Part shown: in pieces, positions 1-38,606 of the stretch
Layout: each line of letters begins with the position of its first letter
Numbering within the stretch: position 1 is the stretch's first letter
DNA from: Ferruginibacter sp.
Lineage (GTDB): Bacteria > Bacteroidota > Bacteroidia > Chitinophagales > Chitinophagaceae
Length of the DNA stretch: 38,606 nucleotides
Direction: 5' to 3'
Assembly: GCA_025350645.1 (NCBI GenBank)
Contig: JANXXM010000015.1
Span: 1 to 38,606, forward strand
Program-made: the position numbers and the translations under genes
The notes under the pieces: model-generated
Databases searched by the model: none
What the model was told of the DNA's origin: nothing
Seen by the model: only the letters and a program-made list of their open reading frames with translations

Positions 1-80
1 ATTTTGCCATCTTGCTCTGTACGGCGGAGTCTTTTTAATGTTACCACTTCTTCGTTTGTTAGATCTATTGAGTAAGACAT
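1..80 (-). CDS. N-terminal fragment, possible IS630-type transposase
   Basis: An open frame starts with ATG at 80-78 and runs off the left edge, giving 26 codons (MSYSIDLTNEEVVTLKRLRR, then TEQDGK). The pattern of a short beta start, 'LT.EE...L..L.R' and a basic stretch resembles the N-terminus of helix-turn-helix IS630-family transposases, but 26 residues is too little to be sure. No inverted repeat or TA duplication could be fixed, because the other end lies outside the window. It could equally be the start of another small DNA-binding protein. Confidence 0.35.
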   Translation of the reverse strand, partial: MSYSIDLTNEEVVTLKRLRRTEQDGK

Positions 81-353
81 AAGTATATGTTTGGTTACTC
101 AAAGATATATAATCGGAATTATTTAAGCAAATTAGTATAATTCAAACAACTTTTAAATACTGTCGGGTTAATTCCAAATAATGCCACAGCCATTTTAGCT
201 TGGTAAAATAAATAAAAAGTACTTTTTAATCGGTCGTAATGTTGATTTTTGTTACTCATTTTCTAAAAGTAAAAACCAGTAACTCTTTTACTAAACAAAA
301 TCTTTTATCACATTATAACATGTGTGACTTACCTTATAACTACGCTTTACCCG
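81..353. other. A/T-rich intergenic stretch
   Basis: This gap lies between the edge fragment, which starts at 80 and points left, and the recA terminator. It holds no convincing open frame. The leader of the edge gene must lie in its left part. The right end of an insertion sequence could also be here, but I could not define one. Confidence 0.4.
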
Positions 354-384
354 CAAAAAAGCCGCCTTTTAAAAAAAGACGGCT
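354..384 (-). terminator. recA intrinsic terminator
   Basis: Read on the minus strand, AGCCGTCTTTT pairs with AAAAGGCGGCT (11 bp, one mismatch) and is followed directly by a run of six T. It starts 31 bases past the recA stop codon, the expected place for a Rho-independent terminator. Confidence 0.75.
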
Positions 385-414
385 CATTACTTACTAACCC
401 AACCAAAACCTATT

Positions 415-1440
415 TTATTCCGGTTCCCCTACGGGTACACCTTCTCCCTTATTCTCTTTAATTTTTTCTCTTATTTTTACTTCTATTTCATCTGCCATGG
501 CAGGGTTGTCTATTATTAATTGTTTTACAGATTCTCTTCCCTGCCCCAGTTTATCGCCGTTGTAGCTAAACCAGCTTCCACTTTTTTGTACAATACCCAG
601 CTCTACTCCCATGTCTATTATTTCTCCGGCTTTAGAAATTCCTTCACCATAAATAATATCAAACTCTGCAAGGCGAAAAGGTGGCGCTACTTTATTTTTT
701 ACCACTTTCACTTTTATGTGATTACCCAAAATATCATCCCCGTCTTTTATTTGCGCCAGCCTGCGAATATCCAGCCGCACAGATGCATAGAATTTTAAAG
801 CATTACCACCAGTGGTAGTTTCCGGGTTACCAAACATTACCCCTATTTTTTCCCTTAGCTGATTTATGAAAATACAAACGGTACCCGTTTTATTAATAGT
901 ACCAGTAAGTTTTCTAAGCGCCTGGCTCATCAACCTTGCATGTAAACCCATTTTACTATCCCCCATTTCTCCTTCCAGTTCGCTTTTTGGTACCAGTGCT
1001 GCTACAGAATCTATTACTACAACATCTAAAGCCCCGGATAAAATAAGCCTGTCTGCAATTTCGAGTGCTTGCTCTCCGTAATCTGGCTGAGAGATCAATA
1101 AATTATCAATATCAACACCCAGCTTTTGGGCATATCCACTATCAAATGCATGCTCGGCATCTATAAATGCACACATACCACCTTTTTTTTGCGCCTCGGC
1201 AATTACGTGTATGGCTAAGGTTGTTTTACCAGACGATTCCGGACCATAAATTTCTATAATTCTTCCTTTGGGTAAACCCCCAATACCCAGTGCTACATCC
1301 AGCCCCAGCGAGCCTGTAGAAATAACTTCCTGTTCTACTACTGCTTTATCTCCCATCATCATTACTGACCCTTTGCCATAATCCTTATCAATTTTATCCA
1401 TTGTAAGTTTAAGGGCTTTTAATTTTTCTGCATTACTCAT
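415..1440 (-). CDS. recA: Recombinase RecA
   Basis: RecA forms ATP-dependent filaments on single-stranded DNA. It drives homologous strand exchange and, in organisms with LexA, the SOS response. The protein is 341 residues from the chosen start [10 protein letters not shown]. Walker [10 protein letters not shown] lies at residues 66-74, with the lysine at 72 as in E. coli RecA. The Walker B strand [12 protein letters not shown], the [20 protein letters not shown] loop region and the basic C-terminal domain follow, and the C-terminal tail is short. The frame stays open upstream to a second ATG at 1500, but a -7 box (1498-1505) overlaps that codon, so the 1440 start is preferred. The gene is monocistronic: a terminator follows and no gene sits directly upstream on this strand. 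Confidence 0.97.
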
Positions 1441-1497
1441 GTGTTTTGTTTTTAATTGTTGTATCTGCGTTAAGCGATGTAAATATAATTTCTGCAT

Positions 1498-1505
1498 CAA
1501 AGTTA
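1498..1505 (-). promoter_or_regulatory. recA -7 promoter box
   Basis: The minus strand reads TAACTTTG, a full match to the Bacteroidota -7 consensus TAnnTTTG, 58 bases upstream of the recA ATG. The -33 element is weak or absent. Transcription would start near 1490, inside the longer open frame, which rules out the upstream ATG as a start for this transcript. Confidence 0.55.
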
Positions 1506-1583
1506 ATAATTATATTTTATTAACACTAACTATATTAGTATTTTTTGATAATTTTTTTAGTTTATTATTTATCTCTTTTCAAA

Positions 1584-1600
1584 TTGTTTACAGTAAACAA
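1584..1600. promoter_or_regulatory. 17-bp palindrome upstream of recA, possible operator
   Basis: TTGTTTACAGTAAACAA has perfect 8-base arms around one central base. It lies about 80 bp upstream of the recA -7 box, in the gap shared with the divergent DUF4920 gene. Its size and symmetry fit a dimeric repressor or activator site. Whether it is an SOS-type box cannot be told from one copy. Confidence 0.4.
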
Positions 1601-1613
1601 AAACTGTTGTATT

Positions 1614-1645
1614 AAAAAATCCCCTCCTGAGGAATCAGGACGGGA
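1614..1645 (-). terminator. Orphan terminator-like hairpin on the minus strand
   Basis: Arms 1620-1630 and 1635-1645 pair over 11 positions with one C-C mismatch around a GGAA loop. On the minus strand the stem is followed almost directly by six T. No minus-strand gene lies immediately upstream of it; the next gene to the right is on the plus strand. It may stop antisense readthrough toward recA or end a short unannotated transcript. Confidence 0.5.
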
Positions 1646-1647
1646 CA

Positions 1648-1681
1648 TTGTTCAAGCATGAGAAAAGTTTAAATAGATTTG
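1648..1681 (+). promoter_or_regulatory. Candidate promoter of the DUF4920 gene
   Basis: TAGATTTG at 1674-1681 matches TAnnTTTG. A TTG at 1648-1650 could be the -33 element, although the 23-base spacer is longer than the usual 19-21. The implied leader is about 105 bases. Confidence 0.35.
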
Positions 1682-1794
1682 GTACGGTCTAAAGTTGTAC
1701 AAAGAGAATGTTCCTTTTTTATATTTACTATACCCTAAAGTGGTAGTTTTTAAAATAATCACACTATTTTTATACTATAATAAAATTATGACTT

Positions 1795-2259
1795 ATGAAA
1801 TTATTAATGGGGGGTGTTTTCACCCTATTTTCAAGTTTTTTGTTTGCACAGCCAAAATTGGCTGTAAAAGGAGCAACTTATGGTGTTGTAATTAAAGATA
1901 AAGCTGCTATAGAAGTGAATACCCTGGAAGAAAAACTGGCCACCGCAGCAAAATATACCGGTAAAGTAAAAGGAACAATAATAAGTGTATGCGAAAAAAA
2001 GGGATGCTGGATGAAACTTGCACAAACGGATGGCGAAGGCATAATGATACGCTTTAAAGACTATAAATTTTTTATGCCGCAAAATATTGTGGGCAAAGAT
2101 GTTGTGCTTCAGGGTACTGCTACTAATACCCTTACTTCTGTAGAAATGCTGCGGCATTATGCTGAAGATGCAGGAAAAAGTAAAGAAGAGATTGAAAAAA
2201 TAACATCGCCTAAAAGCGAAATAGAATTTATAGCAACAGGCGTATTGGTAACCAATTAA
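1795..2259 (+). CDS. Exported DUF4920 protein
   Basis: This 154-residue protein has a signal peptide (about residues 1-19, ending near FLFAQ) and then a DUF4920 domain, a small beta-rich domain common in secreted Bacteroidota proteins. The family signature VCEKKGCWM is visible in the middle. It is followed by a basic stretch with 'RFKDYKFFMP' and the 'GKDVVLQGTA' strand. The two close cysteines in CEKKGC could bind metal or form a disulfide, but no biochemical role is established that I know of. It is likely periplasmic. A terminator follows and a candidate promoter lies upstream, so it is probably transcribed alone, divergently from recA. Confidence 0.8.
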   Translation: MKLLMGGVFTLFSSFLFAQPKLAVKGATYGVVIKDKAAIEVNTLEEKLATAAKYTGKVKGTIISVCEKKGCWMKLAQTDGEGIMIRFKDYKFFMPQNIVGKDVVLQGTATNTLTSVEMLRHYAEDAGKSKEEIEKITSPKSEIEFIATGVLVTN

Positions 2260-2280
2260 ATTACCCTGTACAAAAACATA

Positions 2281-2308
2281 AAGGTCGCTTGCAAAAGCGG
2301 CTTTTTTT
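2281..2308 (+). terminator. Terminator of the DUF4920 gene
   Basis: GGTCGCTT pairs with AAGCGGCT through two G-T pairs and is followed by a run of seven T, 22 bases after the stop codon. Confidence 0.65.
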
Positions 2309-2343
2309 ATGAGATATTTATTTTTTAAAATAATATTATTGTA

Positions 2344-2919
2344 TTGGCATTTGTAAAAAATATACAGTCGGGGCAAAGTGATGCTGAGCTTTTGCAGCAC
2401 TATAAAAGTACAGGGAGTATGCAAGCTCTCGGTATGCTATACCAGCGGTATATGGATTTGCTGTATGGCGTATGCCTCAAATATTTAAAGAATAATGATG
2501 ATGCAAAAGATGCAGTCATCAATATTTTTGAAGAGCTTATTACCAAAGTAAAAAAGTATGAGATAGATCATTTTAAGGCATGGCTATACCAATTGGCAAA
2601 AAACCATTGTCTCATGAAAATACGCAGCAGTAAAAGCCAGCCTGTTAAAACAGCTATTGATGTTGTGTATTTAACTGAAAATATGCATCTGGAGACTGTG
2701 ATGGATAAAGAAGAGAATTTAAACAGTATGGAAAAATGTATTGAACAACTGCCGGATGCACAAAAACTAGTAATACAATTATTTTACCTGCAGCAAAAAT
2801 GTTATAAAGAAATAGCTCACAGCACAGCAGCAGATATAAATACAGTAAGGAGTTTTATACAAAACGGCAGAAGAAATTTAAAAAATTGTATGGAAAAACA
2901 GGCTTTGCAAAAAGCATAA
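2344..2919 (+). CDS. ECF-type RNA polymerase sigma factor
   Basis: This 191-residue sigma-70 family protein has region 2 at about residues 28-100 (LYQRYMDLLYGVCLKYLKNN, then the aspartate/aspartate-alanine pattern and 'FKAWLYQLAKNHCLMKIR'). Region 4 is at about 130-185 (LPDAQKLVIQLFYLQQKCYK, then EIAHSTAADINTVRSFIQNGRRNLK). It would direct RNA polymerase to a regulon of its own. The start is a TTG; the first ATG in frame (residue 28) would cut into region 2, so a non-ATG start is likely. The composite anti-sigma gene begins two bases after its stop, which indicates cotranscription and probably paired function. Confidence 0.85.
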   Translation: MAFVKNIQSGQSDAELLQHYKSTGSMQALGMLYQRYMDLLYGVCLKYLKNNDDAKDAVINIFEELITKVKKYEIDHFKAWLYQLAKNHCLMKIRSSKSQPVKTAIDVVYLTENMHLETVMDKEENLNSMEKCIEQLPDAQKLVIQLFYLQQKCYKEIAHSTAADINTVRSFIQNGRRNLKNCMEKQALQKA

Positions 2920-2921
2920 TA

Positions 2922-4178
2922 ATGAAAGAAAAAAAGAACATATACAACGCAGCAGATTTTGCACAATACCATGCAGGTACCATGCCTGCAAATGAAATGC
3001 ACGTACTGGAAAAAGCTGCACTGGAAGATCTTTTTCTTGCAGATGCGCTGGAAGGTTATGCCCATACAACCACTCCCGAAAAAGATCTGGAAATTTTAAA
3101 AGATAAAATAAGAAAACAAGAAAATAAGAAAAATTATTTTTCACTTACTGCTTTGGTAAATAATGGCTGGTTGCGTATTGCTGCTGTGCTGGTAATTGTT
3201 GCCGGAACGGGTTATTTTTTTTATAGCGCAAATGATAATACTACGCCTGTAACTCTGGCAAAAAATGAAGATGGGAAGAAAAAGATAATGGTAGATACTA
3301 CTGTTACATTAAAATATGATACTACTATTGCCAATAACAAATTTATTACCACAGACCAGGCATCTACTTACACTATAAAAGAAAAAGAATTTACTGTTCC
3401 CAAAACAAGCATGCCAGAAGCAGCTACCGCTACTATGCCCCCGCAAAGCATGGAAAGCCCTGTGGCAGCACCTTCTGGCAATAGTAATGATGCTGTAAGT
3501 GCCGCACCCGTTGTTATTAAAAGAGATACCCAGGCACTATTGGCTAATGAATTTAAAGGAAAGATTGTTGATAGTAAAGGTGCGCCTGTACCCTTTGCCA
3601 GTATTAAAGAAACCAATACAAACAAAGGAACTTCCACTGATGCTGATGGACGTTTTTACTACAAATCTAAAGACAGTATTGTAAATGCCACAGCATCGGC
3701 AGTGGGGTATGAATCTAAAAAATTTAATCTTAAAAAAGAGGAGGATAAAGGAATTGCATTAAATAAAACAGAAAAGGAATTGAGTGAGGTTGTAGTAACG
3801 GGTTATGGCACCCGTAAAAAAAGAAATATTTCCAATACCCAAACGCAAACCAATGCAAACAATGCCTTAAACGGAAAAGCATCTGGCGTAAATGTTCAAA
3901 ATAACCAGCAGGCAAATATCAAATCTGTAGTAAATGAAGAGCAGTTTTATCTTTATTTAAAAAACTATATTGCGCCGTTGTTTGATGAACAGGGTAACAA
4001 ATTAAAGGGAGAAGTAATGCTGGAATTTTTTGTAAATAAAAACAAGCGTCCGGAAAATATAACTGTTAAAAAAAGCACCTGCGAAGCCTGTGAACCTATA
4101 GCACTGCAGCTTTTAGAAACCGGACCAGACTGGATAGTGCCTGCAGGTGAAAAAAGACTAGTCGTTATTAAATTTTAA
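2922..4178 (+). CDS. Composite anti-sigma-like membrane protein with receptor-like and TonB-like domains
   Basis: A 418-residue protein translated from an ATG two bases after the sigma stop. The order is: an acidic cytoplasmic segment (about 1-80) as in anti-sigma proteins; one membrane helix (WLRIAAVLVIVAGTGYFFY); a Thr/Pro/Ala-rich periplasmic linker; a carboxypeptidase-regulatory-like beta domain (GKIVDSKGAPVPFASIKETN and the DADGRF turn); the motif ELSEVVVTGYGTRKKR; then NALNGKASGVNVQNN; then a C-terminal domain (about the last 80 residues) reminiscent of the TonB C-terminus, with a Cys-x-x-Cys. The VVVTGYG and GKASGVNVQ pieces are typical of the start of SusC-like outer-membrane receptors, yet no beta barrel follows. 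Probable role: membrane-bound control of the neighbouring sigma factor. The signal it senses is unknown. Confidence 0.7.
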   Translation: MKEKKNIYNAADFAQYHAGTMPANEMHVLEKAALEDLFLADALEGYAHTTTPEKDLEILKDKIRKQENKKNYFSLTALVNNGWLRIAAVLVIVAGTGYFFYSANDNTTPVTLAKNEDGKKKIMVDTTVTLKYDTTIANNKFITTDQASTYTIKEKEFTVPKTSMPEAATATMPPQSMESPVAAPSGNSNDAVSAAPVVIKRDTQALLANEFKGKIVDSKGAPVPFASIKETNTNKGTSTDADGRFYYKSKDSIVNATASAVGYESKKFNLKKEEDKGIALNKTEKELSEVVVTGYGTRKKRNISNTQTQTNANNALNGKASGVNVQNNQQANIKSVVNEEQFYLYLKNYIAPLFDEQGNKLKGEVMLEFFVNKNKRPENITVKKSTCEACEPIALQLLETGPDWIVPAGEKRLVVIKF

Positions 4179-4429
4179 AACATAATTTGTTTTGTGTAAG
4201 GTAAATTATTGGCGGCATTCCTTGTAACATCGTTTGTTTTTTTCTTTTAATGATTTAGTTTTTTTGCCTTTCTTTTTATTCTTTTAGGCAGTTTTCTTCT
4301 TTTATATTATTCCTTTATACTTCTTCTTTTATACTTTTTTTCTCTTTATTTTCCCGGCCAAATATTCTCTTCCACCTCTTTAATAAAACCTTAAATGCCT
4401 TACATTCGTATTTCAAAAAAACATAGATA

Positions 4430-6592
4430 ATGAAGAAGATATTTTTTTCGCTTGTGCTGGTTGCAAGCCTGTTACAGGCTCGTGCAGATGAGGGTATGTG
4501 GCTGCCTATGCTGCTGGGGCAGCAGGTATATAACGACATGGTAAAAAAAGGATTAAAACTTACCAAAGAGCAATTGTATTCTATAAACAAATCGTCTTTA
4601 AAAGATGCTATACTTATATTTGGCGGTGGCTGCACCGGCGAAATTGTAAGTGATAAAGGATTAATATTTACCAACCACCATTGCGGTTATGATGCTATTG
4701 CCAATGCAAGTTCTGTAGAACACAATTACTTGCGGGATGGGTTTTATGCATACAATATGGGGCAGGAAATACAAAGTAAACTTACCGTGCAATTTTTAGA
4801 CAGAATTGTAGAAGTAACCAAAGAGGTGGAAGATTCTTTAAAAGGATTAAACTGGGCAGACCGCACAAAAAAACTTCCTGATGTTTTTAAGGCCATTACC
4901 GATAAAGTAGCTGATAAAGAAAATGGGCTTACCGGGCGTGTGTACAGCATGTTTAAAGGCAACCAATACATTATGTACGTGTACAAAACTTACAGAGATA
5001 TTCGCCTGGTAGGTGCCCCGCCGGAAAGTGTAGGGAAATTTGGCGGCGATACAGATAACTGGGAGTGGCCAAGACATACCGGAGATTTTTCTATTTTTCG
5101 GGTATATGGCACTGCAGACGGAAAGCCCGCAGACTATAGCACAGCAAACATACCGCTTAAACCAAAAGCATTTTTACCCGTAAGCATTAAAGGTATAAAA
5201 GATGGTGATTATGCTATGATATACGGATACCCTGGTAGCACAAACAGGTATGAAACGAGCTATGGAATAAAATTGAAGAACGAAGTAGAAAACCCATCGC
5301 TGGTGGGCTTACGGGATATGCGTTTAAAATATATGCATGAGCAAATGATAAAAGACCCGGCGGTAAAGCTAAAACTTGCCAGCAACTATGCAGGTATAGC
5401 TAACTACTGGAAATTTTTTGATGGAGAAACAAAACAACTCTTAAAATTTAAAACTTACGAGCAAAAGCAGGGATATGAAAATACATTTGCTGCCTGGGCA
5501 AAGGGAAAGCCAGAGTATGAAAATATACTTACAGATTATGCTGCAAACTACGCCGCATGGACGCCTTACAGCAAACAGCGCCAGTATCTCGTTGAAGGAG
5601 TTATAGGCTCGCCGCTTGCATCATTTGCATCGCAGCTTCAGGCGGTAGAAGCAGCACTGCTAAAAACAGGAATGACCACTGCGGATGTAACCAAAGCAAT
5701 AACTGCATCAGATGCTGCCAGAAAAATATTTTTAGAAAGTGAAGACAGAAAAAGTGATGAAAAAATAGTGGCAGCAGCAGCAATGATGTTTTATACAGAT
5801 GTAGATAAAAGCCAGCACCCCATTGGTTTTTACGAAAAAATGAAAGCGGCTTTTGGCGACCTTAATGATGAGTTTACCTACAAAAAGTGGGCGGCAAATC
5901 TATTTGCAAAATCGCTTGTGCTGGATGAGGCAAAATGGGCGGCCTTTAAAGCAAATCCCGATGCGCTTACCCTTCAAGGAGATCCTGCATTTGATTATGC
6001 GGCGTCTTTTGTAAAAAGTTACAACATAAAATATGCTCCGCTATACACTGCGTTTATTACAAAAAACAACGAACTGGGCCGGGCATATTTAAAAGCTATA
6101 AGAGAAAAAGATACTGCGGCTGCAGCTAAAATGTATCCCGATGCAAACTTTAGCATGCGGGTGAGTTATGGCAATGTAAAAAGTTATAACCCTGGCGATG
6201 CTAAACATTATGATTTTGTAACAACAAGTAAAGGTATATTAGAAAAATACGTAGCAGGCGATTACGAATTTGACCTGCCTGCAAAACAAATAGAACTCTT
6301 ACAGAAAAAAGATTTTGGGCAATATATAGATAAAGCCCGTGGCGACTTGGTAATTGGCTTTATAACTACTAACGACATTACAGGTGGCAACAGCGGCTCC
6401 CCTGTTATAGATGCAAACGGAAATCTTATCGGTCTTGCTTTTGATGGTAATTATGAAGCGCTAAGCCATAAAATAGCTTTTGATAAAGACCTTAACCGCA
6501 CCATAAATGTAGATGTACGCTATGTACTTTGGTGCATAGATAAACTGGGTGGTGCTAAAAATATTATTGACGAATTGAAATTGGTAAAATAA
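4430..6592 (+). CDS. S46 dipeptidyl-peptidase, DPP7-like
   Basis: A 720-residue exported serine peptidase that removes dipeptides from peptide N-termini in the periplasm, feeding peptide-based growth. It has a signal peptide (residues 1-19, ending ARA) and the mature start DEGMWLP typical of S46. The catalytic His is in TNHHCGY (H84), the Asp in PRHTGDFSIFR, and the Ser in TGGNSGSPV (S655). Cys68 and Cys85 could form the conserved disulfide. Residue 673, 18 after the catalytic Ser, is Gly (LAFDGN). DPP7 enzymes have Gly here and prefer hydrophobic P1 residues, whereas DPP11 enzymes have Arg and prefer Asp/Glu; this one should therefore be DPP7-type. It is full length, single, and followed by a strong terminator. 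Confidence 0.93.
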   Translation: MKKIFFSLVLVASLLQARADEGMWLPMLLGQQVYNDMVKKGLKLTKEQLYSINKSSLKDAILIFGGGCTGEIVSDKGLIFTNHHCGYDAIANASSVEHNYLRDGFYAYNMGQEIQSKLTVQFLDRIVEVTKEVEDSLKGLNWADRTKKLPDVFKAITDKVADKENGLTGRVYSMFKGNQYIMYVYKTYRDIRLVGAPPESVGKFGGDTDNWEWPRHTGDFSIFRVYGTADGKPADYSTANIPLKPKAFLPVSIKGIKDGDYAMIYGYPGSTNRYETSYGIKLKNEVENPSLVGLRDMRLKYMHEQMIKDPAVKLKLASNYAGIANYWKFFDGETKQLLKFKTYEQKQGYENTFAAWAKGKPEYENILTDYAANYAAWTPYSKQRQYLVEGVIGSPLASFASQLQAVEAALLKTGMTTADVTKAITASDAARKIFLESEDRKSDEKIVAAAAMMFYTDVDKSQHPIGFYEKMKAAFGDLNDEFTYKKWAANLFAKSLVLDEAKWAAFKANPDALTLQGDPAFDYAASFVKSYNIKYAPLYTAFITKNNELGRAYLKAIREKDTAAAAKMYPDANFSMRVSYGNVKSYNPGDAKHYDFVTTSKGILEKYVAGDYEFDLPAKQIELLQKKDFGQYIDKARGDLVIGFITTNDITGGNSGSPVIDANGNLIGLAFDGNYEALSHKIAFDKDLNRTINVDVRYVLWCIDKLGGAKNIIDELKLVK

Positions 6593-6618
6593 AATTTATA
6601 TTGAATAATTTCTTTTTG

Positions 6619-6647
6619 AAACCCTCCGCAGAAAACGGAGGGTTTTT
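6619..6647 (+). terminator. Terminator of the S46 peptidase gene
   Basis: AACCCTCCG pairs perfectly with CGGAGGGTT around a 7-base loop and is followed by a T run. Confidence 0.8.
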
Positions 6648-6800
6648 GTCTAATAAAAACTGTTATTATACCTCGTTTTGTAAATCTGTGCTTATTGCAA
6701 TTTTTATTTTAGAGGTATCATATTTGTTATACTTTAAAGGTATCATCTTGCAAATTGTAACCTTTTTGGCTTGCAGCCGTTTACTATTTTTACCTGTAAA

Positions 6801-6835
6801 AACCTGCCTGTTTTTTGTAACTTTTTGAGGCAGGT
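6801..6835 (+). promoter_or_regulatory. Stem-loop in the leader of the retropepsin-like gene
   Basis: ACCTGCCT and AGGCAGGT form a perfect 8-base inverted repeat around a T-rich 18-base loop. It is followed by AGTTTTATC and lies 35 bases before the ATG at 6870. It could be a weak terminator or attenuator, or simply a leader structure. Confidence 0.35.
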
Positions 6836-6869
6836 AGTTTTATCTTTTATACCAAAACAATTATTGCAA

Positions 6870-7850
6870 ATGAAAAATTTTTTAAAAATTACCGGCATCC
6901 TTATTTTAATTGCAGGCCTAGTGCTGGGCTACGGATACTTTTCTTACAAAACAAAACTGGGTCATTGGAATATAAAGTTAACAAAAGCAAATAATGAAAT
7001 TAGCTGGATAAAGTTTGAATGGGGAAACGACAGCCTGGGCAATAAATATGTAGAGAGAACAACAATGCTGATTCCCGTAAAAATAGAAGGAATACCTAAA
7101 GCCGTTAATTTTCAGTTTGATCTTAGCTCCTACATGACCATGATTTACGAAAAGAACTTACTGTCCATTTACAAAGCAAACCCAGAGATAAAAAACAACA
7201 TTAAAAACCCTATTGAATTTTGGAACAGGTTTGCGGTTATAAAAAATACAAGTCTTACCATGGGCAACTATACAATTTACAATAGCAATTTTTTTGTGTG
7301 GAAAAATTATGGCGATGTGCTCTCTAAAAAGGAAATTGACAGCAGTGCTTCGGTACACATTGGTACAATAGGAGCAGATTTGTTTCAACAAAAAATATTA
7401 GTAATTGATTATCCCAACCAGCAATTTACCATATTGGATACACTGCCCTCCTCCATTAAAACAGATTTTATAGATGTAAAAATGGAAGAAAATGGAATGG
7501 CAATATTGCCCATGAAAATTAATGGAAAAACGCTGGATATAGGCTTTGACAATGGTTCCAGCATATTCCCTATCATCACCCCTGTAAAAAATGAAGCTAA
7601 ATTTAGCAGCAATCCCATTACCGATACCATTACTATATCCAGCTGGAGCAAACTACATAACGTAACAGGACGAATGATAACAGATAGCTTTGAAATTGCA
7701 GGAAAAAAGTTTTGTAATGTAAAGGTTTATTCTAATTACAGCGGTTTAGGGATAAGTAAAAAGCTTGATGGCGTGACAGGAAATGCATTGTTCTGGAATA
7801 ATACTATTATAATAGATTTTAAAAATAAAAAATTCGGTTTTAAGAAATAG
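6870..7850 (+). CDS. Membrane-anchored retropepsin-like protein
   Basis: A 326-residue protein from the ATG that starts the membrane helix (residues 7-24, ITGILILIAGLVLGYGYF). The open frame runs 33 codons further upstream, but that part is low quality and would bury the signal anchor. Two half-domains follow a pepsin/retropepsin-like pattern: FQFDLSS near residue 84 with 'IGADLFQQKILVIDYPNQ' after it, and IGFDNGSS near residue 227 with 'VTGNALFWNNTIIIDFKN' after it. In active aspartic proteases these sites read Asp-Thr/Ser-Gly. Here they are Asp-Leu-Ser and Asp-Asn-Gly, so catalysis is doubtful. Probably periplasmic and membrane-tethered; the substrate is unknown. Confidence 0.55.
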   Translation: MKNFLKITGILILIAGLVLGYGYFSYKTKLGHWNIKLTKANNEISWIKFEWGNDSLGNKYVERTTMLIPVKIEGIPKAVNFQFDLSSYMTMIYEKNLLSIYKANPEIKNNIKNPIEFWNRFAVIKNTSLTMGNYTIYNSNFFVWKNYGDVLSKKEIDSSASVHIGTIGADLFQQKILVIDYPNQQFTILDTLPSSIKTDFIDVKMEENGMAILPMKINGKTLDIGFDNGSSIFPIITPVKNEAKFSSNPITDTITISSWSKLHNVTGRMITDSFEIAGKKFCNVKVYSNYSGLGISKKLDGVTGNALFWNNTIIIDFKNKKFGFKK

Positions 7851-7875
7851 TGTGTTTGTATTTCAAAATAAAAAC

Positions 7876-7897
7876 GCCCTGCAAAAATTTACAGAGC
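7876..7897. terminator. Weak bidirectional terminator between convergent genes
   Basis: GCCCTG and CAGAGC pair imperfectly around an A/T loop between the convergent genes at 6870-7850 and 7924-8271. On the minus strand the stem is followed by a T-rich stretch. Confidence 0.35.
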
Positions 7898-7923
7898 ATT
7901 TGTAATTTCTTAAAAATTATTAT

Positions 7924-8271
7924 TTATTCCCCGAATATTTGTTGTTCTGTACGCTCCTGTACGGGTATTTTTCTTATAAAATCATCATGCCCTTCTCCTT
8001 CATTATTACTGTATACTCCATACGCATCAAGTGTATAACCTACCGTGCCATCATTGGCTTCTATTAATGATAAAATAGAATTATCCGATGGGTCAGAGTC
8101 GCCTTCGAAACGATATGTTTTTATAATAACCAATTCTGCCGGCTGGTAAAACTTGCCGCCCGAAGTAAATGCTTTTTTCTTTGCATCCCACCCAAACTCT
8201 GTATCCTGCTTTCTTATACGCAGTTTTTCCAAAACGGTACTCAAGGTTGTCATATCGTTGTGTGTGGCCAT
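7924..8271 (-). CDS. Small conserved protein (family often labelled phosphoribosylpyrophosphate synthetase)
   Basis: A 115-residue soluble protein. The block KTYRFEGDSDPSDNSILSLI followed by 'EANDGTVGYTLDAYGVYS' is characteristic of a small Bacteroidota family of about 100 residues. From memory, databases often call it 'phosphoribosylpyrophosphate synthetase', but it is far too short and lacks the PRPP-binding and ATP-binding motifs of that enzyme, so the name should not be trusted. It has no signal peptide or membrane segment. It is convergent with the retropepsin-like gene and divergent from the next gene. Function unknown. Confidence 0.7.
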   Translation of the reverse strand: MATHNDMTTLSTVLEKLRIRKQDTEFGWDAKKKAFTSGGKFYQPAELVIIKTYRFEGDSDPSDNSILSLIEANDGTVGYTLDAYGVYSNNEGEGHDDFIRKIPVQERTEQQIFGE

Positions 8272-8385
8272 AATTTAATTTTAATATATTAAAAGATATG
8301 TTGCATAAGCCAATTTTTATACCAATTAATATGGCATGATTTTATGAATTTATTAAAAAATATTTCTCATTAAAATTTAAAACTG

Positions 8386-8982
8386 ATGGCAATTAATCTT
8401 TTAGAAAAAGTAAGTGAAAAACTTGGCTTATCGCCACTTATAAAAGTAGACCCTGTAACGCAGCAAGTAGAACTAAAAACAGACAAAGAAAGGGAGAGTA
8501 AACTTATGCAGGCGCTTGTGCCTACGGCGCTTGCAGGCATATATGATAGTGTACGGTCTGAAGAAGGTTTAAATTTTTTAATAGATGGGCAATCTCACCC
8601 GGACTGGATAGCGCTGATGTTTGGAAAAAACGGAGGAGAAATGAAAGAGAGGCTTGCTGCATACTCGGGTACTACAGAAGATTTTGTACAAACCCATTTT
8701 AATATGGTGGCGGCAGAAGCTGCTAAAGTACTGCGGGAAAATGCAAGTGGTGCCGATACAAAAAAATCTATACGGGATATTGCAGGCTCGCAGCGGGATA
8801 ACATTTTACCTTATTTACCAGCACAACTAAGAGCAGGATTATTATTGGATGATAATACCCTGGATGACAGAACTAATAAAATGGAAGGCCCTGTTTCTAC
8901 CATTATGCACAAAATTGAAACTGCTTTTACCGGGCAGGAGTCTCAGGAGGCTGCGGATAAAAAAAGAGATAAAAACATGTAG
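8386..8982 (+). CDS. Unrecognised soluble protein
   Basis: A 198-residue protein of no family I can name firmly. It is mostly helical and charged. One segment reads AALVPTALAG-like (QALVPTALAGIYDSVRSEEG); a Gly-Asn-poor middle part follows, then ILPYLPAQLRAGLLLDDNTL, then an acidic/basic tail rich in Lys, Asp and Gln. There is no signal peptide, so it is probably cytoplasmic. The start ATG follows an A/T-rich leader as in the neighbouring genes. It stands alone between divergent and convergent minus-strand genes. A distant relation to the DUF937/YidB type of protein crossed my mind but cannot be supported. Confidence 0.7.
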   Translation: MAINLLEKVSEKLGLSPLIKVDPVTQQVELKTDKERESKLMQALVPTALAGIYDSVRSEEGLNFLIDGQSHPDWIALMFGKNGGEMKERLAAYSGTTEDFVQTHFNMVAAEAAKVLRENASGADTKKSIRDIAGSQRDNILPYLPAQLRAGLLLDDNTLDDRTNKMEGPVSTIMHKIETAFTGQESQEAADKKRDKNM

Positions 8983-9116
8983 CAGATTTTTTAAAAATTC
9001 GAATAAATAAATCACTATTTTATTTAGATTCCTGTATACCAAATTTTACCCTTATCGCAATCTCATAGTGGCTAAACCCCTTTATACCGGTTAAAAAATA
9101 ACAACTTTATCTACCA

Positions 9117-9142
9117 CCGACGGGGCTTAAAGCCTCCGTCGG
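9117..9142. terminator. Strong hairpin downstream of the sigma-54 activator gene
   Basis: CCGACGG pairs with CCGTCGG, and inside it GGCT pairs with AGCC, with one bulged T. The hairpin lies between convergent genes, 31 bases past the minus-strand stop at 9173. No long T run follows on either strand, so it may be a bidirectional barrier or mRNA 3' stabiliser rather than a classical terminator. Confidence 0.45.
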
Positions 9143-9172
9143 CATTGGTTTGCTCAACTTCACCGTACAGTT

Positions 9173-10672
9173 TTAATGGTTAGATTCCTCAAAGCCCTTA
9201 ATCTTATTATAAAGCGTTTTACGATCTATTTTTAAAATTTCTGCTGCTTTTGTTTTATTAAAATTTACTTGTTTCAGTACCTGCATTATGGCTTCATATT
9301 CTGCCCTGGATGCTGCATCTTTAAGGTCGTATTCTTTTAAGGGTGTTGGCGGTGCAAAGGCTGGTATATATTGCCTTTCATACTGCTCTTCTTCTGTATT
9401 TTTATGAGAGAATGCTGGTGGTGTAGCACCAAGAGATGCTGATGAATTTGTTATTTCCCAAGGCAGTGTTTTAGCATTTACTCTTCCGGTTTGTGTAAGT
9501 AATACCGAGCGCCGGACTACATTTCTAAACTCCCTGAGGTTTCCTGGCCAGGAGTAATTTATAAACATTTGCATTACGTCATCTTCAAAGCCTTCAATAT
9601 CCCGGCTCAATTCATGTTTTGCTTTTTGCAGAAAAAAATCTGCAAAGAGCGGTATATCTTTTTTACGATCCCGCAGCGGCGGCAGGTTTATAGAAAATTC
9701 ATTAAAACGGTGGTAGAGATCTTCCCTAAATTTTCCTTTGCGGTAAGCATCCTGCAGGTTTTCGTTAGATGCTACAATAATTCTTACATCTACCGGCATT
9801 TCTTTATTGCCACCTACCCTTTTAAATTTTCGCTCCTGTATTACCCGCAGCAGCGATGCTTGTATTTCGTACGTAAGATTAGCTACCTCATCTAAAAATA
9901 AAGTACCACCATTTGCCAGTTCAAAATGGCCCTCCTTATCTGCCAAAGCGCCTGTAAATGCGCCTTTCATGTGGCCAAATAATTCGCTGCCCGATAATTC
10001 TTTGGAGAGCGTACCACAATCCATTGCGATAAAAGGCTTGCCTGCACGGTTACTCATGCCATGTATTGTTTTTGCAATTACTTCTTTACCGGTACCACTT
10101 TCCCCATACAAAATAATGCTGTAGTTAGTGGGTGCTACAATCTCTATCTGCTTATATAAATCTTTTGTAGTACCCGCTTCTCCTACTAAAAATTCTTCGG
10201 TGCCAGTATAGCTTTTTGCCACAGCTGTTTTACCTTTCATTTTATTATCGGCAGCTGTAGTATCAATTTGATTATAATTTACAGGCAAGTGTGCCTCTGC
10301 CGGCTGGTTCAGTGCATTATTAAGTACCGTTAAAACTTCATCCGGTATTAACGGTTTTGTTATATAATCGAAGGCACCCATTTTTATAACATCTACCGCT
10401 ATTTTAATATCGGAATAGCCGGTTATAATAAGAAAAATAACAGTGGGCGTAATAGATTTTATTTCCTGAAGTATATCCCTGCCATCTTTATCGCCAAGGC
10501 GAAAATCGCAAATAACAATATCGTAATTATCTTCTTTAAACTTGGCTATGCCTTTAGCCCCGGTATGTGCTGTATTTACATCATAGCCATTGCGGGAAAG
10601 AAATTTACTTAGCAGTAAACACATATCCAGGTCATCGTCTATAATAAGTATTTTCTTTTTTAATTGAGACAT
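9173..10672 (-). CDS. NtrC-family sigma-54-dependent response regulator
   Basis: A 499-residue activator with three parts. The receiver domain (about 1-120) has the acidic pocket IIDDD at 11-14 and the phospho-acceptor Asp56 in IVICDFRLGD. The AAA+ domain (about 160-400) has Walker A GESGTGKE, the GAFTGA loop that contacts sigma-54, Walker B TLFLDEV and the arginine region GNLREFRN. The C-terminal Fis-type helix-turn-helix (about 450-495) reads FNKTKAAEILKIDRKTLYNK. When phosphorylated it would remodel sigma-54 polymerase at -24/-12 promoters. No histidine kinase lies nearby, so its partner is elsewhere. The YihY gene sits 119 bases upstream on the same strand and may be cotranscribed. Confidence 0.95.
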   Translation of the reverse strand: MSQLKKKILIIDDDLDMCLLLSKFLSRNGYDVNTAHTGAKGIAKFKEDNYDIVICDFRLGDKDGRDILQEIKSITPTVIFLIITGYSDIKIAVDVIKMGAFDYITKPLIPDEVLTVLNNALNQPAEAHLPVNYNQIDTTAADNKMKGKTAVAKSYTGTEEFLVGEAGTTKDLYKQIEIVAPTNYSIILYGESGTGKEVIAKTIHGMSNRAGKPFIAMDCGTLSKELSGSELFGHMKGAFTGALADKEGHFELANGGTLFLDEVANLTYEIQASLLRVIQERKFKRVGGNKEMPVDVRIIVASNENLQDAYRKGKFREDLYHRFNEFSINLPPLRDRKKDIPLFADFFLQKAKHELSRDIEGFEDDVMQMFINYSWPGNLREFRNVVRRSVLLTQTGRVNAKTLPWEITNSSASLGATPPAFSHKNTEEEQYERQYIPAFAPPTPLKEYDLKDAASRAEYEAIMQVLKQVNFNKTKAAEILKIDRKTLYNKIKGFEESNH

Positions 10673-10791
10673 AAATTGTTTTTAAGCGTTAAAATCATTT
10701 TTAAATATTCTATTGGCTTTGTTACACTATTTCGTTTTGTTATAAACTATCTTTTTATTTTTACTATTGCAGTAAGTATAAATAATTATAA

Positions 10792-11736
10792 TTATTTTAT
10801 GAGCGTTGTTTCTTCATCTTTTAACTGTATTTTTTCCACGGGTATTTCTTCTATTTTTATCCATACAGAAAAATCGTTAGGATATATTTTTCCACCAAAG
10901 TTGGTTGCATACACTTTTGTAAATACTGCACCAAGGTACAATATTGCAGAGCTGTAATATACCCATATCATTAAAATCATTATAGAGCCAGCGGCACCAT
11001 AAATATTACCTACATTACTTTTGCCCAAATAATATCCTATAGCATATTTACCTAGTAAAAAAAGGCAGGCAGTAATAAGTGCTCCTGTAAACACATCTTT
11101 CCATTTTATTCTTGCATCTGGTAAAATTTTAAAAATTGTTGCAAACAAAATAGTTGTGATAGTAAGCGAAATTACCACATCTATTAAAACCAGCAGTGTG
11201 CCACCCAATGCCGGAATAAGTGCAATAATTTTTGTGCTTATGGCCGCAGCAACGGCATTAAGTACAAGAGATACCACAAGCACAAAACCCAGGCTTAGTA
11301 TGAGGGAAAACGAAATAAGCCTGTCCACGAGCACTTTCCACCAAGCCTTTTTAGATTTAATTTTTAATCCCCATATTTTATTAAGCGAATCTTGTATTTC
11401 CCCAAAAATGCCCGTTGCCCCCAATATCAATACGATTATGCCCGTAATAGTTGCAAAAATATTATTGCCACTAAGTTTTATATTTTTAATAGAGTTTTGA
11501 ATTTGCAAAGCCGCTTCACTGCCTACCATACTATTTATTTCAGGATACAGTTCACCCTTTATTGCTTCTTTGCCAAAGAAAAAACCAGTAACCGTAAGCA
11601 ATATTACCAATAGTGGTGCTATAGATAAAACAGTGTAATATGCAAGAGAAGCGCTATATTTAAGAACATTTGCTCCAGCAAATTCTATCAGCACCTGTTT
11701 ATTAAATCTAAAAAAATTAATTATTTTTTTTTTCAT
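10792..11736 (-). CDS. YihY/BrkB family inner-membrane protein
   Basis: A 314-residue polytopic membrane protein with about six membrane helices. It has the family N-terminal block NVLKYSASLAYYTVLSIAPL and the later ILMIWVYYSSAILYLGAVFT segment. Family members (UPF0761, historically mislabelled ribonuclease BN) are widespread, and their transport role is still unclear. The C-terminal tail is charged and cytoplasmic. It precedes the sigma-54 activator on the same strand. The upstream gap of about 300 bases is shared with the divergent receiver gene. Confidence 0.88.
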   Translation of the reverse strand: MKKKIINFFRFNKQVLIEFAGANVLKYSASLAYYTVLSIAPLLVILLTVTGFFFGKEAIKGELYPEINSMVGSEAALQIQNSIKNIKLSGNNIFATITGIIVLILGATGIFGEIQDSLNKIWGLKIKSKKAWWKVLVDRLISFSLILSLGFVLVVSLVLNAVAAAISTKIIALIPALGGTLLVLIDVVISLTITTILFATIFKILPDARIKWKDVFTGALITACLFLLGKYAIGYYLGKSNVGNIYGAAGSIMILMIWVYYSSAILYLGAVFTKVYATNFGGKIYPNDFSVWIKIEEIPVEKIQLKDEETTLIK

Positions 11737-12042
11737 GTAATGTTTGTTTCTCTCTCTATTCTATAATTGTACCATGTAATAATTTCCTCAATAATTCTGA
11801 AAAAAATTCCTCATTAACAAACCATTAAAAAAAATCTAAGGCCAGTAATATAAAGTTTGTAACATTTTAAGAAAAATTTTCAAATTATAATATCTCGTTT
11901 TCTCGCACAATTTTAGCTTGTAATTTTACGTAAGAGTCTATATTTTAACACAGATTTCGGTTTAGATACAAATAATCAATTCATTATAAAATTCATTGGC
12001 TGCAAAATTGAATTTTTATTTGTACCCGAAATCCGAAATAAA
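11737..12042. promoter_or_regulatory. Divergent regulatory gap
   Basis: This 306-base A/T-rich gap must carry the promoters of yihY (minus) and of the receiver gene (plus). No full TAnnTTTG box stands out. Its right third holds the long inverted repeat listed separately. Confidence 0.5.
11953..12033 (+). repeat. Long inverted repeat in front of the receiver gene
   Basis: The left arm (11953-11975) contains GATTTCGG and TACAAATAA separated by 6 bases. The right arm (12016-12033) is the reverse complement of GATTTCGG-G-TACAAATAA. The 17 matching bases pair perfectly, with a 5-base bulge in the left arm and a 40-base loop, 9 bases before the ATG at 12043. A tandem CCGAAAT repeat lies at 12026-12039. 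In RNA this could act on translation or stability; in DNA it could be a paired operator. Confidence 0.55.
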
Positions 12043-12426
12043 ATGAATTACGATAAAATTTTAAATGAAACAATATTGAAAGCGCTTATTATAGATGATG
12101 AAACAGATATTTGTTATCTATTAAGCCGGTTGCTGAAAAATAAAAATTTGGATACAGCTTTTGTAAATTGTTTGTCTGATGCTACTGCTGCACTTAAAAC
12201 AGACAATCCCGGAATAATTTTTCTGGATAATCATCTTCCTGACGGTTTAGGTATGAATTACCTGGATTTTATAAAGAAAAACTATCCTGCCAGTAAAATA
12301 GTAATGATTACTGCCCATGACTCTGCGGATGACAGAGCAATGGCAATGCTCAATGGCGCTGATCTTTTTATTGGAAAACCTTTTACAAGTGATGTAATTT
12401 ATAAAGCTGTAGAATCTCTGGTATAA
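12043..12426 (+). CDS. Single-domain response regulator
   Basis: A 127-residue protein consisting only of a receiver domain: the acidic pair in ALIIDDE (Asp18/Asp19), the phospho-acceptor Asp62 in IIFLDNHLPDG, the Thr of VMITAHD and the Lys of IGKPF. No output domain is attached, so it probably acts by protein contact, in a phosphorelay or on a sigma/anti-sigma partner. The 70-base gap to the DUF2383-like gene and the direct run into the sigma-region-2 gene suggest one transcript. A long inverted repeat precedes the start codon. Confidence 0.9.
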   Translation: MNYDKILNETILKALIIDDETDICYLLSRLLKNKNLDTAFVNCLSDATAALKTDNPGIIFLDNHLPDGLGMNYLDFIKKNYPASKIVMITAHDSADDRAMAMLNGADLFIGKPFTSDVIYKAVESLV

Positions 12427-12496
12427 TTTTCCCCGGATTGTGGCAATTGTTCCCGCTTTTGATTTTATATGCTATCATCTGATAAAAATAAAGATT

Positions 12497-12943
12497 ATGG
12501 ATATCCTTAATAAAAATCTACTGGATAAATTTTATAACCTTGTTTTATTTTTGAAAAAATCTAAAGCAGATTTTGAACAGGTAGCTGATGAAATAGATGA
12601 ATCACCATTGAGAACTGCACTAAATAGTTTATCTGCAGATAGTAATTTTTTTGCAGGGGAAATAAAACAGCAATTAAAAACACTTGGCCTTCTATTTGAA
12701 ATTGATAAAGTGAGTATTTTAAAAGAAGAGGATGAACTAATAGAAGAGGAAGGAAATGGAAAGGAGATACTAAACATTTGCACCAACCATGAGCATAGTA
12801 TTTTAAAAGCTTACAATGATCTTATTTTAGAATATATACCTTATCAAAGTCTTAAAGAAATTATGGTATACCAGATGAGTGCATTAAAATATGCATTTTT
12901 AAAAGTGCGTGCGCTTAATATAGCCAGGTTTACGAGCTATTAA
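12497..12943 (+). CDS. DUF2383/PA2169-like four-helix protein
   Basis: A 148-residue, all-helical cytosolic protein. The start is taken at ATG 12497 (MDILNKNLLDKF); the frame extends 19 codons further up through poor sequence. The four-helix layout fits ferritin-like DUF2383 (PA2169-type) proteins: an N-terminal helix with 'LNKNLLDKFYNLV', 'LNSLSADSNFFAGEIKQQL', 'CTNHEHSILKAYNDLI' and a last helix with 'LKEIMVYQMSALKYAFLKV'. Proteins of this kind are linked to envelope and general stress in other bacteria, but their reaction is not known to me. The next gene starts 7 bases downstream. Confidence 0.6.
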   Translation: MDILNKNLLDKFYNLVLFLKKSKADFEQVADEIDESPLRTALNSLSADSNFFAGEIKQQLKTLGLLFEIDKVSILKEEDELIEEEGNGKEILNICTNHEHSILKAYNDLILEYIPYQSLKEIMVYQMSALKYAFLKVRALNIARFTSY

Positions 12944-12950
12944 TCTTATT

Positions 12951-13262
12951 ATGAAAAATATTTACAAAGCATCTTATTTTGAAAGTATTTATGACAAATA
13001 TGCAGCGGTAATGTATGGTTGTATATTAAACATTGTAAAAGAAAAAAATCAAGCTGAAGCAATATTAAGAAGCATTTTTTTAGACTTACCATCAGAGCAT
13101 AATTTTACTAAAGAAACAGACCTTGGAGCTTCATGGTTTATAAAACTGGCTATGAAAAAATCTTTTATCTTTTTAAAAGAATATAACAGCAATGATATTT
13201 ATAAAAGTAGGGTTAATGAAATATTCAGTCTTACCAAACTTTCTTTAAAACAATATAGTTGA
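12951..13262 (+). CDS. Solitary sigma-70 region 2-like protein
   Basis: A 103-residue protein whose first 75 residues follow ECF sigma region 2: FESIYDKYAAVMYGCILNIV, then the acidic 'AEAILRSIFLDL' helix, then 'SWFIKLAMKKSFIFLKE'. There is no linker and no region 4, and the stop comes after 27 further residues, so it cannot recognise a -35 element as a normal ECF factor does. It may be a sigma remnant, or a small protein that uses region 2 to bind polymerase or an anti-sigma factor. It lies 7 bases behind the DUF2383-like gene and two genes behind the receiver. The sequence reads cleanly, without stops, which argues against simple decay. Confidence 0.65.
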   Translation: MKNIYKASYFESIYDKYAAVMYGCILNIVKEKNQAEAILRSIFLDLPSEHNFTKETDLGASWFIKLAMKKSFIFLKEYNSNDIYKSRVNEIFSLTKLSLKQYS

Positions 13263-13344
13263 TAAATAGGCAGATGTTGAGCATTTGCCATGTTAGTAAA
13301 ATTGTCGTTTTACAAATAATAGAACTCAGGTTTTTTATTTTATA

Positions 13345-13377
13345 CAAAAGAGCTCAGAAAAATTCTGACCTCTTTTG
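13345..13377. terminator. Bidirectional terminator
   Basis: Two 15-base arms (CAAAAGAGCTCAGAA and its near-perfect complement, one mismatch) flank a 3-base centre. It lies between the convergent sigma-region-2 gene and the small lipoprotein gene. Both outer sides carry T-rich sequence in their own reading direction. Confidence 0.7.
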
Positions 13378-13394
13378 TTGTGAGATTAAATGTA

Positions 13395-13562
13395 TTATTT
13401 TCTTGACCGGCCAATAAAATAAAGAATAATAAAAACAACAATGGCTATGCCTATTACTCCAGTCCATAATCCGGCTTTAAATATGCTGCCAATGGCTTGG
13501 CAACTGCTAAAAGAAACGATAAGCATTATGCATACCATAAGTAAGGATACTATTTTTTTCAT
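13395..13562 (-). CDS. Small membrane lipoprotein, 55 residues
   Basis: The frame starts with ATG at 13562 and ends with TAA at 13395. It encodes a lipoprotein signal (MKKIVSLLMVCIMLIVS then FSSC, with the lipobox Cys at 21), a short spacer QAIGSIFKAG, a second membrane-like segment GVIGIAIVVFIILYFIG and a basic end RSRK. Tiny lipoprotein-plus-helix proteins of this type are common in Bacteroidota and may take part in envelope stress; no function is proven. A terminator lies just beyond its stop codon. It is just upstream of the FAD oxidoreductase stop, on the same strand. Confidence 0.75.
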   Translation of the reverse strand: MKKIVSLLMVCIMLIVSFSSCQAIGSIFKAGLWTGVIGIAIVVFIILYFIGRSRK

Positions 13563-13593
13563 AATGAAAATAGGTTGATTTGTGATGTAATAT

Positions 13594-14799
13594 TTATACT
13601 CTGTCTAAAGAAAATAATTCAATATCGTTATTTTTTTTGCCTGTAATAATATCTTTCAATATTTCTGCAGCAATAAGGCTAAAAGTGATACCATTGCCAC
13701 CAAAGCCAAGAGCAAAATAACTGTTAGGTAGTTTTTTATATTCTCCTATAAAGGGCAATCCATCTATAGTAGAACCAAAAGTACCACACCAGCTAAACTC
13801 TGGTTTAAATGGAATATGAGGATATAATTTTTTAAAATCTTTTACCAGATCATGTGCTTTTTCCGGTAATAAGCTGTCTCTTTTTGCAGCATCGCTAAAA
13901 GGTTCATCTCTCCCGCCAATGAGGAGGCGGTTATCCGGAGTAGTTCTCATATATAAATAAGGATCGGCGGTACTCCATAAAATTGTTTTATTTTTAAAAG
14001 GAACATCCTCATCATTTCCCTGCTCGCTGGTAACAACAAATGTACTGTTAAGATCTACTATTTTTTTATCAATGTATTTTACAGATTCATAACCTGTGGC
14101 ATACACTAGCTTTTTTGCTGCAATGGTATATCCATCATCAGTATTAAGGGTAACTCCCTCTTTTTTATGTGTTATTTTTTTTATGCTAGTTTTATCATAC
14201 ACTTTTGTACCTTTTTTTATAGAAAACTGATGCAGGGCGTGTGCAAAAGAATAAGCATTTGTTTGTGCAGCCTGCGCAGATAATATGGCATTTGGTGCAT
14301 TAAAACCAAATTTATTTAATACCCCATCTTCTTCTAATAGCGTTACATCAAAACCATGTTTTTTTCTTATTTGAAACTCTTCCTCTAAAAATTTTACATC
14401 TTTTTTTACAGCAGCATAATATAAACTTTCTCGTCTTTCAAATTCTTCAAATTTTATTTTTTGTGCTATTGTTTCCAGTGTATTAATAGATTGGTCGCAC
14501 AGGCGGTATGCCCTTACTGCATCGTATAAACCCACTTTATGCTGTAGCTCGCAAAGGGGTGTATCTATTTCGTATTGCAGCAAAGCCGTACTGGCACATG
14601 TACTTCCAAGGCCTATTGTACGAGCATCTACCACAATATTTTCTATACCGGCTTGTGTAAGATAGTAAGATACCAGTGCACCAGATATACCGCCGCCCAT
14701 GATTACAACTTCTGTTTTTACATCTTTTTGCAATTTGGTATAGTCAAATGGTAAACCATGCCTTACCAGCCAAAAGGGATATCCTGATGTGAGGTTCAT
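13594..14799 (-). CDS. FAD-dependent oxidoreductase of the DadA/glycine-oxidase type
   Basis: A 401-residue DAO-fold flavoenzyme. The dinucleotide-binding motif VVIMGGGISGALVSYYLTQA is at about residues 31-50, followed by the acidic end of the second strand (IVVDAR). The C-terminal FAD-contact block is LPFIGEYKKLPNSYFALGFG with GGNGITFS. Relatives oxidise amines or amino acids such as glycine, sarcosine or gamma-glutamylputrescine, using FAD and oxygen or a quinone. The substrate cannot be told here. The PNPOx-like gene ends 9 bases upstream of its start, so the two are an operon. Confidence 0.85.
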   Translation of the reverse strand: MNLTSGYPFWLVRHGLPFDYTKLQKDVKTEVVIMGGGISGALVSYYLTQAGIENIVVDARTIGLGSTCASTALLQYEIDTPLCELQHKVGLYDAVRAYRLCDQSINTLETIAQKIKFEEFERRESLYYAAVKKDVKFLEEEFQIRKKHGFDVTLLEEDGVLNKFGFNAPNAILSAQAAQTNAYSFAHALHQFSIKKGTKVYDKTSIKKITHKKEGVTLNTDDGYTIAAKKLVYATGYESVKYIDKKIVDLNSTFVVTSEQGNDEDVPFKNKTILWSTADPYLYMRTTPDNRLLIGGRDEPFSDAAKRDSLLPEKAHDLVKDFKKLYPHIPFKPEFSWCGTFGSTIDGLPFIGEYKKLPNSYFALGFGGNGITFSLIAAEILKDIITGKKNNDIELFSLDRV

Positions 14800-14808
14800 A
14801 ATAAAATT

Positions 14809-15294
14809 TTAAACTGTTAATGTACCATGCTCACCATCGGTATATTTACCTGTGATGGCTGCTTTAACCATTGCAAAAAGAACAGTAATTTTGTTGGAAC
14901 TTCCGTCCCAATATTCTGCTTCCTGAGGATCTGCTTTTATCAATAAAATTTTAGGATCATCTACACCATTCGGAAACCATGCCTTCATTGCAGGAGACCA
15001 TAATGCTTTAATTTTTTCTTTATCATCATTTAATGATGCAATAGCATTGAAGGATAAATAAGAATTCTTAGAAGGAGAAGCATAGGTTAGAAAAATTTCA
15101 TTTTTATGAGATATCTCTTCTACCTTACCAGAAAACTCATTTGTAAAAAACCAAATGCTTCCGTCGTCATCCACTTTTGCGTTACTCATAGGCCTCGCAG
15201 CTAACTTTCCTTCTGCAGTTTTGGTAACCATCATACAGGTATCAATTTCATTTACCAATTCTTTAAATTTTTCCAGTTGTTCTCCGTTTTCCAT
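14809..15294 (-). CDS. General stress protein 26-like flavin-binding protein (PNPOx fold)
   Basis: A 161-residue split-barrel protein of the pyridoxamine 5'-phosphate oxidase-like superfamily. It matches the general-stress-26 type, with 'TCMMVTKTAEGKLAARPMS', 'GSIWFFTNEFSGKVEEI' and the late 'AEYWDGSSNKITVLF' block. Such proteins bind FMN/FAD or F420 and are induced by stress; their substrates are mostly unknown. It is the first gene of a two-gene operon with the FAD oxidoreductase. Divergent from it lies the YtxH group, so the shared 317-base gap is probably a stress-controlled promoter region. Confidence 0.85.
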   Translation of the reverse strand: MENGEQLEKFKELVNEIDTCMMVTKTAEGKLAARPMSNAKVDDDGSIWFFTNEFSGKVEEISHKNEIFLTYASPSKNSYLSFNAIASLNDDKEKIKALWSPAMKAWFPNGVDDPKILLIKADPQEAEYWDGSSNKITVLFAMVKAAITGKYTDGEHGTLTV

Positions 15295-15611
15295 ATTTAC
15301 TTTCTTATTTATTAAAATTTTGACTAAATCTATTATATTTAAAATAATATTATCTGAAAGAGATTCTTAAATTTTACTATAACTATAAAGACATTTTTAT
15401 GCCAATCATCATTTCATTACATTATGGTACTAATTATTGTAGAAACAAGGTTTAAATGAAAAGTAACAATTTTTTTCGGGGAAAATACTACTCGAAATGA
15501 AGCGTTTATTACATTTTTAAAATAATTGCATAAGGTTGAAGTATTGGCAGTATTTTAGATATTAGTTAGTGGTTAAAAACACCTTTAAAAAACAATTTTA
15601 AATTTACAATT
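15295..15611. promoter_or_regulatory. Divergent regulatory gap of the stress genes
   Basis: The gap separates the PNPOx-like operon (minus) from the YtxH operon (plus). No exact TAnnTTTG box is seen for either direction; TAGATTTA on the minus strand near 15330 is a 7-of-8 match. The lack of a housekeeping box may mean another sigma factor is used. Confidence 0.4.
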
Positions 15612-15908
15612 ATGAGCAAGAAACTAGTAACAGGCGTAGTAATAGGAGCAGCAGTAGGTGCGGCATTAGGAATACTATTCGCACCAGACAGGGGCAAAGA
15701 AACAAGGAAAAAAATAGCCAAAAAAAGTGGTGATGTAAGCGATACCGTAAAAAATAAATTTAATGAGTTGGGAGAAGCACTACAGGAAAAATATCATAAC
15801 ATTCGCGGAGAAGCTACAGATCTTATTAACAAAGGAAAAAATACCGCACAGGATTTTAAAGAAAAAGCAGGGGAGTTTAAAGACGATACCAAAAAGAATT
15901 TTGCTTAA
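15612..15908 (+). CDS. YtxH domain protein
   Basis: A 98-residue protein with one N-terminal Gly/Ala-rich membrane segment (VTGVVIGAAVGAALGILFAP) followed by DRGKETRKKIAKKSGD and a long charged amphipathic helix rich in Lys, Asp and Glu. This is the classic YtxH layout. Family members are small envelope-associated stress proteins induced by phosphate starvation or general stress in Bacillus. First gene of a three-gene plus-strand group with the holin-like protein and the next membrane protein. Confidence 0.9.
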   Translation: MSKKLVTGVVIGAAVGAALGILFAPDRGKETRKKIAKKSGDVSDTVKNKFNELGEALQEKYHNIRGEATDLINKGKNTAQDFKEKAGEFKDDTKKNFA

Positions 15909-15956
15909 TTATTTATTTGATTATTTATTTTGCCGGCGATAAATAAAATGCTGCAC

Positions 15957-16304
15957 ATGGAAAAAGAACAACAAAAGAATGCAATTGAATCGCTGTTTGA
16001 AAGAACAAAAGATTATGCGGAAACAAGAATTGAACTTGGAAAATTAAAGGCTATAAGAAAAGTATCGGAAGTAGTCTCTTCTATTGCATCTAAAATTATA
16101 CTGGGTGTTATTTTATCTTTTTTTATAACGCTACTAAATATTGGTATTGCATTGTGGGTAGGGGAAATACTTGGTAAAAATTATTTTGGCTTTTTTGCAT
16201 TGGCAGCATTTTATATTATCATTGGCTTTATCGTTTATGCAACCCGCAATACAATTATAAAAGCCCGGGTTGCAAATTCCATCATTAAAAAAATAGACGA
16301 TTAG
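15957..16304 (+). CDS. Phage holin-like family (DUF1469-type) membrane protein
   Basis: A 115-residue protein with a charged amphipathic N-terminus (SLFERTKDYAETRIELGKLK), two membrane helices (about residues 45-65 and 70-92) and a basic C-terminal tail. This is the layout of the 'phage holin family'/DUF1469 proteins that accompany YtxH genes in many bacteria. It is probably not a lysis protein but an envelope stress component. The start is set at MEKEQQ; an ATG 9 bases earlier and a TTG at 15930 are also in frame. The next gene begins 3 bases after its stop. Confidence 0.75.
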   Translation: MEKEQQKNAIESLFERTKDYAETRIELGKLKAIRKVSEVVSSIASKIILGVILSFFITLLNIGIALWVGEILGKNYFGFFALAAFYIIIGFIVYATRNTIIKARVANSIIKKIDD

Positions 16305-16307
16305 ATC

Positions 16308-16685
16308 ATGAAAATAAATACATCTGCAGACCTCGTTACTGCCATTGCGGAATTGGAACAGCGTAAAAAAATACAAGAACATATTTTAACCGAGCAATTT
16401 AAAAGCACCGTAGATCATTATAAGCCAAAAAATCTTATTAAAAGTGCTTTACACAATGCGCTGGAACCCGGAGATCTAAAGTCTACCCTGCTAAAAGCAG
16501 CCGGTGGTGTGAGTGCCGGCCTGCTGGCAAAAAATTTATTGTTTGGTAAAGCAACATCCCTTGTTGGCAAACTTGCCAGCAATGTTTTTAAAGTAGGTGC
16601 TACAAATACCGTATTGCATAATACAGATAAAATAAGTGCTTGGAGTATGGCAATTTATAATAACCTGTTTAAAAAGAAGAAATAA
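16308..16685 (+). CDS. Unrecognised protein of the YtxH operon
   Basis: A 125-residue protein starting 3 bases after the holin-like gene. It has a helical charged N-terminus (residues 1-45), a central Gly/Ala/Leu-rich stretch that could sit in or on the membrane (LLKAAGGVSAGLLAKNLLFG and following), and a Lys-rich end. I do not recognise a family by name. Position and spacing show it belongs with the YtxH/holin-like pair, and comparable third genes are common in such clusters (recollection). Confidence 0.75.
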   Translation: MKINTSADLVTAIAELEQRKKIQEHILTEQFKSTVDHYKPKNLIKSALHNALEPGDLKSTLLKAAGGVSAGLLAKNLLFGKATSLVGKLASNVFKVGATNTVLHNTDKISAWSMAIYNNLFKKKK

Positions 16686-16719
16686 TAAATTTATTTATCA
16701 TTTTTTACATTTTATTTTT

Positions 16720-16906
16720 ATGACAAATGATAAAACAGGTTTTAAAGAAAAAATATTTGTTTATGCATTTATGATGAACAAAAGAATAAGAAGTAAGAAG
16801 TAAATGAAGACCATGAAAAGGTAAAAATAAAAATGAAATCAATGAAACAGAGGGAGAAAAAAGATTTAAAGAGGACCTCGCAAATAATAGTGATACAGAA
16901 GAATAA
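16720..16906 (+). pseudogene. Possible decayed Lys/Glu-rich stress gene
   Basis: An ATG at 16720 opens MTNDKTGFKEKI and continues to a stop at 16801 after 27 codons. A second stretch in another frame, ending at 16906, reads KGKNKNEINETEGEKRFKED and then LANNSDTEE. Together they look like a small K/E-rich protein broken by frameshifts, of the kind that often ends such operons. A terminator follows. The evidence is compositional only; the stretch may also be untranslated leader or spacer. Confidence 0.25.
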
Positions 16907-16921
16907 AATATAGGATCAGCA

Positions 16922-16946
16922 GGGCGGCTTTACGGCCGTTTTTTTA
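16922..16946 (+). terminator. Terminator of the YtxH operon
   Basis: CGGCT pairs with GGCCG (one G-T) around a TTAC loop and is followed by seven T. Confidence 0.65.
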
Positions 16947-17020
16947 TTGTTTGATCATACTATTTATTTTGGATTTTTATGTCCCCAGCATTAAATCCAG
17001 GCAACTCTTTCTGGATAGTG

Positions 17021-18540
17021 TTATTTTACACAGTCTTTTACACCGGCAAATATACTCTTGGACACCACATCTGGTAAGGATATTTTCCTAATTTACTGCT
17101 CGTATCCGGCGGTAGGGTTCTGTCGTTAAAAACTTTTATAACCTGTTCTACAATTGCATTTAAAGCTATTAATTGTTTATCTGTAATTAATCTTTTTACA
17201 TCGGCCCCGGTAAATAAAATATTTTTAAATACCAGGTTGTAATAATCTTTTTGAAATTTTAAATTTTTTATAAAAGTTTCCTGAGATTGTACAGGCGTGA
17301 GATTAATCTCTTTAATTTTTATAATACTATTTTTACTATCCAGCAAAAAAGGACCTGCTGCAATTTTGTACATTTTATTTGCTGTAAAAAAATATACAGC
17401 ATCGGCACTAAAATCCTATTTGCTGCTGCCTATAAGCCGCATAATGTTTGTACCACTGTATATACTATCAATATCTGAGGCATTAAATTTTGCATTTTTT
17501 AAAATCAATGCTGCATCATTTTTTTTTGCCTTGTTGTATAAAGAAATAGTAGTGCTGCCTATCTGTATATTTTTTACCACTGCCTCATCAAAAAAATCAT
17601 TTTCTATTTCTAGTGTTTGTTTTTTCTTGCCGTCATTTTTGCCCTGGTACAAACTAAGCAAGCCACCATCTGTAATAAGAGAATCTGCCTTTAGTTGACG
17701 GTTTGTAATAAATGCGTTGGTTGAGAGCCCGGTAATATTGTTGTTATTGAGTTCTATCGTTTTTTTATTTTGTGCTAAATTCATTTGCGAAAATTGTTGC
17801 ACTTTTAAAAACCTGCCTGCTGCATTGTATTCTACGTTTTCAAAATTTAATATGCGGCCCTGCTTCTCATTTTTTACAGTAGCCTTTTTTACTTTTGCAA
17901 CTATATCTTTCACAAAATAACTTATAATGTTATCATAGTTTCTTGTACTATCAATTTTTAAGTTATTTAAGCTGATGTTGATGCCGTATAAAAGAACATG
18001 AGGTGTTGCTTTTCCCTTTGCTAAAGAAACATTACCCGATATTATTTTTATAGAACCTGCTTGTATGCTTTTGAATTTACCTGTTATTTTTTCATATAAA
18101 GCAAGTGTATCAGCTTTGGTAAATTGTTCTGTCTCATTTTTTCCGGTTCTTATAATTTTTATTTCCGGTTCTTCTATTTCAATAGCATGGGCTTCTATTT
18201 TATTTTTTTGTAAAAAAGAAGGAATGTTTACGCCGGTTATAGCAATTCGCTTTATGCGTACATTAAAGATAATTGCATCAATAGCTGTAGTATCATTATC
18301 ATACAGCTTTTTTTGCATACTATCAGATTGCAGTTCTACATTATAAAAAGTGGCATTGCCCGCTGCTGCGTCTATTTTGCTGCTATCGTAATGAATATAG
18401 TAAATACTATCTGTTCCATTTGCTACAGCCTTTTCAATTTTATTTTTTACAATAGATTTTTTATTTGTCTGCCACCACACTATACCTGTTCCAATGATTA
18501 TGGCTATTAGTATTAGTACAATTTTTGTTGCTTTTTTCAA
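17021..18540 (-). pseudogene. Decayed AsmA-like inner-membrane protein gene
   Basis: The first part (374 codons from ATG 18540) has an N-terminal membrane helix (IVLILIAIIIGTGIVWW), then repeated beta-strand material as in AsmA/DUF748-type proteins. It ends at an in-frame TAG (17416-17418). The same frame then runs on through 14 codons and a further 111 residues of matching character (MYKIAAGPFLLDSKNSIIKI and following, to PPDTSSKLGKYPYQ). After PYQ the frame reads WCPRVYLPV and stops at 17038, while a shifted frame gives VVSKSIFAGVKDCVK and a stop at 17021. That sequence resembles the end of full-length relatives as I recall them. An amber stop plus an internal deletion with frameshift is the simplest reading. 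It sits 44 bases downstream of the tamA-like gene, on the same strand. Confidence 0.65.
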
Positions 18541-18584
18541 TGTACTTTTTTATATAAAAAATGAGCGTTCATGCCAAAGTTGTT

Positions 18585-20960
18585 TTAAAAAGGCAATCCT
18601 ATTGCTATGTTCAATACGAGGTTTTCTTTTCTGTAAGTGCGGCTGCTTAAATCAAAATTTCTAATTACGTACTGCTGGCCTATGGGCAAATATGGTGTTC
18701 TGATAGGCACCCCAAGATCTGCCCTTATTAAAAGAATTGTTGCATCAAACCTAAATCCTATACCGCCTGCAATGGCAAGCTGTTTATAAAAATCTTTGGT
18801 AAGTTTACCCAGCGGGCCAAAGAGTGTGGTATCTTTTGTCCAAATATTACCAGCGTCTAAAAATACAGCCCCGCTCAATTGTTTGGTAAAAGGAATACGC
18901 AATTCAGTATTCAATAGTAATTTATAATCGCCCCCAATTACCTGAAAAAACCGCTGGTCTGCAACCGTAGGCCTGTACGTGCCCGGGCCCAGTGTGCGGG
19001 TACGAAATCCCCTTATCGAACTGCTGCCACCAATAGTATACAGCTTGGCATAGGGCAGTAGTTTAGAGTTGTTATAAGGCATACCCAAACCAACTTGTAT
19101 ACGATTTGCCCAATCAAAATTATTGGGTAATTTTTTGGTGTAATGAAAGTCCAGATCTATTTTGGCGTATTGTGCAAAAGGCACCCCGAAGATTGATTTT
19201 GACCGGTAGTTTTTTGCGCCAGTTAATAAACCTGCAATATTGCCAGACAAATCTGCACTGCCCATAAAATAAATTTTACTTTTATTTTTACGACCGTTAG
19301 CATTATACGTGTATGATGCAAATGACCCGATATTTGATTCGGAAAAAACACTGATGAGCAAAGACGGTTGTAGTGCCGCCTGCTTTATAAATGTATCTGT
19401 AATACCCGTTGCCTGTAAATAACTTAATGCTATAGGTGCTACTGTAAATTGTGTTTGCGGGTTAGGTTTCCAGGTAAATTCATATTGGGTACGAAATAAA
19501 TTTTTGGTATAAAAAAGATCTTTTCTAAACCATTCATATCCTACCAGTATAGAGGTATTTGGCGGGTAAAAAAAGTTTTCCTTTGGCTTAAAAAAAGGAA
19601 TAACATACTTTGGAATTTTTAATGATACTTCTGTACCCAATCTGAAATTATTATTTTTTACTGCAGCACTACCTGACGTAGTTTCAAAACCACCATATAC
19701 TTTTACTGCAAGTTGTTCCGCACCGCCAAAAGCATTTCTGTTTCTAAAACCAACACTTAGCTGCGACCCAACATAATTATTTTCTTTTGTAAATGCATTA
19801 ATTTCTGCTTGTAAAGATTTCTTTCTTGCCGGGGTAAGGTAATAAAATGCATTAAGCCTATGCACAACATCTGCTGTATCTTTCTGGGGAGTATTTTTAG
19901 CCGTATCTATCATTATTGCAAACTTACCAGCATCTTTCACAGCGGTGCTGCTACTGTCTTTTATGGCTTCAAATTTATTTTTTACAAACTTAAATGCTCC
20001 CAAGTTTATTAAACGGTTAAGGGTAGTATTTTGCTCCCTGCTGCTGTATAACCTGCCCGGGCGATATGTGATGGTGCTGCTAAACAATTGTGGCTTAAAT
20101 TTTTTAAGCGTATCTTTTATGAGCAGTCCGTCAAAATATTTTCCACCCGTACGGGCAGTATCTACTTGCGATCCATTAAGTGAGTAGTTAGGGAAAACAG
20201 TAATTTTGTTTATGCTGTAAGCATATTTAGCATCTTCTGGTGTACTGCTTTTTAAATAAATAAGCATATCTACTTTTCGCTTGCCAATGGTACTATCTGC
20301 ATATACCATTAAATAATCAGGATTAAAAAAGTAGTATCCTTTTGTTTTTACAAAAAGATCAAGCCGGTCTCTTTCTGCTGTTATGGTGCTTAGGGTATAA
20401 GGATCGCCGGGTTTTAACAAGCCTCTTTTTTTAGAATCTCTTTGTAACTGTTTTAATAGTTTTGTACTGTCTTTTACCCACTCCACTTTGCCCAGGGTAT
20501 ATCGTGGGTTCACTGTAGCATAATAATCTGCTTTCATAAAATACCGGCCTGTATTGGTTGTATCGCCACTAACTGCAGAGCGAAAATAGCCGATGTTTTC
20601 CAGCAGCGATTGCATGTTTGCTGCCGTAGAAATTGCATTTATCCTGCTACTCAAAACAGGAGGCTCGCCCAGTTTATTTCGCAAAAAAGCTTTAAGTCCT
20701 TTCTCTTTTTTGGGCTCTCCTATTTTATACCAAAACCATACTTTGTATGGCTGGCCCAATAAAAATTTATTTGGTCTTGGTTGTGCAGCAAGTTTAATAG
20801 TTTTTTTTAATGATTTGGCAGGTGTGGTAGTTTCTTTATCTCTTGTAACATGCACTGTAGCTCCTTTATACAACCGCTCGCCTTGTGGCAGATAGCGCTG
20901 TACATTGCAGGATGTTACGAGCAAGGTTAAAAAAATACCTGTATATAAAAACTTGTTCAT
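18585..20960 (-). CDS. Omp85-family (BamA/TamA-type) outer-membrane lipoprotein
   Basis: A 791-residue protein starting at ATG 20960, one base after the tamB stop (TAG-A-ATG). The longer frame upstream lies inside tamB and is rejected. It has a lipoprotein signal with lipobox VTSC (Cys18), then POTRA-like repeats (about 30-370) and a C-terminal 16-strand barrel with the family surface motif GGSSSIRGFRTRTLGPG and a final Phe (AIGLPF). It should work with TamB in moving material or proteins between inner and outer membrane. Bacteroidota Omp85 partners of TamB are often lipoproteins like this one. Translation is probably coupled to tamB. Confidence 0.88.
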   Translation of the reverse strand: MNKFLYTGIFLTLLVTSCNVQRYLPQGERLYKGATVHVTRDKETTTPAKSLKKTIKLAAQPRPNKFLLGQPYKVWFWYKIGEPKKEKGLKAFLRNKLGEPPVLSSRINAISTAANMQSLLENIGYFRSAVSGDTTNTGRYFMKADYYATVNPRYTLGKVEWVKDSTKLLKQLQRDSKKRGLLKPGDPYTLSTITAERDRLDLFVKTKGYYFFNPDYLMVYADSTIGKRKVDMLIYLKSSTPEDAKYAYSINKITVFPNYSLNGSQVDTARTGGKYFDGLLIKDTLKKFKPQLFSSTITYRPGRLYSSREQNTTLNRLINLGAFKFVKNKFEAIKDSSSTAVKDAGKFAIMIDTAKNTPQKDTADVVHRLNAFYYLTPARKKSLQAEINAFTKENNYVGSQLSVGFRNRNAFGGAEQLAVKVYGGFETTSGSAAVKNNNFRLGTEVSLKIPKYVIPFFKPKENFFYPPNTSILVGYEWFRKDLFYTKNLFRTQYEFTWKPNPQTQFTVAPIALSYLQATGITDTFIKQAALQPSLLISVFSESNIGSFASYTYNANGRKNKSKIYFMGSADLSGNIAGLLTGAKNYRSKSIFGVPFAQYAKIDLDFHYTKKLPNNFDWANRIQVGLGMPYNNSKLLPYAKLYTIGGSSSIRGFRTRTLGPGTYRPTVADQRFFQVIGGDYKLLLNTELRIPFTKQLSGAVFLDAGNIWTKDTTLFGPLGKLTKDFYKQLAIAGGIGFRFDATILLIRADLGVPIRTPYLPIGQQYVIRNFDLSSRTYRKENLVLNIAIGLPF

Positions 20961-20961
20961 T

Positions 20962-23900
20962 CTATTTTTTACTTTTCTTTTTTCTGAATAATTCATTGAA
21001 CTTTTCATAATCCATAGCTACAGAAAATGCTACACCTGTTTCTACCACATACCCATCTACCGTGGCTTCAAACTGGTTTTTTGTATACGCCCGCAACAAA
21101 TATTTTCCATCCTGTGTAAGTTTATACCCTATAGAAATATCTGGCCTAAAACCTGAGCCGGCACTGCCTGCTTTAGATGCCGCATCCTGCCCTTGTATTC
21201 CAAAACTCTGTCCAACGGTAACGGTTAATCTGTTATTGGCAAAGTTTTTACTTACTGCTACATTTAAATCTGTTCGCTGCGTATTACCACCATTTGTAAA
21301 ATCATTATAAGAATTAAGATTAAGGTCAATATCCACTCCCTTAATAATATCGCCTGCTATTTCATTTAAAGCAGATGATAAGAACTGGCTTACGCTCTGC
21401 CTTGCAATATCGTTAAACCCGCCACCGCTGCCTTTAAAAAAATCGCTGCTTTGCTCGCCCGTAAACCTGCCCAGCAGCAGTAAAGAAAATACCTGTTTGT
21501 TTATAGATGCGGGGTCGCTTCTTATTTGTTGTAATTTATTGTCAATAGTTGTACGCAGGTCACTGCTCACCAGGTTGCTGTTTTCTTCCGGCAACTGTAT
21601 ATCAAATTTTATATCTGGTTTATTTAGCGGGCCGGTAATGTTCAATACCACCCTATAAGGTATTTTTTGGTTAAAGGAGTTTGCAAGGCCCGGGCTGGCA
21701 TCTGTTATTTCGTTACTCAATAAATCTTTTGAATTGGTATTGGCAATATATGCTGCATTTATATTTACCTCAGCATTTAATGGCGCACCCGTAAAGGTTA
21801 TGGTGCTTCCTTTTATAAGGTTAAATTTGCGTTGCAAAAATTGATAATGTAAATCATAATATCCGTTATCCAGTTCGTAAGTACCCGCCAATACTATGTT
21901 TCCACCGGGATCTACTCCGGCATTGAGTTTTGCATCTCCCTGCACTTTTATCATATCGCCGGTTACAGGGTCTACTAAAACAGAGAGCGATGCATCTTTG
22001 GTGATTTCTATATTGAGATTATAATTTAAAAATTGTGCAAATGCTGATGGCTGCTTTTTTTCTTCTTCAAAGCCTTTTTTATAACTGTTTACATCAAAGG
22101 TATCTTTATCTATAAACCGCACAATTGTTTTACCATCATTCTTGGCATAGTTCGCTTCGGGCAGTACAATGGTTAAATCGCTTTTATCATTTACAGATAC
22201 ATCTCCATCTATATTTGGCGCAGCAGCAGTACCCGTTACAGATACATTAATATCTACCGCACCATACCCGTACACCTGGCTGCTCACCGCCTTCTTTGCA
22301 TTTATGAGTACAAAATTATTGGTATTTACATCTATATTCAACCCAATATCCGTCATGCTTTTTATGGTTACATCGCCATCTATTACCAGGTTGTGTTTTA
22401 AAGAATCGTTAATAGTAAACTGCGGGAAAATAATTTTAGGGTATTCAAAAACTATTTTCTGTTTATCAATTTTATAAGGTGTGCCTAATTGCGTAAGTGT
22501 AAAAGATGTAGTATCAAAATCCAACTGCCCCTTCCAGCGGGGGTCGGTAAATTTTCCATTGGCGTTTATATTGCCGCTTATATTGCCGGATGTATTTTTT
22601 AGCTGCCCTGCAGAAAATGTTTCCAACGTTTTAAAACTTAATTGTTTTACGGCAACATCTGCATTAAATTGCTGCGTTCTATTATTTAAATAATAATTTC
22701 CTTTTACACTTACATCATTACCAAAGCCAAGCAGGGCAAGGTTTGCAGCTATTTCGTTTTCATTTTCTTTTCTGGCATCTGCGGTAATATTCCCCAGCGG
22801 GTGCTGCATTACCTGCAGGTTTTTCACAGTTGCTGTGCCGGTAAAACCGGGCAATGCTTTATTAAGATCACTTACCTGTGCTTTAATATCCAGCACACCT
22901 GCAAGTAATACGGTATCTCTGTTTACAATAGAGCTAATGCTTTTTAAATCAAAATTATTTATATCAATATCTATCGGGCTGTTGGGTATAATTTCTTTAC
23001 TACGAATAGCAATTTTTGCAGTGTCGCTGTTTATCACAAAATTATTTACGATTATACCCTGCGGCGAATAACTTAAATAATTATCCGGTACTACATTCCA
23101 TTTTTCATAATTTAAAATAAGGCTATCCTGCATGCGAAAGGAATAGGTTTGATCTTTTACAAAAGCCGAACCTGATAAACCAAACCAGTTTTTATTATTA
23201 ATATCTTTTGTAAGTGCATTTAAAGATATACTGTCTTTTGCCGCTTCGCCATTCACCGTTGTTACATACAATGTATTGCTAGTTGTAGTAAGGGTATCAA
23301 ACTTTGCTTCATAATTTATTCTTCCATTTTTTGAATTGATATTTATAGTACCATTATTTATTCTGTTTGTGCTATATACAAGGCGTGGTATTGCAGCATT
23401 AAAGTTAAGCGCACTATCTCTATTGGCAGATGCATAACTTCCGGTAAAATTTATATCATCATAAGCGGTAAGCCCCGGCACAATGCCTGTTATTAAAGCA
23501 CTATTTTTAATAACTCCTTTTATACCAAATTGCTGAGCCGGTATTTGTACAAGTGTAGGTTTATAGCCCGGTATTTTATAATAATTATTAATGTACTGCT
23601 GCAGAGATGTGGCTATTTTGTCATAATCAAAAGCGCCGCCTGCATGTGCATTTGCAAATGGCGACAGCAGCACAATAGAATCAACGCCGTTTTGAGATGA
23701 AGCAATTAATGATGTGCTATCCAGCACATACATTTTACTGCCATTGCGTAATTTTAAACTATCTAAAAAGAGTGTAGCGTCCAGGTTTCTAGGGCGCAGG
23801 TTTTGCGCATTCACTAATGCACTAAAAGAAAAATTAAGGGTGTCTTTATATAAATTAAGATTACGCAACTGCGCAGTATCTACACGTATTGCTCCTTTTG

Positions 23901-26208
23901 CTGTTGGATATTCATTGTGTACATCAGCAATAATATCATAATTCAGTTTTAAATTTTCATCATTTATTTTACCAGTACTTCGTATGGTACCATTATTAAG
24001 ATTTGCAGCAATACTTGCATTATGATAATTGTACTTTTTAAAACCAAGCGTAGCTACATCTGCTTTTATAGAAGAGCGCATTGTCTTATAATCAAAGCCT
24101 GTTCCTTTGGCTGCAAACTTGCCTGCAATAGTGCCCAATAGGGTATCCTGTTTTATAAACCTGCCTAATGCAAACCCTGTTGTAGTAAGCATAAGATCGT
24201 AATTAGCAAATTTGGGATCTTTTATATTTTTAATAAAACCCTTTACGTTAAGTGGTCCGTAGCTACTGCCAATACGCAAATCTGTAATTATATTTTCTGT
24301 ATTGCCGGCAAATTTTCCCACCGCAGAAATCTGCTGTGGTAAATTTAACTGCTGCAACAGTGCAGGTGGCAAAAAGCCCGATATAAGATTTTTGCTAATA
24401 GATGCATTTGATATTGCAAGGTCGTATTGCAGGCTTTTAGGATCTGTAATATTTTTTAGATTTATCTTTCCTATAAAAGATAAATCTTTTGCTGATGCAC
24501 TTACATCTGCAAGTATATTATTTTTATTGCCGCTAAATTTACCGCTGATATTAATTATATCCGGCAGGCTGGCCAGTTGCTTTTGATTAGCGGATGGTAC
24601 AAATTTTAATAAGTCCTTTTTAAACATAGTGCTTCTGCCAAAAATAATATCAAAAGAAAATTTATTTGGATCGGTAATATTAAACACAGTACCGCTTGCA
24701 TTTATTTTTGTGCCGGATAAGCCACTAAGTTGCAGGTAAGGAATATAGAGCCTTTGCAAATTGCCCCTTAATGCGGTATTCAAATTTAAATACTGGTTGG
24801 CAAATTGCGCTTTGGGCAGGCTTTTTTGCAATGCTGGTACCAGCAAATAAAGATCATTAAAAGCAATACTGGTTCCGTTTAATACAGCAGATATTAATGT
24901 GTTTTGAGGTGATTTTGTAATGGCGGCCAAACTATCATACCGCAGCGAAAAAGATTTTTGAATAAGCGATCCCGGAGTTTTTACATATACGTCTGTTGCA
25001 GATAAAAGTGTATCTGTAAATAAAAAATTAAGATGGGTTGTGTCTAAAGCAAACCCACTTTTATCATTAAAGGTAAATTGTGAAATAAGGGCAGTGGCAG
25101 TATCTTTTGAAAAACGAAATGATGAAACGGAAGCATTTATTTTTTTTGCATCTAAGTGAGAAAAATCTAAACCGCCTGCCGCAGGTTTATTGTTATCATC
25201 ATATTTTATTTGGGTATTTTTTATATCCAGATTTTTGGCGGCATATAACCATGGCACTGCAACGGGCGTTATAGAATCTTTTACTGCATCAGTAATTTTT
25301 TTGGGCGCTACAAAAATAATCGTTGCACTATCCAGCAATAATTTATCTGCTGTTCCTTTTGCCTGTACAATACTATACAAAATGTTTTTGCCGGATAAGT
25401 TTCCAATTTTATTTGCATAATACAATCCGGAAATTTTATTTTCTACCAAAACATCAAGATTTCTTAACTCAACATTTTTAGCATTTATAAATAATTTATA
25501 CGGCGATATTATTGTGGTATCTGCAATAATTTTTTTATCTGAAATCTTTGTTGGTTCGCCATAAGTATTCATGAAAAATTGTACGCCATTTGCATAAAAA
25601 TTTTCCAGTCCGAAATTCATTCTATCCGGCGAAAATTTAGTGGTAGTAACATGGAGATTTTTAATAGCTGCAATAAAATTATTGCCTGCAAAACTATCTC
25701 TGAAATTAAGCCGCACATTATCGAATAAAAGGTTGCTTACAGATAATTTCATTTCTGCGGTATCCTTATTTACTGTTATACTTTTATTTCCGGAAAAAGC
25801 ATTTATGATAAACTGATAATTAAAAAAACTATCTGCCTGTGGGCGATTTATATTTATAGAAATATTTTTTAGCGAAACTTTTTTTATGTCTGTATTTCCT
25901 TTAATGAGTTTTATCATATCAAGATCCACAGAAAGTTCTTCTCCAAATAAAAGAGTATCCTTTTTCTGGTCTTCTATGTACACATTTTTTAGGCTTAGCC
26001 ATTTGGGTAACCTGTAATCTATTTCCCCAATTTTTATGTTAGTTTTTAATTTTTGGTGCAGGTATTTTGTAACTTGGTTTCTTACCACATTTTTACCCGT
26101 AGTTGTATTTATAAAAATTACCGCTACAACTATCAATACAAAAATGCTTAGCAAAATCCATAAAATTATTTTGCCTGTTTTTTTTACTATTTTTCCGGTT
26201 TTCGTCAT
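20962..26208 (-). CDS. tamB: Translocation/assembly module protein TamB
   Basis: A 1748-residue inner-membrane-anchored protein. One N-terminal helix (IILWILLSIFVLIVVAVIFI) is followed by about 1350 residues of repetitive beta material expected to form a long hydrophobic groove. The C-terminal DUF490/TamB domain is seen in the last 350 residues (for example 'LAGTYELDNGYYDLHYQFLQ', 'FNLIKGSTITFTG', 'LNAEVNINAAY'). TamB-type proteins bridge the envelope and carry lipid and/or help outer-membrane protein assembly. The length is in the usual Bacteroidota range, longer than the roughly 1260 residues of E. coli TamB. The tamA-like gene follows after one base. Confidence 0.9.
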   Translation of the reverse strand: MTKTGKIVKKTGKIILWILLSIFVLIVVAVIFINTTTGKNVVRNQVTKYLHQKLKTNIKIGEIDYRLPKWLSLKNVYIEDQKKDTLLFGEELSVDLDMIKLIKGNTDIKKVSLKNISININRPQADSFFNYQFIINAFSGNKSITVNKDTAEMKLSVSNLLFDNVRLNFRDSFAGNNFIAAIKNLHVTTTKFSPDRMNFGLENFYANGVQFFMNTYGEPTKISDKKIIADTTIISPYKLFINAKNVELRNLDVLVENKISGLYYANKIGNLSGKNILYSIVQAKGTADKLLLDSATIIFVAPKKITDAVKDSITPVAVPWLYAAKNLDIKNTQIKYDDNNKPAAGGLDFSHLDAKKINASVSSFRFSKDTATALISQFTFNDKSGFALDTTHLNFLFTDTLLSATDVYVKTPGSLIQKSFSLRYDSLAAITKSPQNTLISAVLNGTSIAFNDLYLLVPALQKSLPKAQFANQYLNLNTALRGNLQRLYIPYLQLSGLSGTKINASGTVFNITDPNKFSFDIIFGRSTMFKKDLLKFVPSANQKQLASLPDIINISGKFSGNKNNILADVSASAKDLSFIGKINLKNITDPKSLQYDLAISNASISKNLISGFLPPALLQQLNLPQQISAVGKFAGNTENIITDLRIGSSYGPLNVKGFIKNIKDPKFANYDLMLTTTGFALGRFIKQDTLLGTIAGKFAAKGTGFDYKTMRSSIKADVATLGFKKYNYHNASIAANLNNGTIRSTGKINDENLKLNYDIIADVHNEYPTAKGAIRVDTAQLRNLNLYKDTLNFSFSALVNAQNLRPRNLDATLFLDSLKLRNGSKMYVLDSTSLIASSQNGVDSIVLLSPFANAHAGGAFDYDKIATSLQQYINNYYKIPGYKPTLVQIPAQQFGIKGVIKNSALITGIVPGLTAYDDINFTGSYASANRDSALNFNAAIPRLVYSTNRINNGTININSKNGRINYEAKFDTLTTTSNTLYVTTVNGEAAKDSISLNALTKDINNKNWFGLSGSAFVKDQTYSFRMQDSLILNYEKWNVVPDNYLSYSPQGIIVNNFVINSDTAKIAIRSKEIIPNSPIDIDINNFDLKSISSIVNRDTVLLAGVLDIKAQVSDLNKALPGFTGTATVKNLQVMQHPLGNITADARKENENEIAANLALLGFGNDVSVKGNYYLNNRTQQFNADVAVKQLSFKTLETFSAGQLKNTSGNISGNINANGKFTDPRWKGQLDFDTTSFTLTQLGTPYKIDKQKIVFEYPKIIFPQFTINDSLKHNLVIDGDVTIKSMTDIGLNIDVNTNNFVLINAKKAVSSQVYGYGAVDINVSVTGTAAAPNIDGDVSVNDKSDLTIVLPEANYAKNDGKTIVRFIDKDTFDVNSYKKGFEEEKKQPSAFAQFLNYNLNIEITKDASLSVLVDPVTGDMIKVQGDAKLNAGVDPGGNIVLAGTYELDNGYYDLHYQFLQRKFNLIKGSTITFTGAPLNAEVNINAAYIANTNSKDLLSNEITDASPGLANSFNQKIPYRVVLNITGPLNKPDIKFDIQLPEENSNLVSSDLRTTIDNKLQQIRSDPASINKQVFSLLLLGRFTGEQSSDFFKGSGGGFNDIARQSVSQFLSSALNEIAGDIIKGVDIDLNLNSYNDFTNGGNTQRTDLNVAVSKNFANNRLTVTVGQSFGIQGQDAASKAGSAGSGFRPDISIGYKLTQDGKYLLRAYTKNQFEATVDGYVVETGVAFSVAMDYEKFNELFRKKKSKK

Positions 26209-26246
26209 TTGATATTTTCCTCGTTAGGCAGCAGCCATTATTAGGG

Positions 26247-26254
26247 TACTTTTG
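26247..26254 (+). promoter_or_regulatory. -7-like box TACTTTTG
   Basis: A full TAnnTTTG match on the plus strand in the 154-base gap between tamB and ligD, 12 bases before a small open frame at 26266. There is no good -33 element. Confidence 0.3.
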
Positions 26255-26265
26255 CCAACCCCTAT

Positions 26266-26373
26266 ATGAAAATTTTATGCCTGCTTTTTATATGCATTGC
26301 CGCTCATGTTTATAGTTGCCGGATTATGGGCAATTTAAAAACGGGGATATTTATCCACAACTCTATTTGTTAA
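26266..26373 (+). CDS. Possible 35-residue lipoprotein
   Basis: The open frame MKILCLLFICIAAHVYSC has a hydrophobic signal-like start and a lipobox Cys18, then 17 residues to a TAA. A -7-like box lies just upstream. It overlaps the end of ligD by 11 bases on the other strand. It could be a real tiny lipoprotein, a truncated gene or chance. Confidence 0.3.
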   Translation: MKILCLLFICIAAHVYSCRIMGNLKTGIFIHNSIC

Positions 26374-28264
26374 GTTTGTTAATACAACGACTTATGTTTA
26401 CACCCGGCCCTAACACACCTTTAAATACATCTGGCATTTTCTCTATTCTTTTTAGGGCATTAAAAATGGTAAACTGTTGTGGTGTTAATCCTTTTTTTAC
26501 CTCTTTCCACAACAGGGGCATAGAAACAGTAGCGTCCTTCTTTGGCCTTAATGAATATACAGATGCTATGGTTTGTCCGCTTCTGTTTTGTAAATAATCC
26601 AGGTAAATATGTTTGTTTCCACGCTTTTTTAAATTGCATTCCATCGTTGTAAAATTCGGCAATATTTCTTGCACATACATACATAATAATTGCGCAAATT
26701 TTTTTACTTCTTCATAGTCATATTTTTTTTTCATGGGCACATAAATGTGCAGGCCAGATGCACCAGAAGTTTTACAAAAACTTTTTGCTTCTGCTTTATC
26801 TAAAACTTTTTTAAAAGCATTTGCAGTTTCTATAACCTGGTCAAAATTATTATTATCAGAAGGATCAATATCAATTATGAGATAATCTGGATTATTAGGG
26901 AATTTTGTGGTAGAGTGCCATGGATTTATTTCTATACAACCCAGATTATTCATGTAGGCAAGTGTGGCTTTATCGTTGCAAATAATGTAGTCAATTTCTT
27001 TGTTAGATGAATCTGAATGTACTGCAAAAGTATGCACAAAACTAGGTGCATTTTCACCGGCATCTTTGTGAAAAAAGCCGGTTTCATTAATGCCGCCTGG
27101 GTTTCTTAATAATGACTGCGGACGGTCTTTTAAAAATGGTAAAATATATTTTGCTATTGACTGATAATATGCAGCTATCATTTTTTTTGTAACGTTCTCA
27201 TCAGGAAAATAAATTTTATCGGGATGTGTAATGGCAACTACATTCTTTCCTTCTTTTATTAAAAATTCAGGCTCACTTTTGGATGCCGATTTTCTTTGTT
27301 TTATTTCTACAGATTTTTTTAAAACATTTTTTGACCCGCCTTTATTTGCAATTATTTTTCCAAGCAATGGTGCTTTCATTGTAATTTGGTTTATTGTTTT
27401 ATCATTTCTCATTCTCAAAAAAACAGGATGTCGAAGTTTTTCATCTCCGGTCCATTCCGTAAATTTTACTTCACAAATTAGAATTGGTTTTACCCACGTT
27501 ACTGTATTATTTACCACAACCTTTTCTGCAAAAGGAGCGTTTTTTTGAACAAGCGGTTGCAACAATTCAAAAATTTCTTTAAGCTTTTTATCATCGTAAC
27601 CGCTGCCTGCATGGCCTGTGTGTACGAGTTTTTTACTTTTCATTACACCCAGCACCAGCGAGCCAAAATATTGCCTGCTGCCAGTTGGTGCCGTGTAGCC
27701 GCAAATAATTACATCCGCTGTTTTATGATTTTTTATTTTTAGCCATTCGCCTGTTCTTTTACCTGCATAATATTCCCCGTCTGCTTTTTTTGCCATTATT
27801 CCTTCCAAGTTTTTTTGTGTGGAGACTTCAAAAAAAGCAATACCTTTTTCGATAACATGATCAGAGAAGCGGATAACATCATTATTTGGGAGTAGTTTTT
27901 TTAATAATGATTTTCTATCTATTAATGGCAGATGGTATATTTTTTCTCCATTCATTTCAAGCAAATCAAATACATAATAACAAACAGGAAAATGCTGGTT
28001 GTTTTCATAATGCTGCAATTTTTGAAAATCCGGTAAACCATTTTCATCTAGCACCACAATTTCTCCATCCAGTATTGCTTTGTAGTTAATTTTTTGTAGC
28101 TCATCAAATACAATTGGGTAACTATTACTAAAATCAATTCCGTTGCGGGAGTATAATTTATTTATGGTGGAACCTGTTTCGGCAATAGCTCTGTACCCAT
28201 CCCATTTTATTTCATAAATCCATCCTGCATCATCAAATGCATTGGCTGTTTCCTTTGCCAGCAT
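26363..28264 (-). CDS. ligD: DNA ligase D, ligase and polymerase domains
   Basis: A 633-residue frame. The ATP-dependent ligase domain (about 1-300) has the adenylated lysine in motif I EIKWDGYRA (Lys20), then LDGEIVV, EGIMAK and GEWLKIK. The LigD polymerase/primase domain (about 345-620) has ITHPDKIYFPDE, YLIIDIDPSD with the metal-binding aspartates, and ASGLHIYVPMKK. With the phosphoesterase frame upstream this makes the PE-Lig-Pol order seen in Pseudomonas LigD. The reading frame is open upstream of the ATG back to an A9 tract, where it meets the PE frame. It repairs double-strand breaks together with Ku. The ATG at 28264 is the best independent start; a fused product is also possible. Confidence 0.93.
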   Translation of the reverse strand: MLAKETANAFDDAGWIYEIKWDGYRAIAETGSTINKLYSRNGIDFSNSYPIVFDELQKINYKAILDGEIVVLDENGLPDFQKLQHYENNQHFPVCYYVFDLLEMNGEKIYHLPLIDRKSLLKKLLPNNDVIRFSDHVIEKGIAFFEVSTQKNLEGIMAKKADGEYYAGKRTGEWLKIKNHKTADVIICGYTAPTGSRQYFGSLVLGVMKSKKLVHTGHAGSGYDDKKLKEIFELLQPLVQKNAPFAEKVVVNNTVTWVKPILICEVKFTEWTGDEKLRHPVFLRMRNDKTINQITMKAPLLGKIIANKGGSKNVLKKSVEIKQRKSASKSEPEFLIKEGKNVVAITHPDKIYFPDENVTKKMIAAYYQSIAKYILPFLKDRPQSLLRNPGGINETGFFHKDAGENAPSFVHTFAVHSDSSNKEIDYIICNDKATLAYMNNLGCIEINPWHSTTKFPNNPDYLIIDIDPSDNNNFDQVIETANAFKKVLDKAEAKSFCKTSGASGLHIYVPMKKKYDYEEVKKFAQLLCMYVQEILPNFTTMECNLKKRGNKHIYLDYLQNRSGQTIASVYSLRPKKDATVSMPLLWKEVKKGLTPQQFTIFNALKRIEKMPDVFKGVLGPGVNISRCINKLNK

Positions 28265-28305
28265 TGGTTTTACAGGATTAAGTATTTTTGTATGGTTTGC
28301 ACTTA

Positions 28306-28929
28306 CTAATCTGTAACGAGCTTTTTTTTTACAGGTTCATTTTTATCCTTTTGTAAAAGTGCTTTATTTATGAGAGAGGTTTTAGGCGTTTCTTTTTCGC
28401 TGTCGTAAGCAGTAGCAACAGCATATTTATCATTGTGTTTTATAAGCAGCCAAGTATTATCCTTATCGCCTGTTCTGTTTTTTATTTTTACTAAAGCAAA
28501 CGCTCCTTTTAGTTTTTTACCTTTTAAAATAAATTTTAAATTGCCCGCTTTTAATCCAGCTTTTAGTAATTTTTTTTCATCTGCATTTTTATCATCAGCT
28601 AATGCGGTATATTTTCCGCTATCCCAAATTTCTACAACACCGGCGCCATAATTTCCTTCGGGTATTATTCCTTTAAAGTCTTTATAATCGTATGGGTGGT
28701 CTTCTACCATCATCGCCAGCCGTTTATCCTTCGGGTTTAGAGATGGCCCTTTTGGCACTGCCCAGCTTTTTAAAACGCCATCCATTTCCAGCCGAAAATC
28801 ATAATGCAGGTGCGATGCTTTATGCCGTTGCACAACAAAAGAAAGCTGCTTATTTTCTGAAGCTCTTTTTCCGCCTGGCTCCGGTGTATTATCAAATTTC
28901 CTTTTTTTATTGTATTGGGAAAGGCTCAT
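28306..28929 (-). CDS. LigD-type 3'-phosphoesterase domain protein
   Basis: A 207-residue protein carrying the LigD PE domain, which trims 3' phosphates and ribonucleotides at break ends. Motifs: HKASHLHYDFRLEMDG, LKSWAVPKGPS, VEDHPYDYKDFKG and IPEGNYGAGVVEIWDSG. In most LigD proteins this domain is fused to the ligase. Here its frame ends in TAG-TAA shortly after an A9 tract (28322-28330), and the ligase frame is -1 to it. The tract contains A-AAA-AAG in the phase used by slippery frameshift sites. The ku gene ends 2 bases before its ATG, so ku, PE and ligase-polymerase are one operon. It may be a split gene, a slippage-fused gene, or one broken by a sequencing indel. Confidence 0.9.
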   Translation of the reverse strand: MSLSQYNKKRKFDNTPEPGGKRASENKQLSFVVQRHKASHLHYDFRLEMDGVLKSWAVPKGPSLNPKDKRLAMMVEDHPYDYKDFKGIIPEGNYGAGVVEIWDSGKYTALADDKNADEKKLLKAGLKAGNLKFILKGKKLKGAFALVKIKNRTGDKDNTWLLIKHNDKYAVATAYDSEKETPKTSLINKALLQKDKNEPVKKKLVTD

Positions 28930-28931
28930 GA

Positions 28932-29708
28932 TTAAGAAGCTTTTTTACGTTTATTTTCAATGCTTACTTTTAATTGTTCCATTAAATCTTTTGCTTTGCT
29001 ATGTACAATTTTCATCACGGGTTCTACAGTTTTTTTCCCTTTTGCTTTTGCGTTTATTACTTTCATTAGTGCAGCAGAATAGGTATCCTTGTATTTCGAA
29101 ATATCAAATTTGCCCGAGAGCTGATCTATTAATGCTACAGCCATTTTTAATTCAGCTGGTTTCACTATTGTTTTTGAGGGCAATTCAAGATCGGTTGTTT
29201 TTCTTATCTCTTCATGAAAACGAATGCGGTTCAAAATAATGGCATCGCCGGATATTCTTAATATAGCAAGGTGTTCTTTATTGCGCATCACAAAACTGGC
29301 AACACCGGCACGTTTTGTTTTTATCAACGCTTCCCGCAGCAAGGCATAAGGCCGCACACCACTTTTTTCTGGTACAAGGTAATAGGGCATTTCGTAATAC
29401 ATGCTGTCTATTTCTTCCTGCATTACAAAATCTGTTATTTCAATTAATTTTGTTTTTACAGCATTCGCTTTTTCAAAATCACTCTCCTCCAGCACTACAT
29501 ATTTAGAGCCGGTATCGTATCCTTTTACAATATTTTGCCAGGCTACTTCTTTGCCGGTTTTTTCATTTACCCGTAAAAACTTTATGTGTGCATGATCTTT
29601 TTTATCCAGCATATCCAAATCAATATTGCTGCTTTCTGTACCACTGTAAAGCTTTACAGGAATATTTACCAAACCAAAGCCTATAGCACCTGTCCAAATT
29701 GGTCTCAT
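28932..29708 (-). CDS. ku: Non-homologous end-joining protein Ku
   Basis: A 258-residue bacterial Ku with the family start MRPIWTGAIGFGLVNIPVKL, the central beta-barrel core (MYYEMPYYLVPEKSGVRPYA, then LLREAL) and a Lys-rich C-terminus. It forms a homodimeric ring on double-strand ends and recruits LigD. Length and motifs are normal. First gene of the NHEJ operon; the PE frame begins 2 bases downstream. Confidence 0.96.
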   Translation of the reverse strand: MRPIWTGAIGFGLVNIPVKLYSGTESSNIDLDMLDKKDHAHIKFLRVNEKTGKEVAWQNIVKGYDTGSKYVVLEESDFEKANAVKTKLIEITDFVMQEEIDSMYYEMPYYLVPEKSGVRPYALLREALIKTKRAGVASFVMRNKEHLAILRISGDAIILNRIRFHEEIRKTTDLELPSKTIVKPAELKMAVALIDQLSGKFDISKYKDTYSAALMKVINAKAKGKKTVEPVMKIVHSKAKDLMEQLKVSIENKRKKAS

Positions 29709-29811
29709 AATTTTTATTTTAAATAATACGGGGAATATTTTTTACGAACCACTACGCTTGCGATATAGTGCAATTTTTATGCAAAAAAAAATTATCTGAA
29801 AATCTTTTAAA

Positions 29812-30360
29812 CTATACCTGAGTATCTGCCATGCTTATTAATTCATTCGTGGTTTTCCAATTTCGTGTAGTGGCGTTTACTTTTAATTTATTTTCAAAAA
29901 AAGTATTAGAAAGTTTTGTTTTACCATATCCATTGGGGCAAAAAAGATAAACGGCTTTATCAATTATCTTAAATTCGTCTGGTAAATAATTTACGGCAAT
30001 TATCTTATTCAAATTTTCCGACGCTGGTTTATCGGCTAAAAAACTAACGTGCAAAAAAGATTCCTCTTTTAATTTATCTTTTAAAAATGGATTTGAATTT
30101 CTTATTTTTTTAAATTCATTAATGGTAATCGTTATTACGGGAACATCAAAACCAAATACTATTTCTATTTGTTCTTTTATAAGAAAATCTAATTTTTTTG
30201 TGTCTGTTTTTTTGTATTGATAAACAATATTGCCGCTTTGTATATAGGTGTGAATTGCTGCAAAGCCCAGCTGTGAAAGCATTTTCTTTAAAGCTTCCAT
30301 CTTAATTGTTTTATGCCCACCTAAATTAATTCCTCTCAATATAGAAATATACGTCATCAT
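29812..30360 (-). CDS. DUF1697 protein
   Basis: A 182-residue soluble protein with the DUF1697 hallmarks YISILRGINLGGHKTIKM, 'FAAIHTYIQSGNIVY' and the late 'YGKTKLSNTFFENKL...TTRNWKT' block. The family is widespread in bacteria and has a structure but no established reaction. Its own start is ATG 30360 (MMTYIS; the second Met could also serve). It has no tight operon neighbour. Confidence 0.9.
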   Translation of the reverse strand: MMTYISILRGINLGGHKTIKMEALKKMLSQLGFAAIHTYIQSGNIVYQYKKTDTKKLDFLIKEQIEIVFGFDVPVITITINEFKKIRNSNPFLKDKLKEESFLHVSFLADKPASENLNKIIAVNYLPDEFKIIDKAVYLFCPNGYGKTKLSNTFFENKLKVNATTRNWKTTNELISMADTQV

Positions 30361-30427
30361 TTTTGGTTGGTAATTTTTAATACTATTTTACACAATAAAC
30401 CCATGCCGTATGTTGAATAAAAAATTT

Positions 30428-30931
30428 TCACGCAATTCTTTTTCCGAGTATTTTTAACCCTCTTTCTTGTCCATCCAGTACAGCTATATCCGGAAGGGTA
30501 GCCCAGTCTTCAAAACCAAATTTTCTAAAAAGTTTAAGGCTAGGCTCATTGTGAGAAAAGATAAAACCGAGTAAAGTTTTTGTTCCAAATCCTTTTGCTT
30601 TCTCCATACAGTATTGTAAAATTTCTTTTCCAAATCCTTTGCCTCTTTCCTGCTGATGTATATAAATGCTGATTTCTACAGTGGAGTCATAAGCTGGCCT
30701 CCCATAAAATGATTGAAAACTTACCCATCCTATTATTTTTTTAACTTCGTTTTCAATAACCCAAAGAGGCCTTTTATCAGAAGTGTGTTCGTAAAACCAG
30801 TTTTGTCTGCTAGCAATTGATACCGGTTCTGTATCGGCTGTTACCATTCTGGATGGTATGGTAGAATTATAAATTTCAACAATTATTGCTAAATCATCAC
30901 TTGCTGCATCTCTAAATTTTAATTGATTCAT
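30428..30931 (-). CDS. GNAT-family N-acetyltransferase, phosphinothricin-acetyltransferase type
   Basis: A 167-residue acetyl-CoA-dependent acetyltransferase. It begins with FRDAASDDLAIIVEIYNSTI, carries a strand block VEISIYIHQQERGKGFGKEI that holds the Gln/Arg-x-x-Gly-x-Gly acetyl-CoA loop, and ends with the Phe-Gly-Phe region of GNAT proteins. The pattern 'IYN.TI' with 'GRPAYDSTVEISIYI' fits the Pat/bar-like subgroup, which acetylates small amines such as phosphinothricin or methionine sulfoximine. The natural substrate here is unknown. Confidence 0.88.
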   Translation of the reverse strand: MNQLKFRDAASDDLAIIVEIYNSTIPSRMVTADTEPVSIASRQNWFYEHTSDKRPLWVIENEVKKIIGWVSFQSFYGRPAYDSTVEISIYIHQQERGKGFGKEILQYCMEKAKGFGTKTLLGFIFSHNEPSLKLFRKFGFEDWATLPDIAVLDGQERGLKILGKRIA

Positions 30932-31148
30932 ATTAATTTTATAGGTTGCTTACATCACTTAAATAATTTTAATAAAGATCTTTGGCTGGCTTTAAATATC
31001 TGTGAGGAACTTACTATTTTTAAAAATAAATGTACTCAATAATTTTTTGTAGCCCGTTTTAGCAAATCCAATAACGAAAGTTGAGTATAAGTGGTTTTAT
31101 AAATACCTGCATCATTCAATAAGGCAGTCCGTTAGCTTCTGCTCTTTT

Positions 31149-31706
31149 TTATCGCATACGTCTTTGTTGCTCACTTTCGCTAATTGTTTTGGCAAGCCGG
31201 GTAAGTTTTGTTTCTTCCTGTTTTGCATTCATTATCCAATGAATCATTACTTTTTTGTACGAGGGGGCTTGTTTTATAAAAAAATCCCAGGCCAGTTTAT
31301 TTTTCTTAAATTGATTCTCATATTTTTTTTGAAGTATTATTGATTCTTTTTCGTAAGCATAAATTTTTGATTTCTTTTCTGTTCGCAAGCCAAATGCCTT
31401 CTGCCCTTCGGCTGTCATTAATCCTGCATTACTTAGCTCCTCTACCTTTTTAATATTTACAGCACTCCAAATACTTGTACTTTTTCTCGGGGTAAAACGA
31501 ATAGAATAACTTTCTTCATCTATACTTTTTCTTACCCCGTCTATCCATCCAAAGCAGAGCGCTTCATCTACTGATTGCGGCCATGTCATGGATGCATTTG
31601 TGCTGCTAACTTTATAAAAACCTACCAAAAGTTCTTTTTCTTTTTTGTGATATTTCTTTAGCCAGTTCCTGAATTCTTTTGGCGTGGGGAAAAACATTGG
31701 TTGCAT
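31149..31706 (-). CDS. YdeI/OmpD-associated family protein
   Basis: A 185-residue soluble protein with the family blocks FFPTPKEFRNWLKKYHKKEK, 'SVDEALCFGWIDGVRKSIDE' and 'YSIRFTPRKSTSIWSAVN', plus a basic C-terminus. Members are annotated YdeI/OmpD-associated or bacteriocin-protection proteins and are linked to stress or antimicrobial peptide resistance; the mechanism is unclear. It stands alone, with gaps of over 200 bases on both sides. Confidence 0.85.
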   Translation of the reverse strand: MQPMFFPTPKEFRNWLKKYHKKEKELLVGFYKVSSTNASMTWPQSVDEALCFGWIDGVRKSIDEESYSIRFTPRKSTSIWSAVNIKKVEELSNAGLMTAEGQKAFGLRTEKKSKIYAYEKESIILQKKYENQFKKNKLAWDFFIKQAPSYKKVMIHWIMNAKQEETKLTRLAKTISESEQQRRMR

Positions 31707-31799
31707 TTTACTTTAACTATTTGAACGATAAAAGTAATGCATTGTTTAAGAATTTACAGCAGTTGCTAATATAATGTGGTGTTAGAATAACCATTACTA

Positions 31800-32024
31800 T
31801 TATACAATAAACCTAAAAAATTTGTAAAGACTATTTACAAAATTAGATACAGTAAATGAAATTATACTTCCATTTAATTTAAAAATTATAACCATTTCAA
31901 AAAAAATTCCTTCCTCATCTCTTAAAAAAGTAAACAGGTAATTTCCATCTTGTTGTATAGGGTAAATAACAGCATTAAATTTCTTTATTGCAAAATATTC
32001 AATACCGTTTTTCCTGCTGCCTAA
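31800..32024 (-). pseudogene. Gene remnant without start codon
   Basis: An open frame of 74 codons reads sensibly (IEYFAIKKFNAVIYPIQQDG, NYLFTFLRDEEGIFFEMVII and following) and ends with TAA at 31800. A stop lies just upstream of it and no ATG, GTG or TTG start is well placed. It looks like the C-terminal part of a lost gene. The family is not recognised. The rest of the 354-base gap between 31706 and 32061 shows nothing. Confidence 0.35.
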
Positions 32025-32060
32025 TTAATATATCATCTCCCTATTTTTCATAACAATTTT

Positions 32061-33155
32061 TTAATTTGTTTCTAATATTTTCATGATAACTTTTTCATCT
32101 TGCGTAAGTCCGGCTATTTTGTCGTCTTCTTCAATGTCATCCAGTTGCTTAAAATATTTATCCAGGCTCTTATTTTCATACAATGATATAATAAGCGGGT
32201 GCACATAATATTTTTTGCAAACTGTTCTTGTATTGCCCAAATGTGCTGCTACCTTATCCAGTGCATCTGTAATATTTTTTTTTGAGGCTGCAGCTGTTTC
32301 TGCAAAACCAATTTCTTTAAATGCAAGAAAGGCATTTACGGTGCCGGACCATGTACGAAAATCTTTTGCAGTAAAATCCTGACCGCTTATATTTTTTATA
32401 TAATCGTTTACCATACCCGAGTCCACACTGTGTCTTGTGCCATCTTCCCTGTAATATTGAAACAATTCTTTGCCTGGTATATCCCTGCATTTTTGTACTA
32501 TACCAGCAAGTTTTTTATTTTTTAAAGTAATATCATGCTGTACAGCTTTCTTTCCTTTAAAAGAAAATTTTAATGCGCCTGCAGCTATTTTTACATGTTG
32601 ATCTTTTAATGTAGTAAGCCCAAAGGAGCCGTATAATTTTTCATAAATATTATTTCCTACACGGATATTGGTACGCTCCATTAAACAAACAACGGTTGCC
32701 AAAACTTTTACCTGTGGCAGGCCTGCCAGGGAAATATCTTGTTCTAATTGCAATCTCATTTTTGGCAAAGCATGTCCAAACTCGAGCAGCCGGTAAAATT
32801 TTGTGTGGTTACGAAGCATATTCCATGCAGGATGATAACGGTATTGTTTCCGCATTTTTACATCGGTACCCGTAGCCTGAAGGTGACCGTTTTCCAGAGC
32901 ACATATCCACACGTTTTCCCATGCGGGCGGTATTACAAGCGATTTTATTCTTTTCATTTTCTCATCATCCGTAATTTTTTTATTGTCGATTACATAAGAA
33001 AAGGTTTTTCCTTTCTTCATGCGCACAATGCCCGGCACAGTATCCTGTACATACACAAGGTTTGCAGCCTCTGCGGTTTTTATAGGATCTTTTAATATTT
33101 TTTTTATTTTTTTTGCGGGCAGGTCTGCAATTATTTCTTCCAAGGCTGTTGTCAT
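32061..33155 (-). CDS. DNA topoisomerase IB
   Basis: A 364-residue type IB enzyme of the bacterial/poxvirus kind that relaxes supercoils through a 3'-phosphotyrosyl link. It has an N-terminal DNA-clamp domain (for example IPPAWENVWICALENGHLQA). The catalytic domain shows MERTNIRVGNNIYEKLYGSF, KDFRTWSGTVNAFLAF and the active tyrosine in CKKYYVHP near the C-terminus. Bacteroidota and proteobacterial genomes often carry it near NHEJ genes; here it lies about 2.4 kb upstream of ku on the same strand, without tight operon linkage. Confidence 0.92.
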   Translation of the reverse strand: MTTALEEIIADLPAKKIKKILKDPIKTAEAANLVYVQDTVPGIVRMKKGKTFSYVIDNKKITDDEKMKRIKSLVIPPAWENVWICALENGHLQATGTDVKMRKQYRYHPAWNMLRNHTKFYRLLEFGHALPKMRLQLEQDISLAGLPQVKVLATVVCLMERTNIRVGNNIYEKLYGSFGLTTLKDQHVKIAAGALKFSFKGKKAVQHDITLKNKKLAGIVQKCRDIPGKELFQYYREDGTRHSVDSGMVNDYIKNISGQDFTAKDFRTWSGTVNAFLAFKEIGFAETAAASKKNITDALDKVAAHLGNTRTVCKKYYVHPLIISLYENKSLDKYFKQLDDIEEDDKIAGLTQDEKVIMKILETN

Positions 33156-33372
33156 AGGAAAAGTAAACCGTTTTTAAAGTTCATATAATTGTTATGAAAC
33201 TTTTATGCCTTATTAATATTGCATTCAATTTCCCTATAATTCTTTATTATTATCTCTTTTTTTTTAAGTTTTGTGCAAAACGTTCTACGTATTTTAAAAG
33301 TTATTCACATACAGTGCTTTTGAAAGTTGTTGGTACAAGGTTTGAATTTTAAAACATATAAAATTTACCATT

Positions 33373-33906
33373 ATGCATAACAATGATACCCACCTTAGGT
33401 TTTTAAAAGAAAAAATTGAAGAAACAAAGGTTGCATTGTTCAGGTCAGAAATTAATTCTGTGCTTTCCTTACCACCAAATGTTATACAGGTATTAAAAAC
33501 GGATAATGATGGTAATATTTACTTCTTTACATCATGCCCAGGTAAATATGCTGCACAAATAAACCAACCTTTTTATGCTTCCCTGGATTTTCATAAAAAA
33601 GGAACAAACACCCGAATGCAGGTAAGCGGCAAAGCGTTTATTGTACATGATGAGGTTAAAGAATTAAATATTAACGATGAAGATCATTCTGGCAAAAATG
33701 CTGTGGTGCTAATAAAAATGAAAATTATGCAGGCAGAATATTTTGACAGGAATACAGAAAAAAATATGTCTTTAACACAAAAACTAAAATCTACATTCAC
33801 GCATTTATTTTCCTCATCATCAGAAAATTATTTTCATTTTGGAAAAAATTTTTACAGTATAAAAAGGCAAAAGAATCATCAGCAAGTTTTAAATCAACCG
33901 CAATAA
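33373..33906 (+). CDS. Pyridoxamine 5'-phosphate oxidase-fold protein
   Basis: A 177-residue split-barrel protein. 'RFLKEKIEETKVALFRSE', 'VIQVLKTDNDGNIYFFTSC', 'FYASLDFHKKGTNTRMQVSG' and 'MKIMQAEYFDRNTE' follow the order of PNPOx-like stress proteins, related to but diverged from the general-stress-26 gene at 14809-15294. It probably binds a flavin; the substrate is unknown. The C-terminal 45 residues (Ser-rich, then His/Gln-rich) are an extension. A strong terminator follows, so it is a single-gene unit. Confidence 0.7.
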   Translation: MHNNDTHLRFLKEKIEETKVALFRSEINSVLSLPPNVIQVLKTDNDGNIYFFTSCPGKYAAQINQPFYASLDFHKKGTNTRMQVSGKAFIVHDEVKELNINDEDHSGKNAVVLIKMKIMQAEYFDRNTEKNMSLTQKLKSTFTHLFSSSSENYFHFGKNFYSIKRQKNHQQVLNQPQ

Positions 33907-33909
33907 ATT

Positions 33910-33947
33910 AATCCCTCGGTAGCTAAAAAAGCCGGGGGATTTTTTTT
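33910..33947 (+). terminator. Terminator of the PNPOx-fold gene
   Basis: AATCCCTCGG pairs with CCGGGGGATT (one T-G pair) around an A-rich loop, followed by eight T. Confidence 0.75.
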
Positions 33948-34100
33948 CAACAATTTTTCAGTACTATCCCATTAATCATTATTATTAATAATTTATTTCC
34001 GTTAATAAATATTAACAATATGTGGCAGTCTTTTTGAGAATTCCCAGCGAAAATAATTCAGCATTATCATAAAATTTTACCTGCAACCTTTGGTATTTCT

Positions 34101-34117
34101 TAACAAGATTCTTGTTA
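34101..34117. promoter_or_regulatory. 17-bp palindrome upstream of the DUF4382 lipoprotein
   Basis: TAACAAGATTCTTGTTA has perfect 8-base arms around one central base, 68 bases before the ATG. Position and symmetry fit an operator for a dimeric regulator. Confidence 0.45.
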
Positions 34118-34185
34118 TTAATTTTTCTTTTTGAAGAAAGGGCTATGGTTGCAAATTTTATTTAACTATTCTAAAATTTGTAAAC

Positions 34186-35070
34186 ATGAAAAACAACACT
34201 CAAAAAATTTGGGGTTCAATTGCTATGCTGGCATTGGTTATGATGATCTTTTTAAGCTCTTGCCAAAAAGAAACCAATGGTGCCGATACTGGTAATAATG
34301 CACGGCGGCTATCACTTTACCTAACAGATGATCCTTGTAATTTTGATTCTCTTTTTGTAGATATTAAATTTGTGGAAGTAAAATTAGATACTAATAGATC
34401 TCACATGGATGATGATCATTTTGGTGATAACGATGATGATGGTGATGATGACGAACATCACAACGATAATTTTGGCAGGTGGGATACTCTTACTATAAAC
34501 CCGGGGGTATATAATATTTTAAAATTTAGAAACGGTATAGATACTTTGCTGGGCACAGCAAATTTACCTGCTGGTAAAATAAGAAAGATAAGAATAACAC
34601 TTGGCACAAATAACAGGGTAGTAGTAAACGGAATTTCAAAACCGCTGAACCTATTGCCCGGTATAAATAAATATGTTTACATAAAAATTCACAAAGATGA
34701 TGAAGATGATGATAATACAACTAACACTTTTATGTGGCTGGATTTTGATGTGTGCGGTTCGGTAAAATTAATTAATGGTCAATATTATCTAAAGCCTTTC
34801 TTAAAGCCTTTTAGTAAAAAAAATTATGGTGAAATTAAAGGAAGGGTTATGCCTGCTGCTGCGCATGCATTTGTTACTGCACGCATAGGTACAGATTCTG
34901 CAACTGCTATACCTGAGGCAGATGGAAAGTATAAAATAAGAGGTTTAAAACCCGGTATGTATACTGTAAGTTTTAGAGGTAGTGCTGGTTACAGGGATAC
35001 AACTATAGCCGCTGTACAGGTGCAAAAACACGTTGAAACAGAACTTCCACTTATTACATTACATCTGTAA
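34186..35070 (+). CDS. DUF4382 lipoprotein with Asp/His-rich insert
   Basis: A 294-residue lipoprotein with signal and lipobox LSSC (Cys26). A DUF4382 domain follows (RRLSLYLTDDPCNFDSLFVD, IKFVEVKL, then INPGVYNILKFRNGIDTLLG and AGKIRKIRITLG). A last beta-sandwich domain of about 75 residues (GEIKGRVMPAAAHAFVTARI, 'GLKPGMYTVSFRG') is of the carboxypeptidase-regulatory or SdrD-B type. Between strands of DUF4382 sits an unusual segment at residues 73-95 (DDDHFGDNDDDGDDDEHH), rich in Asp and His, which could bind Ca2+ or transition metals. It is probably on the outer membrane or cell surface. Confidence 0.82.
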   Translation: MKNNTQKIWGSIAMLALVMMIFLSSCQKETNGADTGNNARRLSLYLTDDPCNFDSLFVDIKFVEVKLDTNRSHMDDDHFGDNDDDGDDDEHHNDNFGRWDTLTINPGVYNILKFRNGIDTLLGTANLPAGKIRKIRITLGTNNRVVVNGISKPLNLLPGINKYVYIKIHKDDEDDDNTTNTFMWLDFDVCGSVKLINGQYYLKPFLKPFSKKNYGEIKGRVMPAAAHAFVTARIGTDSATAIPEADGKYKIRGLKPGMYTVSFRGSAGYRDTTIAAVQVQKHVETELPLITLHL

Positions 35071-35083
35071 AAAAATTTTTAAT

Positions 35084-35118
35084 AAACACTGCAATTCTAA
35101 AAATAGATTGCAGTGTTT
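35084..35118. terminator. Bidirectional terminator between convergent genes
   Basis: AAACACTGCAA pairs perfectly with TTGCAGTGTTT around a 13-base loop. It lies between the DUF4382 gene and the minus-strand membrane protein gene. T-rich sequence follows on the minus strand. Confidence 0.75.
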
Positions 35119-35119
35119 G

Positions 35120-35557
35120 TTATCTTATTTCTGTATGCCTTATTTCTCCTCCTGTTGTGCCTGCTTGTTTTGCATAAAATAATACCAGCAGGCTAAATAC
35201 AAGTGCTGTTAATACTATGATGTTTGCAAATGCTTTTTTCTTAAAACTAGCCCATATTCCTGCAAGAGAAATAACGCCCAGTATATAAGAGAGTAATGCA
35301 AAAGTATCTGCCACATGTTCGTGAGCATTAATAAATTTATCTTCTATTGCGGGAATTTTTGCAATACTTTCTACTGCGCCATCACCGGTAGCTGCTGCTG
35401 CAAATGCAAATAAAGCTCCTCCTACAAAAAGAAATAATGCTGCTCTTTTAATAATATCTGCTTTTAGTATAAATCCTGCTATAAGCATAGCAAGAGCCAT
35501 AAAAGGAATGATTATAGGTAAATGATTTACTAAAAGATGATAATGAGCTCCGTTCAT
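35120..35557 (-). CDS. Small four-helix membrane protein, DUF2231-like
   Basis: A 145-residue integral membrane protein from ATG 35557 (MNGAHYHLLVNHLPIIIPFM); the frame extends 11 codons upstream without merit. Four membrane helices are seen. Conserved-looking histidines in HYHLLVNHLP, INAHEHVADTF and the end GGEIRHTEIR suggest haem or metal contact near the membrane face, as in DUF2231-type proteins. It lies 59 bases downstream of korA, so it may be cotranscribed. Confidence 0.65.
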   Translation of the reverse strand: MNGAHYHLLVNHLPIIIPFMALAMLIAGFILKADIIKRAALFLFVGGALFAFAAAATGDGAVESIAKIPAIEDKFINAHEHVADTFALLSYILGVISLAGIWASFKKKAFANIIVLTALVFSLLVLFYAKQAGTTGGEIRHTEIR

Positions 35558-35616
35558 AAATTTATTTTTAAGATAAAAAGCTGTTCGCAATTATGTGCTG
35601 TAACAAAAAGGCAGGC

Positions 35617-37473
35617 TTAATTTTCTTCAGTTATTATTTTTTTCATTTCTTCTACCAGCTCTGTTTTTGTAAAAGGAATACCCATTATTTTATTATACTT
35701 TTTTGCATCTACCATAAATATATCTCTTATAATTTTTATCAACTGGCCATTGTTTAATTCCGGTATTAGTACTTTGTCAAAGTTTTTAATAATATCTCCA
35801 AGATTTTTAGGAAAAGGCCTCACATAGCGCAGGTGTGCATGAGAAACTTGCATGCCCTGAGCCTGTAATTGGGCACATGCGCTTTTTATAGAGCCATAAG
35901 TGCTTCCCCATCCAAGCACCAGCAGTTTTCCTTTTTCTGCACCGCTGTCTAATTTTTGATCTGGTATATGATCTGCAATTTTATCTATTTTTTCCTGTCT
36001 TATTTTAACCATTAGCTGGTGGTTCTCCGGGTCGTAGCTTATATTACCTGTAATATTTTGTTTCTCCAGCCCGCCTATTCTATGCTCCATGCCCGGCGTG
36101 CCGGGTATAACCCAGGGCCTTACGAGGTTTTCATCTCTTAAATAAGGCTGAAACTTTTCTTCATGATCTCCAAGTTCTGTTTTAAAACTGGTTTTTATTT
36201 CTGCAAGGTCTGCACTTTGTGGAAACTTCCACGGCTCTGCACCATTTGCTATATAACCATCACTTAAAAAAATAACCGGCGTCATGTGTTGTATAGAAAT
36301 GCGAACAGCTTCATACACAGCTGCAAAACAGTCGCTGGGTGTACTTGCAGAAATTACAGGCATGGGGCACTCTCCGTTTCTTCCATAATAAGCCTGCATC
36401 AAATCGCTTTGTTCCGTTTTTGTAGGAAGCCCGGTACTTGGCCCGCCACGCTGCACATTTATAATAAGTAAAGGTATTTCCAGCATCACGGCAAGCCCCA
36501 TGGCTTCGGTTTTTAAAGCCATGCCCGGGCCGCTCGTTGTGGTAAGGCCAAATGCACCACCGTAGCTTGCACCAATAGCACTTGTAATAGCAGCTATTTC
36601 ATCTTCTGCCTGAAACGTGCGTACCCCAAATGCTTTATGGCGGCTAAGTTCATGCAATATATCGGATGCAGGAGTAATGGGGTAAGATCCTAAAAATAAT
36701 TTTAAGCCGCTTTTTTGCGATGCCGCAATAAGCCCGTAACTCAGTGCCTGGTTGCCCATTATTGATCTGTACGTTCCCGGTTCCATTATCGCTTTCTCCA
36801 CAGAATATCGTGCAGAAAAAGTTTCGGTGGTATCACCAAAGTTATAACCAGACTGAAGGGCTGTAATATTACTCTCTAAAATTTCTGGCTTTTTTCCAAA
36901 CTTTTCTGTTAAAAAAGTAATTGTATTTTCCATGCTGCGATTATACATCCAGTATAAAAACCCAAGTACAAACATATTCTTTGCCCTGTCTTTTTCTTTG
37001 GTACCCATGGTAATATCCTTCAATGCCTCACGGGTCATTTTAGTTACATCCATTTTTATCACTTCATACCCATCTAGGCTATTATCTTCCAATGGGTTAA
37101 TACCATCCGGGTAATTGGCAAGCCTCAGATTTTTAGTATCAAACCCATCAGTGTTTACAATTATTTTTCCTTCTTTTTTTAGCCCTTTCAAATTTACTTT
37201 TAATGCAGCAGCATTCATGGCTACGAGCACATCACACTCGTCGCCCGGGGTAAAAATTCTGTCGCTGCTAAACCTAAGTTGAAAGCCGCTTACGCCCGGC
37301 AATGTGCCTATGGGTGCACGAATCTCCGCAGGAAAATCTGGAAACGTAGCCAGGTCTAAGCCCAGCATGGCGCTGTTGTTGGTAAACTGTGTTCCGGTAA
37401 GCTGCATTCCATCTCCGCTGTCTCCTGCAAATTTTATAACCACTTCGTGTAATATTTCCTGAGTATCTGCCAT
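35617..37473 (-). CDS. korA: 2-oxoacid:ferredoxin oxidoreductase, fused gamma-alpha subunit (KorA type)
   Basis: A 618-residue subunit. The gamma domain comes first (residues 1-190: VIKFAGDSGDGMQLTGTQFT, 'PAEIRAPIGTLPGVSGFQLR'), then the alpha domain (GNQALSYGLIAASQKSGLKL, SYPITPASDILHEL, TTTSGPGMALKTEAMGL, NVQRGGPSTGLPTKTEQSDL), then the C-terminal domain that begins around KLLVLGWGSTYG. The enzyme turns 2-oxoglutarate (or another 2-oxoacid) and CoA into the acyl-CoA and CO2 with ferredoxin as acceptor. The thiamine-diphosphate beta subunit (korB), usually next door, is not in this window on either side. The start is ATG 37473, about 20 bases after the expected transcription start. Confidence 0.93.
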   Translation of the reverse strand: MADTQEILHEVVIKFAGDSGDGMQLTGTQFTNNSAMLGLDLATFPDFPAEIRAPIGTLPGVSGFQLRFSSDRIFTPGDECDVLVAMNAAALKVNLKGLKKEGKIIVNTDGFDTKNLRLANYPDGINPLEDNSLDGYEVIKMDVTKMTREALKDITMGTKEKDRAKNMFVLGFLYWMYNRSMENTITFLTEKFGKKPEILESNITALQSGYNFGDTTETFSARYSVEKAIMEPGTYRSIMGNQALSYGLIAASQKSGLKLFLGSYPITPASDILHELSRHKAFGVRTFQAEDEIAAITSAIGASYGGAFGLTTTSGPGMALKTEAMGLAVMLEIPLLIINVQRGGPSTGLPTKTEQSDLMQAYYGRNGECPMPVISASTPSDCFAAVYEAVRISIQHMTPVIFLSDGYIANGAEPWKFPQSADLAEIKTSFKTELGDHEEKFQPYLRDENLVRPWVIPGTPGMEHRIGGLEKQNITGNISYDPENHQLMVKIRQEKIDKIADHIPDQKLDSGAEKGKLLVLGWGSTYGSIKSACAQLQAQGMQVSHAHLRYVRPFPKNLGDIIKNFDKVLIPELNNGQLIKIIRDIFMVDAKKYNKIMGIPFTKTELVEEMKKIITEEN

Positions 37474-37500
37474 TATTTTTTATTGAAATTATGAAGAAAA

Positions 37501-37508
37501 CAAAGGTA
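37501..37508 (-). promoter_or_regulatory. korA -7 promoter box
   Basis: The minus strand reads TACCTTTG, a full TAnnTTTG match, 28 bases upstream of the korA ATG. No clear -33 TTG is present at the expected distance. Confidence 0.5.
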
Positions 37509-37641
37509 GATAATTAGCAGATTGCATTATAATATTTTGGAACTTATGGCAAACGTATTATTATTTTGTGTGCCGGGCGGCACATTCATTCTAGCAGGTT
37601 GTTCACTTTTAAAGTTGTAAAATGCTTTATCATTTTAGTTT

Positions 37642-38403
37642 TTATATGCGCCCGCTAAGATAAGTTTCTTCCAAAGTAGGTGTGGTATCATTTCCTTGTT
37701 TTTCCTTTGTAACAATAAATGCTGTAGCATTTGCCGGAAGGTTTTTCATTTCTATAAAACGATCTCTTATAGTATCATTTACTACACCAACATTTACAAT
37801 TCTTCCCTCTACTATTGCCCATAACTGGTAATTATTTCCAGGCGAGGAGGGTACAAGATGATGAATCATAATATAAGCCTTACCCGTTTTTTTATCCCAA
37901 AACATGGTGCAGCGGCAAATATTATGAGGAGCCACGCCATACATAGCTACGGGAGTAATAGAGGGTTGTTTTAAGATATTATAATCTTCAGTTGGCAAAG
38001 CTGAATATTTTTCCTGCTGTTTTAATAATAACTGCTGGTTTGTAGTTTTTTTATATAAACTGTAATTAAAAAAAACGCTCGTTGCAAGTAATATTAAGGC
38101 AACAGCCGCAAGCATTTTCAACCAAGTAATACTTCCCGTTTTTATTTGTGCGGAATGCAATTGTAAAACGGGTGGCGGCGGAATATTAAACGATGCTGTT
38201 ATTTTTTTATCTGTTTCTATATTGGTCATTGTTGCATTTGCCAAAAGATTATTTTCCAGTTCTTTTTCAAAACGCACTATTGCTTCATTTAATTCTGGAT
38301 ATTGGCTGCGCAAGTTTTCCAGTTCCGTTTTTTCTTCGGTACTGCACAATCCCAAAACATACATTTCTATGTTGCCGGATGATATATATTTATTAATATC
38401 CAT
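37642..38403 (-). CDS. Anti-sigma factor, RskA type
   Basis: A 253-residue membrane protein. The cytoplasmic N-terminus (about 1-90) begins SSGNIEMYVLGLCSTEEKTE as in anti-sigma proteins. One membrane helix follows (ITWLKMLAAVALILLATSVF), then a periplasmic RskA-like domain (NYQLWAIVEGRIVNVGVVND, LPANATAFIVTKEKQGN, PTLEETYLSGRI). It should bind and silence the ECF sigma factor encoded 3 bases upstream. No zinc-binding Cys/His triad is visible in the N-terminus, so it is not of the ZAS type. Confidence 0.9.
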   Translation of the reverse strand: MDINKYISSGNIEMYVLGLCSTEEKTELENLRSQYPELNEAIVRFEKELENNLLANATMTNIETDKKITASFNIPPPPVLQLHSAQIKTGSITWLKMLAAVALILLATSVFFNYSLYKKTTNQQLLLKQQEKYSALPTEDYNILKQPSITPVAMYGVAPHNICRCTMFWDKKTGKAYIMIHHLVPSSPGNNYQLWAIVEGRIVNVGVVNDTIRDRFIEMKNLPANATAFIVTKEKQGNDTTPTLEETYLSGRI

Positions 38404-38406
38404 GTA

Positions 38407-38606
38407 TTAAAATTGTTTACGTAATTCTATAAGAGCATTACGCAGCCTTGTTTTTACGGTGCCAGAAGGAATATTTAAAATTTTTGCTATTTCCTCATGG
38501 GTGTATCCTTTAAAATAAGAAAGTTCTAAAACATTTTTGTAATCAACCCTTAAACTATGAACCTGTTTTCTTAAACCAATATGATTAACCTGAAAACTGC
38601 TTTCAC
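38407..38606 (-). CDS. ECF sigma factor, C-terminal part
   Basis: The window edge cuts the gene; only the last 65 codons are seen. They form sigma region 4: YKNVLELSYFKGYTHEEIAK and then ILNIPSGTVKTRLRNALIEL, ending RKQF. The stop lies 3 bases before the anti-sigma ATG, the usual coupled layout of ECF sigma/anti-sigma pairs. Confidence 0.9.
   Translation of the reverse strand, partial: ESSFQVNHIGLRKQVHSLRVDYKNVLELSYFKGYTHEEIAKILNIPSGTVKTRLRNALIELRKQF

Follow-up and report, generated by a model that had tools for sequence, protein, structure and literature searches.

Organization of the ku-ligD locus

The window, i.e., the whole stretch of 38,606 nucleotides that we analysed, comes from a Ferruginibacter sp. 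assembly of 3.6 Mb in 185 contigs that is 99% complete. Pfam and NCBIfam models identified Ku, a LigD_N/LigD_PE_dom domain, and an NHEJ ligase with a LigD primase-polymerase. This is the complete domain set of the DNA ligase D of non-homologous end joining (NHEJ), with phosphoesterase (PE), ligase (LIG) and primase-polymerase (POL) domains and Ku nearby, and it is distributed over two frames. Judged by its domain content, the locus is that of an NHEJ DNA ligase D with the order PE-LIG-POL. Its features are as follows.

28932..29708, minus strand: ku, non-homologous end-joining protein Ku (open reading frame; PF02735, 157 bits; TIGR02772, 288 bits)
28306..28929, minus strand: PE frame, LigD 3'-phosphoesterase of 207 aa (PF13298, 145.8 bits; TIGR02777, 219.2 bits)
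28322..28330, minus strand: A9 tract, putative slip site, read GTA AAA AAA AAG in the PE frame (from the sequence; A9/A10 in 56 of 61 split junctions)
28321..28327, minus strand: in-phase heptamer A_AAA_AAG within the A9 tract, possible ribosomal slip site (from the sequence)
28303..28308, minus strand: PE-frame stops TAG TAA, the first of them 13 nt past the A9 tract
26363..28336, minus strand: LIG-POL frame, open from 28336 (PF01068, PF04679, PF21686; TIGR02776, 543 bits; TIGR02779, TIGR02778)
28262..28264, minus strand: Met codon ATG of the PMLA motif, the sole ATG/GTG/TTG in the ligase frame through PMLA

The ku gene lies directly upstream of PE, with 2 nt between the ku stop and the PE start. 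In Pseudomonas and Mycobacterium, LigD is described as a single protein with PE, LIG and POL domains (PMC7719229). The window shares with these systems all three domains and the adjacent Ku gene, but differs from them in having PE and LIG-POL in two frames and in the order PE-LIG-POL.

An earlier reading of this DNA, made from the sequence alone, had proposed that ligD is split into two frames around the A9 run at 28330-28322, that the PE frame ends in TAG-TAA shortly after this run, and that a -1 shift there leads via GCT CGT TAC into the ligase. We found the same arrangement. The junction is read GTA AAA AAA AAG CTC GTT ACA GAT TAG TAA in the PE frame and, one base back, TGA ACC TGT AAA AAA AAA GCT CGT TAC in the ligase frame, which is -1 relative to PE, encodes 652 aa downstream of the A9 tract and stops at 26363. 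The A-AAA-AAG heptamer is likewise in phase at 28327-28321. The ligase frame, said to run back exactly to the tract, does reach it, but in fact extends slightly through it to 28336, two codons before the tract, where it is limited by a TGA at 28339-28337. The ATG that had been taken as the ligase's own (28264-28262) exists, but it is the conserved methionine of the PMLA motif of the ligase domain and therefore not clearly a start codon. A start codon at the upstream stop, as expected for a coupled fission, is absent from the window; the only candidate is the PMLA methionine, 44 nt past the PE stop.

The A-tract is conserved at split PE-LIG junctions of Bacteroidota

We searched with the ligase frame of the window in 59 near genomes (22 matched), 93 genomes of the genus (26 matched), 394 of the family (184 matched) and 395 of the phylum (43 matched); these sets overlap and their cut-offs differ. 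From a named genome collection searched in the same way, the best 80 of 132 matches were kept, and 120 further junction regions were picked from among the matches listed. This gave 309 loci. PE preceded LIG within a single stretch in 241 of them, which correspond to 218 distinct junctions; the 68 excluded loci had no PE in the stretch, encoded other ligases or were incomplete. Since the loci come mostly from the top of the match lists and are mutually related, the counts below are not independent. Two doubtful loci, L009 (by eye broken elsewhere in the gene) and L094 (N's at the junction), were kept in the counts.

In 157 of the 218 junctions PE and LIG were fused in frame, while 55 required a -1 and six a +1 shift. 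An A9 or A10 lay inside the frame overlap in 56 of the 61 split junctions, including the window, and both frames spanned the tract in all 56; 52 of these tract splits need -1 and four need +1. As the longest A-run of the linker, A9/A10 was present in 69/157 fused, 52/55 -1 and 4/6 +1 junctions, i.e., in 125/218 PE-LIG linkers in total, and no linker had a longer run. Among the 61 splits A8 occurred in only two and A11 in none; A8 occurred in 15 fused genes. In equal-length control stretches of the flanking domains, A9 was found in 2/218 and 1/218 cases. Where both linkers were available (n = 131), A9 or more was present in 79 PE-LIG linkers versus three LIG-POL linkers, and the LIG-POL linker was frame-broken in two loci. 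Thus, a sense A-run of the length associated with programmed transcriptional slippage (about 8-9 or more) lies at the frame junction, and it is conserved among orthologues beyond the background given by these three controls.

The comparison of the tract in relatives that the sequence-only reading had suggested therefore revealed a conserved tract and not a private indel. Unbroken relatives do occur, as the 157 fused junctions show, and 69 of them carry A9/A10; the pattern described earlier as speaking against slippage, namely unbroken relatives without a conserved tract or an indel private to this DNA, was not what we found. These data also bear on the possibility that the window carries a homopolymer error from sequencing or assembly, for which the origin of the window from a 185-contig assembly might speak. 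The nearest relative found (L033 in genome G083; ligase 69% identical) has the same A9 and the same frame relation, and ten of the 56 tract splits (L035, L144, L167, L170, L177, L241, L243-L246) come from genomes with at most ten contigs, five of them from single-contig genomes. We consider an error in the window highly improbable, and with the same tract and frames present in other genomes, some of them single-contig, a private indel or assembly error was rejected.

The ligase frame often lacks a usual start codon

If ligD had undergone a true fission, PE and LIG-POL would be separate proteins, LIG-POL being made from the PMLA ATG or by re-initiation, and the A-tract would represent linker codons or an A-rich translation enhancer. 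To some extent start codons fit this scheme: in 18/56 tract splits an ATG, GTG or TTG lies no further than 30 nt from the PE stop. However, the ligase frame of 33/56 has no ATG/GTG/TTG ahead of the PMLA methionine (for five of the 56 loci, in which the PMLA pattern did not match, we set a fixed limit 60 nt ahead of the EIKWDG motif).

Four of the five splits without A9 had an ATG no more than 30 nt from the PE stop, versus 4/56 with A9 (Fisher p 0.0006). The four are L005, L047, L134 and L139, whereas L072, which has A8, lacks such an ATG; all three -1 splits with a run shorter than A9 carry an ATG near the stop. Three of these tract-less splits, L005, L047 and L139, with an ATG at or just past the PE stop, resemble genuine fissions for which the tract is no longer needed, and they show that this arrangement exists in the family.

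We compared the stretch between the PE stop and PMLA in 42 of the 61 splits, which fell into nine similarity groups. The share of differences at ligase codon positions 1, 2 and 3 was 0.405, 0.315 and 0.579. When 39 of these 42 loci were taken and only the 21 start-less ones in groups of at least two were used, the values were 0.398, 0.323 and 0.569. Because differences are in excess at the third position, this stretch appears to be translated in the ligase frame. Taken together with the lack of a usual start, such translation suggests that ribosomes arrive from the PE frame, although initiation at an unusual codon near the tract may also account for it. Fission does not require the A9/A10 found in 56/61 splits, and it is at odds with the ligase-frame constraint ahead of PMLA in start-less loci. 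For the window we regard it as unlikely, and as a general account it was rejected because of the 33/56 loci without usual starts and the ligase-frame constraint.

Split and fused states follow clades

On a FastTree phylogeny inferred from PE+LIG, 18 changes between the split and the fused state were counted; shuffled states gave a mean of 53 and a minimum of 45 in 500 shuffles. Split clades comprise 11, 8, 7 and 6 loci, and ligase identity to the window is 50-69% in the largest. The split state is thus inherited clade-wise.

This distribution is relevant for phase variation, in which replication slippage would toggle between fused and split states within populations. Tract length differs by just one A between two near relatives, L173 with A9 (split) and L154 with A10 (fused); the 18 state changes and the A9/A10 or A8 runs of fused genes (69 and 15 of 157) also count in favour of such switching. 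Against it stand the clustering of the split state in clades of up to 11 loci and the scarcity of A8 and absence of A11 among the 61 splits, as free switching should give more of them. The position of the PE-frame (LIG+1) stop points in the same direction: it lies at a median of 13 nt past the tract in the 52 -1 splits and 19 nt in fused tract genes, i.e., somewhat nearer in splits (p 0.04). We therefore view phase variation as quite unlikely.

In a ligase-core control the median distance to this stop is 31 nt, and the -1 splits differ from it with p 2.5e-9. One clade of eight has the PE stop directly after the tract in 7/8 loci; with T or C as the last base of a ligase-frame valine codon, this stop would not exist. 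When split state was tested against presence of the tract in independent pairs, the result was not significant (median p 0.22), because the two members of most pairs agree in having or lacking the tract.

Fused genes that carry the tract

Since the fused genes encode a KKK peptide at the tract, we compared them with a null of synonymous codons, run for fused genes only. A9 or more was seen in 69/157 versus 45.7 expected (200 synonymous resamplings, maximum 63), the remaining 88/157 in-frame junctions having no A9, and A11 or more was not seen in any versus 5.9 expected. The tract of fused genes thus arises in part from the peptide, and its excess over the synonymous null is moderate; as this null already accounts for 45.7 of 157, the claim of slippage is weaker for the fused genes. 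Off-frame stops in fused genes were nearer than in the control in the LIG+1 frame (p 1.6e-5) and not nearer in the LIG-1 frame (p 0.18). If slippage occurs in fused genes with the tract, their output would be the reverse of that of split genes: LigD by default, and PE on slipping.

Proposed slippage by RNA polymerase or by the ribosome

The joining of PE to the ligase by slippage, as proposed in the sequence-only reading, is partly supported by the conserved tract, the coding constraint upstream of any start and the clade-wide inheritance. From these sequence data we infer that slippage occurs, that it takes place during transcription and that the cell uses both products. The A9 tract is probably a programmed ligD slippage site, with RNA polymerase as the most likely agent, that would give both free PE and full LigD. 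RNA polymerase would add A's to the tract or drop them. An unslipped A9 message would yield the 207-aa phosphoesterase ending in KKKLVTD, and a message with one extra A (A10) would be read on through ...EPVKKKARYRLVSANH... into a LigD of about 855 aa that comprises PE, ligase and polymerase. The ratio of free PE to full LigD would be set by tract length and context.

The same two products would result from -1 programmed ribosomal frameshifting on A_AAA_AAG or A_AAA_AAA in the tract, by analogy to E. coli dnaX, where the ribosome shifts by -1 on A_AAA_AAG (PMC3711429). The window contains such an in-phase heptamer at 28327-28321, and exactly -1 is needed in 52/56 tract splits, for which reason we keep the ribosome as a candidate. 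In favour of the ribosome, 25 of these 52 splits, including the window, have a phase-2 A9 followed by G, i.e., NNA AAA AAA AAG; in favour of the polymerase, the run is not confined to one phase of the PE frame (11, 11 and 30 of the 52 in phases 0, 1 and 2). A one-sided direction of frameshifting would, according to a rule given in PMC3711429, point to the ribosome. Of the four +1 tract splits, L009 and L094 are doubtful for the reasons given above and L036 has an ATG 7 nt beyond the stop, so that only L037, together with the A8 locus L072, speaks for both directions.

RNA structure downstream of the tract was slightly stronger than in a control 300 nt further on (mean z -0.5 in the 56 tract-split loci versus 0.0; z below -2 in 9% of the loci versus 4% of controls), but neither the average nor the window (z -1.2) has a strong stem. 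Furthermore, wherever a -1 split lacks an ATG close to the stop, it keeps nine to ten A's, although a heptamer would suffice. The extra third-position A, considered in 16 phase-2 clades, has a chance of about 9e-8 under codon usage, a post-hoc figure.

The background of A-runs was determined in a sample of the organism's own open reading frames (L310-L329 and the window; 371 kb of ORFs), which contain 24 sense runs of A9 or longer. A9 itself is hardly avoided (23 observed versus 27 expected). Any slippage at A9 must therefore be modest or else tolerated, and strong slippage at each A9 is hard to reconcile with this frequency. The ORFs do avoid A10 and longer runs (1 observed versus 18.7 expected). 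The sole one, A10, lies 3 nt after the start of the window ORF 10792-11736 on the minus strand. T9 or longer is also avoided in the sampled ORFs (8 versus about 30 expected). Two other A9 runs near ORF ends in the sampled stretches of this genome had, by eye, no continued frame. In-phase A_AAA_AAG is over-represented in the sampled ORFs, with 76 observed versus 38 expected, and is thus not avoided; this contrast with A10 and longer runs favours the polymerase over the ribosome.

Comparison with dnaX

As a positive control, dnaX was examined across the genus at 31 loci (L330 on contig C123 of the genome that holds the window, and L333-L362 from 30 of 54 matched genomes). An in-frame tract at about codon 377-400 is A9-A11 in 30/31 loci and A8 in one; the genome of the window carries A11 there, at codon 385 of 599. 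In 31/31 loci the -1 frame meets a stop no more than 14 nt past the tract, and in 17/31 the +1 frame meets one within 2 nt. By analogy, this tract resembles the slippage site of Thermus thermophilus dnaX, where transcriptional slippage takes place on A9 (PMC1088944, PMC3711429). Thermus dnaX and the window ligD have in common a sense-strand A9 between gene parts, and the slipped and unslipped messages of Thermus dnaX, from which a short and a long protein are made, correspond to the two-product scheme proposed here. They differ in that the unslipped frame gives the long product in Thermus dnaX and would give the short one in the window ligD; the fused ligD genes with the tract share the dnaX arrangement. 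GeneTack reported dnaX genes split into two ORFs, most of them at poly-A of up to ten A's (PMC3711429); as in the window ligD, the ORFs are adjacent and in -1 relation at a poly-A tract, although the genes differ. For magnesium chelatase cassettes, 10, 40 and 63% frameshifting was reported with seven, nine and eleven A's, figures that in the accessible part of PMC3711429 do not separate polymerase from ribosome. The window ligD shares the in-phase heptamer with E. coli dnaX but differs from it in a run longer than needed, the lack of a clear downstream stem and the opposite default product.

In the sequence-only reading, the tract had been likened to the E. coli dnaX site, with several mechanisms left as options. 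The heptamer and the -1 direction bear this out, but we judge the ribosome the less likely of the two agents, because A9/A10 is retained in full when a heptamer would be enough, because the heptamer is not avoided in genome ORFs and no strong structure follows the tract, and because the A9-A11 tract of dnaX in the same genus resembles the Thermus transcriptional site. A ribosomal slip in ligD thus appears rather doubtful to us, and slippage by RNA polymerase is the reading that we prefer.

Implications of the proposed slippage in ligD

Extending this reading to split and fused genes alike, we tentatively propose, as a possibility that the present data make conceivable and not yet likely, that the tract is a phase-tolerant dual-output device in many Bacteroidota, in which slippage supplies the non-default product. 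If so, one-base changes would let lineages exchange one default product for the other, with free PE and full LigD both persisting.

If ligD is indeed controlled by RNA polymerase slippage, this slippage would set the PE/LigD ratio and hence how the repair of double-strand breaks is balanced between the cleaning of ends and their sealing; in these cells the clamp loader DnaX would probably be under the same control. Many ligD genes of Bacteroidota that seem broken, or seem to be two genes, would make the full enzyme and a free phosphoesterase. Programmed slippage would then be widespread in the central enzyme of bacterial end joining, bacteria could divide NHEJ activities by expression and not by gene structure, and the role of free PE in bacteria would become testable.

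To our knowledge, programmed slippage in cellular (non-transposon) bacterial genes is limited to few cases, e.g., dnaX and some secretion genes. Our literature searches on LigD with frameshift or slippage, judged by titles and the beginnings of abstracts, yielded no report of ligD recoding. The words 'split', 'fission' and 'frameshift' do not occur in PMC7719229, the only 'ligase' named in the main text of the GeneTack paper (PMC3711429) is Mur ligase, and 'ligase' is absent from the 300,000 of 475,107 characters covered of a recoding review (PMC5009743).

Other ligD arrangements

Five loci from genus members (L006, L008, L012, L045 and L046) have a fused ligD without ku upstream in the fetched stretch and with A9 in the PE-LIG linker; over the ligase part these proteins are about 37-41% identical to the window, and the comparable locus L007 has A8. 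Three further loci from genus members lack the ligase domain at this place: L010 encodes PE-POL in one frame without A9, L025 encodes Ku-POL without PE, and in L052 Ku-PE is accompanied by POL in another frame, with an ATG overlapping the PE stop and no A9. Finally, the ligD of genome G031 (contig C170; L009, L026 and L120) has extra frame breaks, which on visual inspection lie close to A-runs of the LIG-POL linker and of POL, and G031 also has no dnaX match at 1e-80; both may reflect decay or homopolymer errors.
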